Of a stretch of DNA of 64,000 nucleotides, positions 1 through 64,000 are shown piece by piece. Source of the stretch: Acinetobacter piscicola (lineage in GTDB: Bacteria; Pseudomonadota; Gammaproteobacteria; Pseudomonadales; Moraxellaceae); assembly GCF_015218165.1 (NCBI RefSeq), contig NZ_CP048661.1, positions 62,001 through 126,000 of the forward strand. The letters are read 5' to 3'. The notes beneath the pieces were generated by a model. It saw nothing but the letters and a program-made list of their open reading frames with translations, had not been told where the DNA came from and ran no database searches. The position numbers were made by a program, and so were the translations under genes. How positions within the stretch are numbered: the first letter of the stretch is position 1; every line of letters starts with the position of its first letter.

Positions 1-181
1 TTTTACTGTAGGTATTGAAGGTAATAATTGCAAAATAAGGCATCGAATTAGGCGCGGTTTTAGAAGGAGTTGTAATTTTTCAAAAAAGATTGAAAACCAT
101 TTTAAAGCTTTCGACTTAACCTTTTTTTACATCAATAATGGCTTCATTTAATGTCAGCATACTTTTTGAAACACCACCTCA
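1..181 (+). mobile_element. IS1-family element, 3' end only
   Basis: The first 150 bases encode the C-terminal end of an IS1-type transposase. They are followed by a terminus whose reverse complement starts GGTGGTGTTTCAAAAAG, which resembles IS1-family ends. The rest of the element lies outside the window. The exact outer end (about 179-182) is inferred from the inverted-repeat-like sequence. Confidence 0.6.
2..151 (+). pseudogene. IS1-family transposase, C-terminal fragment
   Basis: The frame is open from base 2 to a TAA at 149-151. It contains GNNCKIRHRIRRGFRRS, FSKKIENH and FFYINNGFI, which match the conserved C-terminal block of IS1 InsAB' transposases as I know them. The window edge cuts the 5' part, so the gene may be complete outside the window. 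Confidence 0.65.
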
Positions 182-269
182 AATTAAATTGCATTAGAGT
201 AATAGTTTTTTTTAAATCTTTAAGTTTTAAAAACAAGGTAGGCATATTTAATCAGTCATAAATTTTTAA

Positions 270-1267
270 AAAATATTTTATAAGTTAAACCTTAAAATTG
301 CATTAAGCAATACGATTCTTGTATTAAATATGATGGATGAGGTCAAAAAGCGTGGTATTTCCATTGATAAGGATAAACTGTCTCAACTGTTAGGTATCCC
401 TGTAGTTGAAGCTGTCGCAGTTAAAACAAAAGGAATTCAAGATTTAATTAATCAATTAGATCAAAAAAATCTTTTTATTACTCCTTATCATTCTGAATTA
501 AGTCATTTTGAACAGGTCAAACAAATCACCAAACAAGTTATTTTAAATAATGACAATGGTGATAAAAGAACCGCATTTCTAGATAAAATTTTTCTACATC
601 CTGTATTAGGTTTAGTAATCTTAACTTTAACCATGTTTGTGATGTTCCAAGCGGTATTTATATGGGCAACACCTTTTATAGAATTCATTGAAAATTTTAT
701 CGTATGGCTCAGTGATTTTATTGGACCACTAATCCAACATCCTCTATTAAAAAGCTTGGTGGTGGATGGGGTAATTGCTGGCACAGGTAGCGTGCTTGCA
801 TATATGCCTCAGATTTTGATTTTATTCTTCTTCATTTTAATGCTTGAAGAGTCAGGCTATTTACCCCGAGCAGCATTTCTTTTAGATAAATTAATGTCTA
901 AAGCCGGGCTTAGCGGCCGTTCATTTATTCCTCTGCTATCCAGTTTTGCTTGTGCGATTCCCGGAATTATGGCAACCAGAAGTATCAGCTCTGAACGGGA
1001 CCGATTAGCAACAATTATGATTGCACCATTGATGACCTGTTCAGCAAGATTGCCCGTATATGCTTTATTGATCGCGGCATTTATTCCGAACCAATTAATC
1101 TACGGCTGGTTAAGTCTGCAAGGATTAGTCCTTTTTGGTCTTTATATGTCGGGAATAGTCTCAGCGTTATTAGTTTCACTCTTTCTGAAGTTGGTTCGAA
1201 AAGATAAAACTGAAAGTATTTTTATTTTTGAGCTTCCCACATACCGAATTCCAGATATTAGAAATAT
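270..1267 (+). pseudogene. feoB: Ferrous iron transporter FeoB, broken at both ends
   Basis: This is the middle of FeoB, the GTP-driven inner-membrane Fe(II) permease. The sequence LVLNMMDEVKKRGISID is the end of the GTPase domain. It is followed by membrane segments and by the core motifs GYLPRAAFLLD, GLSGRSFIPLLSSFACAIPG and SERDRLATIMIAPLMTCSAR. The N-terminal G1-G3 part is missing, because the frame closes at 267. An IS1006 removes the C terminus at 1268, and the reading frame then runs into the IS. The first ATG is at 330, but homology begins a few codons earlier. Transport activity is very unlikely. Confidence 0.85.
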
Positions 1268-2086
1268 GGCACTGTTGCAAATAACCACGAATGGTAAGCT
1301 GAAGACTGTTTTAGCTAAAGGTGCAGCATATGAATCCTTTCCATGGTCGGCATTTTCAGGGCGAAATCATTCTTTGGGCTGTGCGCTGGTATTGTAAATA
1401 TGGCATTAGCTATCGTGAACTGCAGGAAATGCTGGCCGAACGGGGTGTGAATGTTGATCACACGACTATTTACCGTTGGGTTCAACGTTATGCTCCTGAA
1501 ATAGAAAAACGTTTACGCTGGTATTGGCGTAATCCTACAGATCTGAGCTCGTGGCATATTGATGAAACCTATGTAAAAGTGAATGGACGATGGTCTTATC
1601 TGTATCGTGCAGTCGATCAACGTGGCGATACCATTGATTTTTATCTTTCTTCTAGACGTAATACCAAATCAGCATATTGTTTTCTTGGAAAAATTTTAAA
1701 TAATGTGAAGAAGTGGCAAATTCCACAAGTGATCAACACGGATAAAGCACCCACATATGGACGTGCTTTATCACGGTTAAAACGGGAAGGTAAATGTCCA
1801 CCAGACCTTGAGCACAGGCAGATTAAGTATAAAAATAACGTGATTGAATGTGATCATGGCAAGCTAAAGCGGATCATCAGGGCCACATTAGGATTCAAAT
1901 CTATGAAGACGGCTTATGCCACAATTAAAGGTATTGAAGTCATGCGTGCACTACGTAAAGGACAAGCATCGTCATTTTATTATGGTCAGCCTCAGGGTGA
2001 AGTGTGTCTAATCAACAGGGTTTTCGGTCTCTAAGTACTTTTTAAAGGGAACATCATCGACTCAAATCTCTATTTGCAACAGTGCC
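1268..2086 (+). mobile_element. IS1006-type element (IS6/IS26 family), copy A
   Basis: The element is 819 bp, bounded by GGCACTGTTGCAAA and TTTGCAACAGTGCC. The length and Acinetobacter-like sequence fit IS1006. The 8-bp flanks (agaaatat and agatttct) are not a direct repeat, so it sits at a deletion or rearrangement joint. It truncates feoB on the left and a divergent metal gene on the right. Confidence 0.9.
1330..2034 (+). CDS. tnp: IS6-family transposase (IS1006 type)
   Basis: A 234-aa DDE transposase of the IS26 family, which acts by replicative or targeted conservative cointegrate formation. The start MNPFHGRHFQ matches the usual IS26-type start; a GTG three codons upstream is less likely. 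It has an N-terminal helix-turn-helix region and DDE motifs in HIDETYVKV, INTDKAPTYG and CDHGKLKR. The protein is identical to those at 10912 and 18634. Confidence 0.93.
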   Translation: MNPFHGRHFQGEIILWAVRWYCKYGISYRELQEMLAERGVNVDHTTIYRWVQRYAPEIEKRLRWYWRNPTDLSSWHIDETYVKVNGRWSYLYRAVDQRGDTIDFYLSSRRNTKSAYCFLGKILNNVKKWQIPQVINTDKAPTYGRALSRLKREGKCPPDLEHRQIKYKNNVIECDHGKLKRIIRATLGFKSMKTAYATIKGIEVMRALRKGQASSFYYGQPQGEVCLINRVFGL

Positions 2087-2137
2087 AGATTTCTTATCTT
2101 TGCATGGTGTTTCTTTACTACATCCACAACCACTCAT
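2087..2137 (-). pseudogene. 5' end of a divergent Cys-rich metal gene, cut by IS1006
   Basis: Seventeen codons starting at an ATG (2137) read MSGCGCSKETPCKDKKS and then run straight into the IS1006 end. The gene lies divergent from the MerR regulator and directly downstream of its operator, with a matching promoter. That is the position of the target gene (P-type ATPase or CDF exporter) in CadR/PbrR systems. Four Cys in 17 residues suggest a metal-binding N terminus. The identity of the lost gene is inference. Confidence 0.5.
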
Positions 2138-2172
2138 AATTATACCCATTAAAAAATTTATAAACTTTGAAT

Positions 2173-2203
2173 ATTAGAATCCCTATAGTTACTATAGAGT
2201 CAA
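2173..2203 (-). promoter_or_regulatory. MerR-type metal promoter/operator
   Basis: On the minus strand TTGACT (2203-2198) and TCTAAT (2178-2173) are separated by 19 bp. The spacer carries the dyad CTATAGtaaCTATAG. A 19-bp spacer filled by a dyad is typical of promoters untwisted by MerR-family activators. It points at the cut gene at 2137. A near-identical site lies at 42322. Confidence 0.7.
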
Positions 2204-2226
2204 GAATCTTTGGAAATACCAACTCA

Positions 2227-2619
2227 ATGCATTTAAAAATTGGTGAACTCTCTAAAAAAACCTTATGTTCAGTATTAACAATTAGGTTTTATGAAAAGGA
2301 AGGTTTAATTCCGGAACCCGAAAGAACGGAAGGAAATTACCGCCTTTACGATATAGGCTATGTTGAGCGAATTAAGTTTATTTTGAATTGCCGAACTTTA
2401 AATATGAGTTTGAATGAAATTCGTCAATTACTCACCTATAAAGATAATCCCAAGAAAAATTGTTCAGATGTGAATGAATTAATTGACTTACATGTCAGTG
2501 CTATCAGAGAAAATATAATCAAGCAACAAAAGCTTATTGAACAATTATCTGATTTAAGAGGTACTTGTGATGGTTTATGTACAATTGACCAATGTGGAGT
2601 TCTAAAAAATCTAGCTTGA
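2227..2619 (+). CDS. MerR-family metal regulator, CadR/PbrR-like
   Basis: A 130-aa regulator that should bind the operator just upstream and activate a divergent metal-export gene. Residues 1-70 form the MerR helix-turn-helix (IGELSKK, TIRFYEKEGL, NYRLYD), followed by a dimerisation helix. The Cys residues C79, C114, C118 and C123 match the metal-ligand positions of the Cd/Pb/Zn branch. I chose ATG 2227 because upstream in-frame starts lie inside the operator. Its target gene has been cut by IS1006, so it may now control nothing nearby, or act on the paralogous operator at 42322. It differs from the MerR protein at 41891. Confidence 0.8.
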   Translation: MHLKIGELSKKTLCSVLTIRFYEKEGLIPEPERTEGNYRLYDIGYVERIKFILNCRTLNMSLNEIRQLLTYKDNPKKNCSDVNELIDLHVSAIRENIIKQQKLIEQLSDLRGTCDGLCTIDQCGVLKNLA

Positions 2620-2761
2620 TTATCTAGACCTATGCTTTTTTCAAAAATTCTGTATATCTTTACTTAAGGCTGCAAAAAGTTTAAGGTTACTCAAATTCTG
2701 TGATCAGATCTTTGATAGATCTGGACAGCTTCTTATTGGTGTTTTAAATACAGATTTGTGT

Positions 2762-3172
2762 ATGAAGAGAAAAACATTTCTAATTCAGATATTGGTACTG
2801 CTATTCACATTCCAGAATATTTGGAGTGTGGCAGAGGCTGCGTGTCTGCATGAAATGCCAAACATACCCAATTCAATACTCTCTAGCCCAATTGCTCTGG
2901 ACGAAAAGAGTGATAGTTCTAGTCAAGCCCTCTATTCCCTAGAAAACTACAAAGAAATCTATGACTATTGTCAGAAGGTTTGTTTTAACGAAAAGTGCAG
3001 TCATTTCTCAAATACAATCGTGATTCAGATTGACCCACCCGATGATTTGAAGCTTAAAGCTAATTTTGAGACCGGCATTACCCCAACTTATTTGGGAATA
3101 ACTTTTTATAAATCCCCTTATCTGAATCAATTAACACCCCCTCCCGATTTGCCCCTACTATTGGTGGGGTAG
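2762..3172 (+). CDS. czcI: CzcI-like periplasmic protein
   Basis: A 136-aa exported protein at the head of czcCBA, the usual place of the CzcI modulator of cobalt-zinc-cadmium resistance. It has a signal peptide: basic MKRK, a hydrophobic run to about residue 24, and probable cleavage after AEA. The mature part has scattered Cys and His and a Pro-rich end (LTPPPDLPLLL). The function is inferred from position and size; I see no catalytic motif. Starts at TTG 2756 and ATG 2762 differ by two residues. Confidence 0.65.
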   Translation: MKRKTFLIQILVLLFTFQNIWSVAEAACLHEMPNIPNSILSSPIALDEKSDSSSQALYSLENYKEIYDYCQKVCFNEKCSHFSNTIVIQIDPPDDLKLKANFETGITPTYLGITFYKSPYLNQLTPPPDLPLLLVG

Positions 3173-3220
3173 TCTTATAAAAGCCCACCACTCCTAATCT
3201 CATTATGTGTGGGGCATTTC

Positions 3221-4588
3221 ATGTCAAAAAACAAATTACATCAGGATACTTCTATCCTGAATTTATCCTGGTCAGCATTCCGTACAGGTATCTTGCTATC
3301 CGCAATGATCAGCTTGAGTACCTCTGTAGTTGCCAGTACCCAAGATTTAACGCTGCGACAAGCCATTGATCAGGTCAACCAGTATCAAGCGTCCCAAAAT
3401 TTCTGGGAAACGCAAAATAGTATTAATGCCACTAATATCCAGCAAAGTAAGCTGTTTAAAAATCCTGAACTGTCAGTTGAACAAACGGGCTTTGGTTCAA
3501 ATAATGAAAAAGAGCTAGCCATTGGCATATCACAACCCTTGGATATTTTTGGTGAGCGAAAAGCAAACCAAAAATTAGCCAGTCTCTCTACAGATAAAAC
3601 AGCACTGAAGCAGAAGATTTATCAAGCGCAAATTGAGCTTGCAGTGAAATATGTATGGTCACAACTGGCCATTGCCGAACTTGAAAGAAACATTGTCAAT
3701 GAACAACTTCGGGTGAGCGAAGAAAACCTTAAAGCGATCGAGAAGCGCTTTACTGCGGGCGGTATCGCGCAAGTAGATGTGAATCGCGCACGTTTAAGTC
3801 ATACTGAAAATATCCGTCTTTTTAGACAGGCCGACTTACAAGTCCAAGTGGCCACCCAACAATTATCAAATTTATGGGGAACCTCTGATAAGTCATTGCA
3901 GGTAAACCTCTCTTCACAAAAGCTCTGGCCAAAATCGACTCATCAGCAGGTTCAAGAATATTTAGCGGAAAACTACGTTGAGAAATATCGAGCTTTACTG
4001 GTATTAGAGTCTCAAGCAACGGTTGATCAACTAAGGGCAAAGGCACGTCCTAACCCCACTTTAAACCTAGGTGTCAACCGCACCCAATCCTTGGAAAACT
4101 CCACACAAAATCAATTAGTAGTCGGAGTCAGTGTACCGCTTAATATTTTCGATCGTCAGCAAAATGGCATAAAAATCGCGCAAGAAAAAATGAACTTATT
4201 AGAGCGTCAGAAAGAGTTTTATCTAAAGCAAAATGCGCTGCAAATAGGCACAATTTTAACCGAGTTGCAGGGTTTAGAGCTGCAATTCAAAGTCGTTGAC
4301 GAGACTCAAATTCCTTTGGCGACTCAAGTTCAAAGTAAGACGCTACAAGGTTTCTTGGCAGGCAAGTTTGCTTTAACCGATGTTCAGCAAGCCACGCTTC
4401 AATTACAAGACATCCGTCTGCGTAAAGTCCAGTTGTTACGGGATGGCTGGCAAAAGGCCATTGAAGCAGAAAGTTTGAGCTTAGGCATTAGCCCAAGTGA
4501 AGTCATGTCGAAAGATGCTATTGCACAAATCAATCAAAACTTATGGCAAGACATACAGGCCATGCCTGTCATTGGTGGGGGAAATTAA
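3221..4588 (+). CDS. czcC: CzcC outer-membrane factor of Zn/Cd/Co efflux
   Basis: A TolC-like outer-membrane channel of the CzcCBA tripartite pump (455 aa). It has an N-terminal export signal ending near VVAS, then long alpha-helical OEP repeats (AIDQVNQYQAS, SVEQTGFG, VGVSVPLNIFDRQQNG) typical of the OEP family. ATG 3221 is preceded by GTGGGG at good spacing; an in-frame GTG at 3209 is less likely. The czcB start follows the stop by one base, so the two are translationally linked. Confidence 0.9.
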   Translation: MSKNKLHQDTSILNLSWSAFRTGILLSAMISLSTSVVASTQDLTLRQAIDQVNQYQASQNFWETQNSINATNIQQSKLFKNPELSVEQTGFGSNNEKELAIGISQPLDIFGERKANQKLASLSTDKTALKQKIYQAQIELAVKYVWSQLAIAELERNIVNEQLRVSEENLKAIEKRFTAGGIAQVDVNRARLSHTENIRLFRQADLQVQVATQQLSNLWGTSDKSLQVNLSSQKLWPKSTHQQVQEYLAENYVEKYRALLVLESQATVDQLRAKARPNPTLNLGVNRTQSLENSTQNQLVVGVSVPLNIFDRQQNGIKIAQEKMNLLERQKEFYLKQNALQIGTILTELQGLELQFKVVDETQIPLATQVQSKTLQGFLAGKFALTDVQQATLQLQDIRLRKVQLLRDGWQKAIEAESLSLGISPSEVMSKDAIAQINQNLWQDIQAMPVIGGGN

Positions 4589-4589
4589 C

Positions 4590-5852
4590 ATGTTCGATCT
4601 TAAAAACAGCTTAAAAAAACAGAGCGGAAAAATCTCTCAACCTCTACTGATTGGTTTGGTCATCGGCGCAACCGTACTACTCAGTATTTTCTTGATCTTG
4701 TCGGGTAAGAATAAATCTGAAACATCAGATGAACATGCAGAGGAAGAAGGCGCAGAGGAACATGGAAGTGAAGAAGGCAAAGAGGAACATGGCGGTGAAA
4801 CCGAAGAGCATGCAGAAGGCGTGAGCCTGACGGCCAAGCAACTGGTTGAACAAGGCATACAGTTATCAGCAGTCGATCAAGGTCCGGTGGTTAAATTAAG
4901 TTCTTATCCAGCAAAACTTAACGTGAATACCGACCAGCAAGCGCATGTCTCTCCGAGTTTTAGTGGTCATGTCGAAAATGTCTATGTAGAACTCGGCCAA
5001 AAAGTTCAGAAAGGACAGTCTTTGGCCACGTTGCTTGTTCCTGATTTAGTCGATCAGCAGGCCAATCTAAAAATTGAACAAACCAACCTTGAACTGGCGA
5101 AACAGGACTTCGAGCGTGAGCGTCAGCTGTGGTCACAGGGTATTTCAGCAAAACAGGACTATCAACGTGCTTACAACAGCTATAAACGGGCGCAAATTCA
5201 GGTCCAATCGGCCCAATCACGTTTAAGTGCGTTTGGTGCTGTGAATACCAGTAACGGGCGCTATATTTTGAAAGCCCCCATTTCCGGCGTGATCAGTAAA
5301 AAGGATTTGGTGCTCGGAGAAAATGTTCAGTTAGCCGATCAGCTCTTTACTATAGACCGGTTAGATCAGCTCTGGCTTGAGTTTATTGTTCCAAATTCTG
5401 AAATTATGGGTTTAGCCCCGAATCAAAAGATCGAATTTAAATCCTTGCAAACTGAAAAGGTCTATCAGGCAGTTATCCAGACTTTAAATACTGAAGCGGA
5501 TACTCAAACGGGTCGTCTTCAGGTTCGAGCAAAAGTTGAATCGAATGCAACCGAATTACGTCCAAACTTGATGGTAAACGTACTGCTGCAACAAAAGAGT
5601 GAAAGTACCGCATTACGGGTGCTTAAGTCAGCAGTTCAGAATATCGATGGAAAGGATGTGGTTTTTGTCGCCACTCAACATGGACAGAAAGTTGAATTCA
5701 GTCCGCAGCCGGTGAAATTAGGTCAGTCATCTGGGGAGAGCCAGTGGATTGAAGTGGTAAATGGGCTTAATCAGGGACAAAAATATGCCGCTCAAGGTAG
5801 TTTCTTACTGAAATCTGAAATGGAAAAAGGAGAGGCTTCACATGGGCACTGA
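4590..5852 (+). CDS. czcB: CzcB membrane-fusion protein of metal efflux RND pump
   Basis: A 420-aa periplasmic adaptor joining CzcA to CzcC. It has an N-terminal membrane anchor (about residues 17-35), then an acidic, His-containing stretch at 40-70 (EEHGSEEGKEEHGGETEEH) that could bind metal. A lipoyl/barrel-sandwich domain (HVENVYVELGQKVQKGQ), a coiled-coil hairpin and beta-barrel parts follow. ATG 4590 has the strong ribosome site GGGGGAAA; longer upstream readings lie inside czcC. It overlaps czcA by 11 bp. Confidence 0.9.
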   Translation: MFDLKNSLKKQSGKISQPLLIGLVIGATVLLSIFLILSGKNKSETSDEHAEEEGAEEHGSEEGKEEHGGETEEHAEGVSLTAKQLVEQGIQLSAVDQGPVVKLSSYPAKLNVNTDQQAHVSPSFSGHVENVYVELGQKVQKGQSLATLLVPDLVDQQANLKIEQTNLELAKQDFERERQLWSQGISAKQDYQRAYNSYKRAQIQVQSAQSRLSAFGAVNTSNGRYILKAPISGVISKKDLVLGENVQLADQLFTIDRLDQLWLEFIVPNSEIMGLAPNQKIEFKSLQTEKVYQAVIQTLNTEADTQTGRLQVRAKVESNATELRPNLMVNVLLQQKSESTALRVLKSAVQNIDGKDVVFVATQHGQKVEFSPQPVKLGQSSGESQWIEVVNGLNQGQKYAAQGSFLLKSEMEKGEASHGH

Positions 5853-8800
5853 AAATTCTCAAATATCTAATAATGAGTCAATAAAGCCTGAAGGACTGTT
5901 TGATCGACTGATCCAGTTTTCAATTCATAATGCCATCTGGGTCATGCTGTTTATTGTGGCCTGGATTGGCGTAGGCATTTACAGCTATCAAAAGCTGCCG
6001 ATTGATGCCGTGCCTGATATCACCAATACACAAGTACAGATCAACACTTCTGCCAATGGCTTTACTGCTTTGGAGATGGAACAGCGGATTACCTATCCTA
6101 TCGAGAATGCCATGTCAGGCATGCCGAATATGGAACAAACCCGCTCTATTTCACGCTATGGTTTATCGCAAGTGACCATCATTTTTGAAGATGGCACGGA
6201 TATTTACTGGGCCAGACAGCTCATCAACCAGCGCTTGCAAGAAGCAATGGGAGAAATGCCTGAAGATGTGCAACCTACCATGTCGCCTATTTCGACAGGT
6301 TTAGGTGAAATTTATCAATGGGTGATTAAAGCCGAACCAAATGCTAAAAAACCGGATGGAACCGCTTATTCTGCGATGGATTTACGTGAAATTCAGGATT
6401 GGATTGTAAGGCCGCAATTACAGCGTGTAAAAGGCGTTGCGGAGATCAACAGTATCGGTGGCTTTAATAAAACCTATGTGGTTGCCCCTGATCTGAACCG
6501 ATTACAACAATTGCAAATTCCTTTGACTGATTTACAAACCGCCTTAACAGAAAATAATGAAAACCGTGGTGCTGGCTATATTGAGAAAAATGGACAACAG
6601 CTAACGGTTCGTGTTCCTGGCACTTTAAACACGATTGAAGATATCCAGAACATCAGTATTGCCAATAAAAACGGCTATCCGATTCGGGTGGCAGATGTCG
6701 CCAATGTCTCAATTGGTCATGACTTGAGAACAGGGGCTGCAACCTATAATGGTGAAGAAACTGTATTGGGTATTGCCATGATGATGATGGGAGAAAATAG
6801 CCGTACCGTTGCTCAAGCCATTGATGAAAAGGTGCAATCGATCCAGCAATCGCTACCTAAAGGTGTGGTGATTGAGACTGTGTATGACCGTACGCATTTG
6901 GTTGATCGGGCGATCAAAACCGTTCAGAAAAATTTGATTGAGGGTGCAATCCTCGTCATTGTTATTTTATTTCTCTTTCTAGGTAATTTCCGTGCTGCGC
7001 TGATCACGGCTTGCGTTATTCCACTCTCAATGTTGTTTACCTTGACGGGAATGGCAGAGCAGAAGATTAGTGCAAATCTGATGAGTTTAGGGGCACTGGA
7101 CTTCGGTATTATTATTGATGGTGCAGTGGTTATTGTAGAAAACTGTATCCGTCGGCTAGCAGAAGCTCAGAAGCTGAAAGGTGGTTTACTTAGCCGTTCT
7201 GAAAGATTTAAAGAAGTCTTCTTGGCTGCAAAACAGGCGCGTCGTCCTCTGATTTTTGGACAGTTAATTATTTTGGTGGTTTATCTACCTATCTTTACCC
7301 TGACGGGTGTAGAAGCCAAACTTTTCCATCCTATGGCAATGACTGTTGTACTGGCTTTAATTGGGGCCATGATTTTATCTGTCACTTTTGTGCCAGCCGC
7401 AGTTGCCCTATTTGTCACTGGAGAAGTCAAGGAAACCGAAAGTCGCTGGATGCATTGGCTTAAAACCAAATATGAACTGCTTTTAGATAAAGCCTATGAG
7501 CTTCGTTTATTTATGACTATTGTGGCTGCCTGTATTTTAGTGCTTACGGGTGTGCTAGCCACTCAAACAGGTAGCGAGTTTGCACCTCAACTGGGTGAAG
7601 GTGATTTTGCTGTTCAGCAAATGCGTTCCCCAAGTACAGGGTTAGAACAGTCACTGAGAATGCAGGAAAATACTGAAAAGTTACTGTTGAAAGAATTTCC
7701 TGAAATTAAAGCAATCTTTGCCCGTACCGGTACAGCAGAAGTGGCCACAGATGTTATGCCACCCAACATTTCAGATGGCGTGGTACTGTTAAAACCTCAT
7801 GATGAATGGCCTGATCCAAAACAAACGATTGATGAGCTTCGCCAAAGAATGATTACTTTCTTAGCGACATTGCCGGGAAATAACAGTGAGTTCTCGCAAC
7901 CCATTGAACTGCGCTTTAACGAGTTAATTTCAGGGGTGCGAAGTGATGTGGGTGTCAAATTATTTGGTGATGACATGGAGATTCTAAATCGCGAAGCGAA
8001 TAAAATTTCTCAAAAAATTAACTCAATTTCAGGCGCGACAGCCGTTAATGTAGAACAGACCAGTGGCTTACCCTTGTTGAATGTAGAGGTGGATAAGTCC
8101 AGAGCTGCACAATATGGCTTGTCGGTAAGAGCAATTCAGGATCTGGTAGCTACAAGTGTCGGTGGCCAGAATGTTGGAACCATTTTACAGGGAGACAAGC
8201 GTTTTGATTTTGTCATCCGTCTAGATGAATCCCAGCGTAGTCCTGAACAGTTAGCGGTACTTCCTATTCAATTGCCGAATGGTGGTTTAGTCCAACTGCA
8301 AGATGTGGCACGCGTTGAAAATATCCTGGGTATTAATCAGGTCAGCCGTGAAAATGGTAAACGTCGAGTGGTTATTACTGCAAATGTAGAAGGACGTGAT
8401 TTAGGCTCATTCGTAACAGAGCTTCAGAGCACGTTATCCAAACAGGAATTACCAAGCGGTTATTGGATAGATTATGGCGGTCAATTTCAAAATCTGATGT
8501 CTGCAAAAGCGCGTATGCAATTGGTGGTTCCGCTCGCATTGTTGACGATCTTTATTTTATTGATGGCTGTATTCCATAATATCAAAGAAAGCTTACTGGT
8601 CTTTAGTGGTGTACCGTTTGCCTTATGTGGAGGCTTAATCGCGTTGTGGTTGCGTGACATTCCATTATCCATGTCAGCAGGGGTTGGCTTCATTGCACTA
8701 TCGGGGGTGGCTGTACTGAATGGCTTAGTCATGCTCACCTTTATCAAAGAGTTGCGACAACAATATGACCTTTATTATGCAACGTGGCAGGGTGCAATTT

Positions 8801-9000
8801 TGCGTCTTAGACCTGTGCTGATGACCGCTTGTGTGGCGTCCCTTGGGTTTGTCCCGATGGCTTTGGCAACCGGAACTGGGGCAGAAGTACAGAGACCTTT
8901 AGCAACAGTGGTTATTGGAGGAATTATCTCCTCTACCCTGCTTACATTGGTTTTATTGCCCGTACTGTACCGCTGGATGAATGAAAAGAAAGTTTCTTAA
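5842..9000 (+). CDS. czcA: CzcA heavy-metal RND transporter
   Basis: A 1052-aa HME-RND proton antiporter that exports Zn, Cd and Co. The length is normal for the family. The TM4 proton-relay motif LGALDFGIIIDGAVVIVEN, with its two Asp and Glu, is intact. Other hallmarks are YQKLPIDAVPDITNTQVQ and the closing transmembrane block RLRPVLMTACVASLGF. It starts inside the end of czcB after AAGGAGAGG and appears complete. A second czcA exists only as a C-terminal remnant at 44074. Confidence 0.95.
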   Translation: MGTENSQISNNESIKPEGLFDRLIQFSIHNAIWVMLFIVAWIGVGIYSYQKLPIDAVPDITNTQVQINTSANGFTALEMEQRITYPIENAMSGMPNMEQTRSISRYGLSQVTIIFEDGTDIYWARQLINQRLQEAMGEMPEDVQPTMSPISTGLGEIYQWVIKAEPNAKKPDGTAYSAMDLREIQDWIVRPQLQRVKGVAEINSIGGFNKTYVVAPDLNRLQQLQIPLTDLQTALTENNENRGAGYIEKNGQQLTVRVPGTLNTIEDIQNISIANKNGYPIRVADVANVSIGHDLRTGAATYNGEETVLGIAMMMMGENSRTVAQAIDEKVQSIQQSLPKGVVIETVYDRTHLVDRAIKTVQKNLIEGAILVIVILFLFLGNFRAALITACVIPLSMLFTLTGMAEQKISANLMSLGALDFGIIIDGAVVIVENCIRRLAEAQKLKGGLLSRSERFKEVFLAAKQARRPLIFGQLIILVVYLPIFTLTGVEAKLFHPMAMTVVLALIGAMILSVTFVPAAVALFVTGEVKETESRWMHWLKTKYELLLDKAYELRLFMTIVAACILVLTGVLATQTGSEFAPQLGEGDFAVQQMRSPSTGLEQSLRMQENTEKLLLKEFPEIKAIFARTGTAEVATDVMPPNISDGVVLLKPHDEWPDPKQTIDELRQRMITFLATLPGNNSEFSQPIELRFNELISGVRSDVGVKLFGDDMEILNREANKISQKINSISGATAVNVEQTSGLPLLNVEVDKSRAAQYGLSVRAIQDLVATSVGGQNVGTILQGDKRFDFVIRLDESQRSPEQLAVLPIQLPNGGLVQLQDVARVENILGINQVSRENGKRRVVITANVEGRDLGSFVTELQSTLSKQELPSGYWIDYGGQFQNLMSAKARMQLVVPLALLTIFILLMAVFHNIKESLLVFSGVPFALCGGLIALWLRDIPLSMSAGVGFIALSGVAVLNGLVMLTFIKELRQQYDLYYATWQGAILRLRPVLMTACVASLGFVPMALATGTGAEVQRPLATVVIGGIISSTLLTLVLLPVLYRWMNEKKVS

Positions 9001-9086
9001 TCCAATAGATTAGTCGATTTACAGCAGAGATATTGGCTGTTATCCAATATCTCTGCTCATCATAAATAGAATAAGGAAAATATTTT

Positions 9087-9986
9087 ATGTCAGAACATCA
9101 TGATCATAGCCATGCGGTTGTTACTGAAGAAAATAGTAAGAAGTTAATGGTTGCCTTAGGTTTAACGACTACTTTTTTAATAGTAGAAGTTGTCGCTGCT
9201 TTTATTACCCAAAGTTTGGCTTTGTTATCTGATGCAGCTCATATGTTTACTGATGTAGCCGCTTTAGCTATTGCTCTTGCCGCTATCAAAATTGGTAAAA
9301 AAGCCGCAGATGATAAAAGAACTTTTGGCTATCAGCGATTTGAAATTTTAGCGGCTCTGTTTAATGCGGTGATGCTTTTTGTGGTAGCAATATATATTGT
9401 ATATGAAGCTTATCAACGTTTTACGAACCCTGCTGAAATTCAAAGTGTTGAAATGATGATTGTCGCGGTCATTGGTTTGGTCGTAAATTTGATTTCAATG
9501 AAAATCCTTTCTGCTAGTGCTGAAGGAAGTCTAAATATAAAAGGTGCATATTTAGAAGTTCTTAGTGATGCTCTAGGATCGATAGGCGTGATTATCGGAG
9601 GAATAGTTATTTATTTTACCCAGTGGATGTGGGTTGATACCGTAATCGCTGTGTTAATTGGCTTCTGGGTCTTACCTCGAACTTGGATTTTATTAAAACA
9701 AAGTATTAATATTCTGCTTGAAGGAGTTCCTGATGAGATTGATATTGAGTCGTTAAGAAATGATTTATTGAAGCTAGAGGGCGTTGAAGGGATTCATCAG
9801 TTGAAAGTCTGGGCTATATCCTCAAAAAATATTCATTTAACTGCTCATTTGGTTGCTCCGAATAGCAATACAGATCAACTCTATCAAAAGGCCTTAGAAG
9901 TTCTAAAACATAATCATAATATTACTGAAATTACGTTACAAATAGAAAGTAAGGAATGTAATACATTGGAACAGCATAAACATTAA
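9087..9986 (+). CDS. czcD: CzcD-type cation diffusion facilitator
   Basis: A 299-aa CDF exporter that moves Zn or Cd from cytoplasm to periplasm. It has a His-rich N terminus (SEHHDHSH), six predicted membrane helices, and the family metal-site motifs HMFTD and LSDALGSIG (site A Asp/His). A C-terminal cytoplasmic domain has HQLKVW and HLTAHL. It follows czcA by 86 bp with its own AAGGAAAA ribosome site, and completes the czcICBA-D set. Confidence 0.92.
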   Translation: MSEHHDHSHAVVTEENSKKLMVALGLTTTFLIVEVVAAFITQSLALLSDAAHMFTDVAALAIALAAIKIGKKAADDKRTFGYQRFEILAALFNAVMLFVVAIYIVYEAYQRFTNPAEIQSVEMMIVAVIGLVVNLISMKILSASAEGSLNIKGAYLEVLSDALGSIGVIIGGIVIYFTQWMWVDTVIAVLIGFWVLPRTWILLKQSINILLEGVPDEIDIESLRNDLLKLEGVEGIHQLKVWAISSKNIHLTAHLVAPNSNTDQLYQKALEVLKHNHNITEITLQIESKECNTLEQHKH

Positions 9987-10102
9987 AGTGCTGCTCTTTC
10001 TACATAATGGACAGATGACTAGGCTGATAAACCTTACCATTTTCCTGTATTACACTTCTATTTATCACACGCACTTTAAACACCATCCTGAGACATTTTA
10101 AA

Positions 10103-10118
10103 ATTACAAGAATGTAAT
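10103..10118. promoter_or_regulatory. ATTACA-N4-TGTAAT dyad upstream of a secreted peptide
   Basis: A perfect inverted repeat ATTACA AGAA TGTAAT, 72 bp before the start codon at 10190. The same ATTACA-N4-TGTAAT pattern stands before the related peptide gene at 19591. The spacing resembles sites of copper/zinc two-component regulators (CopR/CusR/CzcR class). That assignment is inference. Confidence 0.5.
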
Positions 10119-10189
10119 TTATGAGTCCTCTGGGTGTTAATTCTTTAAAGTTAGAATATCTAACAAGTATTAAATGAGAGTAAATAAAC

Positions 10190-10390
10190 ATGCTATTCAA
10201 AAATAAATTTTGTACTAAATTACTGTTAATTAGTGCATTCTTTAGTATCGCAAGTTTTAGTTATGCAGATGGCGGCTTGTTATTTCTTGAAAAGAATTTA
10301 AAAGCTTCTAAAGTTGAAAATTCTAAACAAAAACAAGTTAAAAATAATGAATCAAATGAATCAAATGAATCAAATGAATCAAATGAATAG
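10190..10390 (+). CDS. Small secreted peptide, ADGGL family, with NES repeats
   Basis: A 66-aa predicted exported peptide. Its signal peptide (MLFKNKFCTKLLLISAFFSIASFSYA) is followed by the mature start DGGLLFLEKNLK, a Lys-rich linker and four to five Asn-Glu-Ser repeats up to the stop. A second gene at 19591 shares the signal-peptide type and the ADGGLxFLEKNL core. No known domain is recognised. It lies 200 bp after czcD and has an upstream dyad, so metal-linked expression is possible but unproven. Confidence 0.6.
   Translation: MLFKNKFCTKLLLISAFFSIASFSYADGGLLFLEKNLKASKVENSKQKQVKNNESNESNESNESNE
10346..10388 (+). repeat. 9-bp tandem repeat in the peptide gene
   Basis: Nearly five copies of AATGAATCA encode the repeated Asn-Glu-Ser tail. 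Because the unit is a multiple of three, slippage would change tail length without shifting the frame. Confidence 0.85.
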
Positions 10391-10417
10391 TTGGGTTGCA
10401 TAAATAAATCAATTAGA

Positions 10418-10454
10418 CTTATTCATTCAGCAATATAATTCCTGAATGAATAAG
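10418..10454. terminator. Perfect 13-bp stem-loop after the peptide gene
   Basis: CTTATTCATTCAG (10418-10430) pairs exactly with 10442-10454 around an 11-nt loop. It lies 28 bp after the peptide stop. The T-run is weak, so it may be a transcript stabiliser rather than a classic terminator. Confidence 0.5.
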
Positions 10455-10469
10455 TTTATAACTAAAACC

Positions 10470-10812
10470 GGCTTTGTTGCATAAACATTCAAAAGCTGAG
10501 TTTTCCCCAATCCATTCAAATTTAAGTGACAACTTGGGTGTGAGGTCTACCTAATTCCGTAAATCTATTCAGAACTGCCACACGCGCATGAACTTCATTG
10601 ACCTGACTTTGAAAATGTCTTGCCGTCAGCTTATCTCCTAATAATTTGATGCAATGCATCTTGGTTTCCACCAAACTGCGACGGTGATAGCCCGACCATT
10701 TTTTCCATAGGGTTCTGCCTAAATGCTTAACCGTTTGAAGTAACTCATTTCGTTCTATTGAACTGATTTTAGAATCTTTCCAGGGCTTGGCATTCTTCCT
10801 GGGTGGAATTAC
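10470..10812 (-). mobile_element. IS5-family (IS903-group-like) remnant
   Basis: The end GGCTTTGTTGCATAAA at 10470 looks like an IS903-group terminus. The element is cut on its other side at 10812/10813 by an IS1006 left end. A second piece of the same kind of IS, in the opposite orientation, lies at 14837-14934. Confidence 0.7.
10522..10812 (-). pseudogene. IS5-family transposase, C-terminal part
   Basis: It contains VIPPRKNAKPWKDSK, LGRTLWKKWSGYHRRSLVET and VAVLNRFTELGRP, the C-terminal DDE block of IS5/IS903-group transposases. The N-terminal half is absent. The apparent upstream start lies in IS1006 sequence, so no complete protein is possible. Confidence 0.8.
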
Positions 10813-10849
10813 GGCACTGTTGCAAATAACCACGAATGGTAAGCTGAAG
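10813..10849 (+). repeat. 37-bp duplicated left end of IS1006
   Basis: These 37 bases are an exact copy of the first 37 bases of the IS1006 that begins at 10850, so two left ends stand in tandem. This is a footprint of recombination or abortive transposition next to an existing IS end. Confidence 0.9.
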
Positions 10850-11668
10850 GGCACTGTTGCAAATAACCACGAATGGTAAGCTGAAGACTGTTTTAGCTAA
10901 AGGTGCAGCATATGAATCCTTTCCATGGTCGGCATTTTCAGGGCGAAATCATTCTTTGGGCTGTGCGCTGGTATTGTAAATATGGCATTAGCTATCGTGA
11001 ACTGCAGGAAATGCTGGCCGAACGGGGTGTGAATGTTGATCACACGACTATTTACCGTTGGGTTCAACGTTATGCTCCTGAAATAGAAAAACGTTTACGC
11101 TGGTATTGGCGTAATCCTACAGATCTGAGCTCGTGGCATATTGATGAAACCTATGTAAAAGTGAATGGACGATGGTCTTATCTGTATCGTGCAGTCGATC
11201 AACGTGGCGATACCATTGATTTTTATCTTTCTTCTAGACGTAATACCAAATCAGCATATTGTTTTCTTGGAAAAATTTTAAATAATGTGAAGAAGTGGCA
11301 AATTCCACAAGTGATCAACACGGATAAAGCACCCACATATGGACGTGCTTTATCACGGTTAAAACGGGAAGGTAAATGTCCACCAGACCTTGAGCACAGG
11401 CAGATTAAGTATAAAAATAACGTGATTGAATGTGATCATGGCAAGCTAAAGCGGATCATCAGGGCCACATTAGGATTCAAATCTATGAAGACGGCTTATG
11501 CCACAATTAAAGGTATTGAAGTCATGCGTGCACTACGTAAAGGACAAGCATCGTCATTTTATTATGGTCAGCCTCAGGGTGAAGTGTGTCTAATCAACAG
11601 GGTTTTCGGTCTCTAAGTACTTTTTAAAGGGAACATCATCGACTCAAATCTCTATTTGCAACAGTGCC
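10850..11668 (+). mobile_element. IS1006-type element, copy B
   Basis: Complete, 819 bp, with GGCACTGTTGCAAA and TTTGCAACAGTGCC ends. It abuts a 37-bp left-end fragment on one side and a related truncated IS on the other. No 8-bp target duplication is visible. Confidence 0.92.
10912..11616 (+). CDS. tnp: IS6-family transposase (IS1006 type)
   Basis: A 234-aa DDE transposase, identical to the product at 1330, starting MNPFHGRHFQ. It is the only gene of the element and appears intact. Confidence 0.93.
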   Translation: MNPFHGRHFQGEIILWAVRWYCKYGISYRELQEMLAERGVNVDHTTIYRWVQRYAPEIEKRLRWYWRNPTDLSSWHIDETYVKVNGRWSYLYRAVDQRGDTIDFYLSSRRNTKSAYCFLGKILNNVKKWQIPQVINTDKAPTYGRALSRLKREGKCPPDLEHRQIKYKNNVIECDHGKLKRIIRATLGFKSMKTAYATIKGIEVMRALRKGQASSFYYGQPQGEVCLINRVFGL

Positions 11669-12246
11669 GATCACAGTACAATTTATCGTTGGGTTCAGCG
11701 TTATGCTCCAGAAATGGAAAAACGGTTACGCTGGTATTGGCGTAATCCTACAGATTTACATTCATGGCATATGGATGAGACTTATATCAAAGTGAAGGGG
11801 CGATGGACTTACCTGTATCGTGCAGTTGATCAACGGGGTCATACGATTGACTTTTACCTTTCCGCTAGACGGAACAGTAAATCAGCCTATAGTTTTCTAG
11901 GAAAGATCTTCAATACGGTGAAAAAATGGCAAATTCCACGGGTCATCAATACAGATAAAGCAGCGACCTATGGCCATGCTTTATCACGATTAAAGCGAGA
12001 AGGAAAATGTCCAGTAGATATTGAGCACAGGCAGATTAAGTATAAAAATAATGTCATTGAATGTGATCATGGTAAGTTAAAGCGAATCATCAGGGCCACA
12101 TTAGGATTCAAATCTATGAAGACGGCTTATGCCACAATTAAAGGTATTGAAGTCATGCGTGCACTACGTAAAGGACAAGCATCGTCATTTTATTATGGTC
12201 AGCCTCAGGGTGAAGTGTGTCTAATCAACAGGGTTTTCGGTCTCTA
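11669..12246 (+). pseudogene. IS6-family transposase fragment
   Basis: The frame reads DHSTIYRWVQRYAPEMEKRL onward to CLINRVFGL and is then disrupted at the last codons by IS630. The N-terminal ~60 residues are missing. Substitutions such as HSWHMDETYIKV separate its first part from IS1006, while the C-terminal third is identical to it. Confidence 0.85.
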
Positions 12247-13132
12247 TAGTCAAACTACTTTATTATTCATACAGGATTCGAAAAAAACTTGAAATAACTC
12301 ATCGACTGAGTCGATCAACCATTCTTTACGCTTACGTTTAACCCATGCCCACATCTGTTCTATAGGATTTAAATCAGGGCTGTATGCAGGAAGCCAAAGA
12401 ATTTTATGCCCTTGTTGTTCCAATAACTCCTGAATATCTGCTCTTTTATGAAATGCTGCATTATCCATAACCACTACACTATTTTCAGGTAATGCTGGTA
12501 TGAGGAATTGCTCTATCCAAAAATGAAAAACATCTGAATTGATTTTGCAGTCAAATAAACCGACTGAAAATAACTTACCCTCATGGATTGCTCCAATGGC
12601 ATTGGTCTGATTCTTTAATTGCCAATTATATTGCCCTAAACAAGGTACTCCTTTTCGTGAGTAGCCATGAGGTCTGTAATCATGTGACTTAAAACCACTT
12701 TCATCCACATAAATAATCGGGTGGTTTGTTTCTAATTCATTCACTTGCTGAATAAATTTATCCCTAAGCTTTGTATCTGCTTTAGGATGGCTTAACGTCT
12801 TTTTTTAACTGTAATATTTAAGCGCTTTAATGCAGCACCAATAGATGAAACACCACAATTAAAACGTGCAGCACGTTCATATTGATAAGCATCAGGATAC
12901 TTTTCAACATCTTCACGTAAAGCATCATCGTTAATTTTAGAAGGTTTCCGTACACGAGTTTTTTTAATCTCTATACGTTTCTTCCATTCAACAATGGTAT
13001 TTTTATTAATTTCAAATTGTGCAGCTACCGCTCGAATAGAATAACCTTCCTCAAGTTTAGCTAAAATTTTACGTCTAAAATGTTCTGAATAACTCATTGC
13101 ACCATTGTATTGGTTTTATAATGATTTGACTA
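12247..13132 (-). mobile_element. IS630-family element
   Basis: An 886-bp element with TAGTCAAA and TTTGACTA ends and a clean TA duplication on both sides, as expected for IS630/mariner insertion. It is inserted in the tail of the IS1006/IS1008-like mosaic. Confidence 0.88.
12250..13097 (-). CDS. IS630-family transposase, two frames joined by slippage
   Basis: The first frame (13097-12792, 101 aa) is an N-terminal helix-turn-helix region starting MSYSEHFRRK. The second frame carries the DDE domain: VDESGF, VVMDNAAFHK and LPAYSPDLNPIEQMW. The frames meet at a run of seven A near 12810, a plausible frameshift site, after which KADTKLRDKFIQQVNELE continues into the second frame. Split orfA/orfB IS630 transposases are common. 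Confidence 0.85.
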
Positions 13133-13197
13133 TAAGCACTTTTTAAAGGGAACATCATCGACTCAAATCTCTATTTGCAACAGTGCCGTAAATTTGA

Positions 13198-13225
13198 GAA
13201 TGAATCTGTACGTACAGACTCATTC
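13198..13225. terminator. 28-bp imperfect palindrome after bdh
   Basis: GAATGAATCTGTAC pairs with 13212-13225 with one mismatch. It lies 80 bp beyond the stop of the minus-strand dehydrogenase and could end its transcript. There is no clear T-run. Confidence 0.4.
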
Positions 13226-13305
13226 CCTATCTATAAAGATATTAGAAATAGCTACATAGAGTTTATTTCTAGTTTATTCAAATTAGTCGTTCAAATTAGG
13301 CGTTA

Positions 13306-14364
13306 CTACGGATGAACAATAATTTTTACAGCAGACTCATTATTATGAATCAATGTTTCAAAGCCTTTAGAAACAAGATCATCTAATGCAATCCGTTGGG
13401 TAATAAAAGGTTCTAGATTAATCTTACCTTGCTCAACCAAACGGATAGTTTCCTGATGATCATTTACATAAGCAATCGTGCCACGAATATCTAGCTCTTT
13501 CATCACCACACTATGCACATTAATTGTGGCAGGATGGCTCCAAATAGAAACGATAACGACTACACCAGTTGGTTTCATTGCTGCAACGAGTGTATCCATG
13601 ACTTTATTGACACTACTACATTCAAAAGCGACATCTACACCGCGGTCTTCTGTAATTTTCATTACCTCAGCAACTACATCAACCTTAGATGGGTCTAGTA
13701 CATAATCGGCAACACCCGCTTCTATCGCTTTTTCTTTACGTTTTGCACTCAGTTCAGTAATGATGACCGTGAGACCTTTAGCCTTTAAAATAGCAGATAA
13801 AAGTAAGCCTATTGGGCCTGCTCCACCAACCAGTGCGATATCGCCAGCTTTTGCGCCACTTCTGACATAGGCATGATGACCGACAGATAAAGGTTCTATC
13901 AATGCTGCTTGGTCTAAAGGAATATCATTTGAAATAGGATGTACCCAACGCCGCTGAACTGCAATTTTTTCAGAAAGACCACCACCGCGTCCGCCTAAAC
14001 CAATAAAGTTCATATTTTTTGATAAATGATACTTATCATTGGGGCCAGTCGGCACATCGTCAGCAATGATGTAGGGTTCAACTACGACATGTTGCCCAAT
14101 TTGGATATCATCTACACCCTCTCCAACTGCATAAACCACGCCTGAAAATTCATGTCCCATTGTTACAGGTGCAGATTCTCCCGAAATTGGGTGTGGGTGA
14201 CCACAAGGTGGAATAAAAATAGGACCTTCCATGAATTCATGTAAATCTGTACCGCAAATACCACACCACGCAACTTGAATTCCAACTGTGCCTGGAAGTA
14301 CTTTCGGTTCAGGGATATCTTCAATTCGAATATCCCCTCGGTCATAAAAACGAGCTGCTTTCAT
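13306..14364 (-). CDS. bdhA: Zn-dependent 2,3-butanediol dehydrogenase
   Basis: A 352-aa medium-chain dehydrogenase/reductase interconverting acetoin and 2,3-butanediol with NAD(H). It has the catalytic-zinc motif GHEFSGVV with CGICGTDLHEF, the butanediol-dehydrogenase insert with PCGHPHPISGESAPVTMGHEF, and the Rossmann motif VGGAGPIGLL. The length is normal and the gene looks intact. An IS1006 fragment begins 35 bp upstream of the start, so the native promoter is probably lost. A related sugar or polyol dehydrogenase is possible. Confidence 0.85.
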   Translation of the reverse strand: MKAARFYDRGDIRIEDIPEPKVLPGTVGIQVAWCGICGTDLHEFMEGPIFIPPCGHPHPISGESAPVTMGHEFSGVVYAVGEGVDDIQIGQHVVVEPYIIADDVPTGPNDKYHLSKNMNFIGLGGRGGGLSEKIAVQRRWVHPISNDIPLDQAALIEPLSVGHHAYVRSGAKAGDIALVGGAGPIGLLLSAILKAKGLTVIITELSAKRKEKAIEAGVADYVLDPSKVDVVAEVMKITEDRGVDVAFECSSVNKVMDTLVAAMKPTGVVVIVSIWSHPATINVHSVVMKELDIRGTIAYVNDHQETIRLVEQGKINLEPFITQRIALDDLVSKGFETLIHNNESAVKIIVHP

Positions 14365-14399
14365 TTTATATTCCTTATATTGATGTTAACGGTAAACCA

Positions 14400-14784
14400 T
14401 TCTAGACGTAATACCAAATCAGCATATTGTTTTCTTGGAAAAATTTTAAATAATGTGAAGAAGTGGCAAATTCCACAAGTAATCAACACGGATAAAGCAC
14501 CCACATATGGACGTGCTTTATCACGGTTAAAACGGGAAGGTAAATGTCCACCAGACCTTGAGCACAGGCAGATTAAGTATAAAAACAACGTGATTGAATG
14601 TGATCATGGCAAGCTAAAGCGGATCATCAGGGCCACATTAGGATTCAAATCTATGAAGACGGCTTATGCCACAATTAAAGGTATTGAGGTCATGCGTGCA
14701 CTACGTAAAGGACAAGCATCGTCATTTTATTATGGTCAGCCTCAGGGTGAAGTGTGTCTAATCAACAGGGTTTTCGGTCTCTAA
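14400..14784 (+). pseudogene. IS6-family transposase, C-terminal half
   Basis: The frame encodes SRRNTKSAYCFLGKIL to NRVFGL, the second half of the IS1006 transposase. The upstream open frame back to 14275 is antisense to bdh and not part of the gene. It is not functional alone. Confidence 0.88.
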
Positions 14785-14836
14785 GTACTTTTTAAAGGGA
14801 ACATCATCGACTCAAATCTCTATTTGCAACAGTGCC
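14400..14836 (+). mobile_element. IS1006-type 3' fragment
   Basis: The last ~437 bp of an IS1006, ending TTTGCAACAGTGCC at 14836. It has a few silent or near-silent differences from copies A, B and E (for example at 14480, 14586 and 14688). It lacks the left end and start codon. Confidence 0.88.
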
Positions 14837-14934
14837 CGATGGACTGCATCTACTCGTAGACTCTACAGGCATGAAGTTTCTAGGTGAGGGCGAATGGAAA
14901 CGCAAGAAACATGGAGCTGAATATCGTCGCCAAT
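14837..14934 (+). pseudogene. IS5-family transposase, middle fragment
   Basis: The frame reads DGLHLLVDSTGMKFLGEGEW then KRKKHGAEYRRQ and a stop, the first DDE Asp region of IS903-group transposases. It fits the same transposase type as the C-terminal piece at 10522, but in the opposite orientation. It is abutted on the left by the IS1006 end. Confidence 0.7.
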
Positions 14935-15218
14935 AATGACGTATAAAGTTTTATCTAATTTTTCTTTTTATCCAATTTAAAATTAGGTGCGTACACCGCC
15001 TCAACTTTCAATAAAGTATAAAAGGTGTTTGTGTAGGCAATACCCTTACTTTTGATAAGCCAAAAGAAAGCAAAAGCCTTTGTTACCCATACATAACATC
15101 CCTATTATGATGGATAACGTGTGGCATCCCTGCCACACTCGTGTATCCAAACGTTGCTTAAATTAAACTATGTAATAGTGGCGACATAAAGGTGCTCTTA
15201 TCGCTATATATTAAAAAC
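14935..15218. other. Intergenic stretch, no gene seen
   Basis: No supported coding frame. It holds a perfect hairpin, GTGTGGCA-TCCC-TGCCACAC at 15119-15138, about 80 bp after the oleate hydratase stop, that may act as a transcript end. Confidence 0.5.
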
Positions 15219-16838
15219 TTAGTGGAACACTGTTTCTAAAGCTTTTAAACCCACTTTGGGATCAAGTAGACCGTTGTAAATTTCAGGGATTTCACGTTCC
15301 ACCCCAAAAAATTCATAAATGGCAAGCATCGCCCCACGAACTGAATATTCCACAGTAAAGACCACGTCATCTTCAATTTCCACAAACTGTCCAAGGAAAG
15401 CAAAGTTTTGTGAGCCTTGTGGAATTACCTGTGGACGATCCCCCGGTTTACGGCAGGCGAATAGGGCAGAGGCGTATGGCATCATGGCTGTGGTAACATC
15501 CGTCGTTGCCAAAACATGATCTAAAATGTCGTCAAAACCGAGCTGTTTAATCAGTTCTGTTAGGATTTCTTGCCCCGTGGCTTCGGACATTGGTTTTTTG
15601 ATGTAATCGCCTATATGGTCAATTTGGAAACCGTAGCCCCATAAGGTATATAAACCTTCAGGTAAGTCGGCAAAGTGTGGCTGTGCAGGAACCACTATGG
15701 ATAAATGCCAACCCGACTCATACCAAGTCATGAGTGCGCCTGTGCCTGGTTCATTGCCTGTATAGTCAATAATACGTTTAAGTAGCACGTCATCTTTCAT
15801 GGTCAGAGTGAAAGACTCCCACTTATGTTCATCGACATTGCCATAAAAAGTCATTGGACGGCCAAAGTCTGGGGCTTTTTGTGCCAGCGTTTCCCAAAGC
15901 GTCCAGCCATGATCTTCTCGATGACGAATAAGGGCAGGCACGTCATGATTACCGCCATAACGTGAGTCTGCTGTAATAGAGCCTAAAGTGAAAATAGCTA
16001 AATCATTGGCTTTCAGATTAATTTGCTCTGAGCCTTCAGGCAATTGTACATATAGGCGTGAAGCGTAGCGTTCTTGAGTTTCAGCATTGGTAATGAAGTC
16101 TGCATCTGTGACATAGTGTCCAAAACGCACATCGACGCCTTGTGCGACTAACCAACGCTGTAGGGGCAGAATCATCGAGTCATATTGGTTGTACTTGGTA
16201 CGTTTCACACCCGCTAAGGTATGAATGCGTGGCAATTCTTGAATAAAACGCAAGAAATAGCGTCTTAACTCTGCTGCACTGTGCCATTTTTGAAAAGCGA
16301 AAGTCGTGCGCCACATGCGCCAGAAATTGGTTTCAAAAAAGGTTTCATCAAAAAACTCATCAATGCGGCGACTGCCAATTTTTTCTTCTTTTGAAGCTAA
16401 TAGGCGCAGCATCTGTGCACGATGTAGCGTATTCAGACCAAGCTTTGCTGCATCCGCAATGACATGTTCGGCATCAATCAACCGTGCATTGGCGTGGGTT
16501 TTCACTTTTTCATTAAACTCACGACATTCTTCACGCACCGAAATGTCTGGATTTTCCAAAGATGGAATACTGGAAAATAAGTCCCATAGGCACAAATAAG
16601 TTTCATCGGTCAGCATTCGCCCACCACGTGTTACCCAAGCTTGCGCGGCATGCGGTGTATGTCCACCATCCATCGAACCACCTGAAATATCGAGTTCTTC
16701 TAATATATGGATATTTTTGGCAGGGACTTTGGCATCACGGATTGCAAATGCAGCAGCAGCCATACCTGCGATACCACCACCAATAATCCAAAGATGGGAC
16801 TGTTGTGCGTCTAATGGGGTGCGCTTCTTCTTATGCAT
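15219..16838 (-). CDS. ohyA: Oleate hydratase (MCRA family flavoprotein)
   Basis: A 539-aa FAD enzyme that adds water to oleic acid to give 10-hydroxystearate. The N-terminal nucleotide-binding motif IIGGGIAGMAAAAF is followed by the family block EELDISGGSMDGG. Later conserved parts are MWRTTFAFQKWHSAAELRRY and FLGQFVEIEDDVVFTVEYS. The length fits the family and the frame is intact. ISAba1 is inserted 162 bp upstream with its known outward promoter facing this gene, so expression may be raised. In bacteria the enzyme detoxifies unsaturated fatty acids. Confidence 0.92.
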   Translation of the reverse strand: MHKKKRTPLDAQQSHLWIIGGGIAGMAAAAFAIRDAKVPAKNIHILEELDISGGSMDGGHTPHAAQAWVTRGGRMLTDETYLCLWDLFSSIPSLENPDISVREECREFNEKVKTHANARLIDAEHVIADAAKLGLNTLHRAQMLRLLASKEEKIGSRRIDEFFDETFFETNFWRMWRTTFAFQKWHSAAELRRYFLRFIQELPRIHTLAGVKRTKYNQYDSMILPLQRWLVAQGVDVRFGHYVTDADFITNAETQERYASRLYVQLPEGSEQINLKANDLAIFTLGSITADSRYGGNHDVPALIRHREDHGWTLWETLAQKAPDFGRPMTFYGNVDEHKWESFTLTMKDDVLLKRIIDYTGNEPGTGALMTWYESGWHLSIVVPAQPHFADLPEGLYTLWGYGFQIDHIGDYIKKPMSEATGQEILTELIKQLGFDDILDHVLATTDVTTAMMPYASALFACRKPGDRPQVIPQGSQNFAFLGQFVEIEDDVVFTVEYSVRGAMLAIYEFFGVEREIPEIYNGLLDPKVGLKALETVFH

Positions 16839-17032
16839 GGTTCACCTTTAATAATGATGTTAAAAACTATGAAGTATAAAATGTGATTTAGAAAAACCTT
16901 AAAAATAGTATGACTTTTTATATATGAAAAATGTATGAAATGGGAAGCAATTTACTCATTATATTTTGTAATCAAAAAAATGTAAGTAATGGTTATTTTT
17001 CTCTGTACACGACAAAAATAGATAACTCATTG

Positions 17033-17060
17033 AAATAATGTCACAATAATTGTTTTCTAA
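17033..17060 (-). promoter_or_regulatory. ISAba1 outward promoter toward ohyA
   Basis: On the minus strand TTAGAA (17060-17055) and TTATTT (17038-17033), 16 bp apart, match the described ISAba1 outward promoter that activates neighbouring genes such as beta-lactamases. Here the first gene downstream is the oleate hydratase. Confidence 0.75.
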
Positions 17061-17071
17061 CGACGAATACT

Positions 17072-18162
17072 ATGACACATCTCAATGAGTTATATCTTAT
17101 CTTAAACAAATCTCTAAAATGGAACAAGTCACATTTAAAGTGCTTTGCGCTCATCATGCTTGTGATTATTTTAAAGCAAACATGTAATCTTTCTTCTGCA
17201 TCTAAAGCCTTGCCCATCAAGTGTTTACCACAATCATTTTATCGACGTATGCAGCGCTTCTTTGCAGGTCAGTATTTTGATTATCGTCAAATTTCTCAGT
17301 TGATTTTCAATATGTTTTCATTCGACCAAGTGCAACTGACTTTAGATAGAACCAATTGGAAATGGGGAAAACGAAATATTAATATCCTGATGCTCGCAAT
17401 CGTTTATCGTGGAATAGCGATACCTATCCTTTGGACATTGCTTAATAAACGTGGAAATTCAGATACGAAAGAGCGTATTGCTTTGATTCAACGCTTTATA
17501 GCCATTTTTGGTAAAGACCGTATTGTGAATGTGTTCGCAGACAGAGAGTTTATCGGTGAGCAGTGGTTTACATGGTTAATTGAACAAGACATCAACTTCT
17601 GCATTCGTGTTAAAAAAACTTCATTGTCACCAATCATTTAGGAAAGAATCATAAAATTAGTGATTTATTTCGCCATCTTAAAGTTGGTCAAATTGAATGT
17701 CGTAAACGACGGATTTTGGTTGGTCGGGTGAAACTATATATAAGTGCACTACAGTTAGAAAATGGAGAGCTTTTACTCGTCGTTTCTCCTCAGTTTAATG
17801 CCAATGCTATTCAGGATTATGCATTACGCTGGGAAATTGAAACCTTATTCAGTTGTCTCAAAGGACGCGGGTTTAATCTTGAAAATACGCGCTTGACAGA
17901 CCCTAGACGAGTGAAAAAATTGATTGCGGTGTTAGCTATAAGCTTCTGTTGGTGTTACTTAACGGGTGAATGGCAACATAATCAAAAAAAAGCGATAAAA
18001 ATAAAGAAGCATGGACGACTCTCAATGAGTTTATTTCGCTATGGTTTAGACTATGTTCAAATGGCGATTCAGCGTTTAATTGGTTTTGGGAAAAAAGAAG
18101 AGTTTAAGGAAATTTTGGCAATTTTAAGAAAGCAGAATCCTGATAGGATAAGGGTTCTGTGA
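17072..18162 (+). CDS. tnp: ISAba1 transposase (two overlapping frames)
   Basis: ORF1 (17072-17641, 189 aa) and the following frame (to 18162) together give the IS4-family DDE transposase. ORF1 holds LTLDRTNWKWG and VFADREFIGEQW; the second frame holds YALRWEIETLFSCLKGRGF, the Y-x2-R-x3-E-x6-K signature. They are joined at a run of seven A near 17612, where the second frame continues KNFIVTNHLGKN. Two-frame organisation is normal for ISAba1. Confidence 0.93.
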
Positions 18163-18361
18163 AATTTGTCGTGTACAGAGGTTATTTTTAATACACATTT
18201 GTATTTTTTTTAAAATAAAATATGATTTAAGTAATTGATTTTATTATTTTATAGAGTAATCACTCTATTTTGATCATATTTGTTTGTGTCTGAAGAATGT
18301 GTTTGAAACTAGGCTTTCTATTGATCATTAAAAGATATAATTGAATAATAGATCTCTCTTT

Positions 18362-18571
18362 CATAAATCAAAAAACGAGCACCTTTTTGATTGATATTTG
18401 TACTCTAATTTTCTTAGCATTCGTGCATAATCTGCGGATGAAATACATTGATTCAAAGAAGCTTTCTGAAACACAGTTTAAGCGATATACAGGCATCTCA
18501 TGGTCAACCTTTTATTTAAATGGTTGAGCAATTGCAGAAGCATGTTCCAGCTAAAGGCAGACCACCCAAGT
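18362..18571 (+). mobile_element. IS5-family (ISL2-like) left-end fragment
   Basis: The sequence TAAATCAAAAAACG near 18363 matches the end of the related element at 19703. The fragment carries a transposase start and is cut by IS1006 at 18572. Confidence 0.6.
18438..18571 (+). pseudogene. IS5-family transposase N-terminal fragment
   Basis: MKYIDSKKLSETQFKRYTGI SWSTFYL is the start of a transposase related to the one at 19780. A frameshift after about 27 codons (LNG then stop) is followed in another frame by VEQLQKHVPAKGRPPK. IS1006 removes the rest. Confidence 0.65.
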
Positions 18572-19390
18572 GGCACTGTTGCAAATAACCACGAATGGTA
18601 AGTTGAAGACTGTTTTAGCTAAAGGTGCAGCATATGAATCCTTTCCATGGTCGGCATTTTCAGGGCGAAATCATTCTTTGGGCTGTGCGCTGGTATTGTA
18701 AATATGGCATTAGCTATCGTGAACTGCAGGAAATGCTGGCCGAACGGGGTGTGAATGTTGATCACACGACTATTTACCGTTGGGTTCAACGTTATGCTCC
18801 TGAAATAGAAAAACGTTTACGCTGGTATTGGCGTAATCCTACAGATCTGAGCTCGTGGCATATTGATGAAACCTATGTAAAAGTGAATGGACGATGGTCT
18901 TATCTGTATCGTGCAGTCGATCAACGTGGCGATACCATTGATTTTTATCTTTCTTCTAGACGTAATACCAAATCAGCATATTGTTTTCTTGGAAAAATTT
19001 TAAATAATGTGAAGAAGTGGCAAATTCCACAAGTGATCAACACGGATAAAGCACCCACATATGGACGTGCTTTATCACGGTTAAAACGGGAAGGTAAATG
19101 TCCACCAGACCTTGAGCACAGGCAGATTAAGTATAAAAATAACGTGATTGAATGTGATCATGGCAAGCTAAAGCGGATCATCAGGGCCACATTAGGATTC
19201 AAATCTATGAAGACGGCTTATGCCACAATTAAAGGTATTGAAGTCATGCGTGCACTACGTAAAGGACAAGCATCGTCATTTTATTATGGTCAGCCTCAGG
19301 GTGAAGTGTGTCTAATCAACAGGGTTTTCGGTCTCTAAGTACTTTTTAAAGGGAACATCATCGACTCAAATCTCTATTTGCAACAGTGCC
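18572..19390 (+). mobile_element. IS1006-type element, copy E
   Basis: Complete, 819 bp, with the same terminal repeats as copies A and B. The flanks acccaagt and taattaaa do not match, so it marks another rearrangement joint. Confidence 0.92.
18634..19338 (+). CDS. tnp: IS6-family transposase (IS1006 type)
   Basis: A 234-aa protein identical to those at 1330 and 10912, an intact DDE transposase starting MNPFHGRHFQ. Confidence 0.93.
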   Translation: MNPFHGRHFQGEIILWAVRWYCKYGISYRELQEMLAERGVNVDHTTIYRWVQRYAPEIEKRLRWYWRNPTDLSSWHIDETYVKVNGRWSYLYRAVDQRGDTIDFYLSSRRNTKSAYCFLGKILNNVKKWQIPQVINTDKAPTYGRALSRLKREGKCPPDLEHRQIKYKNNVIECDHGKLKRIIRATLGFKSMKTAYATIKGIEVMRALRKGQASSFYYGQPQGEVCLINRVFGL

Positions 19391-19483
19391 TAATTAAATC
19401 CCTTACAATTCAAATTTTTCAGCAACGACTTATCTTTGTTAAAATAGTATTAATTTATTTTTTTTAGGACAAACCTTAACAAA

Positions 19484-19499
19484 ATTACAAATTTGTAAT
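19484..19499. promoter_or_regulatory. ATTACA-N4-TGTAAT dyad, second copy
   Basis: A perfect inverted repeat ATTACA AATT TGTAAT, 91 bp before the peptide start at 19591. It has the same half-sites and spacing as the dyad at 10103, although the surrounding DNA is largely different. Confidence 0.5.
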
Positions 19500-19590
19500 T
19501 TGGTTGTCATTTAGGTGTATATATCTAGGAATTAGTATATGAAGAAATTATTTTTTGGTCCAAGATATGATTAGATTCAATAATATATAT

Positions 19591-19707
19591 ATGAAGATTG
19601 TTTTAGTTATTTTTACTATAGTTTTTTCAACCAGTAGTTTTGCTGATGGGGGACTTCGTTTCTTAGAGAAAAATTTAGAAATAATTAACAATAGACTTCC
19701 GTCATAA
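19591..19707 (+). CDS. Small secreted peptide, ADGGL family, second member
   Basis: A 38-aa predicted exported peptide: signal MKIVLVIFTIVFSTSSFA, mature DGGLRFLEKNLEIINNRLPS. It shares the ADGGLxFLEKNL core with the gene at 10190 but lacks its Lys/NES tail. The stop codon is supplied by the end of an IS5-family element, so the C terminus is probably cut. The function is unknown. Confidence 0.5.
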   Translation: MKIVLVIFTIVFSTSSFADGGLRFLEKNLEIINNRLPS

Positions 19708-20493
19708 ATCAAAAAACGTACAATTTATTTGATCTTAAATTAATCAGCAAAATTATTTAATTCAAGAGATAATCCTTGGATGAAATTCAAAGATATTCAA
19801 AAATTATCAGACGTTAAGTTTCGTAGGCTTACCGGTGTTAGTTGGGCTACATTTAACCTCATGTTGGCCGAGCTAAATAAGCAGTTACCTCGTCATATTG
19901 GTAAAGGACGACCGCATAAATTACCGTTGGAAGATCGTTTGCTCTTATGTATAGAATATTGGAGAGAATATCGAACATTTTTCCATCTTGGTATGAGTTA
20001 CGGTGTATCTGAAACGAGTGCAATTCGTATCACACGTGTTATTGAAGATACCTTAATCCGTTCTGGAAAATTTAACTTGCCAAAACAACTTCCTAATCGA
20101 GATGAAGTGGATTGGGAAGTTGTTGTGATTGATGCAACTGAAATATTAGTTCAACGTCCAAAAAAAACAGAAAAAATGGTATAGCGGTAAAAAAAAGCGA
20201 CATACCTTTAAATTTCAATTATCTATGCACTATACAACAGGTGAAATACTGAGTGTATGTGGAAGTCATGGAAGCATGCATGATTTTCAAATATTTAAAA
20301 AAAGCATGAGGAAATTAAAATTTAAGCCCTTTTTTATCGTTGATAAGGGGTATTTAGGGATAAAGAAATTGGGTTTTGGATGCCTCATGCCATCTAAAGC
20401 AAAGAAAACTGAAAAACTAGATTCTGAATTAAAAAAGTTAAATAGAGAGATTGGTCGTAGACGAATTCAAGTAGAGCATGTATTTGGAAGGAT
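19703..20493 (+). mobile_element. IS5-family (ISL2-like) element, interrupted
   Basis: It starts with TAAATCAAAAAACG and carries a transposase in the plus direction. An IS3-family element with a GAT duplication enters at 20494. The sequence beyond 21778 does not clearly continue the transposase, so the right part may be lost. Confidence 0.65.
19780..20493 (+). pseudogene. IS5-family transposase, frameshifted and cut
   Basis: Residues 1-134 (19780-20184) include a helix-turn-helix part and the DDE region EVVVIDATEILVQRP. A frameshift near 20180 leads to HYTTGEILSVCGSHGSMHDF and FIVDKGYLG with VEHVFGRIE. The frame is then broken by IS3 at 20494. The frameshift may be natural slippage at an A-rich run, but the loss of the C terminus inactivates it. 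Confidence 0.75.
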
Positions 20494-21775
20494 AGAGATG
20501 GCTCCGTAAATTTGAACAACACCTATAAGTGATATTTTGCTCCCCAAATGATGTTATAAACATCGATATATGGAGTATTTTATGGCACGTAGACCAAGAA
20601 GAAATCATTCAAATGACTTTAAAGCTAAGGTAGCACTTGCTGCAATTAAAGCAGAAAAAACACTTGCTGAATTGAGTGCTGAATTTGATGTTCATCAAAA
20701 CCAAATTATCGACTGGAAAAATCAATTGATTTCGGCTTCCTCGCAAGCCTTCGATCAATCAAAAGCTCCAGCAGAACCACCCATTGATCTAAAAAAACTA
20801 CATGCAAAAATCGGTGAGCAGGCATTAGAAATTGATTTTTTAGAAGGTGTGTTGAAGAAACTGGGCCGCTTCAACCACAAAAGTTAATCGACGACTCACT
20901 TCAGATTTCAGTATCTAAGCAAGCTAAGCTACTGAAAGTCTCCCGTGGTTGTTATTACTATCGCCCAAAACCTGTGAGTGCATCAGATCTGAAGCTGATG
21001 CGCTGTATTGATGAATTACATATGCAATACCCTTTTGCAGGTAGCCGTATGATGCGTGATTTATTGAACCGTCAAGGACATCATATAGGACGACGTCATA
21101 CACGTACTTTAATGAAGAAAATGGGCATTAATGCGTTATATCGTAAACCAAATCTAAGTCAGGCCAATGAAGCTCACCGTAAATATCCTTATCTGCTCAA
21201 AGGATTGAATATTCAACGGAGTAATCAAGTGTGGGCAACGGATATAACATATATCCCTATGGCAAAAGGCTTCGTCTACTTATGTGCTGTGATTGATTGG
21301 CACAGCCGTAAGGTGCTTGCTCATAGCGTATCGATTAGTATGGAGGTTGCATTTTGTATAGAAACATTAAATGAAGCTATTGAAAAATATGGCCGACCTG
21401 AAGTCTTTAATACAGACCAAGGCAGTCAATTTACCAGTGATGCGTTTATTGAAGTGTTAAAATCAAATGACATCCAAATCAGCATGGACGGTAAAGGTCG
21501 TTGGGTCGATAATGTGATGATTGAACGATTATGGCGGAGCGTTAAATATGAAGAGGTGTATCTCAAAGCTTATAGCAGTGTCACCGATGCGAAAAAGCAA
21601 TTGAGTGCATATTTTGAATTTTATAATTTGAAACGACCTCATTCGAGTCTGGACAAAATGACTCCAGATGAGTTTTACTATGACCAGCTACCACAACAAA
21701 ATAAGGTAGCTTAACTAGAGCAGAACATCACTTATAAATAAGCTTTTAGTTGTTCAAACAAGTGGGACCACCTCT
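20494..21775 (+). mobile_element. IS3-family element, copy 1
   Basis: 1282 bp, ends AGAGATGGCTCCG and CGGTGGTCCCAC-like, flanked by a 3-bp GAT duplication (20491-20493 and 21776-21778). Two further copies of the same length are at 29820 and 45473; this copy differs from them at many silent sites. Confidence 0.88.
20582..21714 (+). CDS. IS3-family transposase OrfAB
   Basis: OrfA (20582-20887) starts MARRPRRNHSNDFK and has a helix-turn-helix plus a leucine-rich coiled coil. OrfB overlaps it by a -1 shift and holds the integrase core: VWATDITYIPM, NTDQGSQFTSDAF and WVDNVMIERLWRSVKYEE. The usual product is an OrfAB fusion by programmed frameshift. Confidence 0.9.
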
Positions 21776-21778
21776 GAT

Positions 21779-21928
21779 TTCACGTTTGCAGAATATATCT
21801 TAGCGGTGATCCATCTAATATTCGTGATTATAAAGAGAGCTAATTCACAGGTTCTACAGATTATGTAGCGACTAACTATATCAAAGTCTATTTGCAGTTG
21901 ATGGTTGGCGCTTAGTTTATATTTACGC
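21779..21928. other. Short intergenic stretch with no clear gene
   Basis: No convincing frame. A short reading GDPSNIRDYKES and stop may be the tail of an IS remnant, but I cannot assign it. Confidence 0.3.
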
Positions 21929-23194
21929 TTAGGTTTCAGTTAAAAAATCAATATTCTGTTGAATCCGTGATTGAATCATCTGTAGGGTAGATTCTCGAAT
22001 TTGATGGGGATACAGGCGCTGCGCAATTTGACTAAATTGAAGTGCAATTTCACGCATGGTCAAGATGATCTCATCGACTTCTAGAGTAGTCAGATTAGCT
22101 TCTGAAGTACCGAGTTTATGTATGTCATTTCGGGAAATATTGAGCGCTTCTCCCATAATGTCCATTTGATGATAACCACCTGGACCCTCGCAGAAGGTCA
22201 CATCATAGGCTGGAGCCAATTTCCATTGACCATTTTTCTCCATGAGAAATGAAAAGTTCTTAGTATGGTCATCCCGATTATTGAAAAGCACATTAAACAC
22301 AGCACGTTTAAAAGCATGCAATCTTTCTCGTACATCTTGCGTACACATCAAGGTTGCCCGGAGAAAATTGCGATAGTCTAGGCTACCTGGAACTTTATAG
22401 TCTGCTCCTGTATATGCAGCCAAACTCTGCATTGGAATCCGCATACCATTTTGACGATCGAATCGTTTAGAAGCAAAAGCCGTTAAACCATTGGGCAAAT
22501 TAAAGAAATGGGTATCTGGAGTCTCAATTGCACAAAGTCGCAAACATTCTGCATAGACGGCTTCAATGGCGCAGACTTCAGGATGCTCTTGCTGAGCAGG
22601 AAACTTAATCAGCCAGGCTTCATGTTGATCAGAATCTTGAGTCGAAAACTCTAAATTGACAGGATCTCGGTAAACCAACGCTTTTGGTCTGGCACCTTGA
22701 GGGGAGCCACCCATGACCAATAAATGCTGTAGAAATTCACCACCTTCACCTTTGAGTACTTCTTGAACTTCCTGGGCCAGTTGTTGTAAAGGGATATTTT
22801 CTGAGGTTTGCATGTCAGCAACACAAGGTTCAAAGGAGAGGGCACCCATTGCGTGACTACTAATATAGGTCAGACGCTCCAAAGGTCCAATTCGTGCTGA
22901 ATTTAAGCCAATTTTTTTGAAATATCGATCCATCAACATCATGCCCCAACCATCTGGTAAAGCGTCATAGACTGGACCTGGGAGTCCCATTTGATGAGTA
23001 GGAAAACCTTGTCTGAATGGTAGACCTTTTAAAGGCAGCAAGTAAGAAGAGAGCTCAACACCTTGCTGTATTGCTTCTGGACTATATTCAAAAGCAATGG
23101 TGGGTCTACCTGTCGTGGCTGTTGAACTAATCAGCGTTCCCCATAACCATGATTCGCCCCAACCGTTGTAATAAACATTAAGTCTATTGAGCAT
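21929..23194 (-). CDS. hipA: HipA-like serine/threonine kinase toxin
   Basis: A 421-aa HipA-family kinase. In the family, HipA phosphorylates a translation component (GltX in E. coli) and induces growth arrest. Residues 1-110 are the HipA N-terminal domain. The kinase part has a Gly-rich loop (MGGSPQGARPKALV), HEAWLIKFPAQ with the ATP Lys, the catalytic NNRDDHTKNFSFL and the metal-binding APAYDVTF. All key residues are present. It overlaps the antitoxin stop by one base (TAATG), a typical coupled toxin-antitoxin layout. The substrate cannot be read from sequence. Confidence 0.88.
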   Translation of the reverse strand: MLNRLNVYYNGWGESWLWGTLISSTATTGRPTIAFEYSPEAIQQGVELSSYLLPLKGLPFRQGFPTHQMGLPGPVYDALPDGWGMMLMDRYFKKIGLNSARIGPLERLTYISSHAMGALSFEPCVADMQTSENIPLQQLAQEVQEVLKGEGGEFLQHLLVMGGSPQGARPKALVYRDPVNLEFSTQDSDQHEAWLIKFPAQQEHPEVCAIEAVYAECLRLCAIETPDTHFFNLPNGLTAFASKRFDRQNGMRIPMQSLAAYTGADYKVPGSLDYRNFLRATLMCTQDVRERLHAFKRAVFNVLFNNRDDHTKNFSFLMEKNGQWKLAPAYDVTFCEGPGGYHQMDIMGEALNISRNDIHKLGTSEANLTTLEVDEIILTMREIALQFSQIAQRLYPHQIRESTLQMIQSRIQQNIDFLTET

Positions 23195-23499
23195 TATCCC
23201 TTCCTCTTAATACGGTGGCGCTTACTTTGACTCTCATAGCGAAGAATGTCATTCACACTGTTAAGCTGAGGTTTAAATAGTTCCTGAAGTTCGTTTAATC
23301 GACCCAAGACCATTGCAATACGGACTAAATTTTCAACAGATACATTTCGTCCCGCTTCAAGATTCGAAACTGTATTCACGCCGACACCAGCGCGTGCTGC
23401 TACCTCAGCTTGAGACATCTCCAGAAAGAGTCGTTGCTTACGTAAACGCTCACCTAAAAGAGTCACAACTTCTTCTGGTTTAGTGAAATATAAATCCAT
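23194..23499 (-). CDS. hipB: HipB-like XRE antitoxin
   Basis: A 101-aa DNA-binding antitoxin and autoregulator, first gene of the pair. The helix-turn-helix reads LRKQRLFLEMSQAEVAARAG then VNTVSNLEAGRN. The basic tail RHRIKRKG ends just before HipA. It should bind its own promoter upstream of 23500 and neutralise HipA. Confidence 0.85.
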   Translation of the reverse strand: MDLYFTKPEEVVTLLGERLRKQRLFLEMSQAEVAARAGVGVNTVSNLEAGRNVSVENLVRIAMVLGRLNELQELFKPQLNSVNDILRYESQSKRHRIKRKG

Positions 23500-24419
23500 T
23501 AAATTGGGTCTTAAGAATGAATAATTTAATTAAATCACAAAATAATGGAATTAATCTATAGCTATAGTGTGGCTAAGGAGGGCTTTGTTGCACAGCACAT
23601 CAGAAGGGTAGGTATAGTCCTTGGGTATCGGTTACAGAAAATCATCAGGATGTACTTTGACTGATTGTTGATACGGAGATTTCAGTATTTTCATTTTTCC
23701 TAATAGGTCACATTACTTAGAAAGGGTTCTTCGAAAATTAGTTCATACTTTAAAAATCCTATAAATATTGAGGATATTTTCTTAATGCTTTCAATATAGC
23801 ATGCGGCTATATGTAACTCGAACGGGCTTAATCTGCCTTTCAGTATAAATTTTTTGGGCGTGAGAGGGGAGAGGTGTGAGGGCAAGCAATTTATATCGTG
23901 GATACTTCTAAATTACTTATGTAATAGAAGGTGGTAAACATGGATTTAGAGGTAATAACACTAAATATAAAAAAATTGGAAGAATAATTTATTAAATTAT
24001 TGTTTTTATGTGGTTATTGGTGATGTTATGAATAATAATAACTTTTTTCTTGATGAATTTTACCTAAAAAAATTGATCAGATAATTTTCTTTAAATGTCA
24101 TGCATACATAAATTTGACAGTTTGAAGGGATCGGTATGTGCATTTTTCACAAGGTTAAAGATCGACCATAAATGTGATAAACGGCAGAGGATCATTGAAA
24201 AATGAATGGATTTAAACACTACATGTATGCACGAAAAAAAGTATCGCTGCGGTTCTGCTGACAGGCTGTATTGAGCATTGAATGCAAATGATGTAGTAAT
24301 TGTCTACAGGCTATAGGACCAGCATGAAGAAGAATGAAATGTAGTTGCCAATTTATAACCTTGGTTGAAAAGCATAGCATTGTTATTCGGAGAAGTGAGG
24401 TAAGCCATCCTTCTCTTAT
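23500..24419. other. Long AT-rich stretch without a convincing gene
   Basis: The hipBA promoter must lie near 23500-23570. At 23582 GGCTTTGTTGCACA resembles an IS5-family end, followed on the minus strand by a short reading ending SPYQQSVKVHPDDFL and stop, perhaps a transposon remnant. A 61-codon minus frame at 23700-23885 has no family features. The rest looks like decayed DNA. Confidence 0.4.
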
Positions 24420-24677
24420 TCATTTAAAATGATTCTTACTCAACTGATCTCGACTCATGGGCTGGTTCCAATTAGACGGATAATAACTTCCATCCCCTAT
24501 CTTTTTCTTACCACATTTCTTGCATTTAATCCCTTCTTTGGAGATTTGATTCAGCATCACTGTTGTCGGTTGAATCAAATCAATGACATAGTTCGTTGGT
24601 TCAGGAAAAGCAGAAGAGGCTGCTTTATTGCAAAAGAGAACATTCGGATCAAATGGATTGGATTGCACAAAAGCCAT
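24420..24677 (-). CDS. Small hypothetical protein with a Cys pair
   Basis: An 85-aa frame with a possible half zinc finger, KCKKCGKKKIGDG, near residue 52. No family is recognised. The opposite strand is also open here, so the coding call is uncertain. Its neighbours are the hip and fic toxin loci. Confidence 0.3.
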   Translation of the reverse strand: MAFVQSNPFDPNVLFCNKAASSAFPEPTNYVIDLIQPTTVMLNQISKEGIKCKKCGKKKIGDGSYYPSNWNQPMSRDQLSKNHFK

Positions 24678-25026
24678 GATACAGCCACAGAGTAATTCAC
24701 CTGCATGTAATCTGTAACATCCATTCAGGTCATCAGACGAAGATTAATCTGAAATTTAAGCACTAAACGCCATAAATCTATGTATGGGCAGACTTTTTTG
24801 AGACATATGTTGATAAACATGCGGCAAGTTACATTGCTTAAAAGTCTATCTAAGTTAACGATCTATTCAATTCTGGATAAGTAATCTGAATATTACGATC
24901 CTAAATTACCCGAAGAGTATTAAGATTTCTAAGAATCGTGATTGTTGGTTTATTTGGGAAATTAATCAGTGGATTGAAGCAAAGATGATGGCTCATTAAG
25001 GATTGTGGGCTTCGACTACTTAAATT
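24678..25026. other. Intergenic stretch, no gene seen
   Basis: No supported frame, repeat or RNA gene was recognised between the small hypothetical gene and the fic stop. Confidence 0.4.
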
Positions 25027-25623
25027 TTAGGTATTTTGAATAAAGCATATTTCAAAAATCTTAATTAATGGATTTAAATTACCATAAAAACCTTCAATAT
25101 TGGCTTGAATCCATTGTTGTTGAGAGTCAATGCGAGACCAATCAATACCATAACCACAATGAGCAATCAGATGCTCAAAGAAAATCCGTTGTGTACGTCC
25201 ATTACCTTCACGGAATGGGTGTATGACATTAAGCTCACAATACAAGTCGGCAAGTTGAGGAATCAGTTGTTGTGGTGCTAAGCCTTGAAAGTATTTTTTT
25301 TCTTGAAGCGGTTTGAGTAGTTTATTGGTTTCAATTTCAATACGGGAAAAATTACAAAAACGGGTGTCACCTTTGGAAATATCGATTTGTCTTAACTTTC
25401 CTGCCCAGTCGTATAAGTCGCCAAAGAGCTGCGCATGAATTGATTTTAAGTATTGTAAGTCGTAAGGTGGTTCAGCATATTCAATTAAGTTACTTGCCAA
25501 TCCAGACAGTTCTAGTTCAGCTTATTCTAAAATTTGTTCATCATGAATATTGAGTTTGTTCTTTAGGATATTTGTGCCAGGGTAACAATACAGGCTGTCA
25601 CCCATTTCCCCATATTTATCCAT
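25027..25623 (-). pseudogene. fic: Fic-family AMP-transferase with internal stop
   Basis: A Fic toxin that would transfer AMP to targets through HxFx(D/E)GNGRxxR, here HPFREGNGRTQR. Reading from ATG 25623 gives MDKYGEMGDSLYCYPGTNIL, like the N terminus of E. coli Fic, but codon 34 is TAA (25524-25522) where relatives have Gln. The frame then continues intact to 25027 (SGLASNLIEYAEPPYDL onward). A single C-to-T change explains the stop. Restart at TTG 25500 would give a 157-aa protein with the active site but without the N-terminal region. Probably inactivated. Confidence 0.8.
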
Positions 25624-25635
25624 ACATGCACCTGA

Positions 25636-25803
25636 CTAAGTTTCGGGTTGCGAATACTTCTTATATTTTTGCAAGATTTCAGCTTTACTTTGTTGAGTTG
25701 TTTGAGCTGTCGTTGTAATGCCTTCAAGCTTTAGGCTGGCTTGATAGTTTTGCGCACGTGTCGCTTGAATATATTTTTTTTTCTGTTCAGTGGTTCTGAG
25801 CAT
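25636..25803 (-). CDS. yhfG: YhfG-family Fic antitoxin
   Basis: A 55-aa protein, MLRTTEQKKKYIQATRAQNY and QASLKLEGI, matching the pattern of E. coli YhfG (QKxxxWxxxRxxNFQASxxLEG). It ends 12 bp before the fic start. YhfG-like proteins bind Fic and block it. The antitoxin frame is intact while the toxin is broken, as expected when toxin loss is tolerated. Confidence 0.75.
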   Translation of the reverse strand: MLRTTEQKKKYIQATRAQNYQASLKLEGITTTAQTTQQSKAEILQKYKKYSQPET

Positions 25804-26077
25804 TTCGAAACTCCATTGATGCTACACGTGAAGTAAGTATAGCAGAGAATCTTTTTGATCAATGCTGCATACACAGCATTTCAAAATGTAATACAACGGT
25901 ATTGTTTCATGTAATAACAGAAAACTAAAAAAAAGTGGAAGAATTTTTAAAATTTAGACCACCCATGATAAGTAAACCATATGTATTTGTTGATAATTGT
26001 AATTTTGAGAAAATTTAGTTGATAAATTAAATGAATTTTAATATACAAAGATATGCTCATTTTTTATATCGATAAAA
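25804..26077. other. AT-rich gap before the recombinase module
   Basis: No gene is seen. It should contain the promoter of the three-gene recombinase module and, if that module is a mobile element, possibly its left end. I could not identify either by eye. Confidence 0.3.
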
Positions 26078-26542
26078 ATGTTAAAATTTGACTATTTAGT
26101 AAAAAATATAGAGATATTTATGGGGCAATTTATCATGCCCTTTTGCTTTGAGCGACAAAATGTTCAATTTAAGATAGTAAAAATTAACTCAGAACTACTG
26201 AAAATCAAAAAGATTAAACAGAGCCAGAAAGTAGTAGTACAAGCAAAGTTCAAAATAATCTATGTGAAAATTTGGCAAAAAATATTGCTATTAATGCAAA
26301 CGGAGCCATGCTTACGTGTACATTCTAATTATGTTGCAATCTTACAGTTGATACATAATCTTGATGATTTTATCGAAAAATCACAGCAACACTTGTGCTT
26401 TGAGAGAAAAGCTCAGAAAGAGCTGGATGCTAAATTTTTTGCTAGATTTTTTAAGCTGACAAAGAGTTCAATAAAAGATCAACTTTTACCAAATTGTTCA
26501 GATCGTAATGAATTTAACCAATGCAATTTGATAAAAAATTAA
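26078..26542 (+). CDS. Small basic protein, first gene of recombinase module
   Basis: A 154-aa Lys-rich protein with no recognised family. ATG 26120 (MGQFIMPFCFERQ) is an alternative start. The stop is 12 bp before the 779-aa gene, so they are probably co-transcribed. A small accessory beside two large recombinases recalls the TnpA/B/C set of Tn554-like elements, but there is no sequence evidence for homology. Confidence 0.5.
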   Translation: MLKFDYLVKNIEIFMGQFIMPFCFERQNVQFKIVKINSELLKIKKIKQSQKVVVQAKFKIIYVKIWQKILLLMQTEPCLRVHSNYVAILQLIHNLDDFIEKSQQHLCFERKAQKELDAKFFARFFKLTKSSIKDQLLPNCSDRNEFNQCNLIKN

Positions 26543-26554
26543 GCGAAAGCGAAT

Positions 26555-28894
26555 ATGCCAAAGATTGAAACAGAAGAGCAATTCTTAGATTTAGCAGAAA
26601 AATTCCAAAAAAATTATTGTTTATTACGCAATCATGTTGTGAATACACAATTTGTCGATCTATCAGATGATTTACGTGAAAAAGCCCATGCTCTATATAA
26701 GGAAGCACAACAGATATATGGCTATATATCTAGTTCTAGACAATTAGGTAAATATTATTATCTAGCTTCTTTAAGTTATTTTGCATGCCCGACTACTAGT
26801 AATACTCAAGAGCTGTCGTCTGAACGTTATTTGATTCTACAAGCGAGTTTTTTAACATATCGGCAGTATCAAGAATTTGCAAAAATTGATAAAGCTGAGA
26901 ATAAGCAAAAACATGTTTGTGATCTCTTTCGCTATGTATCACGATATGTTCTGGATTCTAATCATGCTGAATTATTTCAAGAATGCAGTGAGCTACTAAA
27001 TCGCTATGTCATGTACGAACGTAACTTGAAAAAGGAGGATCGTAATCAACTTTTTAATATTAAAGATTTCAAACAAGTACAAGCCATAGAGTATTTATCG
27101 GCTCTATTAATAATTTTTAAAAGACTTGATGATCGTCGTGTTGTTCATCGTCAGCGTAAGTCAAAAAAAAGTAAAGTTTTGCAATGGCCGACGAAAAATG
27201 AACTCAAAAAATTTCGTGAAATTAAAACGGGTAAGCAAGTAGATATTGGACATAACGCAAAGATCAGTATTTATGATGCCGCTCTTCACAAAGATGAAGA
27301 GGGTGAAGTTGATCTATTAGATCCTGAAATGGAGTTTTATTCAGAAGATGAAAAGTCTAAAAATTTAAATTATATACTCAGCGATAATGCGACGCATCTA
27401 ATGCGGCATCGCCAGCGCCGTCATGCTCCTTTTGTTACAAATCCACATTATTTGGCGCCAGATATACTGAAGCAAATTGTTTATGTGTTGAGAACCGAGT
27501 TATCCGGGCACTGGAGGGATGCTGCAATCGCTGCAGCATGTTTATTGTCACTTTTGACGGGATTATCACCCGTCGCACTGATGGATTTTAACGAGCTTAT
27601 TCAAGATGGAATTTTGATCCAGAATGGTTCAAGTAGACGTCGCGAATATTTACTCAAATTAAATCTTAAAATTACAGAGCAGAAGATTAAGAGCTTAAAT
27701 CATGTGCGGTGGAATGAAGTGATGACACATCAACTACATTTACCTTCTGCTTGGTTTGACTATATAGAACAAGCATCGAATCCACTAATTTCATCAACAC
27801 ACATTAATACGAAACTTAAGAATTGGCTTGATAATCGGTTTGTAGGTTCGATCACTGTAGAAAAACTGCAGGCTCAATTATATTTTCATATATATTATGA
27901 AACATATAATGAATATCTTGCTCATGTAATTGCTGGGCGGGATAGTCAGCATCACATGCCTGGTATCTATTATGGCGGGCTACCGAAAACTCAACTCAGT
28001 AGCACATATCTAGCCTTTTTAGAAAAAGCACTTACACCACATTCCACACATTTTACTGAAGACACGGCTGAACTAAAAATATTGCAACAACAATTCAAAG
28101 TGCAATCTGCATTATCTATAGGAAGGATAGGGAGCCAACTGGCACTTGAACCCAATTTTGTGAAAGAGCAATTCCATATTTTACATAGACATTGTCACGA
28201 AAACATCCAAGAAGATAAGCACATTATTAATCAACTTAATGCATATGCGTGTTGGATGTGGCATATCAGTTTGTTGAGTTTGGCAAGTCGGCCTAAAAAA
28301 AACCTGTTGGGGAATTTGGATGATTATTGTGTTGAGCTCAAGCTTTTATATGTGAATGATAAAAAAAATAGTAAAGCAAGAAAAGATGGTCGTTTTATCC
28401 CTTTATCTGATTTTTTCATAAAAACACTGCAAAATTACACTGCCTTTTTAGAACAAATTATTGAAGCGTACGGTTCATTTTTTAGACAAGTCTTTGCAAA
28501 GAAGAAGATAACTGTAAATGATCTTTTTGGTAAGGTCATTTTTAGTAAAGATATCTTGCCGATAACTGTCAAAGAATGGCAGAGCAGGAAAATTAAGTTA
28601 ATCCCTTTATCGAGAAAATGGGTGAATTCATATATGCAAGGAGTCTTTCCAAAGAATATGTATTCGAATTGGTTACGTCATTTTGACATGAACTTTTTGA
28701 TGCATGAGCAGCAAGAGGGTAAACCAGCATTAGCTTTTCACTTAATTCAGGCCCTGTATGGTCATGACCAACGTGACCGAGAGGCTTTTCATCCGCATTC
28801 TTCACTTATCCCGAATGTCTATGTACAGCAAGCCCGCCAGCAATTGCAAGATAATGTCAAATCTTTATCGATTAAACACTTAGAGCGAAAATAG
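26555..28894 (+). CDS. Large protein resembling a degenerate tyrosine recombinase
   Basis: A 779-aa protein. The C-terminal half has the layout of a tyrosine recombinase: ACLLSLLTGLSPVALMDFNE resembles box I (TGLRxxEL) but lacks its Arg. SNWLRHFDMNFL and ALYGHDQRDREAFHPHSS resemble box II with the later His region, and VYVQQA could hold the Tyr. The N-terminal half has no known domain. It may be a partner that lost full catalysis. It lies 4 bp before the next large gene in one operon. Confidence 0.55.
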   Translation: MPKIETEEQFLDLAEKFQKNYCLLRNHVVNTQFVDLSDDLREKAHALYKEAQQIYGYISSSRQLGKYYYLASLSYFACPTTSNTQELSSERYLILQASFLTYRQYQEFAKIDKAENKQKHVCDLFRYVSRYVLDSNHAELFQECSELLNRYVMYERNLKKEDRNQLFNIKDFKQVQAIEYLSALLIIFKRLDDRRVVHRQRKSKKSKVLQWPTKNELKKFREIKTGKQVDIGHNAKISIYDAALHKDEEGEVDLLDPEMEFYSEDEKSKNLNYILSDNATHLMRHRQRRHAPFVTNPHYLAPDILKQIVYVLRTELSGHWRDAAIAAACLLSLLTGLSPVALMDFNELIQDGILIQNGSSRRREYLLKLNLKITEQKIKSLNHVRWNEVMTHQLHLPSAWFDYIEQASNPLISSTHINTKLKNWLDNRFVGSITVEKLQAQLYFHIYYETYNEYLAHVIAGRDSQHHMPGIYYGGLPKTQLSSTYLAFLEKALTPHSTHFTEDTAELKILQQQFKVQSALSIGRIGSQLALEPNFVKEQFHILHRHCHENIQEDKHIINQLNAYACWMWHISLLSLASRPKKNLLGNLDDYCVELKLLYVNDKKNSKARKDGRFIPLSDFFIKTLQNYTAFLEQIIEAYGSFFRQVFAKKKITVNDLFGKVIFSKDILPITVKEWQSRKIKLIPLSRKWVNSYMQGVFPKNMYSNWLRHFDMNFLMHEQQEGKPALAFHLIQALYGHDQRDREAFHPHSSLIPNVYVQQARQQLQDNVKSLSIKHLERK

Positions 28895-28898
28895 TTGT

Positions 28899-29819
28899 AT
28901 GCAAAAAATCAAAGAACTAATAAAACCACAACTAGATGATCTATTTGTTGATATTCATAAAATGGTGAAAAAGTCGCTAGATAGACAGCCTTCTCCACCT
29001 GAAGTATTGACGAAAGAAATGCAGCAAAAACTTGATCAGCAGATCGCTGAAAAATGGCATGACATTAAAGATAGTGTTGATTGTTTGAGTCAAAAGTTGA
29101 GCCGAGACGAACAATCAAAACTGATGCAATTTACTGAAGATGAATTTAATAAAAGAAGGAAGCAATTCAACCAGAATGTAGATAAAAAATCATACAGAAT
29201 TAAGCTAAATCCACATACTAAACGGATCGTACTGCCTAGAAAAATTGAGAGTACAGAGTCACGGTTAGAACAGGGGCATCTACATATCCATGTACTTAAG
29301 GAATTAAGGCAGTATTGGCAAGATTCATTTGAATATTGGAATGAACCAAAGTACTTATGGGGAAATTTATGCTTAAGTTTTATATATATTTCAGGCTGTG
29401 CAGATGAACAGCATTTGATTGCTATTCAGAAGCAATTGCAGGAGGCCATTGAGCTTGGTACAGATCTGAATTGTTTTCGGTTATACCATTCGGACTACAA
29501 AAAAATCACTAATCCATTGTTACTACATTATCGTGTTGAAAACTCTCAATATGGCAACGATGTAGAACAGGGAAAGTTGTACCAATGGAAACATGTTTTT
29601 TTTAACCCATATGCGCAGTTCATTTTGCAATATTTAAAAAAGTTGAAAGCTACTCAGAAAGAATTTTGTCTGCAACATTCAGTTGAAGATTGTATTTTAG
29701 AAAGCTTGAGTAAGATAGGCAGGAAAAAAAGTCTTGGGGATCTGCAATATCAAATTAAACGCCGTGGATTTCGTGCATTTAATGATGTGCAAATGGTACT
29801 CGAATTTAATCCAAACCTC
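28899..29819 (+). pseudogene. 5' part of a ~1066-aa tyrosine recombinase, split by IS3
   Basis: The first 307 codons of a gene broken at 29820 by an IS3-family element with a CTC target duplication. Removing the element and one CTC joins ...FNPNL in frame to SIDIFLSNVLQQ at 31105. This part is helical and charged (KIKELIKPQLDDLF, LDQQIAEKWHDIKD) with no catalytic box. The open frame as it stands runs 12 codons into the IS. Confidence 0.75.
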
Positions 29820-31101
29820 AGAGATGGATCCGGAAATTTGAACAACTCCTATAAGTGATACTCTGCTCCTCAAATGATGTTATAAACATCAATATATGGA
29901 GTATTTTATGGCACGTAGACCAAGAAGAAATCATTCAAACGACTTTAAGGCTAAGGTAGCACTTGCTGCGATCAAAGCAGAAAAAACACTTGCTGAATTG
30001 AGTTCTGAGTTTGATGTTCATCAAAACCAAATTATTGACTGGAAAAATCAATTGATCTCAGCTTCCTCACAAGCTTTCGATCAATCAAAAGCTCCATCAG
30101 AACCTCCCATTGATCTTAAAAAGTTACATGCAAAAATCGGTGAGCAGGCATTAGAAATTGATTTTTTAGAAGGTGTGTTGAAGAAACTGGGCCGCTTCAA
30201 CCACAAAAGTTAATCGATCACTCACTTCAGATTTCAGTATCTAAACAAGCTAAGTTACTGAAAGTCTCTCGTGGTTGTTATTATTATCGCCCAAAACCTG
30301 TTAGCTCATCAGATCTGAAGCTGATGCGATGTATTGATGAATTACATATGCAATATCCTTTTGCAGGCAGTCGTATGATGCGTGATTTGTTGAATCGTCA
30401 AGGGCATCATATAGGACGACGTCATACACGTACTTTAATGAAGAAAATGGGTATTCAGGCGTTATATTGCAAACCAAATTTAAGCCAGGCTAATCAAGCT
30501 CACCGTAAATATCCATATCTGCTCAAAGGATTGGCTATTCAGCGCAGTAATCAAGTGTGGTCTACTGATATAACGTATATCCCTATGGCAAAAGGCTTTG
30601 TTTATTTATGTGCTGTGATTGATTGGCATAGCCGCAAGGTACTTGCGCATAGGGTATCGATTAGTATGGAGGTGGATTTTTGTATTTCGGCTTTAAATGA
30701 AGCGATTGAAAAATATGGATCACCTGAAATATTGAATACAGACCAAGGCAGTCAGTTCACCAGTGATGCATTTATTGATGTATTGAAATCAAATGGCATT
30801 CAAATCAGTATGGATGGTAAAGGTCGATGGGTAGATAATGTGATGGTTGAACGATTATGGCGGAGCGTTAAATATGAAGAGGTGTATCTCAAAGCTTATA
30901 GCAGTGTCACAGATGCGAAAAAGCAATTGAGTGCATATTTTGAGTTTTATAATCTGAAACGACCTCATTCGAGTCTAGACAAAATGACACCAAATGAGTT
31001 TTACTATGATCAGCTACCCCAACAAAACAAGGTGGCTTAACTAGAGCGGAATATCACTTATAAATACGCTTTTAGTTGTTCAAACAAGTGGAACCACCTC
31101 T
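29820..31101 (+). mobile_element. IS3-family element, copy 2
   Basis: 1282 bp, starting AGAGATGGATCCGG, flanked by CTC duplications (29817-29819 and 31102-31104). The predicted proteins are identical to copy 3 at 45473, which is inverted relative to it. Confidence 0.9.
29908..31040 (+). CDS. IS3-family transposase OrfAB
   Basis: OrfA is 29908-30213; OrfB follows by -1 frameshift to 31040, with VWSTDITYIPM, NTDQGSQFTSDAF and WVDNVMVERLWRS. It is a close relative of the product at 20582. Confidence 0.9.
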
Positions 31102-31104
31102 CTC

Positions 31105-33384
31105 AGCATAGATATATTTTTGAGTAATGTGCTTCAGCAAGAGATTAATACTGTTGCTTTAAGGCCATCCGAATTTAGATTGCTGTGGAATAATGATTAC
31201 AATCAAGTCACAGAACCAGATAATCGCCCTATTCATTTTGAACAAGAGCAGTTACTTCCTGAAGTTCCGACTGTTCAAAGCAAATTACAAACGATTCCGT
31301 ATGAGTTGATGTTGTTTGGTCAAAAGAAACGTAAAGGTCAAAAAGTTGAGCGTTTAGATAAAAAGAGGAATAAAGAAGAACGCACGCTACGTTTTTGGCA
31401 AGAAACTAGAAGGGTGTTAGAGGAGAAGATAGTTGATGCTAATACGGAGGAAAAGTCTTTAATTGATGCTCAACTACGCTTAATTCACTGGTTAATGCAT
31501 TTAAAAAAACGAGGGCTTCAATTATCAACTATTGAAAGCTACTTAGGATCGTTTGGCAAAGAATTTATATTTGAGATTTGGCTCAATAAATTAGATTTAA
31601 AGCAACAATCCATAGATGACTATGAGGATTTATATCGGCAGCTATTGAAATACAGCAGTGAACGTGATGAAAAAGCAGTTCAACGAGATTCGGTGAAAGG
31701 AAAAACCTCTCGTAAGATGCACCAAAGCGCAGAATACCGTTTTGGTCGCCTAAAAGATTTTCATCAATTCTGTATAGAGAATTATGATGCTCCAGGGGTA
31801 TTGGTGTTACAGAATTCAAGTTTTAAGCATTTACAAATTTGCAATGCACGGCTAGTGAGTCCTTTGCTATTTGGCAAATTATTGGAAAAACTAGAAAATT
31901 TAAGTCAAGAGCCAACGGCATCAGAGTGGGTCGATCATCTGAGTTGTTTAAAGCTGATGTATTTACTAAGTTATAGAACTGGACTTCGATTAAATGAAGT
32001 TCGTTGTCTTAAAATACAAGATATTATTTGCCCAGAGCTACTTTATAAAGAAAAAGAAAATACAGTTTTTAATAATATCACGCTTCATATCCAAGACAAT
32101 TCATATCGCCGTCTGAAAACGCGAAGTGCGAATCGTCAAATACCATTGAAAATTGCATTGTCAGAACATGAGTTTTTAGTAGTACAACGTTACATACAAC
32201 ATCGTTATGAGCAATATTTGGTTAATCAGCAGGATGATCTACTTTTTAGTGTGAATCATCGTGTATTAACTGATCAATGTATCAGCAAAATTACAGTAGA
32301 TTTGTTTAGTCAAATATTAGGTATGCATCATGGCTTTAGTTTTCATACATTACGCCACAGTGCTGCTAACTATCTAGCAATAACTTTGCTCGGTTCAAAA
32401 GAAATGATCAAGACCTACACAGATTGTCCTTGGGTAAAAGCAAAAAAGATGAGGGATTTATTGTTTGGTATGAAAGCACGTGCTCAAGAAGAGATTATTC
32501 AACATAAATGGCAGGTGCTCGCCTCTTGGATGGGGCATAGCAGTATTGAGCAAACGGCTTCAAATTACCTTCATGTTTTGGATTTATTAGCAGTCGATCG
32601 AATTTATAATTCGCCGTGTATCATTTCAAAAAAAGTATTAGAACAGTGTTTTAGTCCAGTGAAGTCAAGTACAGACTACATAAACCTAAATCGTTATACT
32701 CAGCAGCAGAAATGGTTTAATTCTTATCAGCAAACACAGCCAGTTACGATTGCTGGCCGACAAGAAAAGAAGTTTAGTATCGAGAAGAGTAATCTGACAC
32801 CTTTTCAACGTTTGATAAGTTTTAGAGAAGGTCGTTTAAGCGAAGATACCCAAGCTCAAGAATGGATGCAACGATGTCAATGGATGAGCACTAAATGGAT
32901 GGATCGCCAAAAATTTAATTTAAAAACGAATTATGTTTATAGTAAGAATTTAGAAGAGAGTTGGTTTGATGAACTTTACGAAAAGGCTAAAAAACTGACT
33001 CGTCCAGATGAAATAATTCCTCTCCTTGATTTTCATTATAAAGATGATAGGCAGCAAGATGCACTGAAAGAAAAGAACATGGTTAAGGCGCTTAAAATAT
33101 TATTATTATTTGGAAAACTGCGTAAGAATTTTCTACATTTTCAATGCCGAATGAAAGGTGATGAGCAACAAATTGTTAATTTTATTACTGGTATAGAGCC
33201 AATGTTAGGAGATCATCTGTATTTAGAAAAACAAAACTACCCAGTTAATTTGGATGCTCCTGAGCGAACCGTTATATTTAGTTTTCAAAGAGTTGTCGGC
33301 TCTAACAAAAAAAATGTTACTCCGCTGGTTATATTTAATTTAATGTTAAAAATGATGCAAAAAGATGAACTCTGGATCAAATAG
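31105..33384 (+). pseudogene. 3' part of the split tyrosine recombinase, with catalytic domain
   Basis: 759 codons in frame with the upstream part. The tyrosine-recombinase residues are all visible: Arg in SYRTGLRLNEVRCL, HTLRHSAANYLA (His-x-x-Arg), LASWMGHSSIEQTASNY with the His and the candidate nucleophile in NYLHVLDLL. About 270 residues follow the catalytic domain, unusual for integrases. A start at TTG 31120 could give a 754-aa protein with the whole catalytic domain, so residual activity is possible. Confidence 0.7.
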
Positions 33385-33696
33385 CCTAAGCATGTTAAAG
33401 GGGAATTGTTTAGAAATTTCCCTGTTTATAAGTAAACTGCCTTTATGAAAAGCACCATGCTGACTTGGATTAATAAGCGGAATGTAGTATCACAGTTTGA
33501 TCGCTGGATTTACGAAAATGGTGTGAAGATTAGCGGTATGGTAAATCGATGAGCTAAAGTGTTGTAGTCCAAACTCGATCTGACAATTACCCATTTTTTA
33601 GTGTGCCCGTCAGGTTAAATTTGAACTGAATTTTTCTCAGCCCAAATTCATTTCCAATCAAGTTATGTTTCAAGTGGCGTGCGAACACTGCACAAT
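33385..33696. other. Gap after the recombinase module, no clear gene
   Basis: A 35-codon frame at about 33445 (MKSTMLTWINKRNVV and on) has no supporting features. An imperfect hairpin near 33398-33420 (GGGGAATTgtttagAAATTTCCC) may end the module transcript. If the module is a mobile element, its right end should be here. Confidence 0.35.
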
Positions 33697-33915
33697 TTAA
33701 TTCACGGTGCCTAAGACAGGTATCAACTTCGGACCAGCCATTCTAGCTTTGCTAATGATTTCCACCAGCTCATCATAAGTCAGTTCAAACTTATCCTCAC
33801 TATCAAATACATAGACCATATTCTTGCCTTCATGTTCAGGTGGAGTAGGTGGTACAAATCGTTTCGGGATAAGAATTTGTGCGAGTTGTTCGTCAGTTAA
33901 TTTAAATAAGTGCAT
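33697..33915 (-). CDS. Small hypothetical protein downstream of umuC
   Basis: A 72-aa protein, MHLFKLTDEQLAQILIPKRF and ELTYDELVEIISKARM, starting 4 bp after umuC. No family is recognised. The position suggests co-transcription with umuDC. Confidence 0.5.
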   Translation of the reverse strand: MHLFKLTDEQLAQILIPKRFVPPTPPEHEGKNMVYVFDSEDKFELTYDELVEIISKARMAGPKLIPVLGTVN

Positions 33916-33919
33916 GTTT

Positions 33920-35215
33920 TTATCCTACTCTTGGTAAGTCAGACCATTTGGTTAAATACGAAGGTGATCTAAGGTTTTGATTCATGTGCCATGTGGCTTC
34001 TTTATTGTTGGCAATGCCTAGCGTGACGAGATTCTTCCCAAACCGTTCACTGATGGCTTCGATGGCATCTGAAAGCCTTTCTCGCTCTTGCTTATGTGAA
34101 TAGTCCGTGAATAGATCGGGCACAAACTTGGATTGATCTGTAATTTCGAGCAGCACGATTCCCGCCTTTTTATACTTAAAGCCTTTCTTAAATATCTGAT
34201 CGATGCCTTTCATCGCGGCCTTGGTGATGAGCAGTAGATCATCCGTATGCTCATGCATTTGAACGACGATGTAAGGCGAGTAGCGCTCTGTATTATCAAA
34301 GCGACTGGTTTGGATATACACGCCGATCATCTTGCAGATTGAGCCATCTTCCCGCATTCGTTTCACGGCTCTGGCCACATAAAGCCGAACCGAAGCTTTA
34401 ATGTCATCCATTTCATACACTGGGTTGCCATATGAACGGCTGCTGATGATTTGCTTCTTCGCTACAGTATCATCACTAAGGTCAATACAAGAAAGGCCCT
34501 GTAGCTCAAGCACCGTCTTTTCCATCACGATACTGAACTGCTTTTTGATTTCTTTAGGATTGGCATTGATCAGATCTAGAACGGATTGAACACCCATGGC
34601 ATTGAGCTTCTTACAGTTCTGCCTGCCAACGCCCCAAACTTCGGATACATCTACTTGTGCGAGTAGCGTTTCTGTAGAGCATGGGTCCATATGGGCCAGA
34701 TTACAGACTCCATTGAAAAACTTGTTTTTCTTGGCGAGATGATTGGCAATCTTGGCTTCAGTTTTAGAGCGACCGATTCCAATGCAGCAGGGTAGTCCTA
34801 ACCAACGCCAAGCTTTAGCCCTCATATCTTGCGCATATTCAGTCAGGTCAAATAGATGCTCATAAGCTGTGAGCTTTAGGAAACATTCATCAATGGAATA
34901 GACCTCTTGGTCTCCTGGTGCAACATAGTCCCCAAGCAGCTCCATAAAGCGCTTGGACATTTCGCCATATAAGGAGAAATTACTGGATAGCACCTGAATG
35001 TTATGTTGTTTGATCAGCTCTTTAATTTGGAATACAGGAACACCCATCTTGATGCCTAAGTCTTTCGCTTCCTGGCTTCTGGCCACGGCACAGCCGTCAT
35101 TGTTACTGAGCACAATAGTAGGGCGATCATTCAAGGCGGGATTAAACACACGTTCACACGAGACGTAGCAATTATTCACGTCGACTAACGCGAATATTTC
35201 ATTTTCACTTTGCAT
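33920..35215 (-). CDS. umuC: UmuC, catalytic subunit of DNA polymerase V
   Basis: A 431-aa Y-family translesion polymerase. The N-terminal metal-binding [14 protein letters not shown] and later SIDECFLKL give the catalytic Asp/Asp-Glu set. A helix-hairpin-helix region ([16 protein letters not shown]), the little-finger domain and the UmuC C-terminal extension follow. The length is usual. It lies 14 bp after umuD on the same strand. Acinetobacter often carries several umuDC copies on mobile DNA. Confidence 0.95.
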
Positions 35216-35229
35216 GGTTATTCTTCTTT

Positions 35230-35856
35230 TTATGAGCGGTGATAAATACGTTTTAAATTAAAAGTCACCACACCCCAGATTGAGATGGTCTGACTGTCAT
35301 CAGGAATGATGTGATTATAATTAGGATTTTCAGCCTTCAACCAAAGTTCTGGAAGCGGATAATCCTCATCGCCAAATATCTCTTTGATTTCAGACTTGGA
35401 CATCTTATTGGTGATCATCAGCCGCTTAATTGTCGAGGCATTGTTATCAATCAGGGCAACAACAATATCGTAATGCTTGGCTTCAATACTGCGATCAATA
35501 ATGATTGGATCATTAATCTCTAGGCCAGCATCAAGCATGGATTCACTGTCTACATAAGCAATGAACGTAGAAATCGGGTTGTGAATCAGGAACTCATTTA
35601 GATCAAGCGCTTTGTCTTGTTCATCCTTGGTACTAAAGGTTGGACCTGCAGGGATGCGCTCTAGAGATACGGGAATTGAGACTTTGGATTTGGGTAGAAC
35701 TGCAGTAAGCCCTAACTGCGCAACCAGTTCATTTTGAACAGCGATTTGTTCAAGCACGGTATTGATGGTAGGGCTTGGCTTACCCTCTGGACCCATGAGC
35801 TCTTGTAAAGATGACCATGCGTCGTCAGAGAAGTAGATAGGCAACTTCTTAGACAT
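35230..35856 (-). CDS. umuD: UmuD-like S24 peptidase, long Acinetobacter form
   Basis: A 208-aa UmuD with an extended N terminus, as in Acinetobacter UmuDAb-type proteins that also act as SOS repressors. The self-cleavage site is Ala70-Gly71 (RIPAGPT). The catalytic dyad is Ser106 (DSESM) and Lys144 (STIKRL). The first 45 residues may be DNA-binding. RecA filament would trigger autocleavage, giving active UmuD' for UmuC. Confidence 0.88.
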
Positions 35857-35904
35857 GTGATACTCCTACGCTACGAGGCGTGTTTGGAAGTAGAATTTGT
35901 CTAA

Positions 35905-35945
35905 ATAGGATATTACTAACAACGTTTGAAAATCAAATTTAAAAA
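35905..35945 (-). promoter_or_regulatory. Probable umuDC promoter with inverted repeat
   Basis: TTTGA-AAA-TCAAA lies at about 35924-35937 near possible minus-strand -35 (TTGATT) and -10 (TAATAT) elements, 70 bp before umuD. It resembles, but does not equal, the reported UmuDAb operator type. The assignment is tentative. Confidence 0.35.
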
Positions 35946-35967
35946 GTTGTGGATAAACAAGGATGCG

Positions 35968-36609
35968 TCAGAATAAGACGTTTTGTTTCTGCTTATCGCG
36001 TGGAAAAGTGATGAATTCATCGGGCATTTGAAAGAAATATTCATGCGCATGTTCATGATCGGCTGTTAGCCAGTCTTTTCTGTACTGTTCTGGAATAACG
36101 ATGATGGATCGCTTCTCATCCTTCGGTGCATGGAATTGTTTCATAAAAGGGTGATGGTCCGAATTGATGGTCAACATTGAAAAGGAACGTACCTTATTGC
36201 CATTAATCACTGCATCATCATAGATCCCTGCAACAGTAAAAGGCTGATCATCTTTACGCTTGATGGTGTACCAGTGTGGCTTGTCATTGATGTATTTCGG
36301 CTCATAAAATTCTTGTACTGGGACTAGGCAGAACTTGCTGTACTTCCAAGCATGTCGAAAGCTAGGCTTATCTGCTACAGACTCAGTTCTGGCGTTATAA
36401 GTATGACTGCTGAACTTCAATTCTTTCGCCCAGCTCGGTAGTAATCCAAACTTTGCAATATCAAGCTCTAAGTGATCTGAGCCGTTCAGAATGATTGGAG
36501 CATGATAGGAAGGGAATACATGATCCTTAAGCTCAAGATCAAACTGGCTTGTATCGACACCTAAGAGTGTCAAATTTCTTTTATTTGGAAATAGGTAATT
36601 TGAGCACAT
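35968..36609 (-). CDS. SRAP-family (YedK/HMCES) abasic-site protein
   Basis: A 213-aa SOS-associated protein that crosslinks to abasic sites in single-stranded DNA through Cys2. Met1-Cys2 is present, along with HTYNARTESVADKPSFRHAW (the Asn of the active site), VPVQEFYEP (the Glu) and a late His in FMKQFHAPKDEKRS. The usual HxRMP is altered to HAPKDE. It lies next to umuDC, consistent with a DNA-damage block, but has its own upstream region. Confidence 0.88.
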   Translation of the reverse strand: MCSNYLFPNKRNLTLLGVDTSQFDLELKDHVFPSYHAPIILNGSDHLELDIAKFGLLPSWAKELKFSSHTYNARTESVADKPSFRHAWKYSKFCLVPVQEFYEPKYINDKPHWYTIKRKDDQPFTVAGIYDDAVINGNKVRSFSMLTINSDHHPFMKQFHAPKDEKRSIIVIPEQYRKDWLTADHEHAHEYFFQMPDEFITFPRDKQKQNVLF

Positions 36610-36812
36610 AGCCTGATCACATAACTAAAGAATTTATCTGAAATTGTATACGATGCTTTATGGAACACATGGGATTTATGGTGTCAGTTCAAGTAGGCTA
36701 TATGAAAAAAGTCATGATGGGGCAAGTTACATTTTCAGTTAAAGTATGACTTATGGGATGCAAAACTACGTTGGGCGTGAAGTCATAAAAAAATTAATCA
36801 GGATTTTGCATA

Positions 36813-36839
36813 AATAGTGCGCCGTAAGGCGCATTATTT
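36813..36839. terminator. Hairpin terminator between SRAP and immA genes
   Basis: AGTGCGCC-GTAA-GGCGCATT forms a GC-rich stem with A/T flanks and a T-run on the plus strand. It lies 17 bp after the stop of the minus-strand metalloprotease gene, which it probably terminates. Confidence 0.65.
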
Positions 36840-36855
36840 TTAAGGAAGGTTTGTA

Positions 36856-37962
36856 TTACTCGACAATATATAACTTATGTTTTTTCTTCGGGGGCTCAAC
36901 TTTAGCTAAAGCATCAAATGTTAATTGATTAAAATCTTCTTCAGAGATTCCAATTTCATCAAGCATTTTATTTTTATCAAAAGATGGTTGTGAGGCTAAA
37001 ACAGAGATAATTTTGGGCAACATCAAACTCTCATCTCGATGAGTTTCTTCAGGTTCATTAATGTTGTAGCCCAACGAATTGATCTTTATAGAGTTACTAC
37101 GATTAACCCAATCACTAACTAATCCCAGCTTGTGAGCTTTATAGTTAATAGCCTTCAGGGATGTTCGCCAAATCTTTTTATACTCAATCATATTTTCTAG
37201 TGAAAAATAGCGTGGAGCAGTAGAAAGAAATGCATCTGTTGGCATTAAAAATTCAGATGAAAATTGATCCGCTTCAGTTTCGAGAACACGATTATCTTTC
37301 TCGACACGAATTTTTTTGTTATGCGTATGCATAACGATATGACCAAGTTCGTGTGCACAATCGAAGCGGGCTCTTTCGGCAGACTTAAATGTATTTAGAA
37401 ATATGAAAGGGCTACCACTTTCATCATCAAAAAAAGATAGTGCATCAATTTCTCGAATTTCAGTCGGTAATCTAAAGACACGGATTCCCTTTAGCTCACA
37501 CAACGAAACAATGTTATTAATAGGTTGATTACCTAAAGCCCATAAACCTCTCAACTCTGACGCTAGGTGATCGGCATACTTAGATTCACCCAAAAACTCA
37601 GTAATATCTAAATCAGGACGGTGAAAAGTAGGTAACTTTACTTTCTGATTTAAGTACTTGTTAATATTTATTGCTAAAAGAGTATATGCCTCATTAGCTT
37701 TTCTATGCTGTGCTTTAATACGAGCAACCGATCTATAGAAGATTTGGTCTGTTTCATGTGGTTGTGTGTCATTACCTGCAAAGAATGACTTGGGTAAATT
37801 TAATACACGGCATATATCATCTTGATCATTTTCATTGATTTCTTTATCCACGTCTAAAAGTTGCTTTACCTTAGAGATAGAGCAACTCAATTTTTCTGCG
37901 AAATCGGTATTGCTAAGTCCTCGTAATTCTTTAGCAATACGTAAACGATCTTTATTAAACAC
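36856..37962 (-). CDS. XRE plus ImmA/IrrE metalloprotease
   Basis: A 368-aa two-domain protein. Residues 1-60 form a Cro/C1-type helix-turn-helix (LRIAKELRGLSNTDFAEKL). The middle holds the zinc-protease motif DCAHELGHIVMH with a downstream Glu (ETEADQFSSEFLMP), typical of ImmA/IrrE proteins that cleave a repressor partner. Its stop-to-start gap with the upstream 236-aa gene is 12 bp, so the two form an operon. The role may be damage-responsive derepression or toxin-antitoxin control; the target is unknown. Confidence 0.82.
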   Translation of the reverse strand: MFNKDRLRIAKELRGLSNTDFAEKLSCSISKVKQLLDVDKEINENDQDDICRVLNLPKSFFAGNDTQPHETDQIFYRSVARIKAQHRKANEAYTLLAININKYLNQKVKLPTFHRPDLDITEFLGESKYADHLASELRGLWALGNQPINNIVSLCELKGIRVFRLPTEIREIDALSFFDDESGSPFIFLNTFKSAERARFDCAHELGHIVMHTHNKKIRVEKDNRVLETEADQFSSEFLMPTDAFLSTAPRYFSLENMIEYKKIWRTSLKAINYKAHKLGLVSDWVNRSNSIKINSLGYNINEPEETHRDESLMLPKIISVLASQPSFDKNKMLDEIGISEEDFNQLTFDALAKVEPPKKKHKLYIVE

Positions 37963-37974
37963 ATTAACCTCAGA

Positions 37975-38685
37975 TTAAACTACAAGCTGAATATCAAAAT
38001 CATCTGGTTTAATTTCATTAGATGGTTCCAATACTGGCTTAGGATCAGTTTTTACAGGAACTGTATTATCTATTTCAAATGCAATTCTGCAAGTATGGTC
38101 ACTTGGTAAAATTGAAATTTTTTTCGCTTTTAAGTCCTGTACGAAGCTAGTTGGGTATGCAAATTCAAAAGGAATATTTGGGATATCAATGTCTTTATAG
38201 GCTGGATGTGATGCTGAAGGAAAGTATAAAATCCATGTTCTCAATTTTGTCTCATCATCATAAGCAGACTGATTCTCCTTAATATTATTTAATGTCATTA
38301 ATCCTTTTTCACAGTGTGCTGATACAACTTGATCAGCTAACCCCAATGCAATATTCCCGCTCATAAAGATAATTTGTATTTTCTTTACTGTATTCTCAAT
38401 TCTTGGCTGGCTGTCATTGTGGAATATCCAAGCAGGATCAGATTGTCGAAGCAGTAAAGCAATCTGTTCTCCAATTTTTCCCCATCGTGCAATAAAGCGT
38501 GCACGGTTATAGTGAGTATTTGTTCTATAGTCAGCATCACCGATCATAATTGCGTTTCTGACTAACTCGAGATCAGGTAATCCTAACTGTTTAGCTTTTT
38601 TGATAGCATTTTCACCTTTGAAAAAATCACATGGCGTGGGTTCAGAAGGTTGGATTGATTCTTCATCAAGGAGATTTAAATTCAT
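37975..38685 (-). CDS. Hypothetical 236-aa protein, operon with immA gene
   Basis: No family is recognised. It is acidic at both ends and has a central part with TWILYFPSASHPAYKDI. It is the first gene of a two-gene operon with the XRE/metalloprotease and may be its partner or substrate, by position only. Confidence 0.55.
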   Translation of the reverse strand: MNLNLLDEESIQPSEPTPCDFFKGENAIKKAKQLGLPDLELVRNAIMIGDADYRTNTHYNRARFIARWGKIGEQIALLLRQSDPAWIFHNDSQPRIENTVKKIQIIFMSGNIALGLADQVVSAHCEKGLMTLNNIKENQSAYDDETKLRTWILYFPSASHPAYKDIDIPNIPFEFAYPTSFVQDLKAKKISILPSDHTCRIAFEIDNTVPVKTDPKPVLEPSNEIKPDDFDIQLVV

Positions 38686-38762
38686 CTTAAAAGTTATCCT
38701 AAAGTAGCGAATGTCTTTTTTATAACATCTTTTGATGTTTTAAAAAAGACATTTTTATAAAT

Positions 38763-39053
38763 GTGTGCTATCTTCACTTACAACTTGATAATAAGAATTT
38801 TGGAGAAGAGACGTTGAGTAACTTATTCATTAATCATAAAAATTGTCCTGAATGCGGTGGCCGTATCAAAGGCTATTATTACTACTGTGGGCAGTGTGGT
38901 AGTCAAAATGTTGTAAACTGGAAGCACACGGGGATATTTTTGTTGATTGCTGGAAAGATTTTTCTGGTTGCTATGCTTTTTTTGCTAAAAAATTTTGTTC
39001 AAATCCATTTTTTTCACAAGTTTCATTGTGCTAATTTTTTAAATAATTCATAG
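38763..39053 (+). CDS. Small zinc-ribbon membrane protein
   Basis: A 96-aa frame. It has a zinc ribbon NCPECGGRIKGYYYYCGQCG, then one membrane helix (IFLLIAGKIFLVAMLFLL). TTG 38814 (MSNLFINHKNC) is an alternative start. It is divergent from the 236-aa gene. The function is unknown. Confidence 0.5.
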   Translation: MCYLHLQLDNKNFGEETLSNLFINHKNCPECGGRIKGYYYYCGQCGSQNVVNWKHTGIFLLIAGKIFLVAMLFLLKNFVQIHFFHKFHCANFLNNS

Positions 39054-39067
39054 AGGTTGATAGTAAA

Positions 39068-39313
39068 ATGAAAGTTAAAGATTTAATTAAATAATTAGAA
39101 GAGTTTGATCTGGAATTAGATGTTTTAATTGCTAATGAAGAGAACAAAATCATTGGCATAAAAACCCTAGCCCGATTCTTTGAAATAAGCTATGTTTCTT
39201 TTGTTCATCCAGAGACACAAAGAAATGATATGGAAAGAAATGTTGAATTTACCTTTTTAGGAATGTCGACTAAAGACTCTAGAGTTATTGTTTTTATTGA
39301 CGTTGTTCCATAA
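39068..39313 (+). pseudogene. Small hypothetical protein with early stop
   Basis: An 82-codon frame, MKVKDLIK-stop-LEEFDLELDVLIA and on to IVFIDVVP. It is open except for TAA at codon 9 (39092-39094), most likely from CAA. The pattern MKVKDLIKxLxxFDxxLDVLI is familiar from phage and plasmid hypothetical proteins. Like fic, it is one base from being intact. Confidence 0.6.
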
Positions 39314-39542
39314 TTTTCAAGTAGTCAAAATGAGTATACAATATTCATGTGATGCAAGAAGATACAACTGGATAGGATGGGCCCATAAGTATTTGAAGCT
39401 GCCTCGTGTATGATCATGGGGACTGTCCAAACAAACGGCTTTTGAGAGTGCTGCCTGATACGAAAAATAATATCCAAGAGATGCTAGCGGTAAATTTAGT
39501 GTAAAATTTAATGCTAGCCATCATTAAAACTTATTTAAAAAT

Positions 39543-40256
39543 ATGAAGTTATATCGCACAGATTGGAATATGTTTCCTAAAACGGTTATTGACCGTGGTC
39601 TTGGAGATGCAACCTCTCATTACATGTATGAAGCTGCTAAAGCAGGGGATGTTGAAAGTGCGTATATTTTAGCTAAAGATTTAGTTTCGGATGAGGCGAT
39701 TGCTGAACTAGAAAGAATTATCGATGGTCGGGAAACTATTATAGTACCTGTACATGCTGAGGAAGCAGTCGGTCGTAATATGATTCCTTTAGCTACTTCA
39801 GCAGTTATAGCAAAGAAACTTGGGCTTGAAGTTGATACGAATATAGTTCAAGCTATAAAAGTATCAAGAACTGGCGGTGATGGGTGGCATAGATTAGCCA
39901 ACCCACCAGCATTTGATGGGACAATAAACAATGATAAATGTGTTATTATTGTTGATGATACCCAGACCCAAGGTGGTACTTTTGCAGCATTAAAAGGTCA
40001 TATTGAAACAACTGGGACGAATAAAGTTATTGGAGCATATGCACTGACGGGTAAACAATACTCATCACAATTAGCTCTAAGTAAAGAAACTCTTCAGCAA
40101 TTGAGGGATGTATATGGTAATCTTGAAGCATGGTGGAAATCGATTTACGGGTACGATTTCGAAAGGCTCACAGAGTGGGAAGCAAAGTATATCCTCAACT
40201 CTCGTAAAACAGCTGACGAAGTCCGAGATAGAATCATTGCGTCAAAACAAACGTGA
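39543..40256 (+). CDS. Orphan phosphoribosyltransferase-like protein
   Basis: A 237-aa protein with a type I PRTase PRPP-binding loop, CVIIVDDTQTQGGTFAAL, preceded by a Rossmann-like strand. No purine, pyrimidine or competence gene is nearby. The stretch TIIVPVHAEEAVGRNMIP resembles the flexible region of these folds. It is transcribed alone and ends at a strong terminator. The substrate is unknown. Confidence 0.75.
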   Translation: MKLYRTDWNMFPKTVIDRGLGDATSHYMYEAAKAGDVESAYILAKDLVSDEAIAELERIIDGRETIIVPVHAEEAVGRNMIPLATSAVIAKKLGLEVDTNIVQAIKVSRTGGDGWHRLANPPAFDGTINNDKCVIIVDDTQTQGGTFAALKGHIETTGTNKVIGAYALTGKQYSSQLALSKETLQQLRDVYGNLEAWWKSIYGYDFERLTEWEAKYILNSRKTADEVRDRIIASKQT

Positions 40257-40305
40257 TGCTTATGCACTTATGATGAAAATGAATTAATTATTATTTAATT
40301 AAGTT

Positions 40306-40331
40306 AAAAGACTGCTATATAGCGGTCTTTT
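40306..40331 (+). terminator. Rho-independent terminator after PRTase gene
   Basis: AAAAGAC-T-GCTATATAGC-G-GTCTTTT forms a long stem followed by more T residues, 50 bp after the stop codon. Confidence 0.8.
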
Positions 40332-40560
40332 TTGTTTTTGAGCTCTACAAATTTTAATGAGTACATATAGTTACTTTTATAAAAATGATAATAAAGGGTA
40401 GAGGAGGTCATCTAAGAATTTAAAGCACAAGACTTATTTAACATTGATGACAGAAAAAGTGAGTTGTTGGGAACTTAAAGAAGAGGTGGTACTTATAATG
40501 GTTACTAAAATACAAATACTTAAAATATTAAATATATAAAACAATATATTACAAATATAT

Positions 40561-40583
40561 ATGATGCGTAGTGTACGCATCAT
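40561..40583. repeat. Perfect 10-bp palindrome upstream of integrase
   Basis: ATGATGCGTA-GTG-TACGCATCAT, 67 bp before the integrase start. It could be an operator, an integrase-binding arm or an attachment-site feature. The rest of 40332-40649 is AT-rich and without genes. Confidence 0.5.
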
Positions 40584-40649
40584 ACATTAAGCGTTCTATT
40601 TTGATATAATTGATCTAATCAACCCATTGTTAGGTTTCATTTAAATTCC

Positions 40650-41849
40650 ATGAGTCTTACTGAAATTAAAGTTCGCCAAGCTCATTGTAAGGAAAAAACC
40701 AGTTTTTTATCCGATGAAGATGGGCTTAGCCTGAAGATTGAGCCGAGTGGAAGAAAATCTTGGTGCTATCGCTATACAGATCCACAAACTAAAAAACGTC
40801 GACGCATTCAGTTAGGTCGTTATCCTGATTTATCGCTGAAAAAGGCACGACAAGTCAGAGATGACTTTAAAGACAATGATTTCTGTTTTGAACAAGATAC
40901 TGCCTCTAATGTCATCACCTTTGGTAAGGTCGGGGAGGAGTGGTTACAGTTCAAACTGAAAAATGCCTTCAACGATCTACCCCGCTGTGGTGTACTACAG
41001 TTAGCAGAAAGATGCTTACAGCAAGATATTTATCCAGACCTTCAGGATCTACCTTTTCAAAACATCAAGCGTTATGACCTGGTTTCAGTAATCAAAAAAA
41101 TAGAGGGACGCCAAGTAAAAGAACCTGTCAAGAAAGCTTGTAGTTATTTGAACCAAATTTATGACTACGCTGTAGCGATGGGTTATTGTGAATTCAACAT
41201 CGCGCATGGTTTAAATAAAATCGCCATTAACAGTAAAATCAAGAAAAATTATCCGTATTTGAAAGCGGAGGATATATCTGATTTTAAGTATAAATTACAA
41301 AAATTGGATGCCCATCCGATTATTAAAAAAGCACTGCTGTTCAAATTACATACTGGCGTGCGAGGGGCTGAATTGTTATTGGCTGAGCCTCATCATTTTG
41401 ATTTAAATGAAAAAGTCTGGAAAATACCTGCCTTGCATATTAAACAGTTTCGACGAAAAGTCATATTAGGCCATGAGATTCCCGACTTCTTAGTTCCACT
41501 TTCAGATCAGGCTTTAGATATTTTAAAAGACGTCATGCAATGGTCATACGGTGAAAAGTACATTTTTGCTAGCCCACGGAAACATAATCAACCGATTCAT
41601 TTTAATACATTAAATATGGCTATACGTAAGATGGGCTATGGAAAACATCAATTATCCTCTCATGGACTACGTTCCACTTTTAGTACCATTTTGAATGACT
41701 CAGGTTTGTTCCAGGATAACTGGATTGAGGCACAACTTTCACATATTGATAAGAACCGTACCCGTGCCAGCTATAATCACGCTGACTATTTAGCCCAGCG
41801 GACTGAAATGATGCAGTGGTGGGGTGATTATTTAAGTACTGCTAAGTGA
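40650..41849 (+). CDS. int: P4-type tyrosine integrase (DUF4102 N terminus)
   Basis: A 399-aa site-specific integrase of the type used by genomic islands and P4-like phages. The N-terminal DUF4102 domain contains DGLSLKIEPSGRKSWCYRY and RIQLGRYPDLSLKKAR. The catalytic residues are HTGVRGAELLLAE (Arg), SSHGLRSTFST (His-x-x-Arg), LSHIDKNRTRASYN (His and Tyr). The frame is intact. It lies 45 bp before a split hicB gene. Attachment sites were not recognised; there is no tRNA gene in the window. Confidence 0.9.
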   Translation: MSLTEIKVRQAHCKEKTSFLSDEDGLSLKIEPSGRKSWCYRYTDPQTKKRRRIQLGRYPDLSLKKARQVRDDFKDNDFCFEQDTASNVITFGKVGEEWLQFKLKNAFNDLPRCGVLQLAERCLQQDIYPDLQDLPFQNIKRYDLVSVIKKIEGRQVKEPVKKACSYLNQIYDYAVAMGYCEFNIAHGLNKIAINSKIKKNYPYLKAEDISDFKYKLQKLDAHPIIKKALLFKLHTGVRGAELLLAEPHHFDLNEKVWKIPALHIKQFRRKVILGHEIPDFLVPLSDQALDILKDVMQWSYGEKYIFASPRKHNQPIHFNTLNMAIRKMGYGKHQLSSHGLRSTFSTILNDSGLFQDNWIEAQLSHIDKNRTRASYNHADYLAQRTEMMQWWGDYLSTAK

Positions 41850-41890
41850 AAATCGTACTTTTATACATAGACTTAAAACATTATGGGGTT

Positions 41891-42304
41891 TCAAATGGAT
41901 AGTAAACAATATACTTGCCGTGTTACATGGTCAGCAGAATATAATGAGTATGTTGGGTTGTTCGAACCACAAGCACTAGCCATTTGTTGTAATTCAGCTT
42001 TAAGCGCCCTTAATTCTTTCATGCGTTTATTCACTAGTGCAAGTTGCTGATCAATTAATGCATTAACGCTAGAGCAGCTTTCTTCTGGCTTATTTTTTAA
42101 TTCGATAAGACGTTTAATATCATTGAGTGATATATCTAGGCTGCGACAATGCTTTACGAATTCCAATTGTTTAAGTGCTTTGCTATCATACAGCCTGAAA
42201 TTACCTTCTGAACGATTTGGATTTAACAGAAATCCTTCTCTTTCATAATATCTAATCGTTTGTATTGAACAGCCCGATTTTTTTGACAATTCGCCTATTT
42301 TCAT
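41891..42304 (-). CDS. MerR-family metal regulator, C-terminal tail replaced
   Basis: A 137-aa CadR/PbrR-like regulator. The helix-turn-helix is MKIGELSKKSGCSIQTIRYY, and Cys77 and Cys112 are present. From about residue 115 (41960 downward) the frame runs antisense through the hicB fragment, so its last ~23 residues are foreign and the usual distal Cys is lost. ATG 42304 is the family start; longer readings cross the operator. It is divergent from the transglutaminase-czcD operon it probably controls. Metal response may be altered. Confidence 0.8.
   Translation of the reverse strand: MKIGELSKKSGCSIQTIRYYEREGFLLNPNRSEGNFRLYDSKALKQLEFVKHCRSLDISLNDIKRLIELKNKPEESCSSVNALIDQQLALVNKRMKELRALKAELQQMASACGSNNPTYSLYSADHVTRQVYCLLSI
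41895..41960 (+). pseudogene. hicB: HicB-family antitoxin, 5' fragment
   Basis: MDSKQYTCRVTWSAEYNEYV GL, the start of a HicB-type antitoxin. The gene stops matching at 41960 and resumes exactly at 44298 with [11 protein letters not shown]. It is interrupted by a 2337-bp metal cassette. Confidence 0.75.
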
Positions 42305-42321
42305 CAATTTCCCCCAGACAT

Positions 42322-42352
42322 TTGACTCTATAGTTACTATAGAGTCTATAGT
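42322..42352 (+). promoter_or_regulatory. MerR-type metal promoter for the transglutaminase-czcD operon
   Basis: TTGACT (42322-42327) and TATAGT (42347-42352) are 19 bp apart. The perfect dyad GACTCTATAG-TTA-CTATAGAGTC (42324-42346) lies on the spacer. This is the classical layout for MerR activation by DNA untwisting. It differs little from the site at 2173. Confidence 0.8.
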
Positions 42353-42383
42353 ATAAGTATGCAACGAAAAGGATATATAAAAA

Positions 42384-43115
42384 ATGACTGAGAAATATTT
42401 AAACAATACGAATATCGTTAATTTTGAACACAAAGATATCCAATCCTTGATCGATCAACGTAGGTGGAAAAACTTGGATAACTTCAACAAAATTGGTGCC
42501 GCTTATCAGTTTGTAAAAGATGAGATTTTCTTTGGTTATAATGAAAGCGATGATATTGCAGCAAGCGATGTGCTAGCAGATGGTTATGGACAATGTAATA
42601 CTAAGGGTAATCTGTTAATGGCACTATTGCGTGGACTAGGCATTCAATGCCGATTTCATGGGTTTACCATAGACCAGCAACTACAAAAAGGTGCTATCCC
42701 AAGCTATGTATTTTGGTTAGCACCTAAATACATCATTCATAGTTGGGTAGAAGTTTACTTTGAAGGGCGTTGGATAAACTTAGAGGGCTTTATATTGGAT
42801 GAGCAATACTTAAGCTCTCTACAGGAGAAATTTGACCAAGTAAAAGATGATTTTTGTGGTTATGGTGTTGCAACAAAGTGCTTTTCATCACCAGATACAG
42901 ATTGGCGTGGAGAAAATACCTATATTCAAAAAGAAGGTATTCATGATGACTTTGGGCTTTATGATTCCCCTGATGAGTTCTATCTCGAAAAAGGGACTAA
43001 CTTGTCGGGGTTCAAACGCTGGATATATCAACGCTTGATACGTCACTTGATTAATATGAATGTATCAAAACTAAGAAATAGAAAAGTACTAGAGGTACAA
43101 AATGCACAACCATAA
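42384..43115 (+). CDS. Transglutaminase-like protein in a metal operon
   Basis: A 243-aa protein with a transglutaminase-like core: GQCNTKGNLLMALLRGLG (Cys nucleophile region) and IIHSWVEVYFEGRWINLEGF (His), where the third residue is Glu rather than the usual Asp. No signal peptide is seen, so it is probably cytoplasmic. It is the first gene after the MerR-type promoter and overlaps czcD by 14 bp, so it is translationally coupled. A metal-related role is inferred from context only; the substrate is unknown. Confidence 0.75.
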   Translation: MTEKYLNNTNIVNFEHKDIQSLIDQRRWKNLDNFNKIGAAYQFVKDEIFFGYNESDDIAASDVLADGYGQCNTKGNLLMALLRGLGIQCRFHGFTIDQQLQKGAIPSYVFWLAPKYIIHSWVEVYFEGRWINLEGFILDEQYLSSLQEKFDQVKDDFCGYGVATKCFSSPDTDWRGENTYIQKEGIHDDFGLYDSPDEFYLEKGTNLSGFKRWIYQRLIRHLINMNVSKLRNRKVLEVQNAQP

Positions 43116-43989
43116 TCATAGTCATCAACATGGTAAAGATGACCGTATTGGTTGGGCATTTTTCCTTAATGTGACATTCACTATTATCGAATTTATAGGT
43201 GGTTGGCTCACTAACAGTACGGCGATAATGGCAGATGCAGTTCACGATCTTGGTGATAGTCTTTCAATAGGTTTTGCGTGGATTTTAAGTCGTTTTTCAG
43301 ATAAAGAAGCATCAGATAAGTTTAGTTATGGTTATCGTAGACTTACTCTCTTTGGCGCATTGATAAACAGTATTGTTTTAATCATTGGCTCAATTTGGAT
43401 TTTATTTGAAGCAATTCCAAAGCTGTCCAATCCTGAAATGCCTGTAGTCGAGGGGATGTTAGGGCTAGCGATACTCGGCGTTGCCGTTAACGGATATGCT
43501 GTATTAAAATTAAAAGCGGGTGAAACATTAAATGAGAAAGTGCTGACATGGCACCTTCTTGAAGATGTACTTGGATGGGTTGCCGTTCTTATAGTCTCTA
43601 TCGTACTGTTGTTCGCTGAACTGCCGATATTAGATCCCCTTTTATCAATAGGGTTCACGCTGTTCATCTTGTTTAATGTTTTCAAAAACCTGAAATCAAC
43701 ACTCGTTTTATTTCTTCAAGCTGCACCCGATAAAGAGACTCAAAAGCGTATTAAACTATCACTAATGGAATTTCCTGAAGTTAATGGTATCCACCACATG
43801 CACTTTTGGTCACTAGATGGTGAAAGTCACGTTTTAACAGCGCACCTTGAGCTGAGTGACAACTTTGACGTTAAAGAATTAATTAGGCTTAAACAAGAAG
43901 TTGCAGCTAAATTATCTTCCTATCATTTATCGCATACAACGATAGAGTTTGAGTTTTTAAATGAAAATTGTCGGGATGAAGCGCAGTAA
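43102..43989 (+). CDS. czcD: CzcD-type cation diffusion facilitator, second copy
   Basis: A 295-aa CDF metal exporter. The His-rich start HNHNHSHQHGKDD is followed by membrane helices with HDLGD (site A Asp/His) and HLLEDVLGWV, and a cytoplasmic domain with IHHMHFWSLDGESHVLTAHL. It is distinct from the copy at 9087. A strong terminator follows. Confidence 0.92.
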   Translation: MHNHNHSHQHGKDDRIGWAFFLNVTFTIIEFIGGWLTNSTAIMADAVHDLGDSLSIGFAWILSRFSDKEASDKFSYGYRRLTLFGALINSIVLIIGSIWILFEAIPKLSNPEMPVVEGMLGLAILGVAVNGYAVLKLKAGETLNEKVLTWHLLEDVLGWVAVLIVSIVLLFAELPILDPLLSIGFTLFILFNVFKNLKSTLVLFLQAAPDKETQKRIKLSLMEFPEVNGIHHMHFWSLDGESHVLTAHLELSDNFDVKELIRLKQEVAAKLSSYHLSHTTIEFEFLNENCRDEAQ

Positions 43990-44022
43990 GCTTTATCAAT
44001 AAAATGTTGGGCATACAATATT

Positions 44023-44066
44023 AAAAGCAGCTTAATTAGGCATAACCTAGTAATTAAGCTGCTTTT
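44023..44066. terminator. Bidirectional terminator, perfect 16-bp stem
   Basis: AAAAGCAGCTTAATTA (44023-44038) pairs exactly with 44051-44066 and runs into T residues on both strands. It sits between czcD and the converging czcA remnant, so it can serve both. Confidence 0.88.
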
Positions 44067-44073
44067 TTTGATT

Positions 44074-44551
<478 letters not shown>

Positions 44552-44693
44552 TTTTAGTACGAGTGAGTGATAGAGCAGGAACCTATGCTTCATATATTCA
44601 GTAAATGGTATGTTTTTGAATTAATAGGTATTTTTAAATAAAGCTTTCTTTGATTTAGTGCTTTTTATTTAATAAATTAATTTTAAAAACAAC

Positions 44694-45074
44694 TTAGGCT
44701 AATTGATAAACACTATCTGGAAAGATTAAAAGAAAATATTTTTTAATTTCTGCTAATTCATTTAAGGCAGGTTCCCTTTCAAGCAGTTGAAATGTCCAAA
44801 TAAGTACAGCCTGATGATTATCATAGCAAGTATTTACTCCAAGAAAATTAGCCATTCCATAACTTCTATTGATGTTCATTTCTTTAATTAATTGATTTCC
44901 TAAGTCACGAGCTTGCTGGCTGATCAATAACTCATTTGGTAACACGGCGGTCATCTCCACAAAATAATCTAATGCAGGTTCAATCCTTATATTTAAAAAG
45001 TTATAATTTAGTTGAAATGGATAAAATATACTTTCTATAAGTTGTAATAACCTGCTGTAGGTTAATTTTAGCAA
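44694..45074 (-). CDS. Hypothetical 126-aa protein
   Basis: An intact frame, MLKLTYSRLLQLIESIFYPF and on. No family is recognised and no signal peptide or membrane helix is evident. It is divergent from a small XRE regulator 65 bp away. Confidence 0.5.
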   Translation of the reverse strand: MLKLTYSRLLQLIESIFYPFQLNYNFLNIRIEPALDYFVEMTAVLPNELLISQQARDLGNQLIKEMNINRSYGMANFLGVNTCYDNHQAVLIWTFQLLEREPALNELAEIKKYFLLIFPDSVYQLA

Positions 45075-45139
45075 AGTATTACTCAGTCAACAACTTCAAA
45101 TAACCCACAGCAAGTTATTTTTTGTAAATTAATTTAAAT

Positions 45140-45361
45140 ATGATTACTTGTAAGTTATCTAGCCTCATGGGCGATAGAAAAATTTTAAAATTAAGTGAAG
45201 TGGTGCATGCAACAGGTATCAATCGCAACACGCTCACAAGTATGTATTATGACCGTGCTGTACGTATTGAATTACCAGTCGCCGATAAGTTGTGTAAGTA
45301 CTTTAACTGTACGATGAATGATTTGTTTGAGTTTAAGGAAGAAGTTGAAGAAAAAGATTAA
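45140..45361 (+). CDS. Small Cro/C1-type regulator
   Basis: A 73-aa XRE protein of the YozG-like type. LKLSEVVHATGINRNTLTSM then LPVADKLCKYFNCTMNDLFE is a complete helix-turn-helix. ATG 45167 (MGDRKILKL) may be the real start. It may regulate itself and the divergent gene. Two 24-bp direct repeats (45364-45388 and 45405-45429) follow. Confidence 0.75.
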   Translation: MITCKLSSLMGDRKILKLSEVVHATGINRNTLTSMYYDRAVRIELPVADKLCKYFNCTMNDLFEFKEEVEEKD

Positions 45362-45472
45362 CTTAATACTTCGTTTGATAAGTTTTTCGAAGAAAAAGAC
45401 TAGCCAATACTTAGTTTGATAAGTTTTTCTCTGCAGATCTAATATTGAATTTTATAAAATATCATTACAAAC

Positions 45473-46754
45473 AGAGGTGGTTCCACTTGTTTGAACAACT
45501 AAAAGCGTATTTATAAGTGATATTCCGCTCTAGTTAAGCCACCTTGTTTTGTTGGGGTAGCTGATCATAGTAAAACTCATTTGGTGTCATTTTGTCTAGA
45601 CTCGAATGAGGTCGTTTCAGATTATAAAACTCAAAATATGCACTCAATTGCTTTTTCGCATCTGTGACACTGCTATAAGCTTTGAGATACACCTCTTCAT
45701 ATTTAACGCTCCGCCATAATCGTTCAACCATCACATTATCTACCCATCGACCTTTACCATCCATACTGATTTGAATGCCATTTGATTTCAATACATCAAT
45801 AAATGCATCACTGGTGAACTGACTGCCTTGGTCTGTATTCAATATTTCAGGTGATCCATATTTTTCAATCGCTTCATTTAAAGCCGAAATACAAAAATCC
45901 ACCTCCATACTAATCGATACCCTATGCGCAAGTACCTTGCGGCTATGCCAATCAATCACAGCACATAAATAAACAAAGCCTTTTGCCATAGGGATATACG
46001 TTATATCAGTAGACCACACTTGATTACTGCGCTGAATAGCCAATCCTTTGAGCAGATATGGATATTTACGGTGAGCTTGATTAGCCTGGCTTAAATTTGG
46101 TTTGCAATATAACGCCTGAATACCCATTTTCTTCATTAAAGTACGTGTATGACGTCGTCCTATATGATGCCCTTGACGATTCAACAAATCACGCATCATA
46201 CGACTGCCTGCAAAAGGATATTGCATATGTAATTCATCAATACATCGCATCAGCTTCAGATCTGATGAGCTAACAGGTTTTGGGCGATAATAATAACAAC
46301 CACGAGAGACTTTCAGTAACTTAGCTTGTTTAGATACTGAAATCTGAAGTGAGTGATCGATTAACTTTTGTGGTTGAAGCGGCCCAGTTTCTTCAACACA
46401 CCTTCTAAAAAATCAATTTCTAATGCCTGCTCACCGATTTTTGCATGTAACTTTTTAAGATCAATGGGAGGTTCTGATGGAGCTTTTGATTGATCGAAAG
46501 CTTGTGAGGAAGCTGAGATCAATTGATTTTTCCAGTCAATAATTTGGTTTTGATGAACATCAAACTCAGAACTCAATTCAGCAAGTGTTTTTTCTGCTTT
46601 GATCGCAGCAAGTGCTACCTTAGCCTTAAAGTCGTTTGAATGATTTCTTCTTGGTCTACGTGCCATAAAATACTCCATATATTGATGTTTATAACATCAT
46701 TTGAGGAGCAGAGTATCACTTATAGGAGTTGTTCAAATTTCCGGATCCATCTCT
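45473..46754 (-). mobile_element. IS3-family element, copy 3 (inverted)
   Basis: 1282 bp, opposite in orientation to copy 2 and coding for identical proteins. The flanking triplets are AAC and AAG, so the target duplication is imperfect or lost. Confidence 0.88.
45534..46666 (-). CDS. IS3-family transposase OrfAB
   Basis: OrfA (46666-46361) and OrfB to 45534, joined by -1 frameshift. Protein sequence is identical to the product at 29908, with the DDE motifs intact. Confidence 0.9.
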
Positions 46755-46955
46755 AAGTGAGGAGGAAATGACTCTTACTATTCAGATGTTGTTTCAAGCT
46801 TTTTTTGATTGATAGAGTTTTATGTATTAAACTCTATATTGAAAGTAAATATATTGTAAAAATAGTATGTTATTTACTAATTGATTAAATTATTTACACT
46901 TATTCTGTATAATGCTCTATGAATTCATTACTTATTTTTTTAAATTAAAAATCAT

Positions 46956-47744
46956 ATGCAAAGCTTAAATGATGAAGAGTGTCGCCAAGTTGAAAGTGTA
47001 AAACAGCTTTTACAAAAAAATTTTAAAGATAAGCTTTATGCTATTTATTTATATGGTTCGTATGTTGATGGTGGTTTAAAACATAAAAGTGATCTTGATA
47101 TTTTAGTTATTATTGAACGTGAAATTACCGATCAGGAAAGAAAACAATTAGCGCAGAATTTTCTAAATATATCTGTTCCGATTGGTCATGCTACAGCGCG
47201 TGCCTTAGAAATTACGATATTAGAAAAAGGGAGTATTACCAATAAAAATCATCCATATACATATCAGCTACAATATGGCGAGTGGTTGAGAGAAGAATTA
47301 CTCAAAGGTGAATTACTTTATAGTCAATCTGATCCAGATATTAGTATTTTACTTAAAACTGCCCAATTACATAACATTACTATCTTTGGACCTGATATTT
47401 GCGATTGGTTAAATCCAATTAGCTATGAACAATTAATATTTGCCATGCAAAAAACTTATCCACAAATTATTGCTCATTGGAAAGACGATCAGGATGAATG
47501 TAATCAAATTTTAGCGCTATGCCGTATAGCTTATACATTAGATCATAAAACAATAGTTGCCAAGGATGTTGCTGCGACATGGTTTTTAGAATTCTTAAGT
47601 CAGATAGATCAAGACATTTTGCAACTCATAATAGATGAATATATTGGGCAAGGTCATGAGCAATGTTGGTTAGTTTTACATGATCAGCTTGCTAAAATTG
47701 TTAAAGAATTACAGCATAAAATTGAACCACTACTTTTTAACTGA
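46956..47744 (+). CDS. ANT(3'')-II-like aminoglycoside nucleotidyltransferase
   Basis: A 262-aa AadA-like enzyme that adenylylates streptomycin and spectinomycin in known relatives. The nucleotidyltransferase motif IYLYGSYVDGGLKHKSDLDI LV holds the GS and DxD. ALCRIAYTLDHKTIVAKDVA matches the C-terminal AadA block with its catalytic-base region. Such genes are intrinsic in several Acinetobacter species. It is diverged from cassette aadA genes. It lies 200 bp after an IS3 element with no cassette site. Actual substrate range is unknown. Confidence 0.8.
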   Translation: MQSLNDEECRQVESVKQLLQKNFKDKLYAIYLYGSYVDGGLKHKSDLDILVIIEREITDQERKQLAQNFLNISVPIGHATARALEITILEKGSITNKNHPYTYQLQYGEWLREELLKGELLYSQSDPDISILLKTAQLHNITIFGPDICDWLNPISYEQLIFAMQKTYPQIIAHWKDDQDECNQILALCRIAYTLDHKTIVAKDVAATWFLEFLSQIDQDILQLIIDEYIGQGHEQCWLVLHDQLAKIVKELQHKIEPLLFN

Positions 47745-47870
47745 TGTGGAAGTAATGGATATGCTTCTTAGATTATTACCTCACTATATCTCTAAATACC
47801 GAAGAGACTTGATATTGCAAAGGGGGGCGTGGTTGGAGTTGCATGAAGATTTTAAATAAAAGCGGAGGAA

Positions 47871-48329
47871 CTAGGGTAAAAGTTGCCAAAAAGTTTCTTC
47901 TGAAATGACTTTTATATTATGACGTTTAAGCAAAGCGGAGGTAACTCCATTGCCATAGATCTTATTCCCATTAAATTGACCATCGTAAATCATTGAACTA
48001 CCACATGAAGGGCTATTTTCTTTAAGCACTACCAGAGTAGCTTTTAATAATTGAACTTTTTTTAAAGTTCTATATGCCCCTTCAATATAGATTGAAGTCA
48101 CATCCTTTCCTGATTTTTCAATTACACAGGCTTTTCCATCTAAGACATCATCGCCATTACCTCCCGAAATCTCGGCAGGTTCGCGTGGTGTTGATAAACC
48201 GCCAAGAATCTCTGGACATACCATAGTAGCTTTTCCATCTTTGACTAATTTTTCGATTTTTTCGTTTAAGCTATGCGTCCCGTTATAACGTACCTTTAAG
48301 CCAGCCAGACAAGAACTTACTAAAATCAT
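47871..48329 (-). CDS. DUF523 / TudS-like iron-sulfur protein
   Basis: A 152-aa DUF523-family protein. Characterised members (TudS) are [4Fe-4S] thiouracil desulfurases. The expected Cys are present: SSCLAGLKVRYNG, ATMVCPEILGGL and ENSPSCGSSMIYDG. The length matches the stand-alone family. It converges with the ANT gene. Confidence 0.8.
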   Translation of the reverse strand: MILVSSCLAGLKVRYNGTHSLNEKIEKLVKDGKATMVCPEILGGLSTPREPAEISGGNGDDVLDGKACVIEKSGKDVTSIYIEGAYRTLKKVQLLKATLVVLKENSPSCGSSMIYDGQFNGNKIYGNGVTSALLKRHNIKVISEETFWQLLP

Positions 48330-48520
48330 ATTTCCTCTATGAAAAAGATATGTATCGATTTGCTATTTAGCCAGTACCTATTATTTTTTAAAATTAATAG
48401 GTTAGTGCTATGGATAAAACAAGAATTTAAATATGATCAATGCAAAGTGAGTTATTTTTTTTCTAACCCACAAAGCTTATAGATTAGTTTGATCCTTTTT
48501 GTTTAGAAAATTTATCAACA

Positions 48521-49796
48521 GTGATGTGTGCTGAATTAGCAGGAGACTTTCACTTGGGAGATTCTAGGCAGCTAACCGATAAAAGTCTTCTGCCATTTGA
48601 TTTGGTGTCTTAAAATCCAAGCCTTTTTGAATTCTTCGCTGATTATAAAATAACTCTATATATTTTGTAATATCCGCTTTGGCTTCTTCCCTTGTTTTGT
48701 AGTTGCGATGATGGACTAGTTCATTTTTGAGTATGCCCCAGAAACTCTCTATCGGTGCATTATCAAAGCAGTCGCCTTTTTTGCTCATTGAACCCTGAAA
48801 ATCAAATTTCTCAAGTAAGTTTCGATATTCATTACTGCAATATTGGCTGCCTCTATCTGAATGTACAATGAGATCTTTAGCAGGTTTCTGATTGCGAATA
48901 GCCATATTCAATGCATCACAAACAAGCTTGGCTGTCATGCGCTCATTTAAGCTATAGCCAACAACCTGTTTCGTGTAAAGATCTTTGACAGCTGCCAAGT
49001 ACAACCAGCCCTCAGCCGTCCAAATGTAGGTAATGTCACTCGACCACGCAAGATTAGGCTTCGTCATTGAAAACTGTTGCTTGAGTAAATTGTCATAAAT
49101 AGAACGGTTGTGATCACTGTTCGTGGTTCTTTTGAAACGCTTATGGCGCTTACAATACAACTGATTTGATTTTTTTATTTGGCGCACAGCATACGTACTT
49201 ATTTTGATACCTTGCGCTTGTAAATGCTTGGTTAATCGAACATAGCCATAGCTTTGTTTGGTTTCTTCATGGGCTATTTTGACCAAAATTGTCTGCTGAT
49301 TTCGCTGAATTGATCTTTTACTCATGCCTCGCTTTAGCCAATCATAAAAGCGAGAAACGGATACACGAAGTAATCGAGCCATTAAAATAATCGGAAATAA
49401 GTGGCTTTGCGATTTCATATAGGCGTACCTCACTGACTTTCTTTGGCAAAGTACGCTGCTGCCTTTTTTAAAAATTCACGTTCCATTTCAGCTGTTTTGA
49501 GCTGTTGTTTAAGCTTCTTATTTTCTTCGAGTAAGGCGTTTAGATCGGGCGAATACTGTTTTGTGCCTGCTAAAGTTCCAGCCTTTGCTTTGTTATTCCA
49601 GTTCGAAAGGGTTTGCATTGAAATGCCAAGTTGTCTAGCGGATTCCGATACATTACCTTGGTTCTCTTCAATGGCTTTTATGGCTTCAGCTTTAAATTCT
49701 GCGGTGTAAGTCTTCTGTTTCTTGCTCATGGTAAACTCCTAATGAGTATGTATAGTTTACCAAGTTAAACCCTCCTGTTTTTTAAGCACACATCAC
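48521..49796 (-). mobile_element. IS3-family element (second type)
   Basis: About 1.27 kb, bounded by GTGATGTGTGCT and AGCACACATCAC; the minimum element is 48525-49792. Its right end abuts an ISCR2 internal sequence directly, while the left flank is not ISCR2, so a deletion occurred. It differs from the three 1282-bp IS3 copies. Confidence 0.82.
48564..49729 (-). CDS. IS3-family transposase OrfAB
   Basis: OrfA (49729-49430) starts MSKKQKTYTAEFKAEAIKAI with a helix-turn-helix and coiled coil. OrfB (49433-48564) holds AWSSDITYIWT, VHSDRGSQYCS and APIESFWGILKNEL, the DDE set. The frames overlap by 4 bp (ATGA) and differ by -1. Confidence 0.92.
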
Positions 49797-51058
49797 CACG
49801 CACCTGGTCAAGAAAGCGGGCCATACCCACCAAGTGGCCAAGACGGGCGCGGTCACCCTGATCCAGCGTTTTGGATCGGCGCTCAATCTGAATGTTCACT
49901 TCCACATGCTGTTTCTCGACGGTGTGTATGTCGAGCAATCCCACGGCTCAGCGCGTTTCCGCTGGGTCAAGGCGCCGACCAGCCCAGAGCTCACCCAGCT
50001 GACGCACACCATCGCCCACCGGGTGGGTCGCTATCTGGAACGGCAAGGCCTGCTGGAACGGGATGTCGAAAACAGCTATCTGGCCTCGGATGCGGTGGAT
50101 GACGACCCGATGACACCCCTGCTGGGGCACTCGATCACTTACCGTATCGCTGTCGGTTCACAGGCGGGGCGAAAGGTGTTCACTTTGCAAACTCTGCCGA
50201 CCAGTGGTGATCCGTTCGGTGACGGGATTGGCAAGGTAGCCGGGTCCAGCCTGCACGCCGGCGTGGCGGCCAGGGCCGATGAACGCAAGAAGCTCGAACG
50301 GCTGTGCCGGTACATCAGCCGCCCGGCGGTATCCGAGAAGCGGCTGTCGTTAACACGAGGCGGCAACGTGCGCTACCAGCTCAAGACGCCGTACCGGGAC
50401 GGCACCACGCACGTCATTTTCGAACCATTGGATTTCATTGCAAGGCTGGCCGCCCTGGTACCGAAGCCCAGAGTCAACCTAACCCGCTTCCACGGGGTGT
50501 TCGCACCCAACAGTCGGCACCGGGCGTTGGTCACGCCGGCAAAACGGGGCAGGGGCAACAAGGTCAGGGTGGCTGATGAACCGGCAACACCAGCACAACG
50601 GCGAGCGTCGATGACATGGGCGCAACGGCTCAAGCGTGTTTTCAATATCGACATCGAGACCTGCAGCGGCTGCGGCGGCGCCATGAAAGTCATCGCCTGC
50701 ATTGAAGACCCTATAGTGATCAAGCAGATCCTTGATCACCTGAAGCACAAAGCCGAAACCAGCGGGACCAGGGCGTTACCCGAAAGCCGGGCGCCACCGG
50801 CTGAGCTGCTCCTGGGTCTGTTTGACTGACGAGCCTGAAGGCCAACGATACCAATCAAAATGCTGCGTTCACAGCGCCGCGGCAGGGATCCGCCGTGCTG
50901 GTTGTCGGAAAAGGAGCCGCTAGTGGGAAAGAGGAGGGTAAATTTTCAGCGTTGCTGGCTCCCCGTCAGCCGGATTGGGTTGCATCGCAGGGGTGTCGAA
51001 AGAGTCAACTGCGGTCCAAAGCTGTTGGACTTGGGTGAAAAGGGCGTTTATTCTTCCT
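49796..51058 (+). mobile_element. ISCR2/ISVsa3, 5'-truncated copy
   Basis: The last ~1.26 kb of ISCR2, including the oriIS side. Coding and downstream DNA match the complete copy at 60997, up to ATTCTTCCT (51058), where the two copies diverge. GC content is clearly higher than in the neighbouring Acinetobacter DNA. Confidence 0.92.
49798..50829 (+). pseudogene. ISCR2 rolling-circle transposase, C-terminal part
   Basis: The frame starts THLVKKAGHTHQVAKTGAVT and equals residues from about 154 to the end of the 497-aa protein at 61120. The zinc-binding N-terminal part is missing. An internal ATG at 49834 does not make a full enzyme. Confidence 0.9.
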
Positions 51059-51060
51059 GT

Positions 51061-51220
51061 ACGTACAATCAATTCGGTAGATATTGAACCTGAATATAGG
51101 GATATATTTAACTTGACGTTACACCAATCACAACAACGGCAAGTGAATTACGCAATGAGTAATACTTTTGGTTTTGGCGGACACATTGCCACAAGTATTT
51201 TTAAAAAATATGCTGAATAG
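51061..51220 (+). pseudogene. Beta-ketoacyl-ACP synthase (FabF-like), C-terminal scrap
   Basis: About 50 codons, YRDIFNLTLHQSQQRQVNYA then MSNTFGFGGHIATSIFKKY, the conserved end of FabF/FabB-type enzymes. It joins directly to the ISCR2 end. The composition suggests the same foreign (Bacteroidota-like) source as tet(X). Confidence 0.7.
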
Positions 51221-51374
51221 AGAGTAGGTGCTAACTTCGGTTTGCTCGTGTTGGCGCTAAATCGAAAGTTCAAGTATCCCAACATGTTCCTTCGTATAGA
51301 AGTTAAAAGTTGGCAATTATCGTAGAACAACCTACAGACAACACCAATATGTAACCGATAAATAATTACAAAAT

Positions 51375-51728
51375 ATGACCGACAGAGTAAACATCATCAA
51401 TAACTACATCGATGGATACAACCAATTTGATATCAAAAAAATGGTTGCAGACCTTGACGATAATATTGTTTTTGAAAACATTCAAAATAATGATATAAGG
51501 TTATCGCTGAAAGGGTTAACAGCGTTTAAACAACAGGCAGAAACAGCAAAAACATACTTTGCAAAGAGAACACAGACAGTTAAATCGTTTAGGCATTTTG
51601 ACAACAGCACTGAAATAGAAATTGATTATACAGCAATTTTAGCAATTGACTTTCCGAACGGCTTAAAAAAAGGGCAAAAGCTAAAGTTATCAGGAAAATC
51701 CGTGTTTGAATTTAAAAAAAAAAAGTGA
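51375..51728 (+). CDS. SnoaL/NTF2-like protein beside tet(X3)
   Basis: A 117-aa protein with the NTF2-like pattern: IINNYIDGYNQFDIKKMVAD and DNIVFENI, then TEIEIDYTAILAID. Such folds serve as small-molecule binders or isomerases. It is the gene before tet(X3) in known ISCR2 contexts as I recall them. Low GC. The function is unknown. Confidence 0.65.
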   Translation: MTDRVNIINNYIDGYNQFDIKKMVADLDDNIVFENIQNNDIRLSLKGLTAFKQQAETAKTYFAKRTQTVKSFRHFDNSTEIEIDYTAILAIDFPNGLKKGQKLKLSGKSVFEFKKKK

Positions 51729-51747
51729 TTAAATTGACAGACATTAG

Positions 51748-52911
<1,164 letters not shown>

Positions 52912-52928
52912 AACAGAAAGGCGAGGAA

Positions 52929-53789
52929 ATGAAAGAGAAAATAGTTAAAAAAAACGGAATAAGACTTTTTACCGAAAGTTTTGGATGTGAAAAAGATCCG
53001 GCAATACTCTTGATTGCGGGAGCAACGGTATCCATGTTGTATTGGGATGCTGAATTTTGCCAGAAACTATCTGAAAAGGGATTTTTTGTTATTCGCTACG
53101 ACAATAGGGACGTAGGAAAATCTACTAATTACGAACCGGGTTCAACCCCCTATGATATTGTTGACTTAACCCATGATGCTATTTCAATTTTGGACGGCTA
53201 TAAAATAGTCAAAGCCAATTTTGTGGGAATTTCACTGGGCGGACTGATTTCTCAAATAGCATCAATAAAATATGCCGACAGGGTAAGTTCAATAACACTA
53301 ATCTCATCAGGTCCTTGGGGCGACTCAGACCCCACAATTCCTGAAATGGATACGCGTATTTTAGATTTTCACGGAAAAGCTGAAACCGTAGATTGGACAA
53401 ATGAAGACAGTGTGGCAAATTATTTAATTCAAGGTGCTGAATTGATGAGCGGCAGGAAACAATTTGACAAACAAAGAAGTGAAAAACTGATTAGAGCCGA
53501 ATTTAAAAGAGCTAATAACTATATAAGTATGTTCAATCATGCGGCACTGCAAGGTGGTGAAGAATACTGGAACAGATTGAGCGAAATCAATCAACCAACC
53601 TTAATTGTACACGGAACGGACGATAAAATATGGCATTTTAAGAATTCAGCAGTTTTACTTGAAAAGATAAACGGCTCAAAACTAATAACGCTTGATGGAA
53701 CCGGACACGAACTACATTTCGAAGATTGGAATAAAATTATTGATGGAATAACGCAACATACAACAAATAACAAAAGAATGAACAAATAG
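52929..53789 (+). CDS. estT: Alpha/beta hydrolase, EstT-like macrolide esterase
   Basis: A 286-aa cytoplasmic alpha/beta hydrolase. The nucleophile elbow is FVGISLGGLIS (Ser102), with acid HGTDDKIW (Asp231) and base DGTGHELHF (His260). Size, triad spacing and position next to tet(X) match EstT, a reported serine esterase that opens 16-membered macrolide rings. It is probably co-transcribed with tet(X3). The macrolide specificity is inferred from resemblance and context. Confidence 0.75.
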   Translation: MKEKIVKKNGIRLFTESFGCEKDPAILLIAGATVSMLYWDAEFCQKLSEKGFFVIRYDNRDVGKSTNYEPGSTPYDIVDLTHDAISILDGYKIVKANFVGISLGGLISQIASIKYADRVSSITLISSGPWGDSDPTIPEMDTRILDFHGKAETVDWTNEDSVANYLIQGAELMSGRKQFDKQRSEKLIRAEFKRANNYISMFNHAALQGGEEYWNRLSEINQPTLIVHGTDDKIWHFKNSAVLLEKINGSKLITLDGTGHELHFEDWNKIIDGITQHTTNNKRMNK

Positions 53790-53845
53790 GGTATTATGTA
53801 TTTCCAAATCAACGGTTTAGAGATTGAAGCTAATATCAATGTGTT

Positions 53846-54322
53846 ATGACGCTCAAGCTGGTGGAGCCGCTGCGCGAGCTGTTTAAAGATGAGGTGCGCA
53901 AGATCGGTATGGAGTTAGGTCTGCCCTACGACATGGTTTACCGTCATCCCTTCCCTGGCCCTGGCTTGGGTGTGCGTATTCTTGGCGAAGTAAAAAAAGA
54001 ATATGCCGACAGGTTGCGCTTGGCTGATGCCATCTTTATCGAAGAGCTGTATGCCGCTGACCTGTATCACAAAACCAGCCAAGCCTTCGCTGTATTCTTG
54101 CCAGTGAAGTCGGTTGGCGTAGTGGGCGATGCCCGCCGCTATGAGTATGTGGTGGCATTGCGCGCAGTAGAAACTATCGATTTTATGACAGCGCGCTGGG
54201 CACACTTGCCGTATGAGTTTTTAGAAACGGTTTCTAGCCGCATCATTAATGAGATTCCCGGTATTTCGCGGGTAACCTACGATGTTTCCTCAAAGCCGCC
54301 GGCAACTATTGAGTGGGAGTGA
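53846..54322 (+). pseudogene. guaA: GMP synthase GuaA, C-terminal fragment
   Basis: [19 protein letters not shown] to [11 protein letters not shown] is the C-terminal ~155 residues of GuaA. The glutaminase and ATP-binding parts are missing. A truncated guaA next to ISCR2 is a known companion. It abuts the ISCR2 terIS side; a trace (IEWE codons) also precedes the complete ISCR2 at 60997. Confidence 0.92.
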
Positions 54323-54785
54323 CGGGCACTGGCTGGCAATGTCTAGCAACGGCAGGCATTTCGGCTGAGGGTAAAAGAACTTTCCGCTAAGCGATAGACT
54401 GTATGTAAACACAGTATTGCAAGGACGCGGAACATGCCTCATGTGGCGGCCAGGACGGCCAGCCGGGATCGGGATACTGGTCGTTACCAGAGCCACCGAC
54501 CCGAGCAAACCCTTCTCTATCAGATCGTTGACGAGTATTACCCGGCATTCGCTGCGCTTATGGCAGAGCAGGGAAAGGAATTGCCGGGCTATGTGCAACG
54601 GGAATTTGAAGAATTTCTCCAATGCGGGCGGCTGGAGCATGGCTTTCTACGGGTTCGCTGCGAGTCTTGCCACGCCGAGCACCTGGTCGCTTTCAGCTGT
54701 AAGCGTCGCGGTTTCTGCCCGAGCTGTGGGGCGCGGCGGATGGCCGAAAGTGCCGCCTTGCTGGTTGATGAAGTACTGCCTGAAC
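54311..54785 (+). mobile_element. ISCR2/ISVsa3, 5' part only
   Basis: The first ~475 bp of ISCR2 (terIS side), identical to 60997 onward, cut by IS26 at 54786. Confidence 0.92.
54434..54785 (+). pseudogene. ISCR2 transposase, N-terminal part
   Basis: MPHVAARTASRDRDTGRYQS to LLVDEVLPE, ~117 codons including the zinc-finger-like CESCHAEHLVAFSCKRRGFC. The frame runs into the IS26 end. Confidence 0.9.
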
Positions 54786-55605
54786 GGCACTGTTGCAAAT
54801 AGTCGGTGGTGATAAACTTATCATCCCCTTTTGCTGATGGAGCTGCACATGAACCCATTCAAAGGCCGGCATTTTCAGCGTGACATCATTCTGTGGGCCG
54901 TACGCTGGTACTGCAAATACGGCATCAGTTACCGTGAGCTGCAGGAGATGCTGGCTGAACGCGGAGTGAATGTCGATCACTCCACGATTTACCGCTGGGT
55001 TCAGCGTTATGCGCCTGAAATGGAAAAACGGCTGCGCTGGTACTGGCGTAACCCTTCCGATCTTTGCCCGTGGCACATGGATGAAACCTACGTGAAGGTC
55101 AATGGCCGCTGGGCGTATCTGTACCGGGCCGTCGACAGCCGGGGCCGCACTGTCGATTTTTATCTCTCCTCCCGTCGTAACAGCAAAGCTGCATACCGGT
55201 TTCTGGGTAAAATCCTCAACAACGTGAAGAAGTGGCAGATCCCGCGATTCATCAACACGGATAAAGCGCCCGCCTATGGTCGCGCGCTTGCTCTGCTCAA
55301 ACGCGAAGGCCGGTGCCCGTCTGACGTTGAACACCGACAGATTAAGTACCGGAACAACGTGATTGAATGCGATCATGGCAAACTGAAACGGATAATCGGC
55401 GCCACGCTGGGATTTAAATCCATGAAGACGGCTTACGCCACCATCAAAGGTATTGAGGTGATGCGTGCACTACGCAAAGGCCAGGCCTCAGCATTTTATT
55501 ATGGTGATCCCCTGGGCGAAATGCGCCTGGTAAGCAGAGTTTTTGAAATGTAAGGCCTTTGAATAAGACAAAAGGCTGCCTCATCGCTAACTTTGCAACA
55601 GTGCC
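54786..55605 (+). mobile_element. IS26, copy 1
   Basis: 820 bp, with GGCACTGTTGCAAA and TTTGCAACAGTGCC ends. Same orientation as copy 2 at 57013, forming a pseudo-compound transposon around aph(3')-Ia. The outer 8-bp flanks do not match. Confidence 0.96.
54849..55553 (+). CDS. tnpA: IS26 transposase
   Basis: A 234-aa IS6-family DDE transposase starting MNPFKGRHFQRD, with HMDETYVKV, INTDKAPAYG and CDHGKLKR. Identical to the product at 57076. IS26 moves by replicative or targeted conservative cointegration. Confidence 0.96.
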   Translation: MNPFKGRHFQRDIILWAVRWYCKYGISYRELQEMLAERGVNVDHSTIYRWVQRYAPEMEKRLRWYWRNPSDLCPWHMDETYVKVNGRWAYLYRAVDSRGRTVDFYLSSRRNSKAAYRFLGKILNNVKKWQIPRFINTDKAPAYGRALALLKREGRCPSDVEHRQIKYRNNVIECDHGKLKRIIGATLGFKSMKTAYATIKGIEVMRALRKGQASAFYYGDPLGEMRLVSRVFEM

Positions 55606-55994
55606 ATTTTAAGCGTTATGCTAAGCCCAGGAAGCCGCAGGATCTTTTGAACCACAACTGCATTAACGTCCGCTATTCTGATACGAGTGGATTGTACGCC
55701 TGGGAATTCGAGAAAGATGCTCAGAAATTCAGTCTGAAAGTCAAAGGGCAATATATTGCGAACAGCACGATTCATCAGCTCGATGCAGCATTAGACGGGC
55801 TGGGGATTGCCTATATTCCCGAGTATGTTGCAGATGGATATATCAAAAGCGGCAAGCTGATTGCTGTTCTGACCGAGTGGTGTCCATATTTTGACGGCTA
55901 CCATATTTATTATCCTCACCGCCGACAGGATTCTCCTGCGTTTATGGCTTTTCTGCAAGTTTTGCGTGACAGGTACAATAATGGAATAAGATAA
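55606..55994 (+). pseudogene. LysR-family regulator, C-terminal fragment
   Basis: [20 protein letters not shown] and [20 protein letters not shown] belong to a LysR substrate-binding domain. The helix-turn-helix half is removed by IS26. It is found beside aph(3')-Ia in IS26-bounded units. Confidence 0.85.
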
Positions 55995-56130
55995 ATTTAT
56001 GAGTAAAGGATTATGTCCACGATAAGCACCTGGGTCGATTCCTGGGAGGCGGCCATGAGGGTAGGGAAGCGCCGTCCCGTCAAGTCAGCGTAATGCTCTG
56101 CCAGTGTTACAACCAATTAACCAATTCTGA

Positions 56131-56946
56131 TTAGAAAAACTCATCGAGCATCAAATGAAACTGCAATTTATTCATATCAGGATTATCAATACCATATTTT
56201 TGAAAAAGCCGTTTCTGTAATGAAGGAGAAAACTCACCGAGGCAGTTCCATAGGATGGCAAGATCCTGGTATCGGTCTGCGATTCCGACTCGTCCAACAT
56301 CAATACAACCTATTAATTTCCCCTCGTCAAAAATAAGGTTATCAAGTGAGAAATCACCATGAGTGACGACTGAATCCGGTGAGAATGGCAAAAGCTTATG
56401 CATTTCTTTCCAGACTTGTTCAACAGGCCAGCCATTACGCTCGTCATCAAAATCACTCGCATCAACCAAACCGTTATTCATTCGTGATTGCGCCTGAGCG
56501 AGACGAAATGCGCGATCGCTGTTAAAAGGACAATTACAAACAGGAATCGAATGCAACCGGCGCAGGAACGCTGCCAGCGCATCAACAATATTTTCACCTG
56601 AATCAGGATATTCTTCTAATACCTGGAATGCTGTTTTCCCGGGGATCGCAGTGGTGAGTAACCATGCATCATCAGGAGTACGGATAAAATGCTTGATGGT
56701 CGGAAGAGGCATAAATGCCGTCAGCCAGTTTAGTCTGACCATCTCATCTGTAACATCATTGGCAACGCTACCTTTGCCATGTTTCAGAAACAACTCTGGC
56801 GCATCGGGCTTCCCATACAATCGATAGATTGTCGCACCTGATTGCCCGACATTATCGCGAGCCCATCTATACCCATATAAATCAGCATCCAGGTTGGAAT
56901 TTAATCGCGGCCTCGAGCAAGACGTTTCCCGTTGAATATGGCTCAT
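56131..56946 (-). CDS. aph(3')-Ia: APH(3')-Ia aminoglycoside phosphotransferase
   Basis: A 271-aa enzyme that phosphorylates the 3'-OH of kanamycin and neomycin using ATP. It starts MSHIQRETSCSRPRLNSNLD as in Tn903/Tn4352. The catalytic VVTHGDFSLDNLIFDEGKLI with CIDVGRVGIADRYQD is intact. Full family length. The IS26 copies on both sides make it mobile. Confidence 0.97.
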   Translation of the reverse strand: MSHIQRETSCSRPRLNSNLDADLYGYRWARDNVGQSGATIYRLYGKPDAPELFLKHGKGSVANDVTDEMVRLNWLTAFMPLPTIKHFIRTPDDAWLLTTAIPGKTAFQVLEEYPDSGENIVDALAAFLRRLHSIPVCNCPFNSDRAFRLAQAQSRMNNGLVDASDFDDERNGWPVEQVWKEMHKLLPFSPDSVVTHGDFSLDNLIFDEGKLIGCIDVGRVGIADRYQDLAILWNCLGEFSPSLQKRLFQKYGIDNPDMNKLQFHLMLDEFF

Positions 56947-57012
56947 AACACCCCTTGTATTACTGTTTATGTAAGCAGACAGTTTTATTGTTCATGATGA
57001 TATATTTTTATC

Positions 57013-57832
57013 GGCACTGTTGCAAATAGTCGGTGGTGATAAACTTATCATCCCCTTTTGCTGATGGAGCTGCACATGAACCCATTCAAAGGCCGGCATT
57101 TTCAGCGTGACATCATTCTGTGGGCCGTACGCTGGTACTGCAAATACGGCATCAGTTACCGTGAGCTGCAGGAGATGCTGGCTGAACGCGGAGTGAATGT
57201 CGATCACTCCACGATTTACCGCTGGGTTCAGCGTTATGCGCCTGAAATGGAAAAACGGCTGCGCTGGTACTGGCGTAACCCTTCCGATCTTTGCCCGTGG
57301 CACATGGATGAAACCTACGTGAAGGTCAATGGCCGCTGGGCGTATCTGTACCGGGCCGTCGACAGCCGGGGCCGCACTGTCGATTTTTATCTCTCCTCCC
57401 GTCGTAACAGCAAAGCTGCATACCGGTTTCTGGGTAAAATCCTCAACAACGTGAAGAAGTGGCAGATCCCGCGATTCATCAACACGGATAAAGCGCCCGC
57501 CTATGGTCGCGCGCTTGCTCTGCTCAAACGCGAAGGCCGGTGCCCGTCTGACGTTGAACACCGACAGATTAAGTACCGGAACAACGTGATTGAATGCGAT
57601 CATGGCAAACTGAAACGGATAATCGGCGCCACGCTGGGATTTAAATCCATGAAGACGGCTTACGCCACCATCAAAGGTATTGAGGTGATGCGTGCACTAC
57701 GCAAAGGCCAGGCCTCAGCATTTTATTATGGTGATCCCCTGGGCGAAATGCGCCTGGTAAGCAGAGTTTTTGAAATGTAAGGCCTTTGAATAAGACAAAA
57801 GGCTGCCTCATCGCTAACTTTGCAACAGTGCC
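57013..57832 (+). mobile_element. IS26, copy 2
   Basis: 820 bp, identical in protein to copy 1 and directly repeated with it. It truncates the XerD-like gene to its right. Confidence 0.96.
57076..57780 (+). CDS. tnpA: IS26 transposase
   Basis: A 234-aa intact IS6-family transposase, identical to the product at 54849. Confidence 0.96.
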   Translation: MNPFKGRHFQRDIILWAVRWYCKYGISYRELQEMLAERGVNVDHSTIYRWVQRYAPEMEKRLRWYWRNPSDLCPWHMDETYVKVNGRWAYLYRAVDSRGRTVDFYLSSRRNSKAAYRFLGKILNNVKKWQIPRFINTDKAPAYGRALALLKREGRCPSDVEHRQIKYRNNVIECDHGKLKRIIGATLGFKSMKTAYATIKGIEVMRALRKGQASAFYYGDPLGEMRLVSRVFEM

Positions 57833-58446
57833 AGTTTTATTACGAACGTGTTTTGGGTGGACAACGGAAAACATATTTCATCGAAAGACCAAAAAAAGAA
57901 AAAACACTTCCTGTTGTGATGAGTGAAGAAGAAACCATTCGGGTACTACGCGCTATTGAAAACGTGAAACACAAGGCTATTCTGATGACTATTTATTCGG
58001 CAGGTTTGCGCATTTCTGAATGTATAAACCTGAAAATAAAAGACATTGACTCCAAGCGCATGCAAATTCGTATAGAACAGTCAAAAGGAAAAAGAGATCG
58101 TTATACCATTTTATCTGAGAAAACATTAATTATTTTAAGAACATACTTTATGGAATATAAACCAAAAGATTATTTATTTGAAGGTCAAAAAGGTGGCGCA
58201 TACTCAAGCCGAAGTATTCAAAACATTTTTAAAGCAGCTGTTTTAAAAGCAAAGATTCAAAAGGAAGTTACTGTACATACCTTACGACATAGCTTTGCAA
58301 CGCATTTGCTTGAGAATGGTACGAGTTTACGTTATATTCAATCGTTGTTAGGTCATTCAAGCAGTAAAACAACTGAGGTTTATACACATATTACCACCAA
58401 GGGAATGGAACAATTAAAAAGTCCGATGGATTTGTTAGATATATAG
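57833..58446 (+). pseudogene. XerD-like tyrosine recombinase, 5'-truncated
   Basis: The ~204 C-terminal residues of an integrase: IYSAGLRISECINLKIKDID (Arg), TVHTLRHSFATHLLE (His-x-x-Arg), SLLGHSSSKTTEVYTHI (His, Tyr). The catalytic residues are present but the N-terminal SAM-like domain is removed by IS26. Low GC, Bacteroidota-like. It sits upstream of a tet(X), the known XerD-tet(X)-res-ISCR2 arrangement. Confidence 0.85.
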
Positions 58447-58635
58447 AAAGGATTTGTATATTTGAGCAAAACTTAACAAAAAGCACTATGAATATAAATC
58501 CTTTTGAGAGAGTAGAAACGAACGGTAAACGGTTGAAAACGGATTTGTCACTGATAATGAAAGGTTTAGCAAAATAAGATATAGTGGATATATACGCCAT
58601 TTGGCGTATAGCCACTTGTTATGTGCCATTTTTGA

Positions 58636-59802
<1,167 letters not shown>

Positions 59803-59950
59803 ACAGTAAGAAAAAACGGCTACTAACAAGCAGTTTTGCAATAGTGGGGCAGAAGTGCAAAATTGAACTTGTGTGCTTCTATCAACTTTTGTACATTAGC
59901 TGCCAGTTTAAGATGGGTGCATTTGAGTATGCCCAAAGGAGCCCGCAAGT

Positions 59951-60688
59951 ATGCGCAGGACGAAGCCAGTAGCCGCGCCGATGGTGGCGCGGGTCTATCT
60001 GCGCGTCAGCACCGACGCGCAGGACTTGGAACGCCAAGAGGCGATCACTACGGCCGCGAAGGCCGCCGGCTACTACGTCGCCGGCATCTACCGTGAGAAG
60101 GCATCCGGCGCACGCGCCGACCGGCCTGAGCTGCTGCGCATGATCGGCGACCTACAGCCCGGCGAGGTGGTCATTGCCGAGAAGATCGACCGCATCAGCC
60201 GCCTACCTTTGCCCGAGGCCGAGCGCCTGGTGGCCTCGATACAGGCCAAAGGCGCACGCCTGGCCGTCCCTGGCGTGGTCGATCTATCCGACCTGGCGGC
60301 CGAGGCCCAGGGCGTCGCCAAGATCGTGCTGGAAGCCGTGCAGATCATGCTTTTTCGCCTGGCCTTGCAGATGGCCCGCGACGACTACGAGGACAGGCGC
60401 GAACGCCAGCGCCAAGGCATTGAGTTGGCCCGCCAGGCCGGGCGGTACAAGGGCCGCCGTGCTGATCCGAAGCGCCGCGCCCAAGTTGTCGCGCTGCGCA
60501 AGTCCGGCTACAGCATCAACAAGACCGCCGAGCTGGCCTGGTACAGTGCGGCCCAGGTGAAACGGATATGGGCCGAGGTCAGCCAGGCCGAAGCGAAGCA
60601 GCACGGCGCGTTCGTGGAGGACGCATTGACGGAAGCCGATGCCCTGGCCGCTGTCGGCCAGGATGAGCGCCAGGAGGAAAGGGCATGA
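59951..60688 (+). CDS. res: Serine recombinase (resolvase) next to tet(X)
   Basis: A 245-aa small serine recombinase. VARVYLRVSTDAQDLERQE holds the catalytic Ser; EKIDRISRL and the C-terminal helix-turn-helix (SGYSINKTAELAWYSAAQVK) complete it. GC-rich, unlike the tet(X) just upstream, so the joint at about 59810-59940 fuses two sources. Confidence 0.9.
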   Translation: MRRTKPVAAPMVARVYLRVSTDAQDLERQEAITTAAKAAGYYVAGIYREKASGARADRPELLRMIGDLQPGEVVIAEKIDRISRLPLPEAERLVASIQAKGARLAVPGVVDLSDLAAEAQGVAKIVLEAVQIMLFRLALQMARDDYEDRRERQRQGIELARQAGRYKGRRADPKRRAQVVALRKSGYSINKTAELAWYSAAQVKRIWAEVSQAEAKQHGAFVEDALTEADALAAVGQDERQEERA

Positions 60689-60909
60689 AGAAGCCGAACC
60701 AAGACGACGAGCCGTTTTTCATCACCGAGGAGATTGCGGCCGAAATGATCGCCGGCGGCTATGAGTTCGAGCTGCCGCCCATTCCTTGCACCATCCGCCT
60801 ACGCGACGTGCTGGAGCGCATGACCGATGCTGAGCTAGCATTGCAGCCGGGCGAGATCGCCGACCAGGAGCGTGAACGCTGCCGGCGCAAGCCGTGTTCA
60901 ACCTCATGA
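60685..60909 (+). CDS. Small hypothetical protein after resolvase
   Basis: A 74-aa GC-rich frame, MKKPNQDDEPFFITEEIAAE and IRLRDVLERMTDAELALQPG, overlapping the resolvase end by 4 bp (ATGA). The last residues (RRKPCSTS) look non-native, so the C terminus may be cut at the joint to AT-rich DNA. No family is recognised. Confidence 0.6.
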   Translation: MKKPNQDDEPFFITEEIAAEMIAGGYEFELPPIPCTIRLRDVLERMTDAELALQPGEIADQERERCRRKPCSTS

Positions 60910-60996
60910 TCTGGTCATGGTATTTTTCATGGCACTGAGCCTGATAGTTCTTGCAAATTGTTGTCACTAAAGGGTTTTGTGTGCTTGTTTACAATC

Positions 60997-62842
60997 GAGT
61001 GGGAGTGACGGGCACTGGCTGGCAATGTCTAGCAACGGCAGGCATTTCGGCTGAGGGTAAAAGAACTTTCCGCTAAGCGATAGACTGTATGTAAACACAG
61101 TATTGCAAGGACGCGGAACATGCCTCATGTGGCGGCCAGGACGGCCAGCCGGGATCGGGATACTGGTCGTTACCAGAGCCACCGACCCGAGCAAACCCTT
61201 CTCTATCAGATCGTTGACGAGTATTACCCGGCATTCGCTGCGCTTATGGCAGAGCAGGGAAAGGAATTGCCGGGCTATGTGCAACGGGAATTTGAAGAAT
61301 TTCTCCAATGCGGGCGGCTGGAGCATGGCTTTCTACGGGTTCGCTGCGAGTCTTGCCACGCCGAGCACCTGGTCGCTTTCAGCTGTAAGCGTCGCGGTTT
61401 CTGCCCGAGCTGTGGGGCGCGGCGGATGGCCGAAAGTGCCGCCTTGCTGGTTGATGAAGTACTGCCTGAACAACCCATGCGTCAGTGGGTGTTGAGCTTC
61501 CCGTTTCAGCTGCGTTTCCTGTTTGCCAGCCGGCCCGAGATCATGGGGTGGGTGCTGGGCATCGTTTACCGCGTCATTGCCACGCACCTGGTCAAGAAAG
61601 CGGGCCATACCCACCAAGTGGCCAAGACGGGCGCGGTCACCCTGATCCAGCGTTTTGGATCGGCGCTCAATCTGAATGTTCACTTCCACATGCTGTTTCT
61701 CGACGGTGTGTATGTCGAGCAATCCCACGGCTCAGCGCGTTTCCGCTGGGTCAAGGCGCCGACCAGCCCAGAGCTCACCCAGCTGACGCACACCATCGCC
61801 CACCGGGTGGGTCGCTATCTGGAACGGCAAGGCCTGCTGGAACGGGATGTCGAAAACAGCTATCTGGCCTCGGATGCGGTGGATGACGACCCGATGACAC
61901 CCCTGCTGGGGCACTCGATCACTTACCGTATCGCTGTCGGTTCACAGGCGGGGCGAAAGGTGTTCACTTTGCAAACTCTGCCGACCAGTGGTGATCCGTT
62001 CGGTGACGGGATTGGCAAGGTAGCCGGGTCCAGCCTGCACGCCGGCGTGGCGGCCAGGGCCGATGAACGCAAGAAGCTCGAACGGCTGTGCCGGTACATC
62101 AGCCGCCCGGCGGTATCCGAGAAGCGGCTGTCGTTAACACGAGGCGGCAACGTGCGCTACCAGCTCAAGACGCCGTACCGGGACGGCACCACGCACGTCA
62201 TTTTCGAACCATTGGATTTCATTGCAAGGCTGGCCGCCCTGGTACCGAAGCCCAGAGTCAACCTAACCCGCTTCCACGGGGTGTTCGCACCCAACAGTCG
62301 GCACCGGGCGTTGGTCACGCCGGCAAAACGGGGCAGGGGCAACAAGGTCAGGGTGGCTGATGAACCGGCAACACCAGCACAACGGCGAGCGTCGATGACA
62401 TGGGCGCAACGGCTCAAGCGTGTTTTCAATATCGACATCGAGACCTGCAGCGGCTGCGGCGGCGCCATGAAAGTCATCGCCTGCATTGAAGACCCTATAG
62501 TGATCAAGCAGATCCTTGATCACCTGAAGCACAAAGCCGAAACCAGCGGGACCAGGGCGTTACCCGAAAGCCGGGCGCCACCGGCTGAGCTGCTCCTGGG
62601 TCTGTTTGACTGACGAGCCTGAAGGCCAACGATACCAATCAAAATGCTGCGTTCACAGCGCCGCGGCAGGGATCCGCCGTGCTGGTTGTCGGAAAAGGAG
62701 CCGCTAGTGGGAAAGAGGAGGGTAAATTTTCAGCGTTGCTGGCTCCCCGTCAGCCGGATTGGGTTGCATCGCAGGGGTGTCGAAAGAGTCAACTGCGGTC
62801 CAAAGCTGTTGGACTTGGGTGAAAAGGGCGTTTATTCTTCCT
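60997..62842 (+). mobile_element. ISCR2/ISVsa3, complete
   Basis: About 1.85 kb, the full length for ISCR2. The limits are set by comparison with the two partial copies: the left end shares GAGTGGGAGTGACGGG with 54311, the right end shares ATTCTTCCT with 51058. There are no inverted repeats or target duplications, as expected for IS91-like rolling-circle elements. Confidence 0.9.
61120..62613 (+). CDS. ISCR2 (ISVsa3) rolling-circle transposase
   Basis: A 497-aa IS91-family HUH-type transposase, intact. The N-terminal zinc-binding CESCHAEHLVAFSCKRRGFC and PSCG are followed by NLNVHFHMLFLDGVYVE (HUH motif HFH) and a C-terminal CSGCGGAMKVIAC. It can mobilise adjacent DNA by read-through, and with the partial copies it can drive homologous recombination that excises tet(X) circles. 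Confidence 0.95.
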   Translation: MPHVAARTASRDRDTGRYQSHRPEQTLLYQIVDEYYPAFAALMAEQGKELPGYVQREFEEFLQCGRLEHGFLRVRCESCHAEHLVAFSCKRRGFCPSCGARRMAESAALLVDEVLPEQPMRQWVLSFPFQLRFLFASRPEIMGWVLGIVYRVIATHLVKKAGHTHQVAKTGAVTLIQRFGSALNLNVHFHMLFLDGVYVEQSHGSARFRWVKAPTSPELTQLTHTIAHRVGRYLERQGLLERDVENSYLASDAVDDDPMTPLLGHSITYRIAVGSQAGRKVFTLQTLPTSGDPFGDGIGKVAGSSLHAGVAARADERKKLERLCRYISRPAVSEKRLSLTRGGNVRYQLKTPYRDGTTHVIFEPLDFIARLAALVPKPRVNLTRFHGVFAPNSRHRALVTPAKRGRGNKVRVADEPATPAQRRASMTWAQRLKRVFNIDIETCSGCGGAMKVIACIEDPIVIKQILDHLKHKAETSGTRALPESRAPPAELLLGLFD

Positions 62843-63286
62843 ATACGTGAACCGCATCCTACGGAATGAGTAACCCTTGCCCTATTGTGAGTAGAACGTC
62901 GTATAATTCAAACGAAAGCAGTTAATAGGTATGAAATATCACAGCACAAAAGAGCGACAGGACATGTTTAGATGATGTTATTATAAAATAATAACATCAT
63001 GGATGAATAAAAAATAATTTTCTATCTTTACAACTATGTTATACTTCTATGATAAGGCTATGATGGCAAAGCCTTGGTTTTCCTAATCAAATAGTCGCCG
63101 AGATGGCTTCAATGCGACAGTAGGTCTACTGTCTCACAATTAATTCATGTATCAGATTTTTGTTCCCTGATGGGAAGTGTTATCCATACGAAAAGAATAT
63201 GGGTAAAGTGTTACACCTGTATATGACATTCAGAATGTCCTGTCGGGGGAACTGGTACCAATTTAATAAAAGAAAACAGTATAGAA
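62843..63286. promoter_or_regulatory. Leader region of the macrolide phosphotransferase gene
   Basis: There is no gene between ISCR2 and the mph start. It contains a perfect 29-bp palindrome at 62972-63000 (ATGATGTTATTAT, AAA, and its complement) that could be a repressor operator or terminator. The AT-rich stretch at 63030-63060 is a likely promoter area. Confidence 0.45.
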
Positions 63287-64000
63287 ATGACAATCGAAGA
63301 TATGCAAACATTAGCCCTAGAGCATGGGCTGAGAATTTCGGAAGAGATGAGCGTCAATGAGATGGGCATCGACTTTAGAGTTGCCTTTGTAAAGGAAGTA
63401 AACGGTGAGAACTGGGTACTCCGTATACCTCGAAGAAGCGATATGCTTGAACAAATCGAAAATGAAAGTAGAATATTGGATTTAGCCAAAAGAAACCTGT
63501 CGATCAATGTCCCTGATTGGAAAATTGTATCGGAGCGCCTAATAGCCTACCCTTTACTGGAGGATGCGCCTGCTCTGACATTCGATGCGATAACACATGA
63601 GGTTTCTTGGAACATAGATCGCGATAGCATAGCTTATGTGGAGTCTCTGGCAAAATCATTGGCCGAATTACATCGTATTACAGCTGACGATGTGAGAAAG
63701 AGCAACTTGAAAATAATGACTCCAAGTGAATTGAGGACCGAAATAGCTGACCGTATCCACTTGGTGAAATCTGAGATAGGTATCAGCGAGCCGTTGGAAA
63801 ACAGATACCGTAGATGGTTGGACAATGACCCTTTGTGGCCTGAATTCACTTGTTTCATCCATGGCGATCTCTATGCAGGGCATGTCTTAACCTCGAAGGA
63901 AGGTAAGACCTCTGGTATCATAGATTGGTCTACTGCGCATATGGGTGATCCTGCACTGGACTTTTCTGGTCACGTATCGGTTTTTGGAGAGGATAGCCTG
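63287..64000 (+). CDS. Macrolide 2'-phosphotransferase, Mph(E)/(F)/(G) group, cut by window end
   Basis: 238 codons, open to the last base. MTIEDMQTLALEHGLRISEE and WVLRIPRRSDMLEQIENES start an APH-fold kinase. The catalytic CFIHGDLYAGHVL and the metal-binding SGIIDWSTAHMGDPALDFSG are present. It resembles Mph(E) throughout (KSEIGISEPLENRYRRWLDN) with many substitutions, so it is a different member of the group. It would inactivate 14- and 15-membered macrolides with GTP. The usual partner msr(E) is not upstream. Confidence 0.88.
   Translation, partial: MTIEDMQTLALEHGLRISEEMSVNEMGIDFRVAFVKEVNGENWVLRIPRRSDMLEQIENESRILDLAKRNLSINVPDWKIVSERLIAYPLLEDAPALTFDAITHEVSWNIDRDSIAYVESLAKSLAELHRITADDVRKSNLKIMTPSELRTEIADRIHLVKSEIGISEPLENRYRRWLDNDPLWPEFTCFIHGDLYAGHVLTSKEGKTSGIIDWSTAHMGDPALDFSGHVSVFGEDSL

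What the first reader, a model, noticed from the sequence alone, without database searches (positions are those of the whole stretch)
26078..33384. Three-gene module with two very large tyrosine-recombinase-like proteins
After removing one IS3 and its CTC duplication, the third gene is one ~1066-aa frame with a complete tyrosine-recombinase catalytic set and ~270 extra residues behind it. The gene before it (779 aa) looks like a relative lacking the box I Arg. A small basic protein precedes both. Paired active and degenerate recombinases with an accessory recall Tn554-type elements, but sizes and sequences do not fit those I know. This may be the core of a little-described mobile element.
Basis: partly seen in the sequence, partly recalled or inferred. 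Interest (0 to 1): 0.75.

Follow-up and report, generated by a model that had tools for sequence, protein, structure and literature searches.

The report
Paired giant recombinases beside site array
A three-gene DNA-recombination machine, found almost only in Acinetobacter, sits beside a short row of matching DNA sites whose neighbouring sequence has been cut and swapped many times at the same base, hinting at a little-known way for plasmids to trim and rebuild their cargo.

Summary
The trio is real. A has 154 aa, B 779 aa, and C about 1066 aa; C is split by an IS3 here, and intact copies exist elsewhere. B and C are both tyrosine recombinases. B does have a box I Arg (R579, 24 of 24 aligned). 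B was found in 254 of 72,556 plasmid records, all Acinetobacter, and in 51 of 119 Acinetobacter genomes, some copies chromosomal.

The new observation lies just left of the given coordinates. A short site (core about 30 bp, ATAAC...TGGAAGAA) forms the trio's left edge (25,914) and recurs in direct orientation upstream (23,955), bounding toxin-antitoxin units (hipBA, yhfG-fic). Across the loci held, three site types have 11, 14 and 13 different left flanks, all joined at the same nucleotide. For 17 usable joints an uninterrupted partner was found: A follows the joint in 16, a purine precedes it in 16. Seven joints are order-preserving deletions.

I infer that the trio recombines site edges with loosely matched DNA. 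It is not a Gamma-Mobile-Trio by the curated models tested. No right end, unit reordering or excised circle was seen, chromosomal trios lack this site, and the link between trio and joints is inferred.

The parts
21929..23499 (-). hipA-type toxin gene (21929-23194) and HTH antitoxin-type gene (23194-23499): the hipBA unit; its own left site is not next to it in this window
   Evidence: ORFs; names from the identical region of L001; the S_hip site of this replicon lies at G000:C3:147109
23955..23984 (+). site S_fic, core ATAAC...TGGAAGAA; left edge of the fic unit
   Evidence: 0 hits in 5 shuffles
24420..25803 (-). fic unit: 85-aa ORF (24420-24677), Fic-family ORF (25027-25500) and, by alignment to L001, yhfG (about 25636-25803)
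25914..25943 (+). site S_trio, left edge of the trio; upstream DNA differs between plasmids
26078..26542 (+). gene A, small basic protein, 154 aa, no family hit that reaches a cut-off
26555..28894 (+). gene B, 779 aa, tyrosine recombinase catalytic domain at about 529-773
28899..29858 (+). gene C, 5' piece (reading frame runs into the insertion sequence at its end)
29896..31040 (+). ORFs of the IS3-family insertion (ISAba14-type name) that splits C
31120..33384 (+). gene C, 3' piece with the tyrosine recombinase catalytic domain
   Evidence: Pfam PF00589 2.2e-8

Best explanation
A-B-C encodes a two-recombinase DNA-rearranging machine with one small accessory protein. On this plasmid lineage its target is a short site (core ATAACNNNAAANNNAAAANAANTGGAAGAA) that forms the left edge of the trio and of each toxin-antitoxin unit upstream. 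B and C cut at the left edge of a site and join it to a poorly specified partner (purine|A). When the partner lies further left on the same molecule the DNA between is lost, so the left boundary of the array is repeatedly re-set and neighbouring genes are trimmed or replaced. Shown: genes, fold and catalytic residues; direct-repeat sites; joints at one nucleotide to many unrelated sequences; order-preserving deletions. Inferred: that the trio makes these joints, that B and C act together, and that A helps.
For: B and C have recombinase folds and conserved catalytic residues. The site is the left edge of the trio and a like core is kept beside trios whose B is only 42-44% identical (L002, L167, L168, L169). 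Sites repeat in direct orientation upstream. Distinct 11-mers left of the edge: S_hip 11, S_fic 14, S_trio 13. In 17 usable joints the uninterrupted partner has A after the joint in 16 (P 8e-8) and a purine before it in 16 (P 2e-4). Seven joints keep gene order and read as deletions leftwards from a site edge: L100, L104 (two), L101 against L098, L121 against L186, L174, L232. In the two complete plasmids tested, the other half of the partner is absent (0 of 2).
Against: No experiment links the trio to the joints. The commonest state is stable: 48 of the S_trio sites held follow the fic-unit end and 28 of the S_fic sites the hip-unit end. In CP121366 a deletion that removed a trio has neither end at a site edge. 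Among the loci scanned, the 25 chromosomal stretches (L013-L017, L048-L067) show no such site, so chromosomal trios must use something else. Flanks of one origin occur in several loci, so flank counts are not event counts. C contacts with the site are not shown; in 2 of 24 sequences B has Phe for the catalytic Tyr.
Confidence: 0.5

Rival explanations
1. The units are separate mobile elements with a common left end. The trio unit is autonomous and the hipBA and fic units are non-autonomous relatives; each inserted beside the next, and the variable left flanks are insertion points, some later eroded.
For: The hipBA and fic heads are 74% identical over 232 bp, as relatives would be. Trios occur in many places, including chromosomes. 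Other units with the same core exist: L167 (1,587 bp), L207 and L224.
Against: No right end was found. In the two complete plasmids tested, the other half of the partner is missing, and seven joints are simplest as deletions.
Confidence: 0.25
2. The joints are made by something other than the trio, such as plasmid transfer functions, insertion sequences or general recombination acting at a fragile AT-rich site; the trio is a neighbour with another job such as plasmid resolution.
For: 196 of the 254 plasmids with B are typed mobilizable, many IS copies lie around, and one deletion at the same locus is not at a site edge.
Against: The joint is at one nucleotide in three site types, sites lie beside trios, also on a 3.17-Mb contig (L172), and the core is kept beside distant trios. 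Left flanks such as L172 and L105 are internal IS sequence, not IS ends.
Confidence: 0.2

Closest known systems
Gamma-Mobile-Trio (GMT) islands, GmtX/GmtY/GmtZ (Mahata et al. 2024; paper not held, known from a citing passage in PMC12715929, and recall)
   Same: Three-gene module with a tyrosine recombinase that marks mobile islands in gammaproteobacteria
   Different: No Gmt model is listed for A, B or C in the NCBIfam scans; GmtY (NF040693, 441 positions) gave no match over its cut-off in the window's genome and none at the trio. That GmtX and GmtZ models are in the same library is recalled
Strand-biased circularizing integrative elements (SE: intA, tfp, intB, srap; PMC10214605, passages)
   Same: Several adjacent recombinase-fold proteins, one element end next to the operon; found in gammaproteobacteria
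   Different: SEs have four core genes between inverted repeats of 13-19 bp (paper); here three genes, the small one first, and no inverted copy of the left core was found. No SE protein was compared by sequence
GInt, RIT and Tn554-type elements (passages of PMC10214605; otherwise recall)
   Same: Two or three tyrosine-recombinase-type proteins in a row
   Different: Not compared by sequence; GInts carry four genes and RITs three recombinases according to the passages, while A has no recombinase match here
Integrons
   Same: Mirror-image layout: recombinase operon, adjacent site, then gene units each ending in a related site, toxin-antitoxin cargo
   Different: Two large recombinases instead of IntI, no attC-like folding, no reordering of units seen
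pdif modules of Acinetobacter plasmids, including GR13 plasmids (PMC9455709, passages and section 28)
   Same: Site-bounded toxin-antitoxin modules in Acinetobacter plasmids; the paper lists HipA- and Fic-like toxin genes as most abundant among toxin-antitoxin families
   Different: No sequence within 5 mismatches of a recalled pdif consensus in the window or L001. Whether the paper's core recombinase tyr13 is gene C or the neighbouring arm-type integrase was not settled

Membership tests
Tyrosine recombinase superfamily (C) | Catalytic R-K-H-R-H-Y set and fold | tested here: met
Tyrosine recombinase superfamily (B) | Catalytic fold and residues | tested here: met
Gamma-Mobile-Trio | GmtX, GmtY and GmtZ homologues over the curated cut-offs | tested here: not met
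   No Gmt model among hits at E up to 1 or 5; NF040693 over cut-off in 0 of 1 genome. GmtX and GmtZ models not searched one by one
Strand-biased circularizing integrative elements | Four core genes intA-tfp-intB-srap | tested here: not met
   Three genes in another order; definition from passages of PMC10214605
Strand-biased circularizing integrative elements | Imperfect inverted repeats at the two ends | tested here: inconclusive
   No inverted copy of the left core at up to 9 mismatches in the 15 sequences scanned; right end unknown
RIT / Tn554-type / GInt | Homology to their recombinases | not tested
   No reference sequences were fetched
Integron | IntI-family integrase | tested here: not met
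   No integron-integrase hit for intact C; only a distant relative, L004 C, had a weak hit (TIGR02249, 6e-4, cut-off 265 bits against 19)
Integron | Single-strand-folding attC sites | tested here: not met
   z-scores from -1.9 to +1.9 in six folds
Integron | Exchange of cassettes between positions | tested here: inconclusive
   Usual order hip-fic-trio; other units in L167 and L207 only; no reordering seen
pdif module | 28-bp XerC/XerD sites at the module ends | tested here: not met
   0 in the window and L001 at up to 5 mismatches; L098 and L174 one weak match each, away from the sites; consensus recalled

The most novel reading that the evidence does not exclude
This is an independent, integron-like cassette system: a pair of giant tyrosine recombinases, each with a dead and a live recombinase-like domain, plus a small helper, captures, stores and trims one- or two-gene toxin-antitoxin units at direct-repeat sites next to the operon, with a partner requirement as short as two bases.
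Probability: 0.2. Interest if true: 0.9.

Novelty: new variant of a known kind. Interest (0 to 1): 0.62.

Why it matters
It would add a recombinase system to plasmids shared by clinical and environmental Acinetobacter, and would explain why the variable region beside it breaks at one nucleotide. A tyrosine recombinase pair that joins a fixed edge to almost any partner would bear on how such enzymes choose targets, and gives a testable comparison with integrons.

Tried and rejected
Tn554-like pair with one dead partner: dropped, because B keeps a catalytic set. Gamma-Mobile-Trio: dropped on the model tests. Insertion of chromosomal copies into tRNA-Gly: the right part of the L063 and L049 hipBA stretch holds a tRNA-Gly anticodon-arm-like sequence, but comparison with L069-L074 gave no clean empty site. 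attC-like folding: no. A fixed right end: homology downstream of C stops at +48, +175 or +220 in different plasmids; the +48 stop in L105 is followed by IS-like sequence. Phage origin: no match of C in 50,697 phage records and no site in viral contigs, although one PHROG family (33072) has the length and sequence of C. Chromosomal trios: another sequence (AAAAANACTATATATAG, 6 hits of which 2 overlap, 0 in 3 shuffles) lies at the left of some; not pursued. PDB sequence searches with both profiles: nothing. Weak B-like hits in 3 of 228 other genomes of the class; two of the three loci also hold a second large ORF; NCBIfam gave only generic recombinase hits. PADLOC: nothing relevant. Literature searches: no listing or passage that I saw describes this trio or these sites; the library lacks most subscription papers.

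Full report
What is there. The window lies at C3:62001-126000 of an Acinetobacter-genus genome; C3 has 148,815 bp. Genes A (26078-26542), B (26555-28894) and C (28899-33384) run in one direction, and C is split by an IS3-family element. In plasmid NZ_CP130330.1 of A. variabilis, 99.9% identical over the 85% of the queried stretch that aligns, C is one gene of 1066 aa.

Distribution. tblastn of B: 254 of 72,556 plasmid records, all Acinetobacter, 214 with at least 80% cover. 51 of 119 Acinetobacter genomes have a match, several with more than one and some on contigs of megabase size; the window's genome has four places. In the class sample 3 of 228 other genomes gave weak hits. B is followed by C in most loci read; exceptions are L055 (no C) and loci broken by insertions. 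L049 has two trios in tandem, and plasmid pE47_002 (L230) has two trios (the second by gene lengths and order).

The site array. In plasmids with different upstream DNA, conservation starts at one point, window 25,913/25,914. In one search, 8 of the 60 rows listed do not start at the first query base: seven start at 431-435, that is at this edge, and one at 12. The sequence there has direct-repeat relatives upstream: window 23,955, L001 14,878 and 17,478 (first base A of AATAAC), L104 6,673 and 8,477, and others (0 hits in 5 shuffles; 3, 2 and 1 chance hits at the looser threshold). The sites bound units: hipBA (about 2,600 bp) and 85aa-fic-yhfG (about 1,959 bp). These two heads are 74% identical over 232 bp, while the trio's site shares 34 bp at 82%. 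203 plasmids match the fic head and 198 the trio's left 165 bp, all Acinetobacter. 28 of 119 genomes match the head at E up to 0.001, ten of them only by short matches. With up to 3 mismatches the reversed-pattern control also rings, so only close matches count. A scan of the GTDB contigs found 31 stretches, 29 in Acinetobacter.

The joints. Over all loci held, S_hip has 11, S_fic 14 and S_trio 13 different 11-mers left of the same edge. Some are variants of one flank, and one plasmid can be held in several loci. Uninterrupted versions of the left flank were found for 21 joints, 17 usable: A follows in 16 and a purine precedes in 16; P 8e-8 and 2e-4 from window base composition. The shared run is longer in some, up to ATAAC in L104. 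Seven joints keep gene order and read as deletions from a site edge leftwards: L100 and L104 into the fic unit, L104, L174 and L232 into the hip unit, L101 (148 bp, hip and fic units lost, against L098) and L121 (against L186). The other half of the partner is absent from both complete plasmids tested, pE47_002 and CP121366. Against this, CP121366 also shows a deletion from the fic unit to 94 bp before the C stop, with neither end at a site edge. L207 has a fragment that looks like hsdR (my reading, not searched) between a site and S_trio, and L167 has another middle unit; these are the only hints of capture.

How it may work. I infer that B and C cleave at the site edge and exchange with a weakly matched partner. 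The layout (operon, adjacent site, units each with a related site at the far end) is a mirror image of an integron, but the integron tests were not met or inconclusive. Separate mobile units with a common left end remain possible. Chromosomal trios in the 25 stretches scanned do not show this site.

Against what is known. The GR13 plasmid paper (PMC9455709; passages and section 28) attributes diversity to pdif modules and insertion sequences and names a core recombinase tyr13 that I could not identify with gene C. The SE paper (PMC10214605; passages) describes other multi-recombinase elements. GMT is known here only through a citing passage, recall and NCBIfam.

Verdict. A real, widespread, poorly described recombinase trio with an unexpected site array and one-sided joints; filed as a new variant of the multi-recombinase kind, with a cassette-system reading at about 0.2.

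Noticed in passing
G000:C3:26576-28918 (L011), G000:C1:1782883-1785180 (L013), G000:C1:3697172-3699373 (L015): Three further divergent B genes in the same genome, each followed by a C; two are on the 3.86-Mb contig.
   Followed up: partly
L015 4684-11172: Next to a chromosomal trio lie genes that look like a PAPS-reductase/DndC-like protein, an 1157-aa protein and a 294-aa protein, possibly a defence module (names by eye, no search).
   Followed up: no
L173 2523-5516: Several ORFs of 81 aa with the same first 40 residues, repeated just left of a site array.
   Followed up: no
L049, L056, L052 upstream of the trio: The same upstream flank, with a gene for a 104-aa protein, leads to three different chromosomal trio types, as if they shared an insertion point.
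   Followed up: partly
window 25027-25500: The Fic-type ORF is 157 aa here but 198 aa in L106 and L173, so the window copy may be shortened.
   Followed up: no
window 57820-58446: A 208-aa ORF with a weak match to the C profile and to GmtY (generic recombinase); the right part of the window has several G+C-rich blocks that were not examined.
   Followed up: no
L179 7401: A degenerate S_trio followed about 54 bp later by another site, as if one site had landed in the other.
   Followed up: no
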